A stretch of DNA of 64,000 nucleotides. Source: Cyclonatronum proteinivorum. GTDB lineage: Bacteria; Bacteroidota; Rhodothermia; Balneolales; Cyclonatronaceae. The DNA lies in assembly GCF_003353065.1 (NCBI RefSeq), contig NZ_CP027806.1, positions 434,001-498,000 of the forward strand, written 5' to 3'. Positions within the stretch are counted from its first letter, which is position 1. Each line of letters starts with the position of its first letter. Shown one piece after another: positions 1 to 64,000 of the stretch. The notes beneath the pieces are model-generated. The model did not search any database. It was not told the DNA's origin and saw only the letters and a list, made by a program, of their open reading frames with translations. Position numbers and translations under genes: made by a program.

Positions 1-1932
1 TGAAAGCATGGTATTTGAAAACACGTACAACAAGTCGTTTTCAAACATAAAAACACGCGAAGCGAAACTATCCGTCTCGAAAACGGCCATCCGCAGGTCA
101 ACCGTGAGACCGGGCAGCGGCAGCCAGCGTATGTCCTGAAACAGCATTACCCCGTAATCCGCAGCCGGGACATCGCGGTTGCGGGCGCGCACCCACTCCG
201 CCCGTGTGCGCAGCCGAAGTGCCGACAGTACCTGCACTTCGGTTTCCGCCCGCACAGACGTTCGGGCGTCCTGCCCCATCACTACAACCGCGCGGCCAAA
301 AGGGTCGGAAAGTTCGAAATCGTTTTCCCGCACCTTGCTCCTGACCGTCACGTAGGCTGAAAACTGACGGCTAAAGGTGAAATCAACCTGCCCCAGTAAA
401 TCGTACCCCGCAGTTCGCTGCGTCGTACCAAATCGCGGGGCAGGGAAGCGGAAACGGTCGTAATACGCAGACAAGGTCAGTATTCGACTCAGCTCGTGAC
501 GCAGGCCGGTGTAGAAGCCGGTCTCATTGCGGGGCCTTCCGCTTAGCTCCCCAAACCCTGAGCCATACAGCGACTGAAAGTCCCGGCTGTAGTTTCGGTA
601 AATCAGCGTAAGATCTGTGCGGTCATCAACCGGCAGCTGTATCCCGCTGATGAGTCCAGTGCCGCCATTTTCGCTTCTTGCGACCTCACCGAACACAAAG
701 GCCTGCCCGAGCAGCAGCCGGTAGTCCGCACCTGCAACGGAAGCGTGCCTGCCTTCAAAATCATAGCGATTGTACACCGCCGTACCCGGTACAATGTGCC
801 GGTTGTAAACCGCACGGTACCCGGTTGCGCCAATCATCCCGTAGCGCCCGGTGTAGGTCAGCCTTGCCCCGCCCATTTCGAGCTGCGTATTGTTGCGGCG
901 CGCCCGCTCGCTTGGGGTACGGTGCAGCCCGCTTGCCGATGGAAAGCGGATAGTGTCTTCAGAAACGACGGTTGCACTCAGCGGTCGGTTCGAGTAAAAG
1001 CCCGTTACCTGAAACCGTCTGCCGACCGTAGCTGCGATACCCCGCATAAACCGGGTTTGTTCACTCGACTGATACGGGGCGAGACCACGCTCGCCCCGAA
1101 GCGGCCCGCCGGTCACATCGCGGCTTTTACCAAAACCCAGTCCGGTATGCAGCACAAGCCCCTGACCGGCCCAAATCCCGTAATCACCCACAACCAGGCG
1201 CTGCACCATCCCCACATTTTGGATGCCCGCGTGCCACGAGTTAAAATCGAAATCATGCGGTCCGCTGATCGGCTCGCCCGGTGCCTTCAGCTGTGTAAGA
1301 TTGAGCGAGAGATGCCGGCTCCGGTAGTTAAAGCGCTGATAGATGCGCCAGGGGTCTCCGGCATACCGCGTCTGTCCTTCAAATGCGGGCGGGGTGAATC
1401 CGGTCTGCGTCTGCAGCACCCGCTGCCCCCGGCTGATGTATTCGAAGCGCCCGCGATGCGTCCAGAAACCGGCATTGGTGAGCAGCATGCGGGTGAGCTC
1501 GCCGCTTTCTCCTACCGTAATGTAGGGCCTTATGCGCTCAAGGGTGACGGTGCCAATACCACGTATTTGCAGCAGTTCTTCGGGCTGTTCGATAGGCTTT
1601 TGCTCCCGCAGGCTGATGATCGCCTGCGCCTGAACCGGTGATATACCCGGCAGCTGACTAAGTTCAGGTAAGGAAGCCCGGTTCAGGTTTATGGGATTGG
1701 CTGCCAGGTCGAGCAGGAAAACGGCCAGCTCTTCGGCCCCTTCTGCGTCTTCTTCTGCCTCACGGTCTTCCAGCAGGCGCTCCAGCTCCCGCTCAACGGT
1801 ACGTACAGAATCAGCTGCCGTATGCTGCCGGGCAAGGGCCGTCTCACTCATCCCAAAGAAGCATAAAAGGGCGGCAATTGCTGTTTTGAGCGAAGTGCGC
1901 AGTCTCCGGTCATGCCATTTTTTCAGTCTCAT
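1..1932 (-). CDS. Secreted helix-hairpin-helix protein with predicted beta-barrel (C-terminus outside window)
   Basis: Read on the minus strand from the ATG at 1932, the frame is open for 644 codons and runs off the left edge, so it is 3'-truncated here. Residues about 15-35 are a hydrophobic signal sequence ending near ALARQ. A Glu-rich stretch (45-70) follows, then two helix-hairpin-helix units at 81-138 (NLNRASLPELSQLPGIS and LLQIRGIGTVTLERI). The rest alternates aromatic and polar residues, with many Tyr, Arg and Gly, like an outer-membrane barrel. HhH units of the ComEA type bind DNA without sequence specificity, and large HhH proteins of about 700 residues are known in Bacteroidota without an assigned role. 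It starts 8 bp after the stop of the PorV-like gene, so the two are probably co-transcribed. A DNA-uptake or envelope role is inference. The family is fairly sure; the function is not. Confidence 0.75.
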   Translation of the reverse strand, partial: MRLKKWHDRRLRTSLKTAIAALLCFFGMSETALARQHTAADSVRTVERELERLLEDREAEEDAEGAEELAVFLLDLAANPINLNRASLPELSQLPGISPVQAQAIISLREQKPIEQPEELLQIRGIGTVTLERIRPYITVGESGELTRMLLTNAGFWTHRGRFEYISRGQRVLQTQTGFTPPAFEGQTRYAGDPWRIYQRFNYRSRHLSLNLTQLKAPGEPISGPHDFDFNSWHAGIQNVGMVQRLVVGDYGIWAGQGLVLHTGLGFGKSRDVTGGPLRGERGLAPYQSSEQTRFMRGIAATVGRRFQVTGFYSNRPLSATVVSEDTIRFPSASGLHRTPSERARRNNTQLEMGGARLTYTGRYGMIGATGYRAVYNRHIVPGTAVYNRYDFEGRHASVAGADYRLLLGQAFVFGEVARSENGGTGLISGIQLPVDDRTDLTLIYRNYSRDFQSLYGSGFGELSGRPRNETGFYTGLRHELSRILTLSAYYDRFRFPAPRFGTTQRTAGYDLLGQVDFTFSRQFSAYVTVRSKVRENDFELSDPFGRAVVVMGQDARTSVRAETEVQVLSALRLRTRAEWVRARNRDVPAADYGVMLFQDIRWLPLPGLTVDLRMAVFETDSFASRVFMFENDLLYVFSNTMLS

Positions 1933-1940
1933 TACCTGCC

Positions 1941-2792
1941 TCAGAAAAAGATGGTGAGATCAAGACCCGGACTCCAGCCCAGCGCGTAGTGTTGCTGCGC
2001 GACGAAGTTGACCGATACCAATGATGTTGCGAAGCCTGCCCCGGCAGAGAAGGTCTGCGGCGCTGTTGTGATGCCGCCCCTGAGCTGAAGCGATTCCCAA
2101 ACCGGAATTTCAAGACCCGCTCTGAATGCAAGCGGAAACCGGACATCCTTCACAGCGTCGGCAGCAAGCTTTACCCGTTCGGCCAGCTCATACGCCAGTC
2201 CGATGGCCAGCTCACGCGCAAGCTCTTCCCGCGCCTTACCAACTGAACCTCGGTTAAGATTGAGTACGCGGGCACCAAGTTTGAGCTCGGGCACAAGCTG
2301 CCATGCAAGTCCCGCGTCGATAGTAGGGGTGCCCGCCGATCCGTAGCGTTTGATGTGCAAATGGGTATAGTTGACGATCAGTCCCGCAGAAACACCCGCC
2401 TGCGCGTAGCCCAGACCGGCCCGCACACGGGTTTCACGGTAAAGGTCGTCTCCAAACGTGTGCAGTCCGCCGCCAAGCGTAACGCCCCGAAGCTGCACCG
2501 TAGCCGCCAGCGCCTGATCCGTAAGTTCTGCAAATCCGTAATTCCGGATCCCGTAAAATGATACGGCATTGTCTGTGCCTGCAAGTAGGGCCGGGTTACC
2601 GAATACCGCCCAGCTGTCATCCCCGACGGCTGTTACGGCCTGTCCCATAGCAAGCTGCCGGGCACCCAGCACGGTTTGTGCCTGTGAGCCGGATGCTAAC
2701 CCGGTCACCATCATCACACAGAAAAAACATACAACACAGAGCCGGAACATCAGCGGCCGGCCGCTCACCGATAGGAGACAATACTTTTCCAT
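1941..2792 (-). CDS. PorV/PorQ-family outer-membrane protein
   Basis: The 283-residue protein has a signal sequence ending around SQAQ and then the family's typical N-terminal motif, here RQLAMGQAVTAVGDDSWAVFGNPALLA (residues ~45-70, cited in part: a Gly-Met-Gly turn followed by an Asn-Pro-Ala-x-Leu-Ala box). The remainder is beta-strand-like with repeated Gly and aromatic residues, as in OMPP1/FadL-type barrels. PorV and PorQ relatives act at the outer membrane in type IX secretion, but many paralogues have no known role. Two ATG starts are possible: 2792, or 2750, which gives a tighter signal peptide beginning MFRLCVVCFF. It lies 8 bp upstream of the HhH-barrel gene and probably forms an operon with it. 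Confidence 0.72.
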   Translation of the reverse strand: MEKYCLLSVSGRPLMFRLCVVCFFCVMMVTGLASGSQAQTVLGARQLAMGQAVTAVGDDSWAVFGNPALLAGTDNAVSFYGIRNYGFAELTDQALAATVQLRGVTLGGGLHTFGDDLYRETRVRAGLGYAQAGVSAGLIVNYTHLHIKRYGSAGTPTIDAGLAWQLVPELKLGARVLNLNRGSVGKAREELARELAIGLAYELAERVKLAADAVKDVRFPLAFRAGLEIPVWESLQLRGGITTAPQTFSAGAGFATSLVSVNFVAQQHYALGWSPGLDLTIFF

Positions 2793-2814
2793 AGATGCTT
2801 ACGTTGCGAAAGCT

Positions 2815-2822
2815 TATCTTTG
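2815..2822 (+). promoter_or_regulatory. Candidate Bacteroidota-type -7 element
   Basis: TATCTTTG fits the Bacteroidota -7 consensus TAnnTTTG and lies about 100 bp before the GTG start of the PorD gene, in the gap between divergent genes. A TTG at the ideal -33 spacing is not present, so this is weak evidence. Confidence 0.28.
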
Positions 2823-2924
2823 ATTCATGCCCCATTGATAGCAATAAGCGAAAATCCTTACACCTTTTTCTCTGCATTGGGCCGCTTTTTTATTGATTCT
2901 TTGTTCCGTTAAGCAAGTACTCCC

Positions 2925-3827
2925 GTGAAATTCCTGCCATCCCTGATTCTGTTCTTTGTCTTCTCAACGACCATGCATACTGTGGCTTCAGCTCAGGAAA
3001 TCCATGCCCGTGTTGAGCTAAATACAAGTCAGATCAGCACCTCTGATTACGATTACCTGAATGAGCTTCGCACCTTAATTGAAGAGTACGTAAACGACAC
3101 CCGCTGGACCGACGACACATTTCTTGAAGACGAGCGCATAGAAGTTAATATCCGCATTACCCTCACAAACGCCGATAACAACGCCAATTTCGACGCAAAC
3201 CTGATCGTGCAGTCGAGTCGTCCGATTTACAACACGCTCGCCAAGACACCCCTGGTCTTAATTAACGATAACTCCTGGCGCTTTAACTTCACACGGAACC
3301 GCAACATCATCCGTGATGATATGCAGTATGATGACATTGCTTCGGTAATTGACTTCTACATGTTTATCATCCTTGCGTACGACTATGATTCTTTTTCGGA
3401 GCTGGGCGGGAGTCCGTTTCTGCGGAGAGCCGAGAACATTCTGAACGTTGCACAGTCAACGCCGGGCGCTTCCGGATGGAGCTCCATGGGAACCCGACGA
3501 AACCGGAACGGCCTCATCACCCTCCTCAATAATCCGAATTACGAAGGCTTCAGGCGCGCACTTTACAGCTACCATCGCCTCGGGCTGGATCAGTTCACCC
3601 TCAACCCCGACCGTGCGCGTGAGCATATTATGGATGCTTTAACCCTTCTGCAGGAAACCCGCCGGCAAACGACCGAGCGCTACCTTTTCGACCTGTTGTT
3701 TTCTACCAAAAACCGGGAATTCACCGCTGCCTTCCTCGATGCTGAACTTTCTGCACGTTTGGAAGCTTTCAACCTTCTGGCTGATCTTGACCCCAGCCAT
3801 ATCTCTGAATACGAAAAACTCCAGTAA
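2925..3827 (+). CDS. porD: PorD-like type IX secretion protein (DUF4835)
   Basis: This 300-residue protein has a cleavable signal peptide (1-23, ending ASAQ) and a mature part rich in Asn, Asp, Tyr and Phe. It shows features of the DUF4835 family: an early EIHARVELN strand, a NDNSWRFNF segment and an acidic YDYDSFSELGG segment. In Bacteroidota the DUF4835 protein is usually encoded next to recN and is named PorD in type IX secretion annotation; recN is absent here. The start is GTG at 2925, the only start that gives a full signal peptide. It is likely periplasmic or outer-membrane associated. The next gene begins 19 bp after its stop, so co-transcription is plausible. Family assignment is from memory of the sequence pattern, not a search. 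Confidence 0.68.
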   Translation: MKFLPSLILFFVFSTTMHTVASAQEIHARVELNTSQISTSDYDYLNELRTLIEEYVNDTRWTDDTFLEDERIEVNIRITLTNADNNANFDANLIVQSSRPIYNTLAKTPLVLINDNSWRFNFTRNRNIIRDDMQYDDIASVIDFYMFIILAYDYDSFSELGGSPFLRRAENILNVAQSTPGASGWSSMGTRRNRNGLITLLNNPNYEGFRRALYSYHRLGLDQFTLNPDRAREHIMDALTLLQETRRQTTERYLFDLLFSTKNREFTAAFLDAELSARLEAFNLLADLDPSHISEYEKLQ

Positions 3828-3846
3828 CGCCCCTTTTGCCTGTTGT

Positions 3847-4497
3847 ATGAAGAACCTCATCCTAAAAATTAAAGACCCCGTGAGCTGTCTCACCCACATG
3901 GGCGGGGCTTTTTTTGCAGTCATCGGTCTCGTGCTGATGCTTTTGACGGCAAATGCACCCATCGAAGCTGTGGCATTCGGCATTTTTGGCGGCACCATGT
4001 TCCTGATGTACCTTGCAAGCACGCTTTATCACATGTTTGATGCCAGCGAGCAAATCACCAAAGCCCTGCGCAAATTTGATCATGTGATGATCTACTTTTT
4101 CATCGCCGGAACCTTCACCCCGTTCACCATGCTCCTGATTGAAGGCAGCCTGCGCTGGATTTTTCTGGGTGTGATTTGGGGGATTGCTTTTGCCGGTATG
4201 GTTTTCAAACTTTTTTGGCTTCACGCACCCGCCTGGCTCTCCATCGCACTTTATCTGGGGATGGGTTGGCTTGGTTTGCTTGTGCTGCCTTACGCCTTCA
4301 CCAACCTGAGCGCGGCTGCCGGCAACTGGATTATTGCGGGCGGATTATCTTATACCATCGGAGCTGTTGTATATGGACTGAAGCGTCCTGATCCCTGGCC
4401 GGGCACCTTCGGCTTTCACGAGATCTGGCACCTGTTTGTAATGGGGGGTACCTTCGCCCACTTCTGGGTAGTTTATCGTTATCTGCCTCTTAGCTGA
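3847..4497 (+). CDS. Hemolysin III / TrhA family membrane protein
   Basis: The 216-residue protein has about seven transmembrane helices and the conserved residues of the PAQR/hemolysin III family: STLYHMFD near residue 60, KFDHVMIYFFIAGTFTP near 80 and, at the C-terminus, FHEIWHLFVMGGTFAHF with the HxxxH metal ligands. Members are linked to membrane homeostasis; despite the name, a hemolytic role is doubtful. The ATG at 3847 was chosen because the same frame upstream overlaps porD and adds residues that the family lacks. A strong terminator follows at 4547. Substrate unknown. Confidence 0.86.
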   Translation: MKNLILKIKDPVSCLTHMGGAFFAVIGLVLMLLTANAPIEAVAFGIFGGTMFLMYLASTLYHMFDASEQITKALRKFDHVMIYFFIAGTFTPFTMLLIEGSLRWIFLGVIWGIAFAGMVFKLFWLHAPAWLSIALYLGMGWLGLLVLPYAFTNLSAAAGNWIIAGGLSYTIGAVVYGLKRPDPWPGTFGFHEIWHLFVMGGTFAHFWVVYRYLPLS

Positions 4498-4546
4498 ACC
4501 TGATAATCCAGCTGAAAAGATCGTATATTTGGATACATCATCACCG

Positions 4547-4576
4547 AACCGGTCCCGTCGACCGGTTTTTTCTTTT
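4547..4576 (+). terminator. Rho-independent terminator after hemolysin III gene
   Basis: A perfect 8-bp stem (AACCGGTC / GACCGGTT) with a 5-nt loop is followed by TTTTTCTTTT. It ends the porD/hemolysin III transcript 50 bp after the stop codon. Confidence 0.8.
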
Positions 4577-4602
4577 GTATCCATTCTCAAAAAAGGACTT
4601 AC

Positions 4603-5226
4603 TTGCTATCTGTCGGTTTTTTACTCACGACCTTTATTTCCATTTTTTCGATAGTGAACCCGTTTACGGCCATGCCCGTATTTCTGGCGCTCACGCAGGA
4701 TCTTTCCAATCAGGAAAGGAACAGGCAGGCCCGCTGGGGTGCCATATACATGGTCATCATTCTCGGGGCTTTCTTATTTGGCGGACAGTATATCATCAGC
4801 TTTTTTGGGATTAGTATTGAAGGTATCCGGATTGCGGGCGGCCTGATGATTATGCGCTTTGCCTACTCCCTGCTTAACCCGGCTGAAGGCGGCCGAAAAA
4901 TCACCCCGGAAGATGAACAGGAAAGTCAGAATAAGCCCGATATTTCCTTTAGTCCGCTGGCCATGCCCTTGCTGTCCGGGCCCGGCAGTATTGCGGTCGT
5001 GCTTGGCTTTGGTTCACAAACGACCGGTGTAATCGATGCTTTTGTGGTTTTTGCCGCTATTGTCCTCGTTGCCGTTGCTGTATATGGCGTGCTGTATGTT
5101 GCGCCGCAGCTGATTAAGGTTTTGGGTAAAACCGGCATGACGGCCCTCACACGCATGATGGGCTTTATTGCGCTTTGCATTGGCGTCCAGTTTATCATCA
5201 ACGGCATTTCCATGCTGATTGCCTGA
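4603..5226 (+). CDS. MarC family integral membrane protein
   Basis: The 207-residue protein has six predicted transmembrane helices and typical MarC motifs: FSIVNPFTAMPVFLALT near residue 15, an RIAGGLMIMRFAYSLL segment, and PLAMPLLSGPGSIAVVL near 120. MarC proteins are inner-membrane proteins of the NAAT/UPF0056 group whose transport substrate is unsettled. The start is TTG at 4603, with AAAAGGA ending about 5 bp upstream, one of the few clear Shine-Dalgarno sites in the window. It sits alone between a terminator and a repeat-bearing gap. Confidence 0.87.
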   Translation: MLSVGFLLTTFISIFSIVNPFTAMPVFLALTQDLSNQERNRQARWGAIYMVIILGAFLFGGQYIISFFGISIEGIRIAGGLMIMRFAYSLLNPAEGGRKITPEDEQESQNKPDISFSPLAMPLLSGPGSIAVVLGFGSQTTGVIDAFVVFAAIVLVAVAVYGVLYVAPQLIKVLGKTGMTALTRMMGFIALCIGVQFIINGISMLIA

Positions 5227-5264
5227 CGCGGTTTACAGCAAGTGTTCATGTACCGCTGACCGCG

Positions 5265-5357
5265 TAACCCGCTTAGAAGCGATTATTTTTGATGTAAGCA
5301 AAAGGTAAACAAAAGGATATCTTTCAATAAGTGCGTGATCGTGTATCATGCGGGTTA
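5265..5357. repeat. Small element bounded by TAACCCGC / GCGGGTTA
   Basis: Inverted 8-bp ends TAACCCGC (5265-5272) and GCGGGTTA (5350-5357) enclose about 77 bp of AT-rich sequence. The ends match the outer ends of the 226-256 bp repeats at 10155, 32660 and 34568, so this may be a deletion derivative, but the interior is different. Confidence 0.4.
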
Positions 5358-5509
5358 GCATCAGGTTTAGTATCTTAAACCTGATTACGCTGAAACGGAT
5401 TAACATTACAGCCGTAGAAAGATGGCAATGGGTGTAACTACACATGCCATTTCTTCATCAATCTGCCATGATGCCTCATCATGGTTTAATTTCTAAAAAA
5501 TATTCTGCC

Positions 5510-5812
5510 ATGGGACTCTGGACCGCCATCGTCATTATTGTTGTAGTAACTGTTCTCGCTGATGTGTACAGCAAAAATCAGAAGAACAAAGCCCGTTTCA
5601 GTGGTAACGACAAAAAAATGAACGAGCTGAACGAGACCATTAAAAAGCTCGAGAAGCGGATTGAAAACCTCGAAATAATTGCGGTCTCAGATCCGGATAA
5701 TTTTCAGGACCGCGCCCGCAATACCAGCTTCTACAAAGAGCCGGAAGAACCTGCACGAGCCAATCAGCGCCTCGTTAATGAGCTCGCACGCGCCAAACAG
5801 CGCGGTGACTAA
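5510..5812 (+). CDS. Small membrane-anchored coiled-coil protein (first of a tandem pair)
   Basis: From the ATG at 5510 this is a 100-residue protein: one N-terminal transmembrane helix (GLWTAIVIIVVVTVLADV), then a charged coiled coil (MNELNETIKKLEKRIENLEI), then an Asp-Pro-Asp-Asn turn and a basic-acidic tail. An in-frame ATG at 5444 would add 22 residues that do not look like part of a membrane anchor, so 5510 is preferred. The architecture, helix plus coiled coil ending ...LExIxxxD, resembles PspB of the phage-shock system, and the next gene has the same plan. This similarity is by layout only. Function unknown. Confidence 0.65.
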   Translation: MGLWTAIVIIVVVTVLADVYSKNQKNKARFSGNDKKMNELNETIKKLEKRIENLEIIAVSDPDNFQDRARNTSFYKEPEEPARANQRLVNELARAKQRGD

Positions 5813-5881
5813 CTTGACAGGTCAAGACAGAGCTTCCGCTTTTTTAAAACGCTTCACACGCACCCAAAACCATCCATTGTT

Positions 5882-6250
5882 ATGTTTAGCGAAGAAATTA
5901 TTGTCCCCTTTATATTATTCGCCTTTGTTTTTGGGCCTCTGTTTTATCTGATTTACACAGGGTCAAAACTGATACGCTACCGGATTGACCGAAAGTATGC
6001 CCATCAGAACAGCAAAGAAGTCAAAGAACTCAAAGCTTTTATGGAGCGGACAGAGCTGCGGCTGCAGGCGCTGGAAGAGATTGTAAGTGAAGACGGTGTA
6101 ATCCTGGACCGCGCCGTATCTCAGGTTGAAAAAAAAGTCAGCAAGGAAAGAAAAATTGAAGCTGACTTTTCGGAAGATACCCCTGTTAACCTTTCAGATA
6201 AGCAACACGACACCGGACGAAGCAAGCTGCGTAATCAGCTAAAATCGTGA
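5882..6250 (+). CDS. Small membrane-anchored coiled-coil protein (second of a tandem pair)
   Basis: The 122-residue protein has an N-terminal membrane helix (residues ~7-28), a basic stop-transfer segment (RYRIDRKY), a coiled coil (~40-65, with LQALEEIVSEDGVILDRA), and a polar lysine-rich tail. Its LEEIVSEDG...LDRA segment lines up with LEIIAVSDPDNFQDRA in the preceding protein, so the two are probably diverged tandem duplicates. PspB-like by layout. It is followed by a terminator at 6279, so the pair forms its own small operon upstream of divIVA. Confidence 0.68.
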   Translation: MFSEEIIVPFILFAFVFGPLFYLIYTGSKLIRYRIDRKYAHQNSKEVKELKAFMERTELRLQALEEIVSEDGVILDRAVSQVEKKVSKERKIEADFSEDTPVNLSDKQHDTGRSKLRNQLKS

Positions 6251-6278
6251 CTTAATCCCCGTAATTCGTTAACTTAAA

Positions 6279-6314
6279 AGACCTGGTACTTTTTGAAAGT
6301 GCCGGGTCTTTTTA
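6279..6314 (+). terminator. Rho-independent terminator
   Basis: An 11-bp stem with G-U pairs (AGACCTGGTAC / GTGCCGGGTCT) is followed by a run of five T. It lies 28 bp after the second coiled-coil gene. Confidence 0.72.
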
Positions 6315-6391
6315 TTTGAAATACGCCGTAGGTTGGTTTATACTGAATATTTACCTGCACAATCCGAAACCCACTCATCTTCGCAGCCGCC

Positions 6392-6985
6392 ATGACTATT
6401 ACCGCCCTCGAAATTAAACAGCGCACCTTTACAAAATCTCTTAGGGGGTACGACCCTGCCGAAGTAAATGCGTTTCTCAGCATGCTTGCCAATGAGTGGG
6501 AACATCAGGTCACAAAAATAAAATCGCTCGAGCGCGATGTTCGTGAAGTAAATGACAAACTGAGTCATTATCAGCGCATAGAAGCTACGCTGCATGAAAC
6601 CCTGCAGACAGCGCGCGAAAATGCGGAGCAAAAATTGGAAAATGCCCGCAGAGACGCCAAAAACAAGCTGCAGAAAGCTGAAATTGATGCCGAACAGATT
6701 ATCAAAGAAGCACGTCAGCAAAAACAGCATATTCGCCAGAGCATTATCACCCTGCTTGAGCGGCGGGAAGAAATTATTCGCGGAATGGGATCCTATCTCG
6801 ATATTGCGCAAAAATCGCTGGACAGTTTTCAGAAAGACGGACAGAGTATTTATCAGCTTCCGGGCAGCGACGGGGCTTCAGAACCCCTTCCCGTTTCAGG
6901 TAAAAAAGCGCCATCAGCTGCCGAAAGCGGTAAAACGGCACCCGGCACCGAAGATATAGACGACCTGATTGAAGAACTTGACTAA
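6392..6985 (+). CDS. DivIVA domain-containing protein
   Basis: The 197-residue protein begins with the DivIVA membrane-binding motif: [27 protein letters not shown] (about residues 3-29), with the conserved RGYD and VNxFL. A long coiled coil follows (35-135), then a disordered Pro/Ser/Lys stretch and an acidic tail ending DLIEELD. DivIVA/GpsB proteins sit at curved membranes and recruit division or wall-growth factors; they are less studied in Gram-negative bacteria. The purine phosphorylase gene starts 32 bp later and may be co-transcribed. Confidence 0.86.
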
Positions 6986-7017
6986 ATTTTTTTCCTCATT
7001 TATCTAATACACATACA

Positions 7018-7854
7018 ATGACATTCGACACCATTGAAAGCTTTCGGGCCAAGAGATCCGAAGCCCTGGATTTTATTCGTTCCAAAACTGATTTCAAACC
7101 GGAAGTACTGATTATACTTGGTACCGGTCTCGGAAACCTCGCCCGTGAGCTTGATACCGAACTAACCATCGGTTATCAGGATATCCCGCACTTTCCTGTA
7201 TCTACGGTTGAGTCACACTCCGGCAAACTGTTGTTTGGTACCCTTGGGGGTAAAAAAGTTGTGCTTATGCAGGGGCGCTTTCATTACTATGAAGGCTATA
7301 GCATGCAGGAAATTGCCTTTCCTGTACGCGTTGCCCAAGCGCTTGGCGCCCGTGCGCTGCTCGTCTCCAATGCAGCCGGCGGCATGAACCCGCTCTATCG
7401 CCGTGGGGACATCATGTGTATTACGGATCACATCAATATGCTCGGTCTGAACCCCCTTATCGGTCCGAACGATAACGATCTCGGAGACCGCTTTCCGGAC
7501 ATGAGTGAACCGTACAGCAACCGCCTGATTAAACTTGCAGAAGAAGTCGCGCTCGCACAAAATATTAAAATGCAGCAAGGTGTATATGTTGCAGTGCCTG
7601 GCCCGAACCTTGAAACACGTGCCGAGTACCGTTTTCTGCGCCTCATTGGTGCAGATGTTGTCGGGATGAGCACGGTTCCGGAAGTGATTGCTGCGGTGCA
7701 CATGAAAATGGAAGTCTTCGGTATTTCAGCCGTAACCGACGAGTGTTTCCCGGAATCCCTGCAACCGGTTGTTCTGGAAGAAATTATCGAAGCCGCTTCT
7801 ATTGCTGAGCCTAAGCTCACCAAGGTCATTAAAGGCGTTCTCGAAAAAATGTAG
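7018..7854 (+). CDS. Purine nucleoside phosphorylase (trimeric type)
   Basis: The 278-residue protein matches the trimeric purine nucleoside phosphorylase family: phosphate loop LGTGLG (34-39), GRFHYYEGY (86-94), SNAAGGMN (117-124), GPNLETRAE (195-203) and VGMSTVPE (215-222). It splits purine nucleosides with phosphate into base and (deoxy)ribose-1-phosphate in salvage. The base-contacting segment reads VTDECFPE, with Asp241 where 6-oxopurine enzymes have Asn; that change favours 6-aminopurines such as adenosine in studied relatives. Length is normal for the family. Confidence 0.9.
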
Positions 7855-7982
7855 CCATCCGCAGGGCTCAGTCACAGGTGAATACGGCAGCTGTTATCAT
7901 CCGTTTTTTCTTCGTACCTTGAGCCCTGTTTAGTTTTCAATTCGTAAATGCAGATTTTGTTCAACAGCTCCAATCTCTTCCT

Positions 7983-8915
7983 ATGAAATCCAACTCTTCG
8001 AATCAATTTTGGGACGAGCACCGGTGGGAAACCCACATTAATGAAGCGGAACAGAAGAGTGAAGAAATCCGGCACTTTTTAGATAAAACCTTCGGCAATG
8101 AAGGCCCGAGATGGATCAAAATCCTTCAGGAATCCGAATCAGAGCACGACGCACTCGACACCTATATAGAAGAAGAACTCCTGCTCGATGAAGCCTATCT
8201 GCCCGACGATGACGACGATTGGGATCTCGATGACTTCGATGATGACGATGACGATTTCTTTGCCAAATACATGGATCAGTTTTCTCATGATGAGAACCTG
8301 ACCGATGTTCCGCATGAAGGAATAAACGCCGATGAAACTTCTCCAAAAGCTGAGTCAGAAGACGCTGATGATTCGGATCCGTTTGGCTTTCCGCTCAATC
8401 AAGCGGATGACGAGCTTGACGATACCCTCGGGGAAGTGGATGATTTTGATGATATGGATGAAGGGGATGAGTGGAAGCTGCTCAGCAATGATTACACCAT
8501 GAGCGACTTCGGCTCGCTTGAAAACCTCGATGTGTACAACAGGGCACACGATTTTGGCGCGCACATGCTTGTCCGATCCGCCCACCTCAGCTTTGAATCT
8601 CCGGAAGATCAGCAACTCTACAACAGTTTTATTGCTGATGTGCTGCAGGTAAGCGCTAAAATTGCTTCAGGCTACGCGCTTGGTTTTTATGATGATATGA
8701 TTGGCGGAAATATCGCTTTTTGCAAAAAAGCACTTCAGGCTGCGAACCGGGCACTTTCATCCCTGCAAACCATCAAAGAAAAGAACCTTGTGTTTGGAGA
8801 TGTTGAATACAGACAGCTTCACTGCGATCTGTTTGAAATCCGTAACGATCTTGGCATTTACATTCAGGAACTGCGGGATATGTTCGAAAGCTATTCCGAC
8901 ATCCCGCCTTTCTGA
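7983..8915 (+). CDS. Highly acidic protein of unknown function
   Basis: I do not recognise this 310-residue protein. Residues 1-60 are helical and charged; 75-91 is almost all Asp (DDDDDW..DDFDDDDDD); 100-165 is a disordered Asp/Glu/Ser region; 190-310 looks like a compact helical domain (FIADVLQVSAKIASGYALGF, then three more helices) that could be a helical bundle. There is no signal peptide or membrane segment, so it is probably cytosolic. It stands alone, 128 bp after the phosphorylase gene and before a strong bidirectional terminator. The composition could reflect binding to a basic partner or to metal, which is inference. Confidence 0.72.
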   Translation: MKSNSSNQFWDEHRWETHINEAEQKSEEIRHFLDKTFGNEGPRWIKILQESESEHDALDTYIEEELLLDEAYLPDDDDDWDLDDFDDDDDDFFAKYMDQFSHDENLTDVPHEGINADETSPKAESEDADDSDPFGFPLNQADDELDDTLGEVDDFDDMDEGDEWKLLSNDYTMSDFGSLENLDVYNRAHDFGAHMLVRSAHLSFESPEDQQLYNSFIADVLQVSAKIASGYALGFYDDMIGGNIAFCKKALQAANRALSSLQTIKEKNLVFGDVEYRQLHCDLFEIRNDLGIYIQELRDMFESYSDIPPF

Positions 8916-8970
8916 GTAAAAAATGACTGCCCGGCAAAAAACACCAACTTTTTGCCTCCTGCTCTAAAAA

Positions 8971-9017
8971 AGAGAAGCGTTCAAAAGCAAATACTGTTTT
9001 GAGCGCTTCTCTTTTTT
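8971..9017. terminator. Bidirectional terminator between convergent genes
   Basis: A 16-bp stem with one G-T mismatch (AGAGAAGCGTTCAAAA / TTTTGAGCGCTTCTCT) has A-rich sequence on the left and T7 on the right. It can end transcription of both the acidic-protein gene and the convergent isoaspartyl peptidase gene. Confidence 0.85.
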
Positions 9018-9046
9018 TATGTTTTGTTTTTGGATTGCTTCTGTCC

Positions 9047-10120
9047 TTACTGCCGTCCTTCAATTTCGTTTTCATCCCAAATAGCAACCTCAAAACGGCC
9101 TGAAGCGTCTGCCGCTGCCCGAAACATTCCCCGGCTGTTAAACACCATCGCAATTTCACCGGTATGACTTACGCCTATAATGCCGCCATCGCCCTGCTGT
9201 AACTTTTCGTGAATTACGATGGAAGCCGCTTCATTCAGGGAAGCGTTTGTGTACTCCATGATGGCGCAAATGTGAAAAGCAACGGCATGGCGGATAAACT
9301 CCTCACCGGTTCCGGTTGATGAAATAGCGCAGGTTTCATTGTTGGCGTAGGTCCCTGCACCGGCAATCGGTGAATCCCCGACCCGGCCAAATCGCTTATT
9401 GGTCATTCCCCCAGTTGAAGTACCTGCCGCAAGATTTCCGTTTTGATCAAGAACCGCAACGCCGACGGTTCCGTATTTCTGATCGTCAATATCCTGATGG
9501 GGATTAAAGGACTGCTGCGACTCATCGTGATCCAGGGTCACTTCGTCACGCTCCCGTGCACGGATAAGCTGCTGATGACGGCGCTCGGTGTAGAACCAGG
9601 AGGGATCGACCCGCTCAACCTCCATTTGGTCCGCAAAACGCTCTGCACCCTCGGCTGCAAAAAGCACGTGCCGGGAGTTTTCCATCACCATGCGGGCAAG
9701 GCTTATGGGGTTTTTGACTGTTGTGACACCCGCAACTGCGCCTGTTGCCAGGGTGCGGCCATCCATAATAGAAGCGTCTAGCTCAAAGGTTTCGGCATTG
9801 GTCATCACCGCGCCCCGTCCCGCATTGAACAGGGGGTTGTCTTCCAATAGTCTTACGACTTCTTCGACCACATCAAGGGCTTCCGCGCCGTCATGCAGCA
9901 TGGCACGACCCAGCTCGAGTGCTTCCTCAAGGCTGTCGACATACTCTTGTTTGACGTCGGGGTCAATATCGCGGGAAATGACGCCTGCGCCGCCGTGCAG
10001 GGCAATGGCATAGGCCGGACGCTCGCCCGGTACCGTGTCAGCGGCAGATGTGTTTTCATCCGTACAGGAAGTGAGCATAAGAAACAGGAATGCTGTGGTC
10101 AGGGCGTAGACAAAATTCAT
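9047..10120 (-). CDS. Lipoprotein isoaspartyl peptidase / L-asparaginase (Ntn hydrolase)
   Basis: The 357-residue protein has a lipoprotein signal with lipobox LTSC (Cys19), so it should be a membrane-anchored periplasmic or surface enzyme. The N-terminal part carries ALHGGAG (40-46) and NAGRGAVM (99-106). The autocleavage site is YGTVG, with the nucleophile Thr218, followed by GNLAAGTSTGG and GDSPIAGAGTYA. The family cleaves itself to alpha and beta subunits and hydrolyses isoaspartyl dipeptides or asparagine. About 20 residues before Thr218 are a low-complexity linker, as usual. Secreted plant-type asparaginases with lipoprotein signals occur in Bacteroidota and may serve peptide scavenging. 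Confidence 0.9.
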   Translation of the reverse strand: MNFVYALTTAFLFLMLTSCTDENTSAADTVPGERPAYAIALHGGAGVISRDIDPDVKQEYVDSLEEALELGRAMLHDGAEALDVVEEVVRLLEDNPLFNAGRGAVMTNAETFELDASIMDGRTLATGAVAGVTTVKNPISLARMVMENSRHVLFAAEGAERFADQMEVERVDPSWFYTERRHQQLIRARERDEVTLDHDESQQSFNPHQDIDDQKYGTVGVAVLDQNGNLAAGTSTGGMTNKRFGRVGDSPIAGAGTYANNETCAISSTGTGEEFIRHAVAFHICAIMEYTNASLNEAASIVIHEKLQQGDGGIIGVSHTGEIAMVFNSRGMFRAAADASGRFEVAIWDENEIEGRQ

Positions 10121-10154
10121 GGTCGCAGAAGTTGATAATCTGTTGAGAGTTTAG

Positions 10155-10380
10155 TCCGCATTATTCGCCAAGAAATTTTCTTGCTGGCAAGGCGAAGCTG
10201 AAAACTCAGCGGAAGGGTACCCAGGTATCCTGAGCATGAGTTTTCAGCTTCAACGTAGCCAACGGGGAAATTTTGCAGTCTTTATACTGCACTCAAATTT
10301 AGGCTACCTGTGTTTCTCGGTAAGCCAAATTTAAACATGCATTTAGGATATATTCTATGTTTAATTGTGAATAATGCGGA
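10155..10380. repeat. 226-bp structured repeat, copy 1
   Basis: The ends are inverted: TCCGCATTATTC on the left and GAATAATGCGGA on the right. Inside, GAAGCTGAAAACTCA pairs with TGAGTTTTCAGCTTC around 10190-10255, nested within GAAATTT..GCTGG type arms. Two further copies lie at 32660-32885 and 34568-34823 in the same orientation. There is no open frame. It sits in the 470-bp gap between the isoaspartyl peptidase and CotH genes; I see nothing else in that gap. Confidence 0.85.
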
Positions 10381-10592
10381 TAGTTCATAGCTGCGGAATA
10401 TCCCTTATTCGGGCTGTTTTTCCAAATCCCGCTCTAAAAAGAATTCAGCTGTATGTTTCAACAGACTCATCAACCTGTTATCAGAATGGCTTTTCAAGCC
10501 GTCGAAAGTTTTTTCCCTGACACGCAAATCATGTGGAAATCAACTAAATCAGCACCATTTCCGGAGAAAAATCTTCGGGTACAGGTAACGGA

Positions 10593-13500
10593 CTATTTCA
10601 CCAACAGCATTTTCTTGACCTGAACAAAGCTGCCCGTTTCAATCCGGTACAGATACACTCCGCTTGCAATCGGAAAATTGCGCGAGTCAAAAACAACTGT
10701 GTGTGTGCCTGCACTTTGAACACCGTTTTGCAGGGTTGTAACCAGCTGACCATTTACGCTGAAAACATCAAGCCGTACGTGAACAGACTCCGGAAGGGTA
10801 TATGAAATCTGTGTGGAAGGATTGAAGGGATTGGGATAGTTCTGATTCAGTATGAATTCGGCCGCAGCTTCACCGGGTTCAGATGGCACATCTACAGGTG
10901 ACAGGAAATCCAGCAAAATCGGGAACGTAAGCCCCCCTACAGGGTTGGCCGTCGGCACGCCCTCGCCCCAGCTGCCGTCTTCACTTTGTTTGGTTTCGAT
11001 GATCAGTCCGTCTGCAAGCGTACGCTCTTCAATTCTGCGAATACCGGAAGGAAAATCATTGGGTATCATCGCAGCCCATCCTCCTTCTGTTTCCTCGACC
11101 CATTCCCGGAAAAAGGAAGCATAGCGCTCATCAAACTGTACGCCCGTCTGCTGCACAAAGGTAGCGTAAACCGGGCGTTCAGCGCCGGCTTCGTCGGCAT
11201 ACAGAACGATGAAATTGCCCGGGTCAGCCTCCGAAAAAGCTGCAACGCCGGTAGCCTGACCGGTTAATTCGCCAAAATCAAGAACCTGAAATTCAGAGAA
11301 CGTGTCAATTACGTGATGAATAGTGCTGCCGTTCTGCCCGTCGTTGAGCAAAAGCCTGATCCGCAGGAAATTGCCCGGGGTGAACCGCTCATTTCCGCTT
11401 GGCTCGGTAATAAACCAGCCTTCAAAAACGCCCGCTTCGTCTGTGCTCAGGGTGAAATGACCGCTCTCAAATGCCGAAGGGCTGAAGTCCGGGCTATCGG
11501 TTGTTCGAATAAAGGAAGCCGCCTCATTTCCGGCAAAAATCATATTGCCGGCGCCATCCTGCTCAAAACCATCGCTTTCCTCAATAACCCGGTTGGCGAA
11601 ACGGTAGGTCGTATCCGGCAGCAAGCCCTCCAGGCGCAGGCGGTAGGCGACGGGAATGCGGTCGTTATTTTCAGGCTGTGCACCCTGCACGATTGCAGGC
11701 ATAATGATTTCAGTGAGTGCAACAACCCGGATGGGGTCGCTCACAACTGTTTCCGAATGGGCTTCGGCCTGAATCCGGTAGGTTCCTGCAGCTGAGAAGA
11801 CAAGGTCTGAAAACACGGCCTGTCCGGCGGAAGCCGTCACCGTTAAGGTGCCATTGAGAGTACCCGGCCCCTCTGCGAGACTAAGCGTGACTTCCCCGTT
11901 AAAGCCGGTATCTGTATGGCCTGCACCATCGGTGACGATGACTTGAAATGGCTGTAAAGTAGTGCCTGCCTGCGCTGTTTGGCGAAGCTGCACAAACTGC
12001 AGCGGCTCGGGTACTTCAAAAGGTTCAGCTGAAATTTTTATATCTGTAAGGCGCAGCTTACTTCTCTGTCCGCTTTCATTGTCGAGTCGAACGCCGGTGT
12101 AATAGTACACCCATCGCAGTTCTGCATAGCTGCGGTTAAGCATGGCTTGCGGCAGTGCAACCGGCCCGACAAAGGAGCTGTGACCCGCTATGCTATTGCG
12201 CTCATACTGTACCGGCTGACCGCTGCTGTCTGTCACATCTTCAAAAGCGTCATTGGGGTTGATACGATACTGCAGGCGGATGTTGTAAACCCTTGAGTTT
12301 GGCAATACCGTGCCGCCGCGCCAGCCGGCATACAGCTGAGTGATCCCCTCCGTATTGAGTGCGAGTACGGCCGTTCCAAGCCAGCCCCCCCCGTTCTCCT
12401 GTGCGTTGGCTGTATTGATGAAACCAATGCCATCATCCCCCAGTCCGTTTATACGGCTCCGGCTGCTGAGATCGTAAGGAAGCACCCAGGGCTGCTCAAA
12501 AACGGAAGTGAGATCAGGGTCAGATGAATCGGTCTGATAGAATATCATGTGCGGGGGGTAGCTACCTGCCGGTGTACTTGCTTCCCAGCTGCTGAAGGTG
12601 TAATCGCCTTGCGCCATTACCCAGGGTTCGATCGGCGGATCCGTGACATCATCGTCCTGCGGCGCAAAAACAGCGGTTACGCTTGTTGCCTGTTGAGGCG
12701 AAACGGTGATGACAGCTTCCGTTGAGGAAACGCTTCCAGTCCACTCCGAAAAGACATAACCTGTGCGGGCTTCCGCTTCGAGCGTTACCGCAATTCCTGT
12801 GAAATAGGTGCCGGTCCAGGGGTATGGCTGTGCGGTAATACCGGGCGTGCCTTGCCGGATTTCCGTGCGGTTGATCCGAATGAAGCCATGCGCAGGATCG
12901 CTCACATCAAGGGTAATCTGAGCCGGTGCCGAAGAAAGGTTGAATTGCTGACGAATATGCTGCCGCATAAATGCAGGACGCTCCACTGCAAAGTCGCGCA
13001 TGATCTGCACGTTTTGCTGCCAGCTGCTAACCGAAACAGGTCTTCGCCAGCGGTTGATATGTTCCTGCATTTCAGGCAGGTAGATGGCTTCGAGCGAATC
13101 GAGCCGTGCGGCTACGTATTCCGGATGAAAGGCGGTGTTGAGTAAGTCAGCCGCTCTGTTGATAAAAGCATTTCGATAGTCCGGATTTTGCAGCAATCGA
13201 CGGGGGATAAAGGTTGACCAGTCGGGATTTGGCCAGCCGGGTCCGTTTTCCTGTAAAGCAAAAGCCAGGGTATTGTGTGCTGCGCCTTCCTGATGGCCGG
13301 TTACATAGTCGAAATCCAGACCAAAGCCGAAGTCGGTATCAAACATCATCCAGCGCCAGCGACCATCTGAACCGGGTACGCCATCCGGCAGCGTAGGGTC
13401 GGTGCCCCGCCAGTACTGTTTGTTGTTTCCCGGCCAGTCCGTATTCCGGAAATAGACCTGCGCGAGGAAATAATCGGCGAAATTTTCCACATCCATGCGG

Positions 13501-14687
13501 TTGCGCAGTTCGTCAAAATTGGTGTTGCTCACCACGCCGGGATTATTGAGAAACGACCGCATTTGGTTGTAGTGCGTCAGCCCTTCAGGGTTTCCATCGT
13601 CAAAAACGCCATTGTTTTCAGCAATGGTGTAGCTTTCCTCATTATCCGGATCCGTATCGTGATGGGTTTGCAGGTAGCGCACATCCAGCCGGTCGCGCAT
13701 GTTATGCACCCCCCAGTATTCGCCGTTGATGAACACAATCGCGGGGCGGGAGTGCTGCATATCGACTTCCATCCCTCTCATCAAAGACTGCATGAAGCTG
13801 TCCCGGAAAATAGTCCGGTCCCAGTCGTTGCCGCTGTTGCGCAGAATCAGGCGCTTAAACTGCCCGATGGGCTTATCCGGAAAAATCTGATGGCTGATCC
13901 ATGAGGTGCCGTAGTCTGAACGGGCGTACAGCCTGAGCGATTTACGGGGACGATTGCGGCTTGTACCGCCATGAATGCGCACCCCTATACCCTGTGAAAA
14001 GGCAAGGGAACCATCATTCTCAAAAAACTCAATCCATGCGGGCCGCTCCCACTCGCGGCCTCTTTGATTGTAATTGAGATTGTTACCCGGCACATAAATC
14101 CCAATGTCATCATCAAAAAAATTATCCCGGTTGGTTGTGATAGAGATCACAGGCAAACTGTAGCGGCTTTCCCCCGCTTCATCCACCAAAAAACTCCCGG
14201 TAATAATTTCACTTGGCGCCATGCCGGGCACAAAGGCACGGGCGCGAATGGTGTGGATTTTGAAGACTTCTCCGAGAGGCGGCTGCCAGGCTTCGTTGTA
14301 GGGATCCTGACCCGGGTTGATGGCATTGGTCGGGATCATCGAGATGTCGTTGGGCTCACCGGCTCTGGAGTCGAGCACAACAGGCGCTGAAAAAACGGCA
14401 CTGTTTTCATCGGGCTCACTGCCGTCCGTAGTGTAGCGGATAACCGCCTGCCCCCCGGCAGAAATAAACAGCGTGACCGGTTCGGTATAAAAACCGGGCG
14501 CAAGGTTAAATTGTGGTGTCGGTGCTACGGCTTGCTGTTTTGGGTCAGCTGCAGCACTTTCGTGCTGTGCAGGGACTTCTGAAACAGAATTTACCTGACC
14601 CAGTGCGGGCGACAGATTCCATCCACAGATAAACAGCGCAAGTATTACCGCAACCAAGGCTAGTTGTACGTAATCTCGACGGGGCAT
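10593..14687 (-). CDS. Secreted CotH-kinase-family protein with T9SS sorting domain
   Basis: The 1364-residue protein has a signal peptide (~8-31), a chitobiase-like beta domain (60-150, with IRYTTDGSEPD), then a CotH domain (~170-600) recognised by GVRIHGGTSRNRPRKSLRLYA, a NGEYWGVHNMRDRLD segment and WRWMMFDTDFGFG. A repeat of the InlB/Listeria type (GYVFSEWTGSV, ~690) and Ig-like domains follow. The end, NQNYPNPFNPSTQISY through VKKMLLVK, is a type A T9SS sorting domain, so it is exported by type IX secretion and fixed to or released at the surface. CotH proteins phosphorylate spore-coat proteins in Bacillus; in surface proteins of this group the role is unknown. The ATG at 14687 gives the signal peptide. 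Confidence 0.9.
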   Translation of the reverse strand: MPRRDYVQLALVAVILALFICGWNLSPALGQVNSVSEVPAQHESAAADPKQQAVAPTPQFNLAPGFYTEPVTLFISAGGQAVIRYTTDGSEPDENSAVFSAPVVLDSRAGEPNDISMIPTNAINPGQDPYNEAWQPPLGEVFKIHTIRARAFVPGMAPSEIITGSFLVDEAGESRYSLPVISITTNRDNFFDDDIGIYVPGNNLNYNQRGREWERPAWIEFFENDGSLAFSQGIGVRIHGGTSRNRPRKSLRLYARSDYGTSWISHQIFPDKPIGQFKRLILRNSGNDWDRTIFRDSFMQSLMRGMEVDMQHSRPAIVFINGEYWGVHNMRDRLDVRYLQTHHDTDPDNEESYTIAENNGVFDDGNPEGLTHYNQMRSFLNNPGVVSNTNFDELRNRMDVENFADYFLAQVYFRNTDWPGNNKQYWRGTDPTLPDGVPGSDGRWRWMMFDTDFGFGLDFDYVTGHQEGAAHNTLAFALQENGPGWPNPDWSTFIPRRLLQNPDYRNAFINRAADLLNTAFHPEYVAARLDSLEAIYLPEMQEHINRWRRPVSVSSWQQNVQIMRDFAVERPAFMRQHIRQQFNLSSAPAQITLDVSDPAHGFIRINRTEIRQGTPGITAQPYPWTGTYFTGIAVTLEAEARTGYVFSEWTGSVSSTEAVITVSPQQATSVTAVFAPQDDDVTDPPIEPWVMAQGDYTFSSWEASTPAGSYPPHMIFYQTDSSDPDLTSVFEQPWVLPYDLSSRSRINGLGDDGIGFINTANAQENGGGWLGTAVLALNTEGITQLYAGWRGGTVLPNSRVYNIRLQYRINPNDAFEDVTDSSGQPVQYERNSIAGHSSFVGPVALPQAMLNRSYAELRWVYYYTGVRLDNESGQRSKLRLTDIKISAEPFEVPEPLQFVQLRQTAQAGTTLQPFQVIVTDGAGHTDTGFNGEVTLSLAEGPGTLNGTLTVTASAGQAVFSDLVFSAAGTYRIQAEAHSETVVSDPIRVVALTEIIMPAIVQGAQPENNDRIPVAYRLRLEGLLPDTTYRFANRVIEESDGFEQDGAGNMIFAGNEAASFIRTTDSPDFSPSAFESGHFTLSTDEAGVFEGWFITEPSGNERFTPGNFLRIRLLLNDGQNGSTIHHVIDTFSEFQVLDFGELTGQATGVAAFSEADPGNFIVLYADEAGAERPVYATFVQQTGVQFDERYASFFREWVEETEGGWAAMIPNDFPSGIRRIEERTLADGLIIETKQSEDGSWGEGVPTANPVGGLTFPILLDFLSPVDVPSEPGEAAAEFILNQNYPNPFNPSTQISYTLPESVHVRLDVFSVNGQLVTTLQNGVQSAGTHTVVFDSRNFPIASGVYLYRIETGSFVQVKKMLLVK

Positions 14688-14840
14688 TTTAAGAGGAGGG
14701 CTGTAACGATTTTCCGATAGAAAATGGTTTTTGTGTATAAAGGAAGTATTTGATTTTATGCTGCATTTTACTCAATTGGCATAATAATAAATTAATGCAA
14801 TTAAGCAACCGTTTTTTACCGGATTAAGCGCTTTTTCTGC

Positions 14841-14875
14841 AAAAAAAAAGGCGGCACTCCCGAAAGAATGCCGCC
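14841..14875 (-). terminator. Terminator of glutamine synthetase III gene
   Basis: The stem GGCGGCA / TGCCGCC (14850-14875) is preceded on the plus strand by A9, which is a U tract on the minus-strand transcript. It lies just after the glutamine synthetase stop codon. Confidence 0.82.
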
Positions 14876-14896
14876 CTAAAATAATTCAGCTGCAAC

Positions 14897-17077
14897 CTAC
14901 TTGATAAAGAGCATGTCTTTGTAGGTAGGCATTGGCCAGTAATCGTCTGCAACGTAGCGCTCCAGACGATCTGCAATTTCTCTTACTTTGTTCATTGCAG
15001 GAATGACGTTGGTACGCATGTGCTCGGCTTTCTCATGTTCCGTGTCGCCGCCCAGCTCTGCATTTTGGGCAATGAGGGCTCCGTTGGCTTCAATGAGGGC
15101 GTCAAGCTCACTGGCGAGATGATCCGCCACGCGCTTGGTCCCTGCGATAGCAAATCCGAGCTTGTCACCACGATCAAGCGTAGCTGCGAGCTCATTGAGG
15201 TAGCGAATTACCGATGGGATAATCATGGTCTGAACCATAGACGCGGTGGTTTCGCCTTCAATGTTGATACCTTTGAAATACTGATCTACAAAGATTTCAA
15301 AACGGGATTCCAGCTCTGCCTTGCTGAGTACGCTGTATTTCTCGAAAAGCGCAGCATTGTCGTCGCTCTTCAGGTATGGCAGGGCGTCCATGGTGGTTTT
15401 CAGGTTCAGCAATCCGCGCTTGGCTGCTTCTTCCTGCCACTCATCAGAGTAGCCGTCGCCATTAAAGAGGATGGGGTAGTGTGCGTTGGTAACCTGTGTA
15501 AGTACTGTTTTGAGAGCTGTTTCGAAGTCTGCGCTCTTAAGCTGCTCATCAAGTAAGTCACACATGTGGTCGATAGCTTCCGACATGATGGTATTCAGCA
15601 CGGTAACCGGGAGGGAAACGGACTGCGCAGAACCAACCGCGCGGAACTCAAACTTGTTGCCGGTGAAGGCAAAGGGGGATGTTCTGTTCCGGTCGCCCGC
15701 GTGCTTCGGAAGCGCCGGAAGTACCGGTGTTCCCAAACCAAGCAAGCCGCCTTTCTTAGAAGACTTCAGGTCGCCTGACTTAATCTGAGCGTAGATGTCG
15801 TCAAGCTGATCGCCGAGGAAGATGGAGATGATCGCTGGCGGCGCTTCATTGGCACCGAGACGGTGATCATTGCCGGCTGAAGCAATTACGGCGCGCAACA
15901 GATCCTGATGTTTATGCACAGCTGAAATAACAGCGGTACAGAAGAACAGGAACAGCATGTTGGAATGCGGGTCGTTGCCCGGCTCCATCAGGTTCATTCC
16001 ATCGGAAGTGCTTACGGACCAGTTGGTATGCTTGCCACTACCGTTGAGGCCTGCGAAAGGCTTCTCGTGCATAATACAGACCAGGTCGTATTTGCGGGCC
16101 ACTTTCCGGAGCACAATCATCATCAGCTGCTGATGATCGGCTGCAACATTGGAAGTTTCGAAGATCGGTGCGATTTCGTACTGTCCCGGCGCAACTTCAT
16201 TGTGACGCGTTTTAACAGGCACACCCAGGCGGTAAAGTTCTTTCTCCACATCAAGCATGTAGGAAAGCACGCGGTCCTGAATAGAGCCAAAATAGTGATC
16301 GTCCAGCTCCTGACCTTTCGGCGGAACCGCGCCAAACAGAGAACGACCGGCCATCACGAGATCCGGGCGGCGATAGAAAAATTCTTTGTCAATCAGGAAG
16401 TACTCCTGCTCAGCGCCCACGGTTGAAACAACACGGGTTGCATCAACATCGAAGTATTTGAGGGCGCGGAGTCCGGCTTTATTGAGTGCTTCTGCTGAAC
16501 GCAGGAGCGGTGTTTTGTGATCGAGTGCTTCACCTTTCCAGGAAACGAAGGCCGTTGGAATACAAAGCGTCGCACCGTTTTCATTTTCCATGATAAAGGC
16601 AGGGGAAGTCGGATCCCAGGCTGTGTACCCGCGAGCTTCAAAAGTCGGGCGCAGACCGCCGCTCGGGAAGCTTGACGCATCGGGCTCACCCTGAATGAGT
16701 TCTTTGCCGGAAAACTCAGCAACGGCACCGCCGCCCTGATTTGGCGTAATAAAGCTATCATGCTTCTCAGCCGTATGACCTGTAAGCGGCTGGAACCAGT
16801 GCGTGTAGTGCGTAGCGCCGCGCTCAGTTGCCCAGTTTTTCATTACAACCGCTACCGCGTCTGCAACATCGGGATTCAGAGGTGCATTTTCTGTTATGGT
16901 TTTTTTGAGCTCCTTCCAGATTTGCTTGGGAAGGCGGGCCTTCAATTCTGTCAGATGAAGTGCGTTTTCACCGAAAATATGGAGAATATCGAATGACTTA
17001 TCGCCGGGACTCAGAGAGCCGTTACCCGGTGATTTGACGGCAGCAATTGCATCGAATCGTTTGAAAGATTTACTCAT
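14897..17077 (-). CDS. glnN: Glutamine synthetase type III
   Basis: At 726 residues this is the long GSIII form, far longer than GSI or GSII. Visible motifs are [14 protein letters not shown] (217-230), [14 protein letters not shown] (291-304) and [17 protein letters not shown] (338-354), all with catalytic or substrate-binding residues of the family. It makes glutamine from glutamate, ammonia and ATP and is the main ammonia-assimilation enzyme in many Bacteroidota. It is monocistronic: a terminator follows at 14841, and about 340 bp of non-coding DNA precede it, holding an inverted repeat at 17148-17167 that could be an operator. Confidence 0.96.
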
Positions 17078-17147
17078 AATTGGATCTTGGATTAGTTTTG
17101 TGGTGCCGGCTGCGCTTTGCGCCGATCTGATTCGGTGTCAATAATAA

Positions 17148-17167
17148 GGCAATTTTTATTAATTGCC
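17148..17167. promoter_or_regulatory. Inverted repeat upstream of glnN
   Basis: GGCAATT (17148-17154) and AATTGCC (17161-17167) form a perfect 7-bp inverted repeat with a 6-bp AT spacer, 71 bp upstream of the glutamine synthetase start. The form suits a dimeric regulator, but it could also be chance in AT-rich DNA. No known nitrogen-regulator box was recognised. Confidence 0.35.
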
Positions 17168-17420
17168 ATATTTTTTTAAGCCATCCGTAATGACGTCCAA
17201 ACTTTGGCAGGTTGCTATTGGTATTCAAAGCCGAAAAGCGCTTTTTTGGATATAATCGGTTCTGACCCATACCTGACTCTTTCTGGAGAGTTTATAGGTA
17301 AAAGCGGGCCCCTTAAACTAAAAATGCCTCTGCGGCTTTTATTGGAATGATTTTACGGATGAATCAGTATTTTCAGATTCAATCTCTCTGTCTGATTCAA
17401 AACTGTTCAAACCCGACTTT

Positions 17421-18338
17421 GTGACCCTAACTGATTCTGCTCTTCAGCAAACTCCATCGCAGGCTTCCGTCTGGATTTCGGCCATGCGTCCGAAAACTCT
17501 GGCCGCAGCTTTTGTTCCCGTACTCATCGGGGGAAGCCTTGCCTACAGCCACGACAGCTTTCTGGTACTGCCCACCCTTGCAGCCCTGCTTTGTGCTTTC
17601 CTCATACAGATCGGGACCAACTTCGCCAACGATTACTACGACCATAAAAAAGGAGCCGACACCGATAAGCGTATCGGCTTTGTAAGGGCAACATCTGCCG
17701 GACTCATCGCACCCGAAGCCATGCTGCGGGCGACCATCCTCACCATGGCCGCCGCCTTTGTGCTGGGACTCTACCTCGTGTGGCACGGCGGCTGGGTGAT
17801 TCTGCTCATAGGCGTACTCTCTATCATTTTCGGCATTTTATACACAGGCGGCCCCTACCCGCTCGGGTACAATGGCCTTGGCGATGTGTTCGTGTTTCTG
17901 TTTTTTGGCTTCATAGCGGTGATGGGCACCTACTACATCAACACCTTCGAGTGGTCCGCACAGGCTTTTTGGGCATCCATTGCGGCAGGGGCACTTTGCA
18001 CCAACATCCTTGTGGTCAACAACCTGCGCGATGTGGATGAAGACCGGCAAACCGGCAAGCGCACCCTCGGCGTACTCTTCGGCGACAAAGCCCTCAAAAT
18101 CGAATACGGTCTAATGCTTGCCCTCGCCTTTGCCATTCCGCCGCATTTTTTGGTGCAGGAAGGTTTCGGATGGCAAGTACTTCTCCCGATGGTGCTGCTG
18201 CTGCCGGCCGCGGTGCTCTACCGTAACGTGCTCATCGTACCCGACAAGCGTGCCCTGAACAAGACCCTCGAGAACACGGCGCAGTTTATGGCCGCTTTCG
18301 GCATTTTCTTCTCGGTAGGCCTTGTGCTTGGGGCCTGA
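17421..18338 (+). CDS. menA: 1,4-dihydroxy-2-naphthoate polyprenyltransferase
   Basis: The 305-residue membrane protein has about eight transmembrane helices and the two Asp-rich motifs of the UbiA family: TNFANDYYDHKKGADTD (66-82, NDxxD) and NNLRDVDEDRQTGKRTL (~200-216). MenA attaches the polyprenyl chain to DHNA to give demethylmenaquinone, at the inner membrane. The start is GTG at 17421; the ATG 21 codons later would also keep all motifs. It is the first gene of menA-menC-menE; menC begins 3 bp after its stop. Confidence 0.93.
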   Translation: MTLTDSALQQTPSQASVWISAMRPKTLAAAFVPVLIGGSLAYSHDSFLVLPTLAALLCAFLIQIGTNFANDYYDHKKGADTDKRIGFVRATSAGLIAPEAMLRATILTMAAAFVLGLYLVWHGGWVILLIGVLSIIFGILYTGGPYPLGYNGLGDVFVFLFFGFIAVMGTYYINTFEWSAQAFWASIAAGALCTNILVVNNLRDVDEDRQTGKRTLGVLFGDKALKIEYGLMLALAFAIPPHFLVQEGFGWQVLLPMVLLLPAAVLYRNVLIVPDKRALNKTLENTAQFMAAFGIFFSVGLVLGA

Positions 18339-18341
18339 TTT

Positions 18342-19421
18342 ATGAAACTAACGGCCTGCACATACAAGATTCCTTTCCGCGCGCCCTTCCGAACCGCAGG
18401 CCATTACTTTGCACACCGCACAGGGCTGCTGTTTTTTTTAGTGTATGATGATGGCTCCCAGATCGTATCAGAAGCCGCGCCGCTTCCGGGTTTTTCCGAA
18501 GAAACCCTGGAAGATGTGCTCCGCTACCTTTCAGACCATCCGGACTGGTACAGCTTTCTTGATGACGCGCATCTACCCGGCTTTGAGACAAGCATACCGG
18601 CTTCCCTGCAGTTCGCCTGCTCCGTACTCTGGCTGAAGCATAAGGCGAAACAATCCCAAACCAACATCGCTGTCTTGCTCGGTGCGGCTCCTTCCGACAG
18701 CCTCGCCGTAAATGCCGCCATCGGACTCGGTACAACGGAAGATCTCATCCGCAAAACCGAAGAAGCGGCAGCACAGGGCTATCGCACCATTAAATACAAA
18801 ATCTCCGGTGAAGGCACCACGCTGTTCGAAGCCCTCAGTCACCTCAGGGAATCGCAGCCCGGGCTCAGGTTCCGGCTCGACGCCAACGGCTGCTGGCAGC
18901 CCGATGAAGCCGCAAGCGTTCTCCGAAAGTTTGAAGGCTTCGGCATTGAGTACTGCGAACAGCCGGTAAGTCCCGCCGACGATCAGCGCCTGAACCGGCT
19001 TCGAAGCCTCACGCGCATTCCTGTCGCAGCCGATGAATCTGCCCGCACCCTCGCCGATGTGAAGCGCATTATAAAGGAGAAACTCGCGGACGTTCTCATC
19101 CTCAAGCCCATGATTTGCGGCAGCGTTGGGAACCTGCTCGATATCCTTAAAATGGCTGAAAGCGCCGGGCTTTGCACTGTTTTCACGACCTCGCTCGACA
19201 GCGCCATTGCGCGCCGCGATACCGCCCTGCTCGCTTCAGCTTTGTGCAAAACGGATACCGCACACGGCCTCTCAACCGGCGCCCTGCTTGCAAGCGACAC
19301 CCTCACCAACGCGGATCCCATCGAAAACGGACGCTTCCTCACCGGGAGCATTCCTTTAACCCTCAACCCCGACCTGCTGAACTTCAGCTTACTGGAACAA
19401 GTCTATGAACGTGCCCTTTGA
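18342..19421 (+). CDS. menC: o-Succinylbenzoate synthase
   Basis: The 359-residue protein belongs to the enolase superfamily. Catalytic lysines are in TIKYKIS (Lys151/Lys153) and LILKPM (Lys255); metal ligands are Asp180 (RLDANG), Glu206 (EYCEQP) and Asp231 (AADES). MenC dehydrates SHCHC to o-succinylbenzoate in menaquinone synthesis. Some enolase-superfamily members of this branch also racemise N-acyl amino acids or dipeptides, but the position between menA and menE makes the menaquinone role firm. It overlaps menE by 17 bp, suggesting translational coupling. Confidence 0.92.
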   Translation: MKLTACTYKIPFRAPFRTAGHYFAHRTGLLFFLVYDDGSQIVSEAAPLPGFSEETLEDVLRYLSDHPDWYSFLDDAHLPGFETSIPASLQFACSVLWLKHKAKQSQTNIAVLLGAAPSDSLAVNAAIGLGTTEDLIRKTEEAAAQGYRTIKYKISGEGTTLFEALSHLRESQPGLRFRLDANGCWQPDEAASVLRKFEGFGIEYCEQPVSPADDQRLNRLRSLTRIPVAADESARTLADVKRIIKEKLADVLILKPMICGSVGNLLDILKMAESAGLCTVFTTSLDSAIARRDTALLASALCKTDTAHGLSTGALLASDTLTNADPIENGRFLTGSIPLTLNPDLLNFSLLEQVYERAL

Positions 19422-20826
19422 TTTCCGGCCCCCTTCCCCTTTTATGTTTGCTGCCGGAAAAGCGGGGCTACTTGAACTCCGCTCCACGCGGGAGTCGGTT
19501 TTCAGAATGGCCGCGGTTATCCGGCAGTGGTACGACCGGTACAGCACCGAGCCGGGACAGCCGCTGCAGTTTCCGGCAGGTCACCCCATGACCCCCGAAT
19601 TTATCGCCGCCTGCTGGCACGCGGGCGTTCCCTATTGGATTGAGCCTGCCGCAACGTTGCCCGGACTCACGGAGCGTGCAAGCCGTTTGCTCAATCCGCT
19701 GCCCTACCGCTGGCGGGACGCCCTCAATGAGTATCTCGACTGCAACGGGGATGATTTTGCTGCGCCGTTTTTTTCACCTGAGCCCGATGCCGTTTTCAGC
19801 TACCTGTTCACCTCCGGAAGCAGCGGAGCGCCCAAGCTCGTCGCCCTGCGCCGTTCGCAGATGCTCGCAGCCTTCAAAAGCATGGTAGCGGGCCTGCTCC
19901 CAGACAAACTCGAATGCTGGCTGCTCTGTCTTCCGCTCAACCATATTGGCGGCGCAGCGGTCGTGTTGCGTTCCTGGCTGAACGGCAACTCCGTTGTTGA
20001 TGCCCGTATGGCCTCCTACGAAGACATCCTCGCACAGCTTTCCGGCAATGAGTCGCTCGCGCTGGCTTCGCTCGTACCTTCTCAGCTCGACAAGCTGCTG
20101 GATCTCGGCGGCCCAAGCATAGTGCACCCCAACTTCAAAGCCGTGCTGCTTGGCGGCGGACCCTCGCCAAATGCCCTCATCGAAGAAGCCCGCTCCCGCG
20201 CCGTGCCTGTGATGAAGAGCTACGGCATGACCGAAACCTGTGCACACGTGATCAGCGTACCCGCGGATGCGCTTCACAACGCGCCTTTTGGCTGCAGCGG
20301 CAAGCCCAACGCAGGCCATGAAATCCAAATCCGGGATGAATTCGGGGCCATGCTCCCAGCCGGGGAAACCGGTCTGCTTTGGGTGCGGGGCCCGCAGCTC
20401 ATTAACGGCTACGCCGACGCCCCTGCCGGCACCGAGGCCGCCTTTGATGCCGAAGGCTGGTTCTGCACCGGCGACTACGCCCGCACCGATGCCGACGGCT
20501 GGGTCTATATCGAAATGCGGCGCTCCGATCTCGTCGTAAGCGGCGGTGAAAACATCAACCCCGGAGAAGTTGAAGCCATTTTGCGCAGCGAAATTGCGGG
20601 TATCACAGACATCGTCATTGGCGGACTGCCCGATGCCCGGTGGGGACAGAAGCTTGTCGCATGGCTGGTGCTCGAAGGCGAAAAGCCCGACCCCGTGGCC
20701 CTGCGCCGCACCCTCAAAAAAGTGATGCCCCCCTACATGGTCCCCGCCGAATTCCGTTTCCCCGCCCAGATTCCCCGCAACGAAATGGGCAAAATCCAGC
20801 GCGAAGCCCTCAAAAACCTGTTCTGA
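19405..20826 (+). CDS. menE: o-Succinylbenzoate--CoA ligase
   Basis: The 473-residue protein is an adenylate-forming ligase: AMP-binding loop FTSGSSGAPK (135-144), SYGMTETCAHV (~273), GDYARTDADGWVYIEMRRSD (~355-375) and the hinge and C-terminal Lys region GGENINPGEVE ... NEMGKIQRE. It activates o-succinylbenzoate to the CoA thioester. It overlaps the end of menC. menF, menD, menH and menB are not in the window. A repeat-rich gap of 690 bp follows. Confidence 0.92.
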   Translation: MNVPFDFRPPSPFMFAAGKAGLLELRSTRESVFRMAAVIRQWYDRYSTEPGQPLQFPAGHPMTPEFIAACWHAGVPYWIEPAATLPGLTERASRLLNPLPYRWRDALNEYLDCNGDDFAAPFFSPEPDAVFSYLFTSGSSGAPKLVALRRSQMLAAFKSMVAGLLPDKLECWLLCLPLNHIGGAAVVLRSWLNGNSVVDARMASYEDILAQLSGNESLALASLVPSQLDKLLDLGGPSIVHPNFKAVLLGGGPSPNALIEEARSRAVPVMKSYGMTETCAHVISVPADALHNAPFGCSGKPNAGHEIQIRDEFGAMLPAGETGLLWVRGPQLINGYADAPAGTEAAFDAEGWFCTGDYARTDADGWVYIEMRRSDLVVSGGENINPGEVEAILRSEIAGITDIVIGGLPDARWGQKLVAWLVLEGEKPDPVALRRTLKKVMPPYMVPAEFRFPAQIPRNEMGKIQREALKNLF

Positions 20827-20876
20827 CGAGCGGCTGGTAAAACCCATCAAACCGGTGCCGCGAACCAAAAAAACGC

Positions 20877-21055
20877 GCATTCCCCCGCAATCGTCGTCGC
20901 AACCGTATGGGCGCACCCTTGTAGTCGCCCAACGAAGTCCCGAACAAGGCAAGGCGCCGCGCCCAAACCGGGATGTAAAAAAAGTTCCGGGCATTCCCCG
21001 CAATCGTCGTCGCCAACAGTATGGGCGCACCCTTGTGGTCGCCCAACGAAGTCCG
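20877..21055. repeat. Imperfect tandem direct repeat (about 65-bp unit, 114-bp period)
   Basis: Two units, about 20877-20941 and 20991-21055, share GTATGGGCGCACCCTTGT and GTCGCCCAACGAAGTCC with only a few changes. An open frame runs through them, but its protein simply repeats itself and is judged spurious. It lies directly after menE. Confidence 0.75.
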
Positions 21056-21081
21056 GAATTAGGCACGGTGTCATGCCGAGA

Positions 21082-21236
21082 CCGCCGTGCCATGTGCGTT
21101 CAGGTGCATGTCACGAATCCGATTTTTTCAAACGACATCCTTTCGGGTGTCTCCGACGGACACATCATGCCTGCGGCATTCCCAAATGGGGGGGGGCGGT
21201 TTTTCTACCCACAGGGCGTCCCTACAGGACGCTGTT
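21082..21236 (+). repeat. REP-like element, copy 1 (inverted copy at 52724)
   Basis: The block contains GTGCGTTCAGGTGCATGTCA, then TCGGGTGTCTCCGACGGA and ATCATGCCTGCGGCATTCCC, and ends in TACCCACAGGGCGTCCCTAC. The same order appears reverse-complemented at about 52724-52885. The rest of the gap to 21519 (about 280 bp) has no supportable gene. Confidence 0.8.
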
Positions 21237-21519
21237 TGGAAAACGGGGTACTATTTCAATCAGCGATGCCGGAATACTCTGCGCAAATCCGACCCAATCC
21301 GGAAAACCCGTGTGTGGTCATCTCAATGTTTATGTCAGGGATGGAGGGCTTTGCCATCCTCCCAAAAAGCAAGGGCTTTCGCGTTGATTTGGGATTTCTC
21401 CCAAGCACGAAAGACCGTGATGCTCTCGGCGTTTCCTCCAAAAAACACCGCAGGAACTACTCTGTAGCGCGTTTTCAGGCCGGATTTTTTTTCGGGTAAA
21501 CCGGGGTGATGAGCTGCCG

Positions 21520-22812
21520 CTACAGTCCGACGCGGCTAAAGATGCGGTCGACCTGCGCCATGTGGTGACCGAGGTCGAAGGCGTCTTCTACTTCGGCTTC
21601 GGTGAGGTAGCTGCGCACGGCTTCGCTGCCCTGTATGAGCGGCTTGAGGTGCGTTTGCTGCTCCCAGGCCTGCATGGCGATGGGCTGCACGGTGTCGTAG
21701 GCCTGCTCACGACTGATGCCTTTGTCAATCATTTTGAGCATGATCCGCTGCGAGAATACGAGGCCATGCGTGAGATCAATGTTGGCTCTCATGCGGTCGG
21801 GGAACACGACGAGCTGCTCCATCACGCGGGCGAAGCGGTGCAGCATGTAGTCGAGGAGGATGGTGGCGTCGGGCAGGATGATGCGCTCGGCGGAGGAGTG
21901 CGAGATGTCGCGCTCGTGCCAGAGCGGCACGTTTTCGAAGGCGGTGACCATGTAGCCGCGAATGACGCGCGCGCAGCCGGTGATGTTTTCCGAGGAAATC
22001 GGGTTGCGTTTGTGCGGCATGGCGGAGGAGCCTTTCTGACCTGCAGCGAAGTATTCTTCGGCTTCGCGGGTTTCGCTTTTCTGAAGATGACGCACTTCAA
22101 CGGCCATTTTTTCGAGCGTTGAGGCGATAGTCGCCAACGTGGCCATGTAGAAGGCGTGCCGGTCGCGCTGCAGGGTTTGGGTCGAAATTTCGGCGGCTTT
22201 GAGACCGAGAATGCGGCAGGTGATTTCTTCGACTTCCGGCGGGATGTTGGCGAAGGTGCCTACTGCGCCGGAAAGCTTTCCGACTTCGACATCCGCGGCA
22301 GCGAGTTCGAAGCGTTTTTGGTTGCGCTTCATTTCGGCGTACCAGAGCGCGCATTTGAGGCCGAAGGTTGTGGGCTCGGCGTGAATGCCGTGGGTGCGGC
22401 CCATCATGACGCTGTGTTTGTGCTCCCGGGCTTTGGCAGCGAGCACGTCGCACATGCGCGTGAGGCCGGTTTCGAGAATCGCGTTCGCTTTTTTGAGCCG
22501 GACGCCCCAGGCGGTATCAACCACATCGGTGGAGGTGAGGCCGTAGTGTACCCATTTTTTCTCGGGGCCGAGCGTCTCGGAAACAGCCCGGGTGAAGGCG
22601 ACGACATCGTGGCGCGTAACGGCTTCGATTTCGCGGATGCGGTCGATGGAGAACCCGGCGTTGGCGTACAGGGCGTCCACGTCTTCAGCGGGAATGTGCC
22701 CCAGCTCACTCCATGCACGGCAGGCTGCGAGTTCCACATCAAGCCAGGCCTGAAACTGCGCCTGATCGGTCCAGATTTCGGCCATCTCGGGCCGGCTGTA
22801 TCTTTCAATCAT
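21520..22812 (-). CDS. purB: Adenylosuccinate lyase
   Basis: The 430-residue protein has the fumarase/aspartase superfamily signature [11 protein letters not shown] (261-271), with the mobile-loop Ser, and the catalytic His region [14 protein letters not shown] (138-151). TSTDVVDT (93-100) is also conserved. It catalyses two purine steps: SAICAR to AICAR, and adenylosuccinate to AMP. Length and motifs fit the bacterial 430-residue type. It lies 73 bp downstream of the GldE-like gene, same strand. Confidence 0.96.
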
Positions 22813-22885
22813 AAAATTTTTTCGGACTTAGTTTTGCAGAAGGATGTTTGGTAGGGGAGATGTCATCATCCTTCAAAAATAAAAA

Positions 22886-24292
22886 TTAATCGGAGCCGCT
22901 GCCTTCGCTGGAGGTGTCGTCGTTTTCTTCCTGAGGCAGCACATGCACTCTGATTTTGCGGATGCGGTTGTTTTCGGTTTCGTGAACGTTGAGCTCGAGG
23001 CCTTTGAAGGTGACCTGTTCTCCTTCTTCGGGGATGCGCTCGGTGAGGTGGTAAATCAGACCGCCGAGGGTTTCATACTCGTCTTCGTCGGTGGTGAGAT
23101 CGTAGCCCAGAATCTGGGCGACATCATCGAGATCGACCCGTGATTCAAAAATGTAGTCGCCGCTTTCGGTGCGCGTGAACAGCTCTTCGGTATCGCTGTG
23201 TTCGTCGTGGATTTCCCCGATAATTTCTTCGAGGATGTCATCCATGGTGATGAGCCCTTCCGTGCCGCCGTACTCATCAACGACGATCGCAACGTGCGTT
23301 TTTTCGCGCTGGAAATCGCGAAGGAGGTCGTCGATTTTCTTGGTGACCGGCACAAACAGGGCTTTGCGCGCATTGGCCTGCCAGTTGATTGCCGTGCTCT
23401 CCTGATTGGGCAGCAAAAAGGGCAGGATGTCTTTGGCGTGAATGATGCCGGTGATGGTATCGAGGTCGCCGTCGTAGAGGGGAAAGCGGGAAATGCTTTT
23501 TTCGCGGATGAGCACGAGCACATCGTCGAGGGTGGCTTCGGTAGAGATGGCAAACATGTTCACGCGGGAGGTCATGATTTCCTTGACCTGCGTGTTGCTA
23601 AATTCGATTACGTTTTCGATGATTTCCCGTTCTTCGCCTTTGAGGGTGCCCTGCCGCTCACCGACTTCGGCAATGGCTTTGATGTCTTCCGAGCTGATTT
23701 CATCCTGTTGGGTGGGGATGCGGGCTTCGAGCTTGGCCGCTGATTTTGCGATGATGCGGGCCAGTGGTGAGAGGATCACGAAGAAAACGTAGAGCAAGCC
23801 GCTGAGACGGCGCGATACGGTGTAGGTGTTTTTGAGCGCCAGAATTTTGGGCGTGATCTCGGTGAGAATCACGATGGTGAAGGTGAGCACCAGAATTTCT
23901 GCTGAGAAAACCAGCCACTTGGGCAGATCGAAGGCGATGATCAGCTTACCGGTCACAACGGCGGCAAAGACGGCGGTCACGATGTTGGCCGTAGTGTTAC
24001 CTATTAATATGGTGGCAAGAAGGCGGCGGGGCTCATCGAGCATGCGCTTCACGCGCAGTTCCGGGCGGTCGAGCTTGCGCTCTTTATCGTTGAAGCGTGT
24101 TGTGTTTTGCTGGGAGAAGTAAGCGACTTCCGATCCGGAAAAGAAGGCCGAAAAAATGAGGCCCAGCACAATCACAAGCAACTGCAGTCCGGTTTCGACA
24201 GGATCAAGGGCATTGAGTTTGCCGATGGATTCGGCTTGCACCTGGGCTGCAGCGGTGCTGAGTTCTAAAAAAAGTAAATGCGGAGGCTCCAA
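22886..24292 (-). CDS. gldE: GldE-like CNNM/CBS-domain membrane protein
   Basis: The 468-residue protein has a CNNM (DUF21) membrane domain (~35-190, with FSAFFSGSEVAYFS and ILTEITPKILAL), a tandem CBS pair (~205-345, with FPLYDGDLDTITGIIHAKDIL and VDEYGGTEGLITMDDILEEIIGEI) and a C-terminal CorC/HlyC domain. GldE is a gliding/T9SS-associated member of this family, and in Bacteroidota it typically follows ssb. Here ssb is directly upstream on the same strand, which supports the name; gldD is not downstream. The start is TTG at 24292, the only one that keeps the first membrane helix. A role in ion efflux is also possible. Confidence 0.82.
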   Translation of the reverse strand: MEPPHLLFLELSTAAAQVQAESIGKLNALDPVETGLQLLVIVLGLIFSAFFSGSEVAYFSQQNTTRFNDKERKLDRPELRVKRMLDEPRRLLATILIGNTTANIVTAVFAAVVTGKLIIAFDLPKWLVFSAEILVLTFTIVILTEITPKILALKNTYTVSRRLSGLLYVFFVILSPLARIIAKSAAKLEARIPTQQDEISSEDIKAIAEVGERQGTLKGEEREIIENVIEFSNTQVKEIMTSRVNMFAISTEATLDDVLVLIREKSISRFPLYDGDLDTITGIIHAKDILPFLLPNQESTAINWQANARKALFVPVTKKIDDLLRDFQREKTHVAIVVDEYGGTEGLITMDDILEEIIGEIHDEHSDTEELFTRTESGDYIFESRVDLDDVAQILGYDLTTDEDEYETLGGLIYHLTERIPEEGEQVTFKGLELNVHETENNRIRKIRVHVLPQEENDDTSSEGSGSD

Positions 24293-24403
24293 CGGAACAG
24301 TTTAGTTAGATATCGGTAGGCACCTGAACAGGGTATCGGATGCATTGCCAACAAATTTCAGGATCACTTTAGCCCTGATGTTACAACAGCGCAAATATAC
24401 TAA

Positions 24404-24469
24404 TTAACCCGCTGACTTATAATCTTCGCTTTGTCAGCGGGAATATTCCTGGTGAATGATGCGGGTTAA
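24404..24469. repeat. 66-bp element bounded by TTAACCCGC / GCGGGTTAA
   Basis: Perfect 9-bp inverted ends, with the right end reading GTGAATGATGCGGGTTAA, one mismatch from the right end of the 34568 repeat. Probably a short deletion derivative of that family. Confidence 0.5.
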
Positions 24470-24519
24470 ACCGGGAATTTACGAAGCAAACCTGACGGAA
24501 CACAAAGTACCGGATCATC

Positions 24520-24565
24520 AAAAATGAAAAAGCCCGGACCGGTTTGTTCCGGTTCGGGCTTTTTT
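24520..24565 (-). terminator. Terminator of ssb (possibly bidirectional)
   Basis: The stem AGCCCGGACCGG / CCGGTTCGGGCT (24531-24560) has an A-rich left flank, a U tract for the minus-strand ssb transcript, and T6 on the right. It means ssb and the GldE-like gene are at least partly separated in transcription. Confidence 0.82.
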
Positions 24566-24589
24566 GGGAAGAGCTAAGGGGTGGACGGA

Positions 24590-25066
24590 TCAGAAGGGCA
24601 GGTCGTCATCCACATCGTTGAGCATGTTCTCGTTGAAGTTGTTGACATCACCCGTTGCTGCCATGTTCGTGTTTTGTTTGGAAGACGGCTGACTGTAATT
24701 GTTGCTGCTACTGCCGCTGTTTCCGTCGCTTTGATTTGGGGGGGACAACAAAACGATATTGAGGGCTTTGATTTCGGTTGTGTACCGTTTTTGACCTTCC
24801 CGGTCTTCCCATTGACGGGTCTGAATCGGGCCTTCGAAGTAGGCTTTGTTACCTTTCTTCAGATAGTTTTGGCAGAGTTCTGCAAGTTTGCTCCAGGCTA
24901 CGACTCTGTGCCATTCTGTTCTTTCCTGCATTTCACCGTTGTTGTCACGGTAGCGCTCGGACGTTGCCACGCTTAATGTTGCAACCGCAGTGTTGTTAGC
25001 TGTGTAGCGCACTTCAGGGTCAGCACCAAGGTTACCGATGATCATTGCTTTATTTAGACTTGACAT
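24590..25066 (-). CDS. ssb: Single-stranded DNA-binding protein
   Basis: The 158-residue protein has the OB-fold SSB domain (1-110; LNKAMIIGNLGADPEVRYT, then TEWHRVVAWSKLAELC), a disordered Gly/Ser/Asn/Gln linker and the acidic interaction tip ending DDDLPF. It coats single-stranded DNA in replication and repair and recruits partners through the tip. It stands upstream of the gldE-like gene, as in other Bacteroidota. Confidence 0.96.
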   Translation of the reverse strand: MSSLNKAMIIGNLGADPEVRYTANNTAVATLSVATSERYRDNNGEMQERTEWHRVVAWSKLAELCQNYLKKGNKAYFEGPIQTRQWEDREGQKRYTTEIKALNIVLLSPPNQSDGNSGSSSNNYSQPSSKQNTNMAATGDVNNFNENMLNDVDDDLPF

Positions 25067-25515
25067 AATGATGTCTCCGATTGGTTTGTGATTTATTGAT
25101 TTGGGCTATTGATTCTGAATGTTCAAAAACCTTACAGTCTCTTTTTAAAAAAAATTGCGGCCCGGGGATGAGTTGTCATCGGCATGGTACAACATCTGCC
25201 AGGCCGGTTGCTTTCATACCTGTTATTCATGGTAGGTCCGAATGCTTTGTAAGTTAGGATATGAAGTGTTCAAGCCAAAATACCGGCAGCATGAAAATGC
25301 GCGTAATCTTTGGGACAGAGGATGCCGGTTTGACAGGTATTGGTCGGCAGTTATTTTGGGCAACTGCTGTACGGCACGCGCACTCAAAATTACTGCTTAG
25401 TTATACAGTCGTCTTTTTTGTAAATTAGGAAACTGCTTCTTTCACCTTCATGTCATAATCTTAACAGCGCGAACGGCACCATCATTTACCCAACCTTTTA
25501 TATCAGACCGTACCC
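25067..25515. other. Divergent intergenic region between ssb and arsR-type gene
   Basis: 450 bp without a supportable gene. It must hold the promoters of ssb (leftward) and the ArsR-type gene (rightward). No clear repeat or known operator was seen. Confidence 0.5.
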
Positions 25516-25848
25516 ATGGCCAAACTAAACGACCAAACGCTTGAACACGTAGCCCAGCGATTTAAAATTTTAGGCGAGCCGATGCGGCTTCGGCTCCTTG
25601 CCTGCCTTCAGCAAGGTGAGCGCTGCGTGCAGGACCTTGTGAGCGAAACAGGTGCTGGTCAGGCCAATGTTTCCAAGCACCTTTCCCTGATGATTTCACA
25701 CGGCATTTTAGGACGTCGCAAAGAAGGTCTGCATGTGTATTACTTTATAGCCGATGATTCGGTCTATGATTTATGCGATTTGGTGTGTGAAAGCATTGCC
25801 GAAAAAGCCGAAGGCGTGCAGCGTCTTTTTTCTCAGGCCGGGGGGTAA
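25516..25848 (+). CDS. ArsR/SmtB-family transcriptional regulator
   Basis: The 110-residue winged-helix protein has the ArsR layout: ILGEPMRLRLLACL (18-31), recognition helix GAGQANVSKHLSLM (46-59) and wing GRRKEGLHVYYFIAD (66-80). The usual metal motif CVCDL is CVQDL here (Cys37), so classical arsenite binding is unlikely. Cys30, Cys37, Cys87 and Cys91 remain and could form a thiol-based sensor, which is inference. A thiol peroxidase gene follows 279 bp downstream on the same strand; that gap has no gene. Confidence 0.88.
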   Translation: MAKLNDQTLEHVAQRFKILGEPMRLRLLACLQQGERCVQDLVSETGAGQANVSKHLSLMISHGILGRRKEGLHVYYFIADDSVYDLCDLVCESIAEKAEGVQRLFSQAGG

Positions 25849-26127
25849 TTTTTTAGCTGTGATCAGCGATGTGCTATTCCTGCCCGTAGCATTTACGGGG
25901 AGGTGATTGGGTAATGAGGAACGTTTACGGAAGCGCCTGCCATTTTGAGCGGGTGTAGGTTTGGTGCAGCTACTCAGGCGTGAAGCTTGTGCATAAAGCT
26001 ACTTTTTGGATAGCAAAAATGTATGCATTTTAGGTAGCCGTTGATCAAATGAGTCAGCGGGCCTGTGTTTTGCTGAGATGACCTGAACTGCTCAGATTCC
26101 ACCCCCAATCTTAAAATTATTACAGTT

Positions 26128-26601
26128 ATGGTAGCAAAGGGCGATAAAATAAACACCGATTTCACACTTAAAGTAGTGCGTGGTGGTGAAGAACAGGAAG
26201 TTCAGTTTTCTGAATTGCTGGATAAGCCGGCAGTCGTTTCGGTTTACATGAAAAATAATACGGGAAGCTGCGATAAACAGAATAAAAGCCTGGCAGAACA
26301 TGCGCCGGTATTTGCCGAAAAAGGCTATAATCTGATTGCACTTTCCAAGGACAGCTGCGGGTCTCACAAAAAATATGCGGATAAGCTGGGCATAAGCTAT
26401 ATTTTGGCGTCCGACCCTGAGCATGCGTTTTCAAGTGCTACTGATTCCATCGTAGAAAAAAAGATGTACGGCAAAACCTATCAGGGGCCATCCCGTTCCG
26501 CTTTTGTCATTGATACGGACGGCACAGTGTTGGGAGTGATCGAAAAGCTCAAGCCAGCTGATCATGCCGCTGAGCTGATCGGGCTGATCGATTCTCTTTA
26601 A
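26128..26601 (+). CDS. Peroxiredoxin (AhpC/TSA, BCP-like)
   Basis: The 157-residue protein has a thioredoxin-fold peroxiredoxin layout: a DFTLKV start, PAVVSVYMKN strand, a peroxidatic Cys48 in NNTGSCDKQNKSL and a second Cys77 in ALSKDSCGSHKKYA. The usual PxxxTxxC context is altered (no Pro-Gly before Cys), while the C-terminal SRSAFVIDTDGTVLGV is typical of the BCP/PrxQ group. Cys48-Cys77 spacing fits an atypical 2-Cys cycle. It reduces peroxides with thiol donors. topA starts 23 bp downstream, so the two may share a transcript. Confidence 0.84.
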   Translation: MVAKGDKINTDFTLKVVRGGEEQEVQFSELLDKPAVVSVYMKNNTGSCDKQNKSLAEHAPVFAEKGYNLIALSKDSCGSHKKYADKLGISYILASDPEHAFSSATDSIVEKKMYGKTYQGPSRSAFVIDTDGTVLGVIEKLKPADHAAELIGLIDSL

Positions 26602-26624
26602 TTTCATCACGCTTAAATCTCTTT

Positions 26625-29243
26625 ATGAAATCCTTAGTTATAGTTGAGTCACCAACCAAAGCGAAAACCATCAAAAAGTATCTGCCCAAAGGGTACGTTG
26701 TCGATTCATCGAACGGGCACATACGCGATCTTCCGGCGTCTGCCAAAGAGGTGCCGGCCAAAGTAAAAAAAGAAAAATGGGCTTCGCTGGGGATTAACAC
26801 CGAACAGGACTACGAGCCGCTGTATGTGGTCTCTACGCCGAAAAAGAAGGTGGTTAAAAAGCTAAAGGATTTAATAAAGGAAGCGGATGAGCTCATTCTG
26901 GCAACAGATGAAGACCGCGAGGGAGAGGGCATATCCTGGCACCTGAAAGAAGTGCTGAAACCCAAGGTTCCGGTTAAGCGGATGGTATTTCATGAGATTA
27001 CTGAGGAAGCCATCAAGCGCGCACTTGGTGAATTTCGTGATATCGACATGAACCTTGTTGACGCACAGGAAACGCGCCGCATTATCGACCGGCTTGCCGG
27101 ATATACCATCTCCCCGCTGTTATGGAAGAAAATTGCGCCGGGCCTGTCTGCCGGACGGGTGCAGTCCGTTGCGGTAAAACTTATCGTTGACCGGGAGCGC
27201 GAACGCATGCGGTTCCGCAGCGGAACGTACTGTGACCTGAAAGCGGTGCTCAACCCTGAGGGTAAAAAATCAACTTTTGAAGCCGAAATGAGCGAGCTCA
27301 ACGGCAAGCGGCTGGCTTCAGGGAAAGATTTTGACGAAAACACCGGCAAGCTCAAAAAGCCCGACGCGGTCGAGCTGTTGAACATCGAACAGGCTGAAGC
27401 GCTCAAAGAACAGCTTTTGAGCAAAGCAAGCTGGCAGGTGCTGCAGGTTGATACCAAAGAGCAAAAACGCTCGCCGGCTCCGCCATTTACGACATCAACC
27501 CTGCAACAGGAATCCAACCGTAAGTTTGGGTTTTCTGCGGGAGATACCATGCGGGTGGCGCAGTCGCTGTATGAACAGGGCTTTATCACCTACATGCGTA
27601 CGGACTCCACCTTCCTGTCGAATCAGGCCATTGCCGCTGCCCGTTCAGGCGTCAGCGCGCTGTATGGTGATGAATACCTGAGCGAAAAAGAAAGACGCTA
27701 TGCTACCAAATCTAAGGCCGCACAGGAAGCGCATGAGGCCATACGACCTGCAGGCAGTCATTTCCGGGTTCCGAACGAAACCGGTTTGGACGGGCGTGAG
27801 CTGAAGCTTTACGACCTGATCTGGAAACGTACCGTTGCAACGCAGATGGCCGAAGCGCGCATAGCATTTACGAACGTGCTTATCTCAGGGCAGATCCCCC
27901 CAGCAAAGGATGTGCTGAGCGGCCCGCTTGAAGGAAAATCCAGGCCCGACGGCAGTCTCGAAGCCCGATTTAAGGCTTCCGGAAAGAAGATTCTTTTCCC
28001 GGGTTATTTCAGGGCTTATGTTGAAGGAAGCGACGACCCCGAAGCGCAGCTTGAAGATCAGGATAAGCCGCTTCCGGCGCTTAATGAAGCGGATGAGCTT
28101 GCCTGTAAAAAACTTGAGGCCGTAACACACGAAACCAAGCCGCCCGCCCGCTTCACGGAAGCAACACTAATTAAATTTCTGGAAAAAGAGGGTGTGGGCC
28201 GCCCAAGTACTTATGCTTCTATTATCGGCACCATTCAGGACCGGAAATATGCCCAAAAGGAAGGCTCTGCTCTGGTGCCTTCATTTACGGCCTTTGCCGT
28301 AACCGAGCTGCTCGAAACGCATTTCCCCGATGTTGTGGATACACACTTCACATCTGAGATGGAAAATCAGTTAGATGAAATCGCACACGGCAATTATGAC
28401 CGCCTTTCCTATATCCGCTCTTATTTTGAAGGGGAAAAAGGCCTTAAAGAAAATGTGGAGAAACAGGAGTCGCAAATTGATCCGGCTCTTGCACGCCGAA
28501 TCAATCTTCCGATTGAAGGCCTTGATGGCATAGAGCTTTTTGTAGGCCGTTTTGGTCCGTATGTGCAGCTTAAAAAGGATGAGGAAACGGTTTCGGCTTC
28601 CATACCTGAAAGCCTTGCGCCCTGTGATCTGACAGCGGACAAAATCAAGGAGCTGATTGAAATTTCTGAGGAGGGGCCGGATATTTTGGGTCAGGATCCG
28701 GAAACCGGTGAAAACGTATATCTTCTGATTGGCCGCTACGGGCCTTATGTTCAGTTGGGTGAGGTAACGGAAACCAATAAAAAACCCAAGCGCGGTTCTT
28801 TGCTCAAAGGCATGAGCCCTGAAGACGTAGACCTGAAGCTTGCGCTGAAGCTGTTGTCACTTCCCCGCACGCTGGGCAAGCACCCGGAAACCGGAGAGGA
28901 CGTAAAGGCAGGTGTCGGAAGGTACGGACCCTTTATTCTGCACGACGGGAAGTTCAAGTCTCTTGGGAAGGATGACAACGTACTCGAAGTGAGCCTTGAC
29001 CGTGCCCTTGAGGTGCTGGCCCAGCAAAAAACGGCCGGCAAAGGCAGGGGGCGCGGGAGCGCGTCGGTACTGCGCGAGCTCGGCGCCCATCCCAAAACAG
29101 GCGACGCCATCAACATACTTGATGGTCGTTATGGCCCTTACATCAAGTTTGGCAAGAAAAATATCAGCCTGCCCAAAAATGCTGATGCGCAGGCCTTCAC
29201 ACTCGAAGAGGCTGTCGAACTCATCAAACAAAAAACCAAATAA
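26625..29243 (+). CDS. topA: DNA topoisomerase I
   Basis: The 872-residue type IA topoisomerase has a TOPRIM domain (2-120; VIVESPTKAKTIKKYL and ATDEDREGEGISWH), the central domain with DRLAGYTISPLLWKK, the active-site Tyr323 in FITYMRTDS, and HEAIRPAGS. The C-terminus has four topo-C repeats with GR(F/Y)GP(Y/F) cores instead of zinc fingers, as common outside Proteobacteria. It relaxes negative supercoils. It is followed 31 bp later by an orphan gene on the same strand. Confidence 0.97.
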   Translation: MKSLVIVESPTKAKTIKKYLPKGYVVDSSNGHIRDLPASAKEVPAKVKKEKWASLGINTEQDYEPLYVVSTPKKKVVKKLKDLIKEADELILATDEDREGEGISWHLKEVLKPKVPVKRMVFHEITEEAIKRALGEFRDIDMNLVDAQETRRIIDRLAGYTISPLLWKKIAPGLSAGRVQSVAVKLIVDRERERMRFRSGTYCDLKAVLNPEGKKSTFEAEMSELNGKRLASGKDFDENTGKLKKPDAVELLNIEQAEALKEQLLSKASWQVLQVDTKEQKRSPAPPFTTSTLQQESNRKFGFSAGDTMRVAQSLYEQGFITYMRTDSTFLSNQAIAAARSGVSALYGDEYLSEKERRYATKSKAAQEAHEAIRPAGSHFRVPNETGLDGRELKLYDLIWKRTVATQMAEARIAFTNVLISGQIPPAKDVLSGPLEGKSRPDGSLEARFKASGKKILFPGYFRAYVEGSDDPEAQLEDQDKPLPALNEADELACKKLEAVTHETKPPARFTEATLIKFLEKEGVGRPSTYASIIGTIQDRKYAQKEGSALVPSFTAFAVTELLETHFPDVVDTHFTSEMENQLDEIAHGNYDRLSYIRSYFEGEKGLKENVEKQESQIDPALARRINLPIEGLDGIELFVGRFGPYVQLKKDEETVSASIPESLAPCDLTADKIKELIEISEEGPDILGQDPETGENVYLLIGRYGPYVQLGEVTETNKKPKRGSLLKGMSPEDVDLKLALKLLSLPRTLGKHPETGEDVKAGVGRYGPFILHDGKFKSLGKDDNVLEVSLDRALEVLAQQKTAGKGRGRGSASVLRELGAHPKTGDAINILDGRYGPYIKFGKKNISLPKNADAQAFTLEEAVELIKQKTK

Positions 29244-29274
29244 CGCCCTTTATTAAGGTAACGAGTCCTGTTTT

Positions 29275-29787
29275 ATGTCGGCAGTCGCTCAGGCATATTT
29301 TGAATACCCGCCCAACATTCAGGTGCTGGATTTGGCTACGCTTGTTTCAACCTACAGGCAACGGGGGGAAGCATTCAGTGTTCCGCCTGCAGAAATCGTC
29401 AGTTGTGCGGTAACGCGGCGTATCTTAAAACGCTCAAAGCGCTGGTTCGGGCTTCATTATTCCCAAAAAGCCTGGGACGCTCTTCTGACTACCGGCTCCG
29501 AGGGCTATCCCCTTACACCTGCGGAGTTTAATATACTCGGTCTTGCGGCGGCTCCGCCTGAAGACGCCGAAGCGCTTGCCCGGGATTTCGCCCAAAAAAA
29601 TTGCGGCACGACCGCAGAGCTGGGGTATCTCATCATCAACGACCTGATTCAGTTTGGTTTCTTAAGCTCCCCTAATGATTATGAGCTGTATCTCACTGCG
29701 CGGGGTGAAATTGCCCTTGATGGTCTGTCGAGAAGGTTGTACGGGACGGCATTTGACGCGGAGCTTCTCTGGTATCAGCAAAGTTAA
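29275..29787 (+). CDS. Protein of unknown function downstream of topA
   Basis: I do not recognise this 170-residue soluble protein. It has no signal or membrane segment. Its C-terminal half (GYLIINDLIQFGFLSSPNDYELYLTARGEIALDG) has the helix-strand pattern of a winged-helix domain. It starts 31 bp after topA and is likely co-transcribed, but a functional link is only suggested by position. Confidence 0.68.
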   Translation: MSAVAQAYFEYPPNIQVLDLATLVSTYRQRGEAFSVPPAEIVSCAVTRRILKRSKRWFGLHYSQKAWDALLTTGSEGYPLTPAEFNILGLAAAPPEDAEALARDFAQKNCGTTAELGYLIINDLIQFGFLSSPNDYELYLTARGEIALDGLSRRLYGTAFDAELLWYQQS

Positions 29788-29862
29788 GCCGGGTAACTTG
29801 TTTCAGGTAAGTACGCACCCAACAGGCTTGAGGACGGCTATGAATGATTCGCCGGAATAAAG

Positions 29863-29891
29863 AAATGCCGCTTTTGTGGACGGCGGCATTT
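29863..29891 (+). terminator. Hairpin after the topA-linked gene
   Basis: A 9-bp stem AAATGCCGC / GCGGCATTT with an 11-nt loop lies 76 bp after the stop. The T tract is short, so termination efficiency is doubtful. Confidence 0.45.
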
Positions 29892-29955
29892 GTGAAGCCT
29901 GAAATACCGCGATTTGAAAGCCGTTATCCGTGATCGTTTTTTTTGATACAGCCCC

Positions 29956-30002
29956 ATAAAAAAGCGGTTAAGCTTTCAGCCGGAAGGGCAGAAACTTAAC
30001 CG
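29956..30002 (-). terminator. Terminator of the GNAT gene
   Basis: The stem CGGTTAAG / CTTAACCG (29965-30002) has an A-rich left flank that is a U tract for the leftward transcript. It lies 45 bp after the GNAT stop. Confidence 0.7.
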
Positions 30003-30046
30003 TTTCATACAGGCCGGGTGACTTATGTCCGGGTGATTCCGCGGGA

Positions 30047-30535
30047 TTATTTTCTAATGTAGATCATCTTTTGATGAGGCAGGCCTGCGTCATCATAAAC
30101 ACGCCCAACCGTGTTAAATCCGTATTTCTGATAAAACGGGATGGCGTGTGTCTGTGCACTCAGCTCTATAATGCGGCGTCCATCGGAAAAGGCTTTGTTC
30201 ATCAGGTGAATCATTATCAGATGGCCGAGATATTTGCCGCGATAAGATTTTAGTACGCACATGCGTCCGAGTTTTCCATCCGGGGTAAGCCTGCCTGTTG
30301 CAACAGGCTTACCGGCATTGTTATACACCACGACATGATGTGAAACCGGATCATAGCCATCGACTTCTAATTCGATGGGTACTTTTTGCTCATGCACGAA
30401 AACACTGAATCTGACCTTAAGGAGGTCGTGCGAATGCTTGTGCCATGAAGCTGTTTTAACAGTGAAGTTCTTGAAGCGACCTGATCTGAGAAGCGATCCT
30501 TTTTTTCTTTGCGTTTTTGAATTTGCAGTCAACAT
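30047..30535 (-). CDS. GNAT family N-acetyltransferase
   Basis: The 162-residue protein has the GNAT fold: VRFSVFVHEQKVPIELEVDGYDP (41-63), VATGRLTPDGKLGRMCVLKSYRGKYLGHLIM (78-108) with the RGxxxG acetyl-CoA loop, and a C-terminal PFYQKYGFNTVG. The first 28 residues are very basic and may be an extension; there is a later Met only at the motif B region, so the ATG at 30535 is kept. The substrate is unknown. Confidence 0.86.
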   Translation of the reverse strand: MLTANSKTQRKKGSLLRSGRFKNFTVKTASWHKHSHDLLKVRFSVFVHEQKVPIELEVDGYDPVSHHVVVYNNAGKPVATGRLTPDGKLGRMCVLKSYRGKYLGHLIMIHLMNKAFSDGRRIIELSAQTHAIPFYQKYGFNTVGRVYDDAGLPHQKMIYIRK

Positions 30536-30923
30536 AACAATCGATCTCCTTTAAGTTTATCATCAATTAGGCAATTTTCAGGGTATCGTACAAATAACTG
30601 CAGTTACAGACCTTTGTATATTTGTAATCAAGTAAGAAACCTGTCCCGTAGTTTCTCAGTGTAACTTGTTACAAACGTAGCTTATTACAGTATTGCTGAC
30701 AAATATATTGCTTAGACAAGCATATATTGCCTGAGTTTTTTGGTGTTGAGTCCTTGAGGCTTGCAGATATAGGTATAACCCTTTGATTATAATAACTAAA
30801 AAAAGACCGGTTTATCTCAGAGATTTAGCCTTTTATTTGTAAAAATAATTTTTCTGCGTGTCTGCAGAAAGAATGAAGTGGCACTGAAAGAAATAAATAT
30901 TTGATTTTTAGCGGTATAGGCTA
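30536..30923. other. AT-rich intergenic region
   Basis: 388 bp without a supportable gene. It must contain the GNAT promoter; CAAATATA at 30700-30707 reads TATATTTG on the minus strand, a match to the Bacteroidota -7 box, but without a well-spaced -33 TTG. Confidence 0.4.
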
Positions 30924-31748
30924 TCACTTGCTGTCGAAGTAAGCCTTTGAAATGGCCGCGAACTGTTGCGGCTGATCCAAAAATGCATAATGACCAGCTG
31001 ATTTAATTTTGATCAGCACGCCATTTTTTAACCCCGCTTCCATGCGTTCAGCCTGATACAGCGGGGTTGCGTCATCGTTTTCTCCCCAAACAAGCAATAC
31101 TTCGTGCCCGATAAGCGGTAAACACGGCTCCAGGTATTCCCTAACGGTTTTTACGAAAACTTCACGCATCACACCGTTCAGCTGACTGTAATCGGCGGAG
31201 CCCAGGGACTTCCACGCCGCTGTTTGCCGCATTCGTGCAAGTCCTTTTTCTCTCATACCCGGTGGCAGGAGCATAAACGGGGCTTTAAGCATTTTTGCGA
31301 GTGCCGTCCGGTAGTAGTAGCGCCAGCTGCGGCGCGGTTTCATGCCTGCGCCGCCCGTAATCAGGACTTTATTGAAATGGCTTGCGTATTGCGGGTCAGA
31401 CAGGAGTTTCAGCATTACCCTTGCGCCAAAAGAGTGCGCAATCACCCCAACCGGCCGATCCCCAAAAAGCTCCTTTTTCAGGGCAAAGGTGAAGCGGGCA
31501 TAGGCGGTGACATCCCAGGCTTCATCAGGTGCAGCCGTTTTTCCAAAGCCCGGGAAGTCTGGCAACACACAGCGAAAGTTGTTTCCCAGTGCAGCCGCAA
31601 GGCCCGCCATAGTATCAGCGCTGCATCCCCATCCATGCAGAAAAAGAATAACATCCCCATTTGCAGAACCATATTCTTTGAGGCGCACTTTCAGCCTGCC
31701 AACTTCGGCAAACTTCTCAGCCGGAACACCTTCACTCAGTATTGCCAT
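30924..31748 (-). CDS. Alpha/beta-fold hydrolase
   Basis: The 274-residue protein has the alpha/beta hydrolase signature: oxyanion region FLHGWGCSADTM (37-48), DFPGFGKT (64-71), nucleophile elbow AHSFGA (Ser106), acid in WGENDDATP and the catalytic His in SAGHYAFLDQP. No signal peptide. It may be an esterase, lipase or C-C hydrolase; the substrate cannot be told. Confidence 0.88.
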   Translation of the reverse strand: MAILSEGVPAEKFAEVGRLKVRLKEYGSANGDVILFLHGWGCSADTMAGLAAALGNNFRCVLPDFPGFGKTAAPDEAWDVTAYARFTFALKKELFGDRPVGVIAHSFGARVMLKLLSDPQYASHFNKVLITGGAGMKPRRSWRYYYRTALAKMLKAPFMLLPPGMREKGLARMRQTAAWKSLGSADYSQLNGVMREVFVKTVREYLEPCLPLIGHEVLLVWGENDDATPLYQAERMEAGLKNGVLIKIKSAGHYAFLDQPQQFAAISKAYFDSK

Positions 31749-31963
31749 AAATGCTGTCGGGTGGTTTTTATTTAATTTGTTTTAATTTCACGGGCACACC
31801 TTACCAGGAATTCTCCCATTGCACGGCCACAGGATACAGCTCCAAAAATAATGTGCATTTTAGCCCAAATTTAATTAAATAGCGGCTATTAAATTCAGCT
31901 TAATACCATGAATTCCAAAGTGTTCTTTTTCTACATCACAACTAACTAAAGACTTTATCTGCC

Positions 31964-32659
31964 ATGAAAAGATTTCTTTACTTTCTCACGGACCGGCTAC
32001 AGATAACGTATTATGAGCGAATCAGTGTACTCACCCTTGGAGGGCTTTTCATTCTTCTGTTAACTATCAATCAATTATACAAACCGGCGGTAGCTTTCTC
32101 TGAAGAAGACTACGCTGAAGTTATTGCTGACTTCCACGCGAGGCTTGAGCTGCGTGAAAGCGAGCGGCAGGAACTTTTAGCAAGATACTATCCGGAAGCA
32201 GAACCTTCAGCTGTTGCGGAAGCTGAGATTACATCCGTAGATAGTCCGGACTCAGGCCCGGCGCGGCTGCAAGGCGCAAGCCGATCGCCCGCGCAGGAAC
32301 AGACTGTACAGCAAGCGTCTCCGGCAAGCACCCCGGCTGTTCTTTCAGCAGAAACAGCTTCTGAAAAAAACACGGCTGAATCCGACAATCTTGTTTCAGC
32401 TGACAATCTTACTGAAAGCGCGGCAGTTGTTACCCCGACATCGGTTGCATCAGATTCAAAGATAAACATCAATACCGCTGATACAGATGAGCTTGTTCAG
32501 CTGCCGGGTATAGGACCCGCTATTGCAGCCCGCATCATTGAATACAGAAATGAGTTTGGTCCTTTTGAAGAAATCAGCGAAATAAAAAATGTACGCGGGA
32601 TTGGACAGGCCCGTTTCGACGCTATCAAAGACTACATCACGACCGGAAAAGACGACTAA
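31964..32659 (+). CDS. ComEA-like membrane-anchored helix-hairpin-helix protein
   Basis: The 231-residue protein has one N-terminal membrane helix (21-37), a helical region (45-78), a long Ala/Ser/Thr/Glu linker (80-165) and a C-terminal HhH domain (167-226; ININTADTDELVQLPGIGP, then IKNVRGIGQARFDAI). ComEA binds incoming DNA at the inner membrane or in the periplasm during natural transformation. The anchored form with a long linker would let the HhH domain reach across the periplasm. The repeat copy 2 begins at the base after its stop codon. Confidence 0.87.
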   Translation: MKRFLYFLTDRLQITYYERISVLTLGGLFILLLTINQLYKPAVAFSEEDYAEVIADFHARLELRESERQELLARYYPEAEPSAVAEAEITSVDSPDSGPARLQGASRSPAQEQTVQQASPASTPAVLSAETASEKNTAESDNLVSADNLTESAAVVTPTSVASDSKININTADTDELVQLPGIGPAIAARIIEYRNEFGPFEEISEIKNVRGIGQARFDAIKDYITTGKDD

Positions 32660-32885
32660 CCCGCATTATTCACCAAGAAATTTTCTTGCTGGCAAGGCGA
32701 AGATGAAAACTCAGCGGAAGGTTACCTAAGTACCCGGAGCATGAGTTTTAAGCTTCAACGCGGCCAGCGGGGAAATTTCGCAGCCATTGTAACGTAGCCA
32801 AATTTAAGTAACCGTAACTTTTCACTAAGCTAAATTTAAACTATCATTTAGGCAAGCAAACACTTTTCATTGTGAATAATGCGGG
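32660..32885. repeat. 226-bp structured repeat, copy 2
   Basis: Perfect 14-bp terminal inverted repeats (CCCGCATTATTCAC / GTGAATAATGCGGG) enclose the same ordered stem sequences as copies 1 and 3. The left end abuts the comEA-like stop codon and the right end lies 37 bp before porX, so it may provide or change the porX 5' region. Confidence 0.88.
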
Positions 32886-32922
32886 CTAATAAGCACGCTT
32901 CACATTTTAAACTATATCATCA

Positions 32923-34473
32923 ATGAGTATTCGCATTTTATGGGCTGACGATGAAATCGATCGCCTGAAACCACACATTATGTTTCTGGAAAACAAGGGG
33001 TTTGAGATGATTCCCGTAACCAACGGGGAAGACGCCATCACCTTGGTTGAAAAAGAAGCCTTCGACCTTGTTTTTCTGGATGAGCAAATGCCCGGCATGG
33101 ACGGGCTGACAACACTCGGCAAAATCAAAAAAATCAATCAGCAGATTCCTGTTGTGATGATTACCAAGAGTGAAGAAGAATTCATCATGGAAGACGCCAT
33201 CGGGTTTAAAATAGCCGACTACCTGATCAAGCCGGTCAACCCGAACCAAATCTTACTCACCATCAAGCGCATTCTTGATCAGAAAAGGCTTACAAATGAA
33301 AAGTCAGCTCAAAATTACCTGCAGAGTTTTCAGAGTATCAGTGCGCAGATTCAGAGCCGGCCGGACTGGTCGGAGTGGATCTCCATTTACAGCGCCCTGA
33401 CCAACTGGGAGCTTGAGCTCGAAAAAGGCGATGAAGGGCTGTTGCAGGTTCTGTACGATCAGATTCAGCAGGCTAACACGGAGTTCGGCAAGTTCATCGA
33501 CAGCGAGTATCAGTACTGGCTCACCAAGGAAGCCGATGAGCGTCCGCTACTCTCGGTTGATATCGTTAAGGAATACATTCATCCGCACATTGGCGGGGAC
33601 TATGACAGCAATTTCCTGTTTTTAATCGACTGCATGCGCTATGATCAGTGGCTCGTTTTTGAACGGTTGCTCCGGGAGTTCTATCATATCGATACCGACT
33701 TTTACTACTCCATCCTGCCCACCGCTACGCCTTATTCCCGCAATGCCATCTTTGCCGGTCTGTATCCCGCAGATATCGAAAAGCATTATCCGCAATTCTG
33801 GAAAAATGCTGAAGGAGATGAGTCATCCCTGAATCAGGACGAGCCCGACCTTCTGCGCGAACAGCTGCGGCGCCTGGGGCACGGTTTTGAGCCGCGCTAT
33901 GAAAAAGTGCTGCACAAAGAAGAAGGGAAAAAGATTGCAGACCGGATTATGAACTACGTACAGAACCCCGTAAATGCTTTTGTTTTTAATTTTGTGGATA
34001 CCCTTGTGCACTACCGGTCGGATTCGGACGTGCTCAAAGAAATTGCGCCGGATGTACCGGCATTCCGCTCTCTTGCCCGCACCTGGTTTCAGCACTCCAA
34101 TTTGCTGCAGATTCTCAAAGACCTGAGCACGAAGAACGTGCGCATTGTGATTACCACCGATCACGGCTCGGTAAGGTCGCTGCGGGATACCAAGGTACTG
34201 GGCGACCGCAACACTTCCACAAGCCTGCGCTACAAATTCGGGCGGCACTTAAAGGCAGACAAGAACGCAGCCATTATAGTCGATAACCCGGCTGATTACC
34301 GGCTTCCCCGCATTAATTCGAGCACTAATTACATCATTGCCAAAGAAGACTACTACTTTGTCTATCCTACGAATTATCACCGCTTTCAGAACAAATACCG
34401 CGACACCTTTCAGCATGGCGGCGCTTCAATGGAAGAGATGATTCTGCCGGTTTCGGTGCTTACCCCAAAGTAA
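32923..34473 (+). CDS. porX: PorX-type response regulator with PglZ (alkaline phosphatase-like) domain
   Basis: The 516-residue protein has a CheY-like receiver (1-122; Asp9/Asp10, phospho-acceptor Asp53 in FLDEQMPG, Thr81, Lys103), a helical linker and a PglZ domain of the alkaline phosphatase superfamily (~205-516; [11 protein letters not shown] with Asp236, [15 protein letters not shown] and TTDHGSVRS with Asp413/His414, [12 protein letters not shown]). PorX regulates T9SS genes with the sensor kinase PorY and the sigma factor SigP; its effector domain hydrolyses linear phosphodiesters and oligonucleotides in studied homologues. No kinase gene is adjacent. Two repeat copies flank the gene. 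Confidence 0.95.
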
Positions 34474-34567
34474 GGTAAGGCGCCCCCTGATTAGCCTGCA
34501 CGATTCACCGGAAAAACCCGCTGTAAATCATGCGGGCTAAATTATTAATTGGTGATACAGTTTTTAA

Positions 34568-34823
34568 CCCGCATTATTCACCAAGAAATTTTCTTGCTGG
34601 CAAGGCGAAGCTAAAAACTCAACGGAAGGGTACCTAAGTACCCTGAGCATGAGTTTTCAGCTTCAACGCAGCCAGCGGGGAAATTTCGCAGCACAAGAAT
34701 CACTTCGCTCGGTGCGCAGTGTCTTCACACCACACTGAAATTTGGGCCGCTGGTGTCTTTCACTAAGACTTATTCAAACTTAGGTTCAGCAAATAAATTC
34801 TATTTAATTGTGAATAATGCGGG
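34568..34823. repeat. 256-bp structured repeat, copy 3
   Basis: Perfect terminal inverted repeats of at least 17 bp (TTAACCCGCATTATTCAC at the left; its complement at the right, counting flanking bases). It shares the stem region with copies 1 and 2; the right half is longer and diverged. A short palindromic AACCCGC...GCGGG at about 34518-34545 sits just before it. Confidence 0.88.
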
Positions 34824-34887
34824 TTAATCATTATAATCAGACCATTCTTTTCTAATCTCACGTACCTTTCCACGAAACAACAGCATT

Positions 34888-35526
34888 TTGAATCCGATTC
34901 TGTACTTCATTCGGGACATCAGAAAAACAGGCGCGGTTGCGCCAAGCTCGAAATACTTATGCAGCGACATGGTTCGCTTTCTTTCAGAAAAAGTACAGCA
35001 ATCTTCCAGGCCCCTTCGGATTCTTGAACTCGGACCCGGCACCGGCACGCTTACAAAAGCTATTCTCCGCGTGATTCGCCCGCAGGATTCACTCGATCTC
35101 GTGGAAATCAACCCGCACTTTTGCCGTATGCTTCGCCGGGAGTTCCGGCACCCAAACATGCAGGTACACTATGCCGACCTTTTGGAATTCAACCCTGAAG
35201 AAAAATTCGACTACATTTTTTCAAGTATTCCCTACGAGAGTATTCCGGAAGAAGTAAGCAAAGGCATGTGGGAGCAAAAACTGAAGCTATGCAAACCCGG
35301 TGGCCTTATCTCTTATTACAAGTACGTGAACTTCAATCACTTCCGCTGTAAGTTCGAAAAGGAGCTTGTTGAAACCTGTAGTATTGACCGCTCCTTTGTG
35401 ATTCGCAATTTCCCGCCTGCACAGCTGTTCACGCTTCGGATTGGAAAAGAACCAGAAGCCGCTCCTGCACCGGTCAAGCTTGCCCGGAAGAAAAACAGCA
35501 AACCCCGCTTTATGCTCACTGCCTGA
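34888..35526 (+). CDS. SAM-dependent methyltransferase, PmtA-like
   Basis: The 212-residue protein starts at TTG 34888. It has the SAM-binding motif LELGPGTGT (46-54), acidic motif LDLVEINPHFC (~68-79) and YDYIFSSIPYES, with an N-terminal TGAVAPSSKYL typical of phospholipid N-methyltransferases (PmtA) and rRNA-dimethylase-like enzymes. A phosphatidylethanolamine methyltransferase role is possible but not shown. The C-terminus is basic. No close operon partner. Confidence 0.78.
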   Translation: MNPILYFIRDIRKTGAVAPSSKYLCSDMVRFLSEKVQQSSRPLRILELGPGTGTLTKAILRVIRPQDSLDLVEINPHFCRMLRREFRHPNMQVHYADLLEFNPEEKFDYIFSSIPYESIPEEVSKGMWEQKLKLCKPGGLISYYKYVNFNHFRCKFEKELVETCSIDRSFVIRNFPPAQLFTLRIGKEPEAAPAPVKLARKKNSKPRFMLTA

Positions 35527-35571
35527 ATCAGGTGTGTAATTCCAGGTGAGATCGCTAAAAACGGAGCAAAA

Positions 35572-36273
35572 TCAGGGATTTTGAAACGCAACAGGTCCGT
35601 TTTGCTTCAGCCAGCGCTCCGCTTCATGCCGCCGTGGATACAGTGAATCAACCAACGCCCAAAACTCCGGACTGTGGTTCATGTGCCGCAGATGGCACAG
35701 CTCGTGCACGTAAATGTAGTCCTGTACAAAACGCGGGCACTTGATCAGGCGCCAGTTCAGATTGATGTTACCCTTGGAAGAACAGCTTCCCCACTTGGTC
35801 CGCTGACTCCGAATGGTCACTTTGTGAAAGCTGAAATTGAATTCCTTTGCTTTCGCGATAAGCCTTTTGCCAATGTGTTGCACGGCCCAGTTTGAATACA
35901 GCCAGGTATAGAGACTTACACCGGGCTTCTCATATTTACTGATTTCTATTTTGAAGCGACCCTTCTCCAGTTCAAAGCGGGTTTGCGGGGCATTTTGGAT
36001 GATATCCACCGGTACCCACTCCCCATCATAGAGCAAAAAGCCTTCATCAAAGCGGTTCAGCGATTTTACTTGCTCCTTTCGTGCGTTCAGTTTGTGAAGG
36101 TTTTCCTGTACCCAATCCCGTTTTTCATCCAAAAAGCCTTGCAGCTCCCCGTCGCTCACGCGGGATGGACCCGAAACAATGACCTCGTTCGGCTTTACCC
36201 GAATACGGATATGTTTCTGATTGCGGCGCCGCTCAAAGCGTACGACTCCGGTAAGTTTATCTTTGTGCTTCAT
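35572..36273 (-). CDS. YgjP-like zinc metallopeptidase
   Basis: The 233-residue protein matches the YgjP/WLM-like family (DUF45): TKWGSCSSKGNINLNWRL (159-176) and the zinc site HELCHLRHMNH (190-200), giving His190, His194 and probably His200, with Glu191 as catalytic base. The N-terminal half is beta-rich. No signal peptide, so cytosolic. It ends the block of genes that begins at gltX, 28 bp downstream of the gltX stop in coordinate terms; the two genes share a strand. Confidence 0.87.
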   Translation of the reverse strand: MKHKDKLTGVVRFERRRNQKHIRIRVKPNEVIVSGPSRVSDGELQGFLDEKRDWVQENLHKLNARKEQVKSLNRFDEGFLLYDGEWVPVDIIQNAPQTRFELEKGRFKIEISKYEKPGVSLYTWLYSNWAVQHIGKRLIAKAKEFNFSFHKVTIRSQRTKWGSCSSKGNINLNWRLIKCPRFVQDYIYVHELCHLRHMNHSPEFWALVDSLYPRRHEAERWLKQNGPVAFQNP

Positions 36274-36301
36274 GGAATACAGGAACTAATTCGCTCGCAG
36301 T

Positions 36302-37783
36302 TTAGCTGCCCAGTTTTTCTGTCGCGGTCCTAAGCCGGCTGATGACCTCCTCTTTGCCCAGGAGCTGCATGGTTTGAAACAGGTCAGGACCGCCGCCCAG
36401 CCCGGTAACTGCAATGCGTACCGGCAGCATGAGTTTGCCCATGCCTACCCCGGCATCCTCAACCACAGAAACCAGCGCGGCCTTCAGCTCAACGGCCCCG
36501 AATTCAGAAAGGCCGTCAATGGTGCGAATATACGTATTTACCAAATCAGCGGTATTTTCTTTCCAGGCTTTTTTGACCGGTTTCTCTTCGTAGGTATCCG
36601 GTGCCCCGAAAAAGAAAGAAGCTGCCTGCGGAAGCGCTGAGATGGTTTCAATACGCTCGGCCATCAGCCGAATAACGCCGGCGATAAAGGCATCGTCGCA
36701 TCCAGAGCCAAGGCCCTCCTTTTCAAGTATATAGCGTGCGGCAGGCACCAGGCTTTCAGGGGCTTTGGCCCGCAGATACTGCGCGTTGAACCAGTGCAGC
36801 TTATCTTTGTTGAAAACCGCTCCGGATTTCCCCACACGTGCCAGGTCAAAAACCTCACACAGCTCATCCAGGGTAAACAGCTCACGTTCATCCCCGGGAT
36901 TCCATCCCAGGAGTGCCAAAAAGTTAATAAGGGCCTCCGGCTCGTAAAACGCTTCGGCGTAGTCGCACACATTTACCATAATGCCCTGTTCCTCCGCCTT
37001 GCGTTTACTGAGTTTTCCGCCCGCAGGCGACATGATCAGCGGCAGGTGTGCCATCACGGGCGGCGTCCATCCCAACGCACGGTACAACAGCACATGCTTG
37101 GGCGCACTCGGCAGCCACTCCTCTCCCCGAATCACGTGACTAATGGCCATCTCGTGATCATCCACTACGTTAGCAAGGTGATAGGTCGGCAGCCCGTCTG
37201 ATTTCATGAGCACCTGATCATCAACCTCAGACGTATCAAAACGAACGTGACCGCGCACCAGGTCATCGAACGCGATGGTCTCGCCCACGGGTACTTTCAG
37301 CCGGATAACGTAGGGCTCCTCCGAGCGCAGACGCTCCTGCACTTCTTCTTCCGGCAGGGTCAGGCTGTTTTTCATTTTGTTCCGGATGATAGCATCGTAG
37401 CGGAAGGTTTCCCCCTCGGCCTCCCGAACCGCTTCAATTTCCTCCGGGGTATCAAAAGCGTAGTAGGCCTTGCCGGACGCCACAAGTTCCGTGGCGTAGC
37501 GCCGGTACAAATCGGACCGCTCGCTCTGCCGGTAAGGTCCGCATGCGCCCGGCACTTCCGGACCCTCATCAACCGCAAGTCCGGCCCACTTCAGGGAGCT
37601 GAGAATGTCTTTCTCGGCATCCGCAACGTAGCGCTTTTGATCTGTGTCTTCAATGCGCAGCACAAAAGTGCCTCCGTTGCGACGGGCAAACAAATAGTTG
37701 TACAGGGCCGTACGCAGCCCGCCAATATGCAGCAAGCCGGTTGGTGAAGGTGCAAAACGAACGCGAACAGGTGTGGATGACAT
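36302..37783 (-). CDS. gltX: Glutamyl-tRNA synthetase
   Basis: The 493-residue class I synthetase has FAPSPTGLLHIGG (10-22), VLRIEDTDQKR (41-51) and KLSKRKAEE (257-265). It charges tRNA-Glu. It lacks any of the Gln-specific features I know, so discriminating or non-discriminating status cannot be told. It is on the same strand as the YgjP-like gene, which starts 28 bp after its stop. Confidence 0.96.
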   Translation of the reverse strand: MSSTPVRVRFAPSPTGLLHIGGLRTALYNYLFARRNGGTFVLRIEDTDQKRYVADAEKDILSSLKWAGLAVDEGPEVPGACGPYRQSERSDLYRRYATELVASGKAYYAFDTPEEIEAVREAEGETFRYDAIIRNKMKNSLTLPEEEVQERLRSEEPYVIRLKVPVGETIAFDDLVRGHVRFDTSEVDDQVLMKSDGLPTYHLANVVDDHEMAISHVIRGEEWLPSAPKHVLLYRALGWTPPVMAHLPLIMSPAGGKLSKRKAEEQGIMVNVCDYAEAFYEPEALINFLALLGWNPGDERELFTLDELCEVFDLARVGKSGAVFNKDKLHWFNAQYLRAKAPESLVPAARYILEKEGLGSGCDDAFIAGVIRLMAERIETISALPQAASFFFGAPDTYEEKPVKKAWKENTADLVNTYIRTIDGLSEFGAVELKAALVSVVEDAGVGMGKLMLPVRIAVTGLGGGPDLFQTMQLLGKEEVISRLRTATEKLGS

Positions 37784-37896
37784 AGGGAAAAGAGACGGTT
37801 GATTTTAAAAATTGAAAGGAAAAAAGGTGCCCGGTAAGAAGTTCTGAAAGGGCGGTTTTTTTGTATCGATGGAAGGCTTCACAAGCCTGAACATAC

Positions 37897-38670
37897 TCAG
37901 AATTCGTAAACCACGGAAACCGGGGCGTGATCGCTCATATCCTGGGAAAACTCGATTTCGGCGGATTTCGCCGCATTGAACATGGCTTCATTCCCAAGCT
38001 GATAATCCAGGCGCCAGCCTTTGTTGCGGCTCTTGGAAGCGGCACGGTACGACCACCAGCTGTAAGTATCGGTCAGATCCGGGTTCAGCTCACGAAAGAT
38101 GTCGCGGTACCCCAACTCAAGAAAGTCCGTGAACCAGGCCCGCTCTTCCGGCAAAAAGCCCGAAGTATTTTTATTACGCACGGGATCGTGAATATCAATT
38201 TCGGTATGCGCGATATTGTAGTCGCCGCACAGAACCAACGGCTTGGCATCTGCAAGCAATTCCCTGCCAAACCCATTGAGCACATCCAGAAAGCGCATCT
38301 TCACTTCCTGACGCACATCACCGGTTGTGCCGCTTGGCAGATAAAGCGAAAGCACCCGGCAATCGGGGTATTCATGCATCAGCACGCGCCCTTCGCTGTC
38401 AATCCAGTCAATGCCAATGCCGGTTTTGACCTCGATGGGTTCTGTGCGGGAAAGAATGCCGACGCCGGAATATCCTTTTTTCTCCGCCGAATGCCAGCTT
38501 GCGTGATAGCCCAGCGCGTGTATTTCATCCGGTATCTGATCCGGCTGCGCCTTGGTTTCCTGCAGACAGATGATATCCGGCTGGGAAGCCTTCACCCAGT
38601 CAGAAAACCCCTTCTTTTCCGCCGCGCGGATTCCGTTAACATTGTAGGTACTAATTTTAAGTTGTGGCAC
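37897..38670 (-). CDS. xth: Exodeoxyribonuclease III
   Basis: The 257-residue protein is a typical exonuclease III/AP endonuclease: STYNVNGIRAAEKKGF (7-22), IICLQETKAQ (34-43), GDYNIAHTEIDIHDP and the C-terminal SDHAPVSV. It repairs abasic sites in DNA. Length and motifs are normal. Confidence 0.94.
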   Translation of the reverse strand: MPQLKISTYNVNGIRAAEKKGFSDWVKASQPDIICLQETKAQPDQIPDEIHALGYHASWHSAEKKGYSGVGILSRTEPIEVKTGIGIDWIDSEGRVLMHEYPDCRVLSLYLPSGTTGDVRQEVKMRFLDVLNGFGRELLADAKPLVLCGDYNIAHTEIDIHDPVRNKNTSGFLPEERAWFTDFLELGYRDIFRELNPDLTDTYSWWSYRAASKSRNKGWRLDYQLGNEAMFNAAKSAEIEFSQDMSDHAPVSVVYEF

Positions 38671-38737
38671 AGTTCAAGTCTAAATTTTAGGTTCAGCTAT
38701 TTCTGAGCATTTAGGTCTGGCTAAGCAATTGTGTCTA

Positions 38738-39982
38738 TTACCAAACAAGCTTTTTTGTATTTGGATTGGGGGGACTAACCAAGCGGCCAAACTTGCGCTT
38801 GCCAACCTTGAGCACCAGCGCTTCACCGCCGGAAAAAGTTACTTCATAATTCACATCATCAATATTTTCACCATCAAGTGAAACGCCACCTTGCTGAATC
38901 AGCCGGCGCGCCTCGCCGTTGCTGGGAGCAAACTTCACCTCTTTAATCAGATGGATGAGCTTGTGTGTTTGCCCGCTCTCAAAAGTGAATTCCGGCATTT
39001 CATCCGGGATTTCTTTGTTGATGATGGTTTTCTCAAAATGATCCCGGGCGGCATCAGCTGCCCCGGCATCGTAGTACATGCGGGTAACGGTCCATGCCAG
39101 CTCGTGCTTGCTGTTGCGGGGATCAGCAGCGGCTTTTGCTTTCAAGGCCGGTAAATCCTGCACCGGAATATCGGTAAGCAGCTCATAATAGGTGTAGATC
39201 AGTTCATCCGGTACCCGCAGCATCTTGCCGTACATGTCGTTGGGGGCGTCATTTAAACCGATGTAGTTGTCATAGCTTTTCGACATTTTCTGCACGCCGT
39301 CGGTTCCGACAAGCAACGGCATCATAAGGCATACCTGTTGTTCGAGTCCCGCTTCCTTTTGCAGATGACGCCCGACCAGCAGGTTGAACTTCTGATCAAT
39401 ACCGCCAAGCTCAACATCAGATTTCAGATGAACGGAATCCTGACCCTGCGCCAGCGGATACAAAAACTCATGCAGGGCGATGGGATCTTCGTTTTTAAAC
39501 CTATTGGTAAAATCATCCCGCTCAATCATCCGGGCAAGGGTGTAATTGGAAGCAAGCTTGATGACGTCTTCAAAGCTCATCTTCCCAAGCCAGTCTGAGT
39601 TGTACACAATCTCTGTTTTCTCAGGATCGAGAATTTTGGCCGCCTGTTCAAAATAAGTTTGTCCGTTTGCCCGCACATCTTCAACCGTAAGCGCGGGACG
39701 CGTTTTGTTCTGACCGGTCGGATCACCAATCATCCCGGTAAAGTCACCAATAATCAGGATGGCGTGATGGCCCAAATCCTGAAACTGACGCAGTTTGCGC
39801 AGGATTACCGAATGACCAAGATGTAAGTCAGGACGGGTAGGGTCGCACCCCAGTTTTATGCGCAGCGGCTTCCCCGAATCGTAGGATCGCTGTAATTTAT
39901 TCTTCAGCTCCTCTTCGGGGATGATTTCTGTCGTTCCCCGACGAATAATTTCAAGCTGTTCACCAACGGGTAAAAAAGACAT
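38738..39982 (-). CDS. tyrS: Tyrosyl-tRNA synthetase
   Basis: The 414-residue class I synthetase has [15 protein letters not shown] (44-58), the KMSKSYDN loop (232-239) and a C-terminal S4 RNA-binding domain (~345-405, with [18 protein letters not shown]). The HLGH form and C-terminal S4 point to the TyrZ-like subfamily. It charges tRNA-Tyr. Next upstream is cvpA, 62 bp away on the same strand. Confidence 0.95.
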
Positions 39983-40044
39983 GTAGGTAATTTAGGAATT
40001 GAATTTGTTCTGAGTGGAAAAGGATCTGCCGGAGCTTACCAAAG

Positions 40045-40584
40045 CTAATCCGGCTGTAAGCGGCGGAGTGCATCTTCAATTGATTCCGCAAAGCTATCGG
40101 TATTGGGGTAAACGTGTGCAAGAAGATCATAGGCCATGGGTGCAACCTGCACAACAATCGGATAGAGCACGGAAGACTGCCGGGCTTCTTCCGAAGGCTG
40201 TTCAAAGGCAAGCAGCAGGATGAAAATCAGGCTCAGGAATAGGCCTGATTTGAAAAGCCCGAAACACATGCCCAGCAGTTTGTTCGGAACCGAAAGAAGA
40301 GCAGCTTTCAGAATGCCCTCCAAAAGCCTGATCAGCAGCTGCATACCGCCGAACACCAGCCCGAAAATGATGATGAATGCCAGAACCGAAAGCCAGACTT
40401 CTTCGGTAACGATATAGGGTTCGAGCCAAAAGCGCACCTCCGTCATATACCGGAATCCCAGAAACAGGGCCAGCAGCACGCCGCCGAGCCCCAGTACCTC
40501 CCGCAGCAGCCCGTTTCGGAAGCCCGAAAACGCAGCTACAGCAAGCGGCACCAGAATCAGAATATCGATGAAGGTAAGCGCCAT
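40045..40584 (-). CDS. CvpA family membrane protein
   Basis: The 179-residue protein has four transmembrane helices and the CvpA layout (FIDILILVPLAVAAFSGFRNGLLREVLGL at the start, and a FGLVFGGMQLLIRLLEGILKAALLSVPNKLLGMCFGLFK segment in the middle). Originally linked to colicin V production, its role is unclear; some homologues affect envelope stress. It is 12 bp downstream of the YqeY gene. Confidence 0.86.
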   Translation of the reverse strand: MALTFIDILILVPLAVAAFSGFRNGLLREVLGLGGVLLALFLGFRYMTEVRFWLEPYIVTEEVWLSVLAFIIIFGLVFGGMQLLIRLLEGILKAALLSVPNKLLGMCFGLFKSGLFLSLIFILLLAFEQPSEEARQSSVLYPIVVQVAPMAYDLLAHVYPNTDSFAESIEDALRRLQPD

Positions 40585-40596
40585 AGCGTAGTGGCC

Positions 40597-41058
40597 TTAG
40601 GGGGCAAGCTTTTCTTTCACTACCGTATTGACGAGTTTGCCGTCAGCTTTGCCTTTTACTTTTGGCATGAGCTGTCCCATAACCTTTCCCATATCTTTCA
40701 TGCCGCTTGCACCGGTTTGGGCAATCACTTCCGAAACGATGGCTTCAATTTCATCTTTCGTGAGTTGTTTAGGCAGGTAGGCTTCGATAATGGCGAGCTC
40801 CTGTTCTTCAACTTCTGCAAGGTCTGCGCGGCCCGCATTGCGGTATTGTTCAAGGGAGTCGCGCCGCTGTTTAGCCGCTTTGGTAATGACTTCCAACACG
40901 AGCTCATCGGTAATTTCACTGCGCTCCCCGCCGGTGCGGTTGGTAATTTCTTTTTCAAGTATGCCGGATTTCAACGAGCGAAGCACAAGCGTGCGGCGCT
41001 CCTCGCGGGCTTTCATCGATTCTTTCAGATCTGCCAGAAGGGTGTCGTAAAGTGCCAT
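40597..41058 (-). CDS. GatB/YqeY domain-containing protein
   Basis: The 153-residue protein matches the YqeY family: KEITNRTGGERSEITDELVLEVITKAAKQRRDS, AIIEAYLPKQLT and a C-terminal GKVMGQLMPKVKGKADGKLV. It resembles the tail domain of the GatB amidotransferase subunit. In other bacteria it is encoded near rpsU or dnaG; those are absent here. Its cellular role is not settled. Confidence 0.9.
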   Translation of the reverse strand: MALYDTLLADLKESMKAREERRTLVLRSLKSGILEKEITNRTGGERSEITDELVLEVITKAAKQRRDSLEQYRNAGRADLAEVEEQELAIIEAYLPKQLTKDEIEAIVSEVIAQTGASGMKDMGKVMGQLMPKVKGKADGKLVNTVVKEKLAP

Positions 41059-41111
41059 TGTGTTGAATGCTAAGGTTTTAACTGTTTAGTAAAATAGTCG
41101 GGACAGAATAT

Positions 41112-41906
41112 TTAGGGATGATTTTCCTCACTGTGACCGAGTACCTGCGCAACCACATCCTCAATGAGGTAAAAGCCGGCTTGCTCCTGCCTGCAAAGCC
41201 ATGCAGCAGCTTTGAGCGCCCCAACTGCGAACCCGTCCCGGTTCCGCGCGCGGTGGGTGAGCTCAATATCATCCCAGGCCGAATTGATCCGCAGGCTGTG
41301 GTCCCCGAAAACACCACCTAAGCGCTGAGCGCTGACGCGAAGGGTTTCCGTATCCGGCTGCCCCCTTTCGGGTACGCCATAAGTGTAGGCGGAAGCAGGT
41401 TTGCCGGCGCTTGTAAGAAACTGCCGGGCCAATGTAATGGCGGTACCGCTCGGGGCGTCGGCTTTGCCGGTATGGTGAACCTCATGCACCGAAGTGTCGA
41501 AACCCGCGGCTTGGCCGAGCTGCCGTCCCGCCTCCGCTGCCAGCTTCATGAAAAGCTGTACGCCTAAACTGAAGTTGGATCCGTACAGCAGCTTCCCGCT
41601 CTTTTCAGCGACCAGCTTTTCGATTTCCGGTCGGGTGCTCTCTGTCAGCCAGCCCGTTGTGCCAACAACCAGCGGAATGCCCAGTGCCAGCGTGCGCCGG
41701 ATGTGCGTGACCGCGGCGTCAGGGTGCGTAAAGTCGATGGCAGCGTCCGCTCCGGCAAGGCGTTCCGCTGTGAGTGCTTCTCCCTGTTGGTTGTCAGCTT
41801 CGCCCAGCTGCAGCATCACCTCAAAACCATGGGCCGGAGCAAGCTCCCTGAGCCGCCTGCCCATGCGGCCGTCACCAATCAGTACAAGCTTCAGGGGCGC
41901 AGACAT
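41112..41906 (-). CDS. dapB: 4-hydroxy-tetrahydrodipicolinate reductase
   Basis: The 264-residue protein has the dinucleotide loop GDGRMGRR (11-18), the catalytic HEVHHTGKADAPSGTA (141-156; His144/His145, Lys148) and the VGTTGW segment. It reduces HTPA in lysine and diaminopimelate synthesis. Its start codon overlaps the lysC stop (TGATG), so the two are translationally coupled. Confidence 0.95.
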   Translation of the reverse strand: MSAPLKLVLIGDGRMGRRLRELAPAHGFEVMLQLGEADNQQGEALTAERLAGADAAIDFTHPDAAVTHIRRTLALGIPLVVGTTGWLTESTRPEIEKLVAEKSGKLLYGSNFSLGVQLFMKLAAEAGRQLGQAAGFDTSVHEVHHTGKADAPSGTAITLARQFLTSAGKPASAYTYGVPERGQPDTETLRVSAQRLGGVFGDHSLRINSAWDDIELTHRARNRDGFAVGALKAAAWLCRQEQAGFYLIEDVVAQVLGHSEENHP

Positions 41907-43288
41907 CAGGTGTTTTCCGGGCTTGGGAGATTCGGGAAAAAAGTATCGTGCAGGGCTTCCACCGCTTCCACCGCATGCTCATTTTCGACCACGACCGAAA
42001 GGTTGATATCCGAGCTGCCCTGCGAAATCATCCGGATGGGAAATTCGGACAGCGCATTAAAAGCCTGCGCCGCAACGCCTTTGCTTTGCATCATATTTTT
42101 GCCAACCAGGGAAATCAGCGCCTGATTGTGGTAAATCTTCACACTCGCAATATCCTCAAGATCTTTCTGCACCGCATCGAGCCGCGTCTTTTTATCGACG
42201 GTCATACTGATGGAGACCTCACTTGTCGAAACCAGATCAACGGAAACCTGATGTTTTTCGAATATGGCAAAAACCTTCGCCAGAAAACCCCAGGCCAACA
42301 GCATGCGTGAAGAAATGACGGTGATGACCGTAATGTCTTTTTTAAAGGCAATGGCCCGTACCGGGGAATCAGCATGTACATCTGAGAAAATGCGCGTCCC
42401 GGGATGCTCAGGCTCAAAGGTATTTTTCACATACACCGGAATGTTTTTCTCTACCGCCGGCTGAATCGTAGCCGGGTGCAGCACTTTGGCGCCAAAGTAC
42501 GCGAGCTCCGCGGCTTCACTGAAACTCAGCTCTTTTATCGAAAAAGCATTGGGCACAAAACGCGGATCGCTTGTGTACATGCCGCTGACATCCGTCCAGA
42601 TCTCGATGGCCTCAGCGCCAACGGCCAGACCTATAATGCTGGCTGAAAAATCAGACCCGCCGCGCCCCAGCGTCGTAATACTTCCTGCGACGTCTGAACC
42701 GTAGAAACCGCCCATAATTGGGAAGCGTCCGTTGGCAGAGTGATGGGCAATCCGGCGGGCACGGTCAAAAATACCATCCATGTCAGGTGCAGCTTGTCCG
42801 TGATCGGAACTTGTAAGCATCACTTCGGCAGCATCCGTCCAAACGGCAGGGGTACCGATGGCTTTTGCGCACTCAGCCAGCAGGAAAGAACTCAGCCGCT
42901 CGCCAATACTTGATACCGCATCCAGCGATTTGGGCGTGAGCTCACCGAGCGTGTGGATACCAAGCAGGTAGTTATCCAGCAGGCTGATCAGCGCGCTGAT
43001 GTGGTTTTCGCAGGTTTCAAGGCCGGTGCGATCGGTGATCTCCGGCAGGGAGAAAAAGGTGTGTACGAACTGACGGTGTTTTTCGCCCAGCTCTGCAGAA
43101 ATACGGCGGGCCTCTTCAAGCGAACCTGATTTTGCGGTGTCCGCAGCGAGAATGAGACTGTTTGTTGTGCCTGAAGTTGCCGAAACAACGGTTATGGTTC
43201 CGGGACCGGTAGCACCTACGATATCAAGAACGCGTTTCCAGGCTTTGGCATCAGCCATGGATGTGCCGCCAAACTTTAGGATTTTCAC
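41906..43288 (-). CDS. lysC: Aspartate kinase (monofunctional)
   Basis: The 460-residue protein begins KILKFGGTSMADAKAW, has RGGSDFSAS (~210), GAKVLHPATIQP (~278) and two C-terminal ACT domains (from ~310). No homoserine dehydrogenase domain is attached. It commits aspartate to the lysine/DAP and threonine/methionine pathways; the ACT domains suggest feedback control. It overlaps dapB by one base, and an M20 hydrolase gene follows the other side. Confidence 0.95.
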   Translation of the reverse strand: MKILKFGGTSMADAKAWKRVLDIVGATGPGTITVVSATSGTTNSLILAADTAKSGSLEEARRISAELGEKHRQFVHTFFSLPEITDRTGLETCENHISALISLLDNYLLGIHTLGELTPKSLDAVSSIGERLSSFLLAECAKAIGTPAVWTDAAEVMLTSSDHGQAAPDMDGIFDRARRIAHHSANGRFPIMGGFYGSDVAGSITTLGRGGSDFSASIIGLAVGAEAIEIWTDVSGMYTSDPRFVPNAFSIKELSFSEAAELAYFGAKVLHPATIQPAVEKNIPVYVKNTFEPEHPGTRIFSDVHADSPVRAIAFKKDITVITVISSRMLLAWGFLAKVFAIFEKHQVSVDLVSTSEVSISMTVDKKTRLDAVQKDLEDIASVKIYHNQALISLVGKNMMQSKGVAAQAFNALSEFPIRMISQGSSDINLSVVVENEHAVEAVEALHDTFFPNLPSPENT

Positions 43289-43312
43289 GGCTTCAGAGAT
43301 GGTATGAATAGT

Positions 43313-44509
43313 TTAAAATTGAAGGTCACTTTGGGTGTGCCTGATGAGCAGATTTGCTAAGAAAATGGCAGAAGGGGCCAGAATGCTTTCATCAATGTCG
43401 AACAGGGAGCTGTGCAGCGGGTGTGATGTTGCCGGGCCGTTCGAAGTTCCGACACGGATAAAAAGCCCGGGACGCTCGCTACTGTAGAATGCGAAATCTT
43501 CCGCACCCATACTTTGCGGGCGGCTCACAACTTTGTCGGGGCCGAGCGTTTCCCTGGCATAATCCTTTGCAAAAGCATACAGCGTCGGATGATTCACCAC
43601 GGCCGGTGCGCCCAGGCCAAAGTCGGAGCTGATTTTTACCCCATGCAGTTCAGCAAGGTTATCGGCCAGGCGCTTGAGATAATCTTTGATATAGTCCCGC
43701 TTGTCTTCTGCCACCGTTCGCACGGTACCGCCGATATACACCTGACGCGGAATCACATTGAGTGCGTTCCCCGCATTGAATTTGCAAACCGAAACTACGG
43801 TAGGTTCCAGCACATTAATCATGCGTCCGGCAAACTGATAGATATTCTGCACCAGCTGATGTCCGACCCACATGGCATCCGGCTTTCGGTGTGGCCGGGC
43901 AGAGTGATTGGTGGAGCCGCCATCGATTTCAAACTGAAAAGCATCAAACGCTGCGGTTTCCGCCCCGGGACGCAGGCTGATTTTTCCGCTTTCCGTGTTA
44001 GGGTCGCAGTGCATGCCATATACGGCGTGAACGCCCTCGAGCACACCGTCGCGGATCATTTCGGGCGAGCCGGAAGGTTGCTGTTCCTCTGCCGGCTGCC
44101 AGAACACGCGGATGGTACCACGAATATCATCTTTGCGGGTGAGCAGGTGCTTCACAATACCAAAGGCAACCGTCGTATGCACGTCATGCCCGCACATATG
44201 TGCGATTCCGGCACGCTGGGATTTGTAGGGGACGTCTTTTTCATCTTCGATGGGAAGGGCGTCCATATCGGCACGCCACGCCAGACAAGGTCCGGGCCTG
44301 CCACTACTGATATCGGTGTAAAACCCCGTCTGCGCCAGTCCTGTTTTTACCTCGAGCCCCATTGCGCGGAGCTTCTCAATGATCAGCCGGGATGTTTCGT
44401 ATTCGCCCCAGCTTAATTCAGGGTTTTGATGCAGATGGCGGCGCATCCATAGCAGCTGATATTGCAGCGCCTGTTCATTTATTTCGGGTTTTAAATCTGT
44501 GATACTCAC
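43313..44509 (-). CDS. M20-family amidohydrolase
   Basis: The protein has the M20D hydrolase motifs: LRRHLHQNPELSW-like region (MRRHLHQNPELSWGEYE), WRADMDALPIEDE, AHMCGHDVHTT and GVHAVYGMHCDP, with a SMGAEDFAFYS metal-ligand segment near the end. These enzymes hydrolyse N-acyl amino acids. The GTG at 44509 gives a normal N-terminus (SITDLKPEINEQ); a TTG at 44542 would add 11 odd residues. The position before lysC-dapB suggests possible N-acetyl-diaminopimelate deacetylase activity, but a general N-acyl amino-acid hydrolase is equally likely. Confidence 0.87.
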   Translation of the reverse strand: MSITDLKPEINEQALQYQLLWMRRHLHQNPELSWGEYETSRLIIEKLRAMGLEVKTGLAQTGFYTDISSGRPGPCLAWRADMDALPIEDEKDVPYKSQRAGIAHMCGHDVHTTVAFGIVKHLLTRKDDIRGTIRVFWQPAEEQQPSGSPEMIRDGVLEGVHAVYGMHCDPNTESGKISLRPGAETAAFDAFQFEIDGGSTNHSARPHRKPDAMWVGHQLVQNIYQFAGRMINVLEPTVVSVCKFNAGNALNVIPRQVYIGGTVRTVAEDKRDYIKDYLKRLADNLAELHGVKISSDFGLGAPAVVNHPTLYAFAKDYARETLGPDKVVSRPQSMGAEDFAFYSSERPGLFIRVGTSNGPATSHPLHSSLFDIDESILAPSAIFLANLLIRHTQSDLQF

Positions 44510-44751
44510 GTGGTTTCCACCGGTTTTGCACACGGCAAACAAGCCGTAGTTAAATCATTGTTAATCAGCCCCCCGAATCAGAAAAAAACACGAAAGACCA
44601 GAAAGTTTATGCATAACCTTAAATATACGGATTTTTTAAGGCTTTAAGCGATTGTATGCATTTGCGTACACGGCCAACAGGAGTGTGCCGGCCAGCGATC
44701 GGGCTAAATAAAAACACGAAAGCCCCGGGATGAAACCCTACGCCCAAAAAC

Positions 44752-44792
44752 AAAAAAATCACCTGTGCAGCCCTCAGGTTACAGGTGATTTT
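44752..44792 (-). terminator. Terminator of the HesB/IscA gene
   Basis: The stem AAAATCACCTGT / ACAGGTGATTTT (44755-44792) with an A7 left flank makes a U tract for the leftward transcript, 28 bp after the HesB/IscA stop codon. Confidence 0.82.
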
Positions 44793-44820
44793 CAGGAAAA
44801 AGGATGGCTAATCCACCATA

Positions 44821-45165
44821 TCAGGCGCTGAACGATGAGCCGCAGCCGCAGGTGCTACTCGCCTGCGGATTTTCGAAAACGAAACCGCGGGCGTCAAGAC
44901 CATCTTTAAAATCGAGAACCGTGCCATACAAATACATGGCCTGACGTTTATCAATCACAACGGGGATGTCCATAATCGTACTTTGTGTGTCCATTTCGCC
45001 GGCTTCATCAAAATCGATGATGTAGCTCAGCCCTGAACAGCCCCCGCCTTTTACGCCAATGCGAAGAAACGGCTTTCCTTCATTTTCACCCTGTGCCATC
45101 AGCTTATGTATTTGCCGCGCTGCACGGTCGGTGATCGTAACTACTTCCTTTTCAGTTGTACTCAT
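44821..45165 (-). CDS. Iron-sulfur cluster assembly accessory protein (HesB/IscA/ErpA family)
   Basis: The 114-residue A-type carrier has the three conserved cysteines Cys43 (GGGCSGLSY), Cys106 and Cys108 (TCGCG). Such proteins carry Fe-S clusters to targets. No other Suf or Isc gene is adjacent, so the exact subfamily (SufA, IscA or ErpA) is not fixed. Confidence 0.93.
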   Translation of the reverse strand: MSTTEKEVVTITDRAARQIHKLMAQGENEGKPFLRIGVKGGGCSGLSYIIDFDEAGEMDTQSTIMDIPVVIDKRQAMYLYGTVLDFKDGLDARGFVFENPQASSTCGCGSSFSA

Positions 45166-45302
45166 GATAGCAGATTGTAGCTTGAATAATAAATTTTAAA
45201 ACAAAAATGACGCTTGATGATCTGTTGCGCCCTAAATAATAATGTGCGGGATAATTTACCAAAAAGATAAGCGCTGGACAAAAAGCCCCTGAGAGTGCTG
45301 AT

Positions 45303-45974
45303 TCAAAAAGGTTTGTTGGAGTGTGTGAAGTACTCCTGATCATTTTTGGAAAACAAACTGAGCACGCCGAGACTCACTAAGTCAATAAGAATACGGGAAG
45401 ATTTGTACTTGCTCCGGTTAATCAGCCTGGCATATTCATCAACGGTGATTTTCTGATATTCGTTGAGATAGCGAAACAGGCGCTGTTCATTCTCACCAAA
45501 CTCAAAGGTGATTCCCCGGTCCCGGTTCTGACTGCGCAGCAGGGCCGCGCGCTCCTTGCTTGCCCGCACGCTTTTGTCTTTATCGCGGATATAGACCTCA
45601 CTTTTCCCGTTGTGCTTTACGTAAACCGGCTTTTTTTCGGCTTCCTCCACTTTCACAATCACAATCTCACGATCCCCCATCTCAAGCAGTTCTATTTTAT
45701 AGTCAAGCGGCGGATCACAAAGCACGGTAAGGGCTTCAATCAGCTGATAGCCTTCCTCATAATAGCTGTCAACCCCAATCAGCGTGCGGTTATCATCAAC
45801 GCCAATCAGCAGGGTGCCCCCTTTGGTGTTGGCAAAAGCACAAACTTCGCGGGCAATTTTTTCGGGGGATGAGATGGTTCGCTTAAACTCCAGAAAGGTA
45901 CCTTCACCCGTTTTAATGAAACGTTTCAGGTCGCCGAGCGACATGGTGCTGATGGCGGGCGGAATTCTAAACAT
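45303..45974 (-). CDS. AlbA_2 (Schlafen-like) domain protein
   Basis: The 223-residue protein has the AlbA_2 domain: GEGTFLEFKRT (23-33), VCAFANTKGGTLLIGVDDNR (44-63) and a VYIRDKDKSVRAS segment. The C-terminus (150-223) looks like a winged helix (LFRYLNEYQKITVDEYARLINRSKYKSSRILIDLVSLGVLS). Such proteins are usually annotated as putative DNA-binding or transcription regulators; some Schlafen-like ones are nucleases. It has no clear partner here. Confidence 0.83.
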   Translation of the reverse strand: MFRIPPAISTMSLGDLKRFIKTGEGTFLEFKRTISSPEKIAREVCAFANTKGGTLLIGVDDNRTLIGVDSYYEEGYQLIEALTVLCDPPLDYKIELLEMGDREIVIVKVEEAEKKPVYVKHNGKSEVYIRDKDKSVRASKERAALLRSQNRDRGITFEFGENEQRLFRYLNEYQKITVDEYARLINRSKYKSSRILIDLVSLGVLSLFSKNDQEYFTHSNKPF

Positions 45975-46123
45975 GGCAGGATTAAAAGAGCGTAAATCTG
46001 AGACGGTTGCGGTGCCGGACTAATCCGGCTTTGCGGTTCAGCTAACGAACTACAATTGCAGCGCGTATATCGTTTCAATCAGCGAATAAAGGCATGCAAA
46101 GGCGATGGTGCAGGGGTTGGCTT

Positions 46124-47167
46124 CTAATAGATAATTTCTTCTTTCTGTTCGCGGGTCATCAGGCGGTACACGCCGTCGCGGGGATTCAGGCCCTCGAAGA
46201 GCACGGCATGCACGGCCTCGGTAATCGGCATTTCCACGCCCAGCCTTTGGGCCCAGCCGTACACGCTACGGGTTGTTTTTACACCTTCGGCCACCATATT
46301 CATGTGGCTGATGATGTCTTCAAGCTTCTCACCCTGCCCGATACGCTTCCCGACCGTGCGGTTCCGGCTGTGTCCGCTCGTGCAGGTCACTACGAGATCG
46401 CCCACACCTGCAAGGCCGGCGAAGGTATCCTGCGACGCGCCGAGACGCATGCCCAGCCGCTTCATTTCCTGCAGGCCGCGGGTCACGAGCGCGGCAATGG
46501 CGTTATCCCCGAAACCGGCACCTTCAGCTACCCCGGCAGCAATGGCCATGATGTTTTTGATAGATCCCGAAACCTCCACGCCAAGAATGTCGCGGTTGAT
46601 GTACACCCGAAACATCGGACTCGTAAAAAGCTTTTGCACCGTTTTTGCCGTACGCGCCGAATAGCTCGCCACTACCACAACAGTTGGCTTCCGCGCGGCA
46701 ACCTCCTCGGCATGACTCGGACCGTAGAGCGTGCTGATCTGATCTTCGGAAACCACGCCGCCAAGCACTTCCCGCAGCACCTGCGTCATGGTATAATAGG
46801 TGTCGTTTTCGATACCCTTCACCACACTGATAATCAGCTGTTCGGGCCTGAGCAGGGGCTTAACCGCGCTCGCAACCGTGCGCAGTACGTGAGAAGGCGT
46901 GGCAAAAAGCACGACCTCAGCGTCCGCAAGTGCTTCGGCATAATCGGCGCTTGCGCGGATGTGCTCCGGAAGCGAACAGCCCTTTAGGTAGCTCGGGTTG
47001 CTGTGATGTGCGTTGATATGCGCCGCAACCTCGGGCTCCCGCGCCCAAAGGGTGACCTCATGACCGGAATCGGCCAGAACAAGCGCAAGCGCCGTGCCCC
47101 AGCTCCCGGCGCCGATTACGGTTACGCGTGCTTTAGGGCCGCCATCAATACTCATAAGATTGCTCAT
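46124..47167 (-). CDS. gpsA: Glycerol-3-phosphate dehydrogenase [NAD(P)+]
   Basis: The 347-residue protein has the N-terminal dinucleotide loop VIGAGSWGTALA (18-29), a VVKGIE segment with the catalytic-region Lys, and AGVGDLVVTCTSGHSRNRTVG. It makes sn-glycerol-3-phosphate from DHAP for phospholipid synthesis. plsY lies 2 bp upstream on the same strand, a direct metabolic partner. Confidence 0.95.
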   Translation of the reverse strand: MSNLMSIDGGPKARVTVIGAGSWGTALALVLADSGHEVTLWAREPEVAAHINAHHSNPSYLKGCSLPEHIRASADYAEALADAEVVLFATPSHVLRTVASAVKPLLRPEQLIISVVKGIENDTYYTMTQVLREVLGGVVSEDQISTLYGPSHAEEVAARKPTVVVVASYSARTAKTVQKLFTSPMFRVYINRDILGVEVSGSIKNIMAIAAGVAEGAGFGDNAIAALVTRGLQEMKRLGMRLGASQDTFAGLAGVGDLVVTCTSGHSRNRTVGKRIGQGEKLEDIISHMNMVAEGVKTTRSVYGWAQRLGVEMPITEAVHAVLFEGLNPRDGVYRLMTREQKEEIIY

Positions 47168-47169
47168 AC

Positions 47170-47862
47170 TCAGGCGCCCTGCCCCGCCTGTTCCTCATTA
47201 ATGCGGCCTTTCGCCGGACTAAAAGAGCGGATACGGTTTTCAGTTCCGTTCAGCAGCCGCTGAATATTGCTGCGGTGTTTTACCACAATCGTAATCGCGA
47301 GCACCGCCGTAATCACCATCAGGCTGCCGTCGATGGCATAATCGAAGCCAAAGCGCAGCAGTAGCAGAAAAATCGGATACATAATAGATGCGATAATCGA
47401 GGCCGCTGAAACATAACGGCTCGTGAACAGCACGGTCAGGAACACGAGCAGCGCGAGGCTGATGGAAATCGGCTCAATCGCGTAGAGCATCCCGCAGGCG
47501 GTGAGCACGCCCTTGCCGCCTTTAAAGTTGGCAAACAGCGAATACATGTGCCCGACTACCGCCATCAGACCGGCGTAAATCTGCACGAAAACCTCGGTTT
47601 CCCAGCCGGAGTGCACCGTCGGAATCGCGCCCGTCGCAATGCCGGAGATATAAAAAGCCGCGATGAACCCCTTGCCAAAGTCAAGAAGTCCTACAACAAC
47701 GCCCGCCTTCCAGCCCAAAATCCGGAATGTATTGGTCGCGCCGAGATTGCCGCTGCCGTAATTCCGAAGGTCAATTTTCTTATACACTTTACCCGCCCAC
47801 AACGATGACGGAATGGCGCCAATCAGATAGCTCAGCAGCCCGATTATCAGTAATGTTCCCAT
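47170..47862 (-). CDS. plsY: Glycerol-3-phosphate acyltransferase PlsY
   Basis: The 230-residue membrane protein has the PlsY signature YGSGNLGATNTFRILGWKAG (35-54), GGKGVLTACG and five or so transmembrane helices. It acylates G3P with acyl-phosphate to start phospholipid synthesis, so plsY-gpsA forms a two-gene operon that makes and uses G3P. Confidence 0.94.
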   Translation of the reverse strand: MGTLLIIGLLSYLIGAIPSSLWAGKVYKKIDLRNYGSGNLGATNTFRILGWKAGVVVGLLDFGKGFIAAFYISGIATGAIPTVHSGWETEVFVQIYAGLMAVVGHMYSLFANFKGGKGVLTACGMLYAIEPISISLALLVFLTVLFTSRYVSAASIIASIMYPIFLLLLRFGFDYAIDGSLMVITAVLAITIVVKHRSNIQRLLNGTENRIRSFSPAKGRINEEQAGQGA

Positions 47863-48392
47863 GATGATCTCCTGTTTAGTCCCGACGGAGCAGGTAGTGC
47901 AGCGCTCCTCCGTATCAAAGTATTGTGAAAAATGCTTACCGGTTTTCTCAGCCTGCCAGACATAAGGCTAAGCCTGATCACTGAGTGCCGTCCTGAAGCG
48001 TAATTCTTCTAAAATAGCAATTTATGCAGTTAATCCACTAAAAGCGGTTTTTAAGGTCTCAATTTCATCAGCGCCAACAAAAGCTGACACAAACCGCTCA
48101 GCCTGACCGCTCAACATGGTCATGTCGGGCTTTCTTTTTTTTGGGGAAAACACCGTGAACATCAGGAGTTTGGGCGACAGATTCTGAGCTCCCGAACCAA
48201 AACCCGATCCCTTGCTTTTTTTTAGGTTCGCGAAAACCCGGATCAGCAGGTAGTAGGTAGCCGTTAGCCGCCGCCGGGGCAATCCGTTTTACCGGTCTTT
48301 CAAGCGCGTAATTTTTGTATTTTCGTGCTGATCTTACTGATTCTCCTTACTTGTAATCCCGCTATCGGATATAACTGCCCACGACGCCGCCC
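47863..48392. other. Divergent intergenic region, possible gene remnant
   Basis: 530 bp separate plsY from the NTPase gene. An 86-codon minus-strand frame (48022-48282) has a plausible C-terminal helix (QAERFVSAFVGADEIETLK) but a low-complexity start; it may be a decayed fragment. Nothing else is supportable. Confidence 0.35.
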
Positions 48393-51300
48393 ATGCCTGA
48401 AAATGATTCCAAGCCCCTGTCCCGGCCTGATCCGGTAGCGTACGACATTCCTGAGACGCATTTAAGTGCCTTTTTTGACGAAGCCTTGCGTGATAGCTTA
48501 CATCGCTTTCACGGCAAACTAACGGCACCTTTTCAGGAAGTACTTCGGTCAGCGCGGCAGCAGCAGCTCCGTGTTCGGGGAGACGAAGCTGAACGGAAAC
48601 GTCTCATCCGGGTTGTGCTCGAAGGCCTGTTCGAAAGTCTGTCAGAAGTCGCATCCAGCGAGCTGATTGCGAAGGCCGCTGCACTGTGGCAGGAAGAAGT
48701 CGAACCGGCAGTTGAAGCGCTCCCCGAACAGCTTGTTTGTGTGCAGGGCGATGAACGCTTTCAGGCGACAACAGGCGACTCAGCCTATATCCGCTCAGCC
48801 AAAGCCATAAAACGTGTTGCTTACGCCACAGCTAAACAGTTTTGGACCTTCCGCAACCAGAAAACCGAACCGGTACCGGACTACCACTTTCACCAATCGG
48901 TTCCGCTCCGCCGGATTGGGCGGTACGTGCTGCTCGCGCAAGAAACCGTTTTTCGGGATACGGTTGCCTTTGCCTGCTGTGAATTAACCCGCATATTTGC
49001 TACGCTCCTGCTTGACGAACAGCATGTCGACGAATCGGAATCCTCCCAAAGTAAAGGCAATACACCGGCGTCCGCGGTTAGGGAAGCGGAAACGGCGTCT
49101 GCACAAAATGAAGGGGATAAAGCAGCCCCGCCGAAGACCGACAGTACTTCGTCTTCATCAAAAAAAGATTTTGCCTTTTTCCTGAAAATGCCGGCTGCAG
49201 CACAGGCGGAGCGCATCACCGCTGCGCTGAACCGGCTGGAAGCATTATGTGGCCTGACTACCGAAAATCACCCTGTGCTGCGCGCTTTGCCCGATAAAGC
49301 CATCGGTCTTGCTCGAAAGGCGGGCACGATTGAGCTTCCGGAGAGCCGTTTTGGTTCGCACCGGGTACAGCAGCAGCGTGCCGCCGCCGCAAAAGCTGCG
49401 GCGGCCAATTCTGCAAAATGGCAGCTGTGTTTTGCTACCGTAATCGCTGATTACGGGGTTCAGCTCAGTCTTTCCGGGCTTGAAAAGGAGATGAATCAGC
49501 TTGGGGAAAAGCTGCGTGAGCTTACGCATGCCTTTTTTCGGGACAACTGCTATGTGCCGGCGGAAAAGAGCATCAGCCTGTTGCGTGCGCAGCGCGAATT
49601 GCTGGACGAGGAGTTGAGCAGACCAAAGCTCAAAAGCCGCATTGAGCAGGTGCAGCTTGAGGCCAAAGAGGCTTTCGAAAGCGGCATCCCTCAGGAAGCG
49701 GCACAGCATGAAGTGCTGGAAAAACTGACCGGACAAATCCGGCAGCTCATCACGGAGGCGAGTTTGTATGTGCAGCGTTTTGGGGAGGAACTTGTACTCG
49801 CGGAGTCCCGCAGCCTGCGTTTTCCGGAGCCGCTGATCAAAACCGACCGCCTGAAATGGCGGGCTCTTTCCACCCGCTTTTTGCAAAGCAAGGCTTTTCG
49901 TCCGCTCGATCCCGCGGCGCAGCAGCTCGGCCCCTTTCTGGATAAACAGCGGCTTGCTATGGAGGAGGCTGCCGGTATTGCGGAAACCAATCTGCAGGCA
50001 GCGGTTTATGCCATCACTGAAAAAGGGGAGGCCGATCCCGCGGAAATCGCGCAAACCGGGCTGCAGCGTGCCATTAACGCGCTTGAAAGCAGCATTGTGG
50101 CCATTCGCGAAAAGCAGGACAGCTACGAACAGCTCGTAAAAAAGGGGAGCTCGTCGGTCCTCAGGCGTTTGGAGCAGCTCATGCGCGATCGCGACTACAG
50201 TGCGCTGGAGCTGCAGGACAAGGCCATTCTTGTGCAGGAAGGCGCCCTGAACTGGCAGGAACGCGCACAGCGGTTTGCCGCACGTGCCGGTGATACATTC
50301 GCGATCGCTTTTCGCTATGCGCGCATGAAGTTTGCCGGGTACTACGCTCCCGTTGCCCGTTTTCTCGGATTTGAGCCGGTCCATGCGGAAAGTGCCCGGG
50401 AGCGGCTGAATCTTACGGAATACCTGATCCGAAATAAGTCGAATGATGAAAAGCTTCCCTTTATTTATCAGCGGCTGTTTCGCCGGTCGCTGCTGATTGA
50501 GCAGCGCTTTTACCTTGATGCGCCGGGTAATATCGGGCACCTGGTAACGGGGTACGAACAGTGGCGCAAAGGCATCCCCTGGAGCATGGCTGTTGTGGGG
50601 CAAAAGGGGAGCGGGAAAAGCACCCTCATTCATTTTTTTAAGCAGTCGGAGCGGCTTAAAACACAGGTTGTCCATATCGACTTGTCGGAAACGATATACG
50701 AACCGGGTCCCATGCTGCGGCTCATTTCACGGGCCGCCGGCTTTTCGGAAACCGATTCCCTCGGTGAACTCGTCGCTAAATTTGAGCGCAGCAGCATCCG
50801 GCGGGTGATTGTTTTTGAGGGGGTTCAAAACCTGTATCTGCGCAATATCAACGGCTATGGTGCCATCAGTCAGTTTTGGGAACTGCTTTCCCTGACCTCC
50901 TCACAAGTGTTTTGGGTGGCAGCCTGCAGCCGGGATGCATGGTTCTTTTTTAGCCGCATGTTTAGTGCGGAGCAGTTTTTTTCGCAAGTGCTGCATGTTG
51001 ACCGTCTTTCGGGCAGGGACATTCAGCAGGGAATCATGCTCAGGCACCGGGCTACAGGTTTTGACGCAGCTTTTTTACCCTCGCCTGAAATCACCAAATC
51101 CCGCGCGTATCGCAAACTGCTGGGCGATAAAAAAGCCCTTCAGCAGTACCTTCAGGATCAGTATTTCGAAAGTCTGGCGGAAATGGCCGACGGCAATTTT
51201 AGCGTAGCCATGATTTTCTGGGTGAATTCCATTTCCAAAGCGGATGCAAGTACCATCACCCTTTCCCCTATAGAAGTTGCCGACATTGATGCGCTGGAGT

Positions 51301-51530
51301 CGCCATCGCGGGAGGTGCAGTTTACGCTTGCGGCGCTCATCCGGCATGATGTGCTTACCCCGGAACAGCTGGCGCTAGCCCTGCATCAGCCGCTATCCGG
51401 GGCCCGCCTGATGCTCGGGCGCCTCGCTGCCAAAGGCCTCGTAGTTAAGGTAAGTCAGGGCTACACCATCAATCACCTTGTGTACCGGCAGGTGACCCGC
51501 CTGCTGGCCGGAAAAAACATCCTTCATTAA
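48393..51530 (+). CDS. Giant P-loop NTPase of unknown function, paired with MscS channel
   Basis: I do not recognise this 1045-residue protein as a named family. Residues 1-720 are largely helical, with coiled-coil stretches (~370-470 and ~540-610) and a Ser/Glu-rich spacer (~210-265). A P-loop NTPase module starts near 715: Walker A GQKGSGKST (736-744) and a hydrophobic strand VIVFEGVQNLYL (805-816) at the Walker B position. Aligned to the DEAQN form of ORC/ExeA-type ATPases, the first acidic residue is Glu809 and the catalytic Glu is replaced by Gly810, so hydrolysis may be slow or absent. A winged-helix domain ends the protein (~975-1045). No signal peptide or membrane helix. Its stop is 7 bp before the MscS gene, strongly suggesting joint function. 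Confidence 0.85.
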   Translation: MPENDSKPLSRPDPVAYDIPETHLSAFFDEALRDSLHRFHGKLTAPFQEVLRSARQQQLRVRGDEAERKRLIRVVLEGLFESLSEVASSELIAKAAALWQEEVEPAVEALPEQLVCVQGDERFQATTGDSAYIRSAKAIKRVAYATAKQFWTFRNQKTEPVPDYHFHQSVPLRRIGRYVLLAQETVFRDTVAFACCELTRIFATLLLDEQHVDESESSQSKGNTPASAVREAETASAQNEGDKAAPPKTDSTSSSSKKDFAFFLKMPAAAQAERITAALNRLEALCGLTTENHPVLRALPDKAIGLARKAGTIELPESRFGSHRVQQQRAAAAKAAAANSAKWQLCFATVIADYGVQLSLSGLEKEMNQLGEKLRELTHAFFRDNCYVPAEKSISLLRAQRELLDEELSRPKLKSRIEQVQLEAKEAFESGIPQEAAQHEVLEKLTGQIRQLITEASLYVQRFGEELVLAESRSLRFPEPLIKTDRLKWRALSTRFLQSKAFRPLDPAAQQLGPFLDKQRLAMEEAAGIAETNLQAAVYAITEKGEADPAEIAQTGLQRAINALESSIVAIREKQDSYEQLVKKGSSSVLRRLEQLMRDRDYSALELQDKAILVQEGALNWQERAQRFAARAGDTFAIAFRYARMKFAGYYAPVARFLGFEPVHAESARERLNLTEYLIRNKSNDEKLPFIYQRLFRRSLLIEQRFYLDAPGNIGHLVTGYEQWRKGIPWSMAVVGQKGSGKSTLIHFFKQSERLKTQVVHIDLSETIYEPGPMLRLISRAAGFSETDSLGELVAKFERSSIRRVIVFEGVQNLYLRNINGYGAISQFWELLSLTSSQVFWVAACSRDAWFFFSRMFSAEQFFSQVLHVDRLSGRDIQQGIMLRHRATGFDAAFLPSPEITKSRAYRKLLGDKKALQQYLQDQYFESLAEMADGNFSVAMIFWVNSISKADASTITLSPIEVADIDALESPSREVQFTLAALIRHDVLTPEQLALALHQPLSGARLMLGRLAAKGLVVKVSQGYTINHLVYRQVTRLLAGKNILH

Positions 51531-51537
51531 GTTTCCT

Positions 51538-52656
51538 ATGAAAACTTTTATTCCTGCCGGTCTACTGATTAGGATGCTGCTGACGCTGACGCTGTTTTTC
51601 ACAGCAGATTTCATAGCAGGGCCGGTTGCTGCTCAGCAAGCCTCTCTGCAAACAGCTGTTCAGCCGGAGGAGCCCCCGGCAGCACAAATTGAGTTTGAAG
51701 CTGATCTTCAGCCCGTATTGCCAGACACCCTGGTAATTATTGAGGCGCAGACAGATGCAGATGCGGATGAGCGTGATGAAGCACCGGTTGAGGAAGCGCT
51801 GGAAGAAGAGGTGAGTCAGCTCAGAAACCTGGTGTCTTTCCCCAAAATTTTGTTTTCCGTGCTGCTGCTGGTCGGGGCATGGTTCGTAAACGGCTTCCTG
51901 ATCCGCATCCTGGATAACCTCGCCGAGCGTGCAACCAATTACCGGTTGTTTATCAAGCGGCTCACCCCGGTTACGCGCATCGCGATCTGGACTTTTGCCA
52001 TTTACATTGTAATTGCCGGGGTCATCAGTCCGCCCTTCGAGACCGTGATTGCGCTCACGGCTTCCTTTGGTATTGCGGTGGGCTTTGCCTCGCAGGATAT
52101 TCTGCGAAACATTTTCGGAGGCATTATGATCATCCTTGACCGCCCGTTTCAGGTCGGGGATAAAATTCAGGTAGGGGAACACTACGGGGAGGTGAAGAGC
52201 ATCGGCCTGCGAAGCTGTCTGATTGAGACCCCGGACGATAACACCGTAGCCATTCCCAACGGTGAACTGATGAACCGCGCAGTATCAAACGCCAACTCAA
52301 GCGCACTCGACTGTCAGGTTGTGGCCGAAATTTTCATACCGGCAACTGCGGATGTGATGCTCGCCAAAGATGTTGCCCGTCGGGCCGTGTTTTCATCCCC
52401 CTATTTATACATGAATAAGCCGGTTGCTGTAATTGCCCTGAATGAGCTCAACAACCGGGGCTTGTTCATTAAGCTTCGGGTGAAGGCCTACGTGCTCGAC
52501 ATCCGCTACGAGTTCCTGTTTAAAAGCGATATGACCGAAATGATCGTGACCGAGCTGAACCGGCTCGGGATATTATCTTCCGCGGCTCCGGAATCGCAGC
52601 CTTCTCCCGGAAACAGCCGCGGTGACAATCCGGTGAAAAGTCAGGAAATGGCGTAA
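51538..52656 (+). CDS. MscS-family mechanosensitive channel
   Basis: The 372-residue protein has a signal peptide (1-32), an acidic periplasmic segment (40-95), then three membrane helices: 103-125, 145-163 and the pore helix 169-200 (FGIAVGFASQDILRNIFGG, the MscS hallmark). DRPFQVGDKIQVGEHYGEV (201-219) opens the cytosolic beta domain. Such channels release solutes on sudden hypo-osmotic stress. It is in an operon with the giant NTPase, an unusual partner for a channel. Confidence 0.92.
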   Translation: MKTFIPAGLLIRMLLTLTLFFTADFIAGPVAAQQASLQTAVQPEEPPAAQIEFEADLQPVLPDTLVIIEAQTDADADERDEAPVEEALEEEVSQLRNLVSFPKILFSVLLLVGAWFVNGFLIRILDNLAERATNYRLFIKRLTPVTRIAIWTFAIYIVIAGVISPPFETVIALTASFGIAVGFASQDILRNIFGGIMIILDRPFQVGDKIQVGEHYGEVKSIGLRSCLIETPDDNTVAIPNGELMNRAVSNANSSALDCQVVAEIFIPATADVMLAKDVARRAVFSSPYLYMNKPVAVIALNELNNRGLFIKLRVKAYVLDIRYEFLFKSDMTEMIVTELNRLGILSSAAPESQPSPGNSRGDNPVKSQEMA

Positions 52657-52723
52657 GCCGCGGGCCTTCTGTTATCCGGCTGGATCAAAATATTAGCCGG
52701 ATAGGTAGCCAACTGCCTTTTAT

Positions 52724-52885
52724 AAAACCGTCCTGTAGGGACGCCCTGTGGGTAAAAAAATCGCACGCTCCCCCAATAATATGGGAATGCCGCAGGCATG
52801 ATGGGTCCGTCGGAGACACCCGAACGGATTTCGTTTGAATAAATCGGATTCGTGACATGCACCTGAACGCACAGAGCGTACCTAC
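52724..52885 (-). repeat. REP-like element, copy 2 (inverse of 21082)
   Basis: On the minus strand it reads in the same order as copy 1: GTGCGTTCAGGTGCATGTCA, TCGGGTGTCTCCGACGGA, ATCATGCCTGCGGCATTCCC, and TACCCACAGGGCGTCCCTAC. A further short unit, CACAGAGTGCCCCTACAGGG, leads into the insertion sequence. Confidence 0.82.
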
Positions 52886-53077
52886 GGCACGCTGATATTT
52901 GGGGCGTTTCCCGGTTTCTACCCACAGAGTGCCCCTACAGGGCACGCTGGAGTTTGGCTTTTGCTTGTATTTTTGAGTTTTTCGTAAAAAAATCCCGGTC
53001 TATGATGCATATGACCGGATTTTTTAGGATATTATTTTCTAGTTATATCACTAGATTATTCTTAAATCCTACCGCAT

Positions 53078-53284
53078 ATGGGCTATCCTACCAAAATTCA
53101 ACGCATCGACCGCAAAGCCAGCCAGCAGTGGTATGTCAATATGCCTGCCGCCGTGGCTGAAGCTATGGAATTCCAAAAAGGCGAAACCATCGAATGGATC
53201 ATCGATGACCAGCAGCATATGGTTCTTAAGCGCGACGCCAAACTCGTCAGCAGCCTTAAAAAAAAACTGCCTCAAACGCGCTGA
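53078..53284 (+). CDS. AbrB/MazE-like small protein of the insertion sequence (ORF A)
   Basis: The 68-residue protein has a swapped-hairpin AbrB-like pattern (WYVNMPAAVAEAMEFQKGETIEWIIDDQQHMVLKRD). Similar small proteins precede transposases of this kind in other bacteria, from memory. It ends in an A9 run read as Lys-Lys-Lys, 16 bp before its stop; the transposase frame opens within that run in the -1 phase. It could regulate the transposase or be its N-terminal domain after frameshifting. Confidence 0.75.
   Translation: MGYPTKIQRIDRKASQQWYVNMPAAVAEAMEFQKGETIEWIIDDQQHMVLKRDAKLVSSLKKKLPQTR
53260..53266 (+). promoter_or_regulatory. Candidate -1 ribosomal frameshift site (A7)
   Basis: In the ORF A frame the heptamer reads A AAA AAA. 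The -1 frame has a TAA at 53257-53259 and is open from 53260 on into the transposase, while ORF A stops at 53284. The slippery heptamer therefore falls exactly in the 25-bp overlap window. Confidence 0.6.
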
Positions 53285-54696
53285 CAAGCCAGTTTGACAG
53301 CCTGCTCCACGAATCCACTCACAGTAAACTGACGCCCAAAATGCAAAGACTGGTACACGATCTTGCCTACGGTCTGGTTAATTGTGGCGGTAAGCGCACG
53401 CTCACAGGCATGCTGAGCGGTAGCGGCAACCAGTTCTGTGACTGGACGGCCGCTTACCGGATGTTCAGCAAGCAGCGCTTTGACCCGCAGGACCTGCTGG
53501 ATGTCAGCCTGGCGCCTGACAACGCTCCGGTCATTGCCCATATCGACGATACCCTGCTGAAAAAAACAGGACGCAAAGTACATGGTGCGAAATGGCAGCG
53601 AGACCCGCTTGGACCCGCTTTCCACACCAATTTTATCTGGGCACAGCGCTTTGTACAGGCCAGTATCGCCTGCCCGGCCTCTTCGCAGCTTTGTCAGGCA
53701 CGGAGTATACCGGTGAGTTTTGTCCATGCGCCCATGCCGGTTAAACCCGGCCGTAATGCGGATCAGCTGCAAAAGGACGCTTACAAAGAAGCTAAAAAGA
53801 AAAGCAGGATAAGCTGTGTTGGCGCAAAGCTGGTGGGTTCATTGCGCCAGCGCCTCAACGAGTTGGGATCAGCCTCACGTCACCTGCTTGTAAGTTTTGA
53901 TGGGGGGTATACCAATCGCGAAGTAATCCAAAACTTGCCGGCGCATACAACCTTCATCGGCAGGGTCCGCAAAGACGCTAAAATCTATGATCCACCTGCT
54001 GACCAGCCTGACACAGGGCGGCGGCGCTTGTACGGGGAGCCTAAGTTAACTCCGGACCAGATTCGTACCAGTGATCAGGTAAGCTGGCAGAAGGTCAAAG
54101 CTTTCGCGGCAGGCAAGGAGCACGAGTTTAAATTAAAGGTAGTAGAAAACGTTAAGTGGAAGCCTGCGGGCGGGCACCAGCTACTCAAGCTTATTATTAT
54201 CAGTCCTCTTGGGTACCGCTTGGCTAAAGGGGCGAACCTGTTGTACCGTAAACCCGCCTTTCTGATAACCAATGACCTGAAGTTACCGCTGCAAACCCTG
54301 CTTCAGGCTTATGTTTGGCGCTGGGAGATTGAAGTCAACTTTCGAGAGCAGAAAACCCTGATGGGCTGCGGGCAGGCACAGGTGCGCAACCAGCACTCCG
54401 CCGAAGGTGTACCTAAGTTTGTTACAGCGGTGTACAGTCTGTTACTGCTTGCCGCTGAACACTGCAGCAGGCAGAATGATCCACCGGTCCAAATGCTGCA
54501 ACGTGCCAAGTGGTACCCCGAGAAAGAAAACAGCAGGTGGACGACAGGAGACATTTGTAACCGCTTCAGGGCGGAATACTACAGCAAAGCCATAGGGGTG
54601 AGTTTTGACGGCTTCATGAACAAAAGGTACCGAAAGCAGAACCACCTAAAACTGCTAAACCCGGCTTTATCGGCCATGATTAGCATCAGAACTTAG
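53260..54696 (+). CDS. IS4-superfamily DDE transposase (ORF B, probably expressed by frameshift)
   Basis: The frame is open from 53260, with its first ATG at 53341 (451 residues). Upstream of that ATG it codes for SQFDSLLHESTHSKLTPK, which looks like real protein, so the ATG is probably not the true start. Counting from the ATG, the DDE residues are Asp69/70 (HIDDT), Asp187 (SFDGGY) and Glu331, and the Y-2-R-3-E-6-K signature of the IS4 group is exact: Tyr324, Arg327, Glu331, Lys338. It cuts and joins DNA at the element's ends. Confidence 0.87.
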   Translation, partial: KKTASNALTSQFDSLLHESTHSKLTPKMQRLVHDLAYGLVNCGGKRTLTGMLSGSGNQFCDWTAAYRMFSKQRFDPQDLLDVSLAPDNAPVIAHIDDTLLKKTGRKVHGAKWQRDPLGPAFHTNFIWAQRFVQASIACPASSQLCQARSIPVSFVHAPMPVKPGRNADQLQKDAYKEAKKKSRISCVGAKLVGSLRQRLNELGSASRHLLVSFDGGYTNREVIQNLPAHTTFIGRVRKDAKIYDPPADQPDTGRRRLYGEPKLTPDQIRTSDQVSWQKVKAFAAGKEHEFKLKVVENVKWKPAGGHQLLKLIIISPLGYRLAKGANLLYRKPAFLITNDLKLPLQTLLQAYVWRWEIEVNFREQKTLMGCGQAQVRNQHSAEGVPKFVTAVYSLLLLAAEHCSRQNDPPVQMLQRAKWYPEKENSRWTTGDICNRFRAEYYSKAIGVSFDGFMNKRYRKQNHLKLLNPALSAMISIRT

Positions 54697-54806
54697 CCAA
54701 ACTCCAGGGTGCCCCTACAGGGCACGACGGGTTTGGTCACGATAATAGCTCATAAATCAAAAGATTCTGTTTGGCTTTATCGCCCTTGCCATTCTCACTC
54801 ATAAAC

Positions 54807-54970
54807 AAAAAAGCCCCGAAAGGGCGACATACCCAAGCACAGGGTGCCAACCCTGTGACAACGGAACACATCCAAAAAGAGCCCTGAAGGGGCGGCATAC
54901 TTCCAATACTGGAACAAGATACAACATCATTCTCAGGCACCGATAGTATGTCGGCCCGTTGGGGCTTTTT
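54807..54970. repeat. Inverted-repeat element with REP-like hairpins
   Basis: The left end AAAAAGCCCCGAAAGGGCGA and the right end reading GTATGTCGGCCCGTTGGGGC are imperfect inverted repeats about 160 bp apart, with an internal GAGCCCTGAAGGGGCGGCAT unit. T5 after the right arm and A6 before the left arm could let it act as a terminator both ways. The rest of the 54708-55184 gap has no supportable gene. Confidence 0.65.
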
Positions 54971-55184
54971 GCGCACGAGCATTGAACACGAATTACCCAA
55001 CTATGGGCGGGTTGCCGGATTTCATAGCGGTATCCCAGCCCAAAAAGCAAGGTGTTCACCGCAGGTTTGGGGGCTTGCAAAATGGCACGGGCCCCCTGAT
55101 GTTCACGGAGTTTTCCCCAAAAAAACACAAAGCCGGAAGCAGCTGTGCCGCGAGTTTAAGGTGATTGTTTCGGAATAGCGCGGC

Positions 55185-56558
55185 TCACGAATATCCGAAT
55201 ACAATGGCAAGGATGATCACTACTGCACCGGCACCAAGGAGTTTGAGCAGCAGCGGGAAGCAGAAGCGGAACCAGCGGTCATAGGGGACACCGGCCATCC
55301 CGAGGATGCCCATCAGTACGGCGTTGGTGGGCACGAGCATGTTGGCAAAGCCGTCGCCGAAGAGGAAGGCGAGCACGGCGACCTGTCGTGAAATACCGAG
55401 GAGGTCGCTCAGCGGCGCCATGAGGGGCATGGTTACAAAGGCCTGACCGCTGCCCGAGGGTACAAAAAGATTCAGAAGGGTCTGCATGATCATCATGCCG
55501 ACACCTGCGATTTCCGGACCTACTACCGAGAGCGGAATCGACAGGTAGTGCACGATGGTGTGCAGAATTTGGCCGTCTTCCATCATGAGGGCAATGCCGC
55601 GGGCTACGCCGACAAGCAGGGCTGTTTCGGTGAGGTTCATGGCACCGCCAACAAATTCTTTGGCGGTCACACTCGGGCCGATGCGCCCGATGAGGGCGGT
55701 TACGATACCGAGAATCACAAAAGCTGCGCCCAGCTCAGTGAGGTACCAGCCCCGTGTTGCGATGCCCCAGACTGCGGTGCCGAGGGCTGCAAAAAAGGAA
55801 ATCAGGATGAGGATGTGACTCACGGTCAGGTCGGGGTAGGATTTCGGCGGTGCACCGCCTTCCGGCACTTTGATGCCCTGCATGAGACTGGCGGACGGGT
55901 CAAGCTGTACTTTACGGGCGTAGGACCATACGTGATGGGCACCTATGGCCACAAAGGGCAGCAATATCCCGGCACGGAGCTGCCATCCGGAGTAGGTCGG
56001 CAGGTCTGCCACGCCCTGTGCTACCACAACCGTATACTGATTGAAAGCCGCGGTTCCGTAGCCGATGCCGTAGCCTGCCACCACAATACCGACGGCGGTC
56101 ATGGCGTCGAGGTTCATTGCCCGGCACAGGGCCACGAGAATGAGAATAAAGGGGATGTATTCCCCGGAGGCCCCCATGGCGCTCGAGGCTACCGCAAACA
56201 CGAATATGACGGTGAAAATCATGAGCTGCGGCTTATCGCCGAGGTTTTCGAGCAGCCTGCCCAGCAGGGCATCGATGGTGCCGGTTTTGCGGATGATGGC
56301 AAGCACCCCGCCGATAATGAAGAGAAAGAAGATGATATCCTGTGCCGCTGCGAAAGCCCGCGGAATACCGGTGAACAGGTTCATCGGGCTCAGGAATACG
56401 CGCTCGCTCGTTTCGTAGGTTCCCGGCATGACGACCTCGCGCCCGGCCTCGTTTAGCTCGGTCTGAAACGAACCCTGCGGGATGATCCAGGTGGCGGCGA
56501 GTGCAGCGACCATCAGAAAAAAGAGCAGGGTGAGGGTGTGCGGCATCTTGAAGCTCAT
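55185..56558 (-). CDS. YfcC/DcuC-like membrane carrier
   Basis: The protein has about twelve transmembrane helices and the YfcC family pattern (FLFIIGGVLAIIRKTGTIDA near 80, SGEYIPFILILVALCRAMNLDAMTA near 135, and NLFVPSGSGQAFVTMPLMAPLSDLLGISRQ near 370). The ATG at 56558 (MSFKMPHTL) is preferred to a TTG two codons upstream. Members are C4-dicarboxylate or amino-acid/peptide carriers with untested substrates. It is divergent from the HMG-CoA reductase gene. Confidence 0.87.
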   Translation of the reverse strand: MSFKMPHTLTLLFFLMVAALAATWIIPQGSFQTELNEAGREVVMPGTYETSERVFLSPMNLFTGIPRAFAAAQDIIFFLFIIGGVLAIIRKTGTIDALLGRLLENLGDKPQLMIFTVIFVFAVASSAMGASGEYIPFILILVALCRAMNLDAMTAVGIVVAGYGIGYGTAAFNQYTVVVAQGVADLPTYSGWQLRAGILLPFVAIGAHHVWSYARKVQLDPSASLMQGIKVPEGGAPPKSYPDLTVSHILILISFFAALGTAVWGIATRGWYLTELGAAFVILGIVTALIGRIGPSVTAKEFVGGAMNLTETALLVGVARGIALMMEDGQILHTIVHYLSIPLSVVGPEIAGVGMMIMQTLLNLFVPSGSGQAFVTMPLMAPLSDLLGISRQVAVLAFLFGDGFANMLVPTNAVLMGILGMAGVPYDRWFRFCFPLLLKLLGAGAVVIILAIVFGYS

Positions 56559-56564
56559 GGGCAA

Positions 56565-56962
56565 AAGGCTGATTTCGGTTCAGATATAGGGAGTAAGTAC
56601 GCCATCAACCTGCATGGTTGACAATACGGCAAAGGTTATGCAGCGCAAAAATAGCACGCATCCCTATACCGACCAAACCGGGGCTTATGCAAATGCGGAG
56701 TCAGGCCCGGAAACATCCGCAGATAATCTCACCCGCATAGCGTCACGCTTTTTTCGCAAGCTTGCCCTTCTTCAGACCTGATAAGCTTCGCCCGGCGAAT
56801 ATGAAAATTCCTTTGCAAATATGCGGGCCGGCTGGTTTGTTAACGCTGTCAGAGTAGCTATTCACCAAAATAATCAGCATCTTAAAAGCTTGTTTTATCA
56901 CCTTTAGGCGCAATACTATCCTTTTTTGAATTCGACCTTTACACCCTTAATGAACCCTTCTT
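56565..56962. other. Divergent intergenic region
   Basis: About 400 bp with no supportable gene. It must hold promoters for the carrier and the HMG-CoA reductase gene. No convincing promoter or operator was identified. Confidence 0.4.
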
Positions 56963-58513
56963 ATGTTTAAAATACCAAGCCTTTTGCTGCGCAAACTATA
57001 CACCTACGGCAGCCTGATGAACACCAAAACCGGTTTCCGGTTTGAAGCCAAAAACCGCCTGAGCGACGCCAATGTGCTCGGGGTATATGGCATCGTAGTT
57101 GACGGTCACGAATATGAAGCCGCCAAAGTGACGGTTGAACTGATGGACGGACGCAAGCTGCCCATTCGGGAAGTGACCGCTGAGAACAACATTGATCTGA
57201 AACTGCGCGATACGGTTGTGTTTCATGTAGAAGCTGAGCCCCTTGAAAAGGGCAAGCATGAAGTCCGGTTCAATTTCCTCACGGAGAAAGTCGGCAAGCT
57301 GAGCGTTCAGGTGGAAGACGCCCTTGGCGAGGTGTCCGAGCAGCGGGTACGCATCCCGCTTGATAAGAAAAACGACTATAGTCCTGAAGCGATTAAGGCC
57401 CGTCAGGAATTTGTGGAGCAGTACAGCGGCACCAAACTGAAGCACATCCCGCACTATTCTATCGATCCTGAAACGACGCAGGGAAACTGTGAAGCCTTCA
57501 CCGGTGTCGCGCAGATTCCGCTTGGGTTTGCCGGACCGATTCAGGTAAACGGCGAGCATGCGCAGGGTGAATTTATCGTGCCGCTTGCGACAACGGAAGG
57601 TACGCTCGTGGCCTCCTACAACCGCGGCATCAAAGCCGTGAACCTTTCCGGGGGCGTGAAGTGTACGGTTTCGGTTGACTGCATGCAGCGCGCGCCGGTT
57701 TACATTTTTGACAATGCCCGTGATGCCCGTGATTTTGTGGACTGGATCAATCAGCCGGCCAACATGGCGCGTATACGCGAGGAATCTGAGGCAACATCGA
57801 GCGTCGCAAAGCTGCTCTATATTGATTCTTATCTCTCGAATAAGTTTGCCTACCTGCGCTTCAACTTTGCGACGGGCGATGCCGCCGGGCAAAACATGGT
57901 AGGCCGGGCAACGTTTGCGGCCTGTTCGTGGATTCTCGACGCCTATCCCGGCAAGACCCGCTTCTATCTGGAATCCAACTTTGCGACCGATAAAAAAGCG
58001 TCGCAGGTTAATGTGATGCGCACGCGCGGCAAGCGGGTAACTGCGGAAGCCGTTATTAAACGGAACGTGCTGATCGAGACCCTGCGCGTGGAGCCGGAGA
58101 GCCTGTACTATCACAACGGCGTATCGACCATCGGAGCCTTCATCAGCGGCGCCAACAACAATGGGGCGCACTCGCCAAACGCCATCACGGCCATGTTCAT
58201 CGCACTTGGTCAGGATGTGGCAAATGTCTCGGAATCCTCTGCCGGTATCCTGTACTCCGAGCTGACTCCCGAAGGCGACCTGTACATTTCGCTCACCATC
58301 CCGTCACTGATTGTAGCAAGCTATGGCGGCGGTACCGGACTCGCAACGCAGCGCGAGTGTCTCGAAATCATGGATTGCTACGGGCGCAACAAAGCGAAGA
58401 AACTTGCTGAAATTATTGCAGGTGTAGCCCTTGCAGGCGAGCTTTCCCTTGGTGCCGCCATTTCATCGCTTGACTGGGTGTCAAGTCACGAGAAATACGG
58501 CCGCAACCGCTAA
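56963..58513 (+). CDS. Class I HMG-CoA reductase with extra N-terminal domain
   Basis: The 516-residue protein carries the catalytic domain from ~145: Glu212 (ATTEGTLVASYNRG), Lys345 (ATDKKASQVN), Asp418 (GQDVANVSE) and the C-terminal His509 (SSHEKYGRNR), with GDAAGQNMV (305-313). The C-terminal His with HxxxxNR and the DAxG form are of class I, the type usual in eukaryotes and archaea. It makes mevalonate for isoprenoids. Residues 1-135 form a beta-rich domain I do not recognise (LLRKLYTYGSL, then KVTVELMDGRKLP and VRFNFLTEKVGKLSV). No other mevalonate gene is adjacent. Confidence 0.93.
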   Translation: MFKIPSLLLRKLYTYGSLMNTKTGFRFEAKNRLSDANVLGVYGIVVDGHEYEAAKVTVELMDGRKLPIREVTAENNIDLKLRDTVVFHVEAEPLEKGKHEVRFNFLTEKVGKLSVQVEDALGEVSEQRVRIPLDKKNDYSPEAIKARQEFVEQYSGTKLKHIPHYSIDPETTQGNCEAFTGVAQIPLGFAGPIQVNGEHAQGEFIVPLATTEGTLVASYNRGIKAVNLSGGVKCTVSVDCMQRAPVYIFDNARDARDFVDWINQPANMARIREESEATSSVAKLLYIDSYLSNKFAYLRFNFATGDAAGQNMVGRATFAACSWILDAYPGKTRFYLESNFATDKKASQVNVMRTRGKRVTAEAVIKRNVLIETLRVEPESLYYHNGVSTIGAFISGANNNGAHSPNAITAMFIALGQDVANVSESSAGILYSELTPEGDLYISLTIPSLIVASYGGGTGLATQRECLEIMDCYGRNKAKKLAEIIAGVALAGELSLGAAISSLDWVSSHEKYGRNR

Positions 58514-58613
58514 TACTTTATGCTGATTCGGGGTGACGGGCATCCGGTTCGGGTGTCGTCATCCTTTTTCTTTTTCAACCCAACGTATCTCATTTCAAAA
58601 AATCCCAGGCTGT

Positions 58614-59375
58614 TTGAAATCGCATCTCTTACTTGATATGGATGGCGTTGTACTTCATGACAACGACCTCATTCCCGGCGCCGACCGTTTCCTGCATACC
58701 ATCATGGAGCGCGGCATTGATTTCCGCTTCATCACCAATTACCCGTCCCAAACGCCGGCTGACCTCCAAAACCGGCTCCGCGCTGCCGGGGTTGACATTC
58801 CCGTGGAAAAATTCTTCAACTCGGCCATGGCTACCGCGGCCTTTCTTTCCAAGCAAAACGGCAAGAAAGCCTACGTGATCGGCGAGGGCGCCCTCACGCA
58901 TGAGCTGTACAAAATCGGCTTCACGGTAACGGATATTGATCCGGATGTGGTCGTGGTAGGAGAGACGCGCTCCTACAATTGGGAGATGATCCGCAAGGCT
59001 TCTTATTTTGTCAAAAACGGGGCGCGCTTTATCGCGACCAATCCTGATGTAGCGGGTCCCGGCGGTTCACCGGCTTGCGGAGCGCTGTGTGCGCCCATTG
59101 AGCGCATCAGCGGGAAGAAGCCGCTCTACATCGGCAAGCCTAGCGCCTTTATGCTGCGTGCTGCCCTCGACAGTATGAAAGCGCACAGTGAAAATTCTCT
59201 CATTATTGGCGACAACATGCATACCGATATTCTGGCCGGGGTACAGGCAGGCGTACAAACCGTGCTGGTGCTCTCCGGTTACAGCAAGCTGGAAGACCTG
59301 GATTTATTCCCCTACCGACCGAACCATGTGTTTAACGCGCTGGGTGAAATAGATCCTGATCAGCTTGAGCTTTAA
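58614..59375 (+). CDS. HAD-IIA family phosphatase (NagD-like)
   Basis: From the TTG at 58614 the protein begins KSHLLLDMDGVVLHDND, with catalytic Asp8 and Asp10, as expected for NagD-like phosphatases; the longer frame from 58533 adds 27 residues unlike the family. FITNYPSQTP (motif II), KPLYIGKPSAFML (motif III Lys) and IIGDNMHTDILAG (motif IV) follow in order. Such enzymes dephosphorylate nucleotides or sugar phosphates. Substrate unknown. Confidence 0.87.
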   Translation: MKSHLLLDMDGVVLHDNDLIPGADRFLHTIMERGIDFRFITNYPSQTPADLQNRLRAAGVDIPVEKFFNSAMATAAFLSKQNGKKAYVIGEGALTHELYKIGFTVTDIDPDVVVVGETRSYNWEMIRKASYFVKNGARFIATNPDVAGPGGSPACGALCAPIERISGKKPLYIGKPSAFMLRAALDSMKAHSENSLIIGDNMHTDILAGVQAGVQTVLVLSGYSKLEDLDLFPYRPNHVFNALGEIDPDQLEL

Positions 59376-59411
59376 TCGCTTTATTTCCTTCAAAAATAAC
59401 ACAAAGCCGCT

Positions 59412-60899
59412 ATGAAAACCTTAAACGCTCCCCGACTCCCGTTTTGCGGATACGCGCTTGCAGCCATCGTGCTGATGCTTCCCTTTTTTGCTTCATGTGC
59501 ATCTGAGGAAGCCCCGGAGCCGGTTCCCGGTCCTGAAGTGCTTATACCAGCCGCTGCATATAACGATGGCACGCCTTATTTCAGAAATGACCGGATTTAT
59601 CTGGAAGATTACAGCAATGCCTTACACGCAATTTTCATGACTGCCGGCAATTCGCGAAGCTCCGAGCTTGCAAACGAAAATTACCGACCTGAACTGGCAG
59701 AACAATCCAATCCTCGGGCGCAGCAGTGGCTTGACCTGGTGCAGCTCACCGATTCCTTTTTTAACAGCAGCGGACGCTTCACCCCGTACTTTACCCGGCA
59801 GGATGATGGCTTTGTCCCGGCGCAAAAAACAGATCTTTCAGTGTACCCGCATCTCGTTTACGCCTATCACATGCATCACCGGGGCGGCCGCTTTTCCGAT
59901 GAAGCTATCGAGCAGGCACTGTACTTTCAGCCGCTAAACTACCTTGTTTCACCCGGCCGCTACCTGCTGCAGAACCATTACCGCGACGGTGCCTTTTTTG
60001 ATGATGACGGCCGTATCGATTACCGCAGCATGAGCTACGCCCTTGGCGGCATTCACGGGCATATCTACTCGTGGGTGATCTGGGCCAAGCCCGACGGGGA
60101 GGACAACATGGGCATGGTAGATGAAGCCCGGCTCACCGGCTGGATGCAGTTCACCAAGGAAGAGATGGCGGACATCGCTCTGGAAGTAGCGGCCTATCTC
60201 GACGCTGCCTGGGATTCCGAACGGCAGATTTATGTGTTTCAGGATGATATGATGGATGCCGCATGGAGCATTGATGCCCTTGGCGCCATGATTCGCGGCC
60301 ACAAAGCACTGTACGAAGCGCTCTATATGTTTGGGCAAGGCACCGAAACCATGTTCGCGGCACGTCAGTTGTTCGACCGCTCGGTCATTTTGTTTGAACA
60401 TGCCGAAGCCCTTGCCAAACCCTGGGGCTTTCCGCAGCGGATTTCCTTCACCGCTGACGGACCGGTTGCCGCCGCAACCTATACCGAGCCGTATCACACC
60501 TTTCAGTTCATGAACCACATCGGCGGCGGTTTTTCATGGGATCGTGAACTTGAAGGTACCTCAGGTTTTATCGGGGAACATCAGCCTGACATTCCGCGGC
60601 GTGTTGGAGCATTAAGCGACATGCTGCTGCAGGGCGCCCTGGACCACATGATGCCTGAAGGCCGCGTTGTAAAGCAGCTCTCCTATGAAAATGGCAGCGT
60701 AAAAGATCAAATGACTGGTATTTCAGCGGCCGGCATGTTCGTCACCGCTGCGGGTAACATCTACCGCAAAGGAAGTGCTTTCGAACGCGCCTCGGACTGG
60801 GAAAGCGTTACGGATGATGTACGTGAACGCAGCCGCTTGCTGTACGACGCAAAAATAGCGCACACAGCATTCATTGAGCAGTTTCTGGACGGAATGTAG
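59412..60899 (+). CDS. Lipoprotein of unknown function
   Basis: The 495-residue protein has a lipoprotein signal ending FFASC (Cys29). The mature part is helical with many aromatic residues and repeated helix pairs (VYPHLVYAYHMHHRGG, EMADIALEVAAYLDAAWDSE, and AWSIDALGAMIRGHKALYEAL), which resembles an alpha/alpha toroid of the kind seen in glycan-active enzymes; this is inference. An alpha-toroid would suit a periplasmic or surface sugar enzyme. It begins 36 bp after the HAD gene. Confidence 0.78.
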   Translation: MKTLNAPRLPFCGYALAAIVLMLPFFASCASEEAPEPVPGPEVLIPAAAYNDGTPYFRNDRIYLEDYSNALHAIFMTAGNSRSSELANENYRPELAEQSNPRAQQWLDLVQLTDSFFNSSGRFTPYFTRQDDGFVPAQKTDLSVYPHLVYAYHMHHRGGRFSDEAIEQALYFQPLNYLVSPGRYLLQNHYRDGAFFDDDGRIDYRSMSYALGGIHGHIYSWVIWAKPDGEDNMGMVDEARLTGWMQFTKEEMADIALEVAAYLDAAWDSERQIYVFQDDMMDAAWSIDALGAMIRGHKALYEALYMFGQGTETMFAARQLFDRSVILFEHAEALAKPWGFPQRISFTADGPVAAATYTEPYHTFQFMNHIGGGFSWDRELEGTSGFIGEHQPDIPRRVGALSDMLLQGALDHMMPEGRVVKQLSYENGSVKDQMTGISAAGMFVTAAGNIYRKGSAFERASDWESVTDDVRERSRLLYDAKIAHTAFIEQFLDGM

Positions 60900-60918
60900 C
60901 GAGGGAAAATAAAATAAT

Positions 60919-60959
60919 CCGCATGAAGCTCCGGGAGATGTTTCCGGAGCATCATGCGG
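60919..60959. terminator. Long hairpin after the lipoprotein gene
   Basis: CCGCATGAAGCTCCGG pairs with CCGGAGCATCATGCGG around a 9-nt loop, with one bulge. It lies 20 bp after the stop. There is no long T tract on either side, so it may be an RNA-stabilising hairpin rather than a terminator. The convergent gene ends at 61021. Confidence 0.5.
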
Positions 60960-61020
60960 TATGATTTCTCTCTGAATTTGTAAGCCCTGGCTTTGAAGAC
61001 GAAACCGATTAAAACCGCAA

Positions 61021-62142
61021 TCAGGGTAAGGCGGTACCGGACTGCTGTTGCAGCGCTGCTGTATCTGTCAGCACCTCTGACATACCGTTGGCGATAATAG
61101 TCCCGGCTACTGCAGCGCCGGCATTTGAAAAATGGAACATATCATAAAAATACTCAGACGATTTTTCCATGGTACCGGCTAAATCAATCAGGGGAATGTC
61201 ATAGGCATCAGCAACTTCACGGGTTACGTCGTTGTACAACTCGAGCACACGCCACAGCTGATACCCGCTTCCTCCCCTGTACAAGAGTTTTGCCAAATCA
61301 ACCCCGGTTACCGGGTCAGTGCCTGCTCCGGCCAATATGGCCTGCGTAATCAAAACCGGCGTAATGCCTGACTCAAGGGACATTTCCACAAAGCGGCTGA
61401 GGCGCGTCCGGTATGCATCGGTAAAGTAATGAGCATGCCAGGCAACTGCCCGGTCAGCTTCCTCCCTGTCAATGGCATCCAGTACGGGCTGTTGCTTGAG
61501 ATCTAAAAACTGATGCCTGATCCCGGCATCGCCCGCAAGATACATCCGATACAGATGCAGTAGTGTCGCGACCGTTTCGCTGTAGTAAGAAGCTGATCTG
61601 ATGAAGTCAGCGGGCGATGAAAACCGAAGTCCGGATCGGATACGGCGCTCATGGCTGTCACTTCTGCCAATATCGTTCAGACCCGCTTTCACGAGAATAA
61701 AATCAGGCTGCAGGGACAGCAGGTAGTCTTCAAGGAGAACGAGGTGCCCGATGGTTGAGTGACCGTCCATTGCAGCATTGTTGACCCAGACTTCATGCCC
61801 CGCGGCTTCAAGAGAAGAAGCCATAACGGCGGGCCAGTCCCTGCCATCAGAGAGGTAGAAGCCCTCCGTAGTGCTTCCCCCCACGGTGATGATACGCGGC
61901 ACATCCTGCGGAAGCGCATCGGGTTCAGGGCCTCTGAAGCCTAAGCTGTTTTTGGTATGCCTGATCTGCGTATCGAGGCCGGGTACTTCTGCCTGCCGGA
62001 ACTCATAAACCGCATGATAAGGCAGCAGAATACGGTCGCCCCTCACCCGGATTTCAACGGGACTCCATACCCGCAGCAACACCTCTGCCAGCAGTAAGGC
62101 TGCAAAAAGTCCCAGGAAAAATGCTGCAAGATTCTTCAGCAT
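61021..62142 (-). CDS. SGNH/GDSL-like hydrolase with membrane anchor
   Basis: The 373-residue protein has an N-terminal membrane helix or signal (4-24) and the SGNH blocks: ITVGGSTTEGF (block I, Ser90), NNAAMDGHSTIG (block II, Gly), VKAGLNDIGR (block III, Asn156) and a C-terminal FYDMFHFSNAG (block V, Asp and His). It should act outside the inner membrane, as an esterase or acetylhydrolase on glycans or lipids. Substrate unknown. Confidence 0.87.
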   Translation of the reverse strand: MLKNLAAFFLGLFAALLLAEVLLRVWSPVEIRVRGDRILLPYHAVYEFRQAEVPGLDTQIRHTKNSLGFRGPEPDALPQDVPRIITVGGSTTEGFYLSDGRDWPAVMASSLEAAGHEVWVNNAAMDGHSTIGHLVLLEDYLLSLQPDFILVKAGLNDIGRSDSHERRIRSGLRFSSPADFIRSASYYSETVATLLHLYRMYLAGDAGIRHQFLDLKQQPVLDAIDREEADRAVAWHAHYFTDAYRTRLSRFVEMSLESGITPVLITQAILAGAGTDPVTGVDLAKLLYRGGSGYQLWRVLELYNDVTREVADAYDIPLIDLAGTMEKSSEYFYDMFHFSNAGAAVAGTIIANGMSEVLTDTAALQQQSGTALP

Positions 62143-62298
62143 GACAGTATCCGGATTAATTTAATTGGCAAGTGCTGATCGGGGGAAATTTATGAGGCCC
62201 ATGAAGTGCGCATTCCTGCTGTCAGCTTGCATGCAGGAAGAACATTTCAGGGGCTTTTATAGGGTGAGGCGTGCGTAATTCAAAACACGACCCGCTAA

Positions 62299-64000
62299 TC
62301 AGTTTCGCAAATGGCGCGCAAAAAAGCCTAACATCGTTTTATAGAGTTCGATGCGGTTCTCTTCGTGCTGAAAGCCGTGCCCTTCGTTGTACTTCACCAT
62401 ATAAGGCACGTGGAAACTGCGTGCACGCAGGTTGGCGACCATCTGATCGGACTCGTTGATGTTCACCCGCGGATCATTCGCGCCCTGTACCACATACACC
62501 GGACGCGTAATTTTCTCTGTGTTCAGGGCCGGGGAAACCTGTTTCATAATTTCCTGATCGGTTTCATCTTCAAAATCGTACCACTGTGCGCGGAGCTGAC
62601 CCATGAAGGGTTTCCAGTACGGCGGGAAGGATTCGTAGAAGGTGAAGAGGTTGGATACGCCCACGTAATCTACGGCGCAGCAGTACAGCTCCGGGGTTTT
62701 GACGAGGGAGCCGAGTGCGGCGAGTCCGCCGTAACTGCCGCCGTAAATCGCAACACGCTGCGGGTCGATGCTAAAGTTTTCGAGGGCGAAAGCAACGCCA
62801 TCTTCCAGGTCATCGAGCATGCGGCGACCAATTTGCTTGCTGCCGGCGAGGTAGAACTTCTTGCCGTATCCGCCGGAGCCGCGGTAGTTGATTTGCAGGG
62901 TCGCATAGCCGCGGCTTGCAAAAAGCTGCGCCTCGGGGTTGAAGCCCCACTCGTCCCGCGGACCATACGGGCCGCCGTGCGGATTCACGATCAGCGGCAC
63001 TTTTCCTTCGGAAGCTTCGGCGGGCAGGGTGAGGTAGCCGTGCAGGGTGAGTCCGTCGCGGCTTTTAAACTGCACCGGACGCATCTCCGCCATGTCAGCC
63101 GGATTGAGGTGCGGCATCATCTCCGCGATTTTTTCGAAGCTGTCGGAGGCGGTGTCGTACAGGTAGTAGGCGCCGTAGTTGCGGTCGCTGCCGGCATACA
63201 GCAGGTAGCGGGATTCATCATCCGTGCGCCCGGCAACGCTGAATTCCATCCCCTGAAAATACGCGGTAAAAATGCTGTGAAGGCGCGTGAAGGTCTCACT
63301 CACGGGGATGATGATGTCTTTTTCACCGGTATAATAATAGAAGTCGATCTCGAAGCCGCGCTTGCGGGACGTTGTGAGGCCACCGGCATCGTAGGTTTCG
63401 TGCCGGAACAGGGTCTCGGTTTTGGTGCGGGTCGCAAGGTCGTAGCGGATGAGCTCTTCGGTGTCACTTTCGAGATTGGAGCTTACGTAGGCGAGGTGCG
63501 GGTTATCGGAGGTATAGTCGAATCCCAGTAGTCCGAAGCTGTCCTGCCAGCCGGTGCGCACGACTTCTTCAAAAGGCGCGTCTTCATCTTTACGATAAAG
63601 CAGCACGTATTCAACCCCGTTTTCCTGACGGGTGAGCGCCCGCAGCCGGCCGTCTTTGTCGAACTGATAGCCCATCACCGGCGACATCGGGTTGTCGTTG
63701 GTGTACAGCTTTTCGAGGGCGCCGGTGTTGACATTGATCTTGTAGGGCTCGAACAGCTGCGGGTTTTCCTTGTTCATCTGTATGATGATGTGTTCCGGAT
63801 CTTCCTTGAGCTGATTGAGCAGCATTACCTTCACCCCGTCGAAAGGGGTGAGCGCCTGAAAGCCGGTGCCGTCCACATTGATGCCGTAGAGCTGATGGTT
63901 TTCGTCCCCGCTTTTGTCCTGCACGTAGAGGAGGCGGTCGTCGGTGACCCACAGGTAGCCGTCAATCAGCTCGTCGCCTTCATCGAGCACTTTCCGGACT
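62299..64000 (-). CDS. S9 prolyl oligopeptidase family peptidase (N-terminus outside window)
   Basis: The frame is open to the right edge, and a GTG at 63990 is internal: codons beyond it read VRK, so the start lies outside. The visible part has a beta-propeller half (ALTPFDGVKVML, then YLLYAGSDRNYGAYYLYD) and a C-terminal hydrolase half with GGPYGPRDEWGFNPEAQ, nucleophile GGSYGGLAA, acid NDPRVNINES and catalytic His in NEGHGFQHEENR. It cleaves short peptides, usually after Pro or other specific residues. Any signal peptide is not visible here. Confidence 0.92.
   Translation of the reverse strand, partial: VRKVLDEGDELIDGYLWVTDDRLLYVQDKSGDENHQLYGINVDGTGFQALTPFDGVKVMLLNQLKEDPEHIIIQMNKENPQLFEPYKINVNTGALEKLYTNDNPMSPVMGYQFDKDGRLRALTRQENGVEYVLLYRKDEDAPFEEVVRTGWQDSFGLLGFDYTSDNPHLAYVSSNLESDTEELIRYDLATRTKTETLFRHETYDAGGLTTSRKRGFEIDFYYYTGEKDIIIPVSETFTRLHSIFTAYFQGMEFSVAGRTDDESRYLLYAGSDRNYGAYYLYDTASDSFEKIAEMMPHLNPADMAEMRPVQFKSRDGLTLHGYLTLPAEASEGKVPLIVNPHGGPYGPRDEWGFNPEAQLFASRGYATLQINYRGSGGYGKKFYLAGSKQIGRRMLDDLEDGVAFALENFSIDPQRVAIYGGSYGGLAALGSLVKTPELYCCAVDYVGVSNLFTFYESFPPYWKPFMGQLRAQWYDFEDETDQEIMKQVSPALNTEKITRPVYVVQGANDPRVNINESDQMVANLRARSFHVPYMVKYNEGHGFQHEENRIELYKTMLGFFARHLRN

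Follow-up and report, generated by a model that had tools for sequence, protein, structure and literature searches.

The window, as the whole 64,000-nucleotide stretch of Cyclonatronum proteinivorum DNA analysed here is called, carries a closely spaced gene pair encoding a large NTPase and an MscS-family channel, the features of which are collected in Table 1. The layout reported in a preliminary description made from the sequence alone, a soluble NTPase of 1045 residues encoded 7 bp before an MscS-type channel, proved exact to the base, and the motifs named there (Walker A, Gly810 in the position of the catalytic Glu and a C-terminal winged helix) were all borne out.

Table 1. Features of the NTPase-MscS gene pair in the window
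Feature	Position	Strand	Basis or remark
NTPase partner gene, 1045 aa, soluble	48393..51530	+	ORF, ATG start; profile E=2e-135
Helical N-terminal region, residues 1-660	48393..50372	+	AF2 pLDDT 83.7, pTM 0.72
AAA+ (Orc1/Cdc6-like) module, residues ~689-945	50457..51227	+	AlphaFold2 model and Foldseek
Walker A GQKGSGKS, residues 736-743	50598..50621	+	fits GxxGxGK[ST]
Walker B VIVFEG, residues 805-810 (strand RVIVFEG)	50805..50822	+	Glu809 is the acid position
C-terminal winged helix, residues about 971-1026	51303..51470	+	AlphaFold2 model; MarR_2 E=0.011
Conserved C-terminal tail NHLVYRQV..LL..KNILH, up to the stop codon	51471..51527	+	homologue conservation
Intergenic gap, 7 nt	51531..51537		from NTPase gene to mscS gene
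MscS-family channel gene, 372 aa	51538..52656	+	ORF, ATG start
MscS beta domain (PF00924), residues 187-253	52096..52296	+	Pfam
KAYVLD box, residues 316-321 of MscS	52483..52500	+	typical for MscS partners of the stand-alone NTPase

Domain organisation of the NTPase

In the AlphaFold2 model of the NTPase, long helices reach residue ~658 and are followed by a P-loop alpha/beta domain at ~730-868, with the winged helix placed at ~973-1026; the N-terminal region also includes two small beta hairpins and a low-complexity insert (~210-258). The protein has an AAA+ core fold with a C-terminal winged helix, as seen in the model and in Foldseek searches, where the top match of the AAA+ module was Orc/Cdc6 (best E=5e-7); the match to Pfam AAA_22 (E=1e-4) lies under the curated cut-off. 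The winged helix carries 9 K/R residues against 5 D/E. The N-terminal region gave no match to PDB and viral folds at E<=0.001, hydropathy revealed no hydrophobic or transmembrane (TM) stretch along the NTPase and no transporter domain precedes the chain in the window protein. TPR, WD40 and LRR sensor repeats are likewise absent from the C-terminus, the chain ending with the winged helix and the tail. Assignment to a known family was rejected, Pfam, NCBIfam, PADLOC and PDB all being without a match above threshold.

The Walker B acid position (809) is acidic in 77 of 82 homologues, and Glu occupies the catalytic position, Gly810 in the window protein, in none of the 82. Among the 80 homologues with a readable P-loop, the Walker A Lys is kept in 57 and lost in 23, Arg standing in its place in 13 of the 80. 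Of the Balneolales members examined, nearly all have an intact P-loop, as do the two Novosphingobium proteins, and the P-loop Lys is gone in many Rhodothermia members; nucleotide binding may therefore not be universal in the family. A GRExE-type box before the P-loop is present in some members (GRRDEL in L108, GRKKEL in L117) and degenerate in the window protein. The NTPase is a degenerate enzyme, probably with slow hydrolysis.

The MscS-family channel

The window channel matches Pfam PF00924 with an E-value of 4e-20 and 72 bits (curated cut-off 20.2), and scores below the cut-offs of the named NCBIfam MscS subfamilies. It comprises a signal-like N-terminus, an acidic segment, three TM helices and the beta domain. 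Two of the helices were located by hydropathy (97-126 and 142-160) and the third (164-200) was read from the alignment and matched to MscS structures; as in MscS channels generally, the beta domain is preceded by a third helix that lines the pore.

Conservation and distribution of the pair

The adjacency observed in the window is conserved, to an extent beyond a chance arrangement. An MscS gene adjoins the NTPase gene in the same direction in all 75 readable loci, four further NTPase loci stopping at contig edges, and an adjacent, co-directional MscS gene was also present in 20 of 20 loci fetched later as a check. The channel gene lies upstream of the NTPase gene in 13 loci and downstream in 62, so the pair outlasts reversal of the gene order; it is also kept in one Balneola-like clade where the NTPase is without the N-terminal ~600 aa. 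Three Pseudomonadota plasmids (Novosphingobium, Caulobacter) carry the pair, which thus spans two bacterial phyla, those beyond the window's own being sampled via plasmids only. Four loci that had appeared MscS-free (L108, L110, L111 and L115) were gene-calling artefacts in which a six-frame search restored the channel. No NTPase-MscS gene fusion was found, the long frames of L111 and L115 overlapping MscS in another frame. Weak relatives of ~750-830 aa (L136, L182-L184), which are without MscS, were excluded as a different family.

Among 98 relatives, the NTPase and the partner-type MscS co-occur in 51 of 52, the lone exception being split between contigs, a figure that inside one order partly reflects mere linkage since neighbouring genes are co-inherited. 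Other MscS proteins score far below the partner type. The system is absent from 46 of the 98 and is therefore not essential to the group. In the Balneolales, the loci have syntenic housekeeping neighbours (uridine-kinase-like, RecQ-like and SDR genes).

Transporter fusions and channel-type matching

In related genomes, the NTPase chain (~1000 aa) forms the C-terminal tail of transporters, always with MscS adjacent. The domain N-terminal to the chain is Na_H_Exchanger in three loci (L104, L192, L202) and AA_permease in four (L117, L119, L197, L199), three of which match SLC12 too. The N-terminus of L108, without a Pfam match, may be an antiporter as well, judging by its length, TM pattern and middle-region homology. 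TrkH/TrkA genes lie beside two of the antiporter-type fusions. The N-terminal helical region of the window NTPase has a homologous counterpart in the transporter-fused forms. Some sister forms of the chain carry a signal peptide and TM helices, and a membrane-anchored form was found in Novosphingobium.

Each NTPase architecture has its own MscS clade: the NTPase and MscS trees divide into the same groups (support 100/100), and where a genome has two copies the types are not mixed. Such type-matched clades suggest contact between the two proteins. The conserved adjacency and, in some genomes, the fusion of the chain to a salt transporter suggest an as yet undescribed system that regulates the salt content and pressure of the cell.

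Probable role of the pair and alternative explanations

A functional link between the NTPase and the MscS channel is near certain and an osmotic role of the pair is likely; a link to osmotic or ion control is supported, osmotic control having been among the possibilities raised in the preliminary description. The NTPase is probably a switch ATPase that tunes MscS, and the fused cation transporter where there is one, for ion and turgor homeostasis. As an AAA+/STAND-like regulator dedicated to its MscS-family channel, it would act through its AAA+-winged-helix module on the cytoplasmic side of the cognate channel. We infer that the two proteins are in physical contact, that control runs from the ATPase to the channel and that gating by nucleotide is involved, the nucleotide state together with an osmotic or ionic signal setting when the channel may open. 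In sister forms, the same chain would serve as the regulatory tail of a CPA-type antiporter or an SLC12-like cotransporter, and, given this transporter-tail role, the module most likely matches the uptake or exchange of cations to release through MscS, such that turgor could be corrected without simultaneous uptake and leak. More tentatively, and with some doubt, the family may represent a widespread, hitherto unnamed osmotic-control machine in which a switch ATPase physically couples cation transporters to MscS, the gating of the channels in these bacteria then depending on a nucleotide-switch partner as well as on membrane tension.

The tight pairing of the two genes would also suit an Orc/MalT-like transcription regulator that, through a DNA-binding winged helix, controls the adjacent mscS gene according to osmolarity; a winged helix of the Orc/Cdc6 type could still bind DNA, and a MarR_2-like signal is present. 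Such a role is unlikely, however, as the module lies on the cytosolic side of transporters with 10-12 TM helices and of the membrane-anchored Novosphingobium form, the winged helix is only mildly basic, the conserved tail extends to the extreme C-terminus and the type-matched channel clades suggest protein contact. Improbable to a like degree is an assembly or turnover factor, by which the AAA+ chain would insert, fold or dismantle MscS and the fused transporters with no gating. The AAA+ fold and the specificity for channel type agree with it, but a catalytic Glu that is never present and a P-loop Lys that is often lost are unexpected for an ATP-driven remodeller, and covalent transporter fusion fits a standing regulator better.

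Loss of the P-loop Lys in many Rhodothermia members and the long helical N-terminus might instead suggest a scaffold, the chain being a structural linker that joins transporter and MscS in one complex and nucleotide binding a relic; this is very unlikely given the P-loop retained by almost all of the Balneolales proteins examined and by the two Novosphingobium ones, and the dispensability of the helical part in the Balneola-like clade. Just as poor a prospect is the death-type response entertained in the preliminary description, by which a STAND-like sensor NTPase would detect invasion, phage included, and open MscS to depolarise or kill the cell. The STAND-like module (AAA_16/nSTAND matches) with its channel partner, the patchy distribution beyond the Balneolales, a Caulobacter plasmid copy near type IV secretion genes and weak PADLOC mad8 matches in 7 of 28 members (best 8e-7) are consistent with such a response. 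Against it, no match was obtained among 50,697 phage records, the window NTPase has no PADLOC match below 0.02, its model is without C-terminal sensor repeats, the matches to defence models are few and weak, the loci sit among housekeeping genes and the chain is fused to ion transporters in relatives.

For the switch ATPase with its channel, no precedent of an NTPase-MscS partnership was found in open-licence full-text papers, in agreement with the preliminary description, to which no named system with this pair was known; the parts are of known kinds and the partnership appears undescribed. MscS channels are the textbook case of gating by membrane tension alone, and a dedicated ATPase partner would add an unrecognised layer of control to them, while fusion to Na+/H+-exchanger or SLC12-like transporters would tie ion uptake directly to emergency release.

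Comparison with known systems

The NTPase resembles the Orc1/Cdc6-type AAA+ initiators (such as 7jgr and 2qby) in having a winged helix C-terminal to its AAA+ core; these gave its best Foldseek and weak profile matches, at 10-15% identity. Unlike them, the NTPase has no catalytic Glu, possesses a 660-aa helical N-terminus and has proteins of membrane transport as gene neighbours or fusion partners, and its genomic context lends no support to a replication-initiator role. With the STAND/nSTAND NTPases (AAA_16, nSTAND1, nSTAND3) it shares a P-loop switch and a winged helix; a GRxxEL box and a GNP motif are visible in some family members, and sub-threshold matches occur in most. It differs in being without their repeats and in having an MscS channel or an ion transporter as partner. 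The MADS ATPase Mad8 is the best PADLOC match of the family, in the few members mentioned above; the window NTPase matches no PADLOC defence model at 0.001, and no other MADS genes were seen in the neighbourhoods inspected. An association with CoCoNuT was considered and judged unrelated.

The window partner has the true MscS fold of the MscS/MscK/MscM/YnaI channels, among which MscK is a known ion-regulated member, and differs from them in its KAYVLD box and in always having the NTPase as neighbour. In KefB/KefC-type cation/H+ antiporters, a cytosolic regulatory tail governs the ion flux; the transporter-fused forms resemble these, the tail here being the helical-AAA+-winged-helix chain with an MscS gene following it.

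Conservation of the NTPase-MscS pair

The host genome is a single contig of 4.29 Mb, in which both open reading frames and the 7-nt spacing between them are as placed by the preliminary description, where the NTPase-MscS pair was proposed as a candidate undescribed system. A total of 79 non-redundant NTPase loci (profile E <1e-40) were counted from searches of the relatives and of the phylum. The proposed pairing is borne out, MscS being the immediate same-strand neighbour of the NTPase in 75/75 loci with the partner side present (the remaining 4 end at contig edges), and a check of this rule in an order-level search found 20 of 20 further loci conforming. The remaining neighbours differ from family to family, and the gene order is flipped, with MscS first, in 13 loci of other Rhodothermia-type families. 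One Balneola-like clade has lost the N-terminal ~600 aa of the NTPase and retains the AAA+ domain, the winged helix and MscS; the AAA+-winged-helix module is therefore the channel-tied part.

In the reverse direction, partner-type MscS genes (those like the MscS of the window) were found in 52 of the 98 relatives, 51 of which also carry the NTPase; in the exception, an NTPase fragment lies at the edge of one contig and MscS at the start of another. Partner-type MscS proteins score at least 329 bits and the other MscS genes of the 98 relatives at most 139 bits, the second half of the broken gene of G005 (121 bits) aside. The 139-bit gene is a broken remnant in G039, a genome 80% complete in which the NTPase was not found, and channel decay following partner loss is possible there. 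Part of this co-occurrence is due to linkage and common descent, and its Fisher p-value is accordingly given no weight.

The pair extends to Pseudomonadota. Plasmid pLA3 of Novosphingobium pentaromativorans encodes a 1110-aa homologue, annotated only as an AAA family ATPase, which matches the profile across the AAA+ domain and the winged helix (132 bits) and is followed 2 nt 3' by a mechanosensitive channel gene. The pair is present too in Novosphingobium sp. PP1Y, and on a Caulobacter plasmid the homologue precedes two MscS genes in a row. The N-terminus of the Novosphingobium NTPase is signal-like, and several TM segments precede its AAA+ domain. Phage records searched with the NTPase gave no match.

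Coordinates of the features in the window, in the NTPase and in homologous loci (L-numbers)
Feature	Location	Observation
NTPase gene	window 48393-51530 (+)	
MscS gene	window 51538-52656 (+)	
Walker A	NTPase residues 736-743	GQKGSGKS (sequence)
Walker B	NTPase, with Glu809-Gly810	VIVFEG (sequence)
Schlafen AlbA_2 domain protein	window 45303-45974	Stand-alone, 223 aa, amid biosynthesis genes; weak PADLOC PDC-S50 match
DDE-type transposase (PF13546/PF01609)	window 53341-54696	Just 3' of the pair; not seen beside it in the relatives compared
Two more MscS-type genes and one unrelated ORF	L101:2782-6917	3' of the NTPase-MscS pair
MscS gene of closest relative, G005	L031:11460-12553	Broken into two ORFs, apparent frameshift
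Partner-type MscS remnant of G039	L188:3212-3598	Broken
414-aa protein	L104:11551-12792	No Pfam match; directly 5' of antiporter-NTPase fusion

Family identity and motifs

The NTPase belongs to no known family: it stayed below every curated cut-off of Pfam and NCBIfam, and had no match below 0.02 in PADLOC and none by sequence in the PDB. Foldseek with its model retrieved Orc1/Cdc6-type AAA+ proteins (best E=5e-7). The helical N-terminal region gave a good model by itself (pLDDT 83.7, pTM 0.72) and had no fold match at E<=0.001 in the PDB and viral structures. A separate family of ~750-830 aa proteins (L136, L182, L183, L184) has a distantly related AAA+ module (E about 1e-17) and no MscS.

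The window NTPase has no hydrophobic segment and ends in a winged helix (AlphaFold2 model); PF00924 (E=4e-20) identifies the protein encoded 3' of it as an MscS channel, whose N-terminus is signal-like. The degenerate catalytic Glu read earlier at Gly810 holds across the homologues: the residue after the Walker B acid is Glu in 0/82 aligned, and degeneracy is therefore a family trait. The Walker B acid itself is retained in 77 of the 82. Of the 80 whose P-loop is readable, 57 retain its Lys and 13 have Arg there. Some Rhodothermia members are degenerate beyond the missing Glu.

Transporter fusions and type matching

In other Bacteroidota families, the NTPase chain forms the C-terminal two thirds of ~1500-aa fusions with a Na_H_Exchanger N-terminus (L104, L192, L202), and in still others it lies at the C-terminal end of ~1700-aa fusions with an AA_permease N-terminus (L117, L119, L197, L199), three of which carry SLC12 signatures. 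By profile comparison, the middle of the fused proteins matches the helical N-terminal part of the NTPase in its stand-alone form. MscS adjoins every fused gene whose partner side is readable, and TrkH and TrkA genes adjoin L104 and L108.

The MscS type follows the NTPase type. Against the partner profile, MscS proteins beside stand-alone NTPases score about 297 bits or more, most having a KAYVLD box, those beside antiporter fusions 74-113 bits and the short ones beside SLC12-type fusions 23-36 bits. L108 is an outlier (30 bits); L198 (62 bits), cut at a contig edge, falls among the antiporter fusions in the NTPase tree and the MscS tree alike. The fused groups separate at 100/100 support in the NTPase and MscS trees; long branches make fine detail of the latter unsafe, and raw scores give the same grouping. 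In the two-copy genomes G120, G471 and G537, each MscS stays with its own NTPase type. Such matching is difficult to account for unless NTPase and MscS act together.

Probable function

The fusions bear directly on the function of the NTPase chain. MscS, a cation/H+ antiporter, an SLC12-like cotransporter and TrkH/TrkA have a single area of biology in common: ion and turgor homeostasis. Regulatory domains of transporters are usually cytosolic tails; the position of the chain as such a tail, and beside a channel with a cytosolic vestibule, suggests that the chain regulates flux directly. A switch is a more likely role than a motor for an NTPase that lacks the catalytic Glu. The helical region or the attached transporter may report osmotic or ionic state, nucleotide would change the state of the AAA+-winged-helix module, and the conserved C-terminal tail or the winged helix would contact the cognate channel.

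A defence role, raised earlier as a death-type response, is disfavoured because the chain is fused to transporters, the loci show housekeeping synteny, and phage links or strong PADLOC links were not found. Transcription control, a role for the NTPase in regulating genes, is likewise disfavoured because membrane-anchored forms exist. The NTPase may possibly be an assembly factor or a scaffold. The earlier interpretation is partly supported. Open-licence papers yielded no account of the pair, and the conserved NTPase-MscS (and transporter) system, undescribed in that literature, most likely serves osmotic or ion control.
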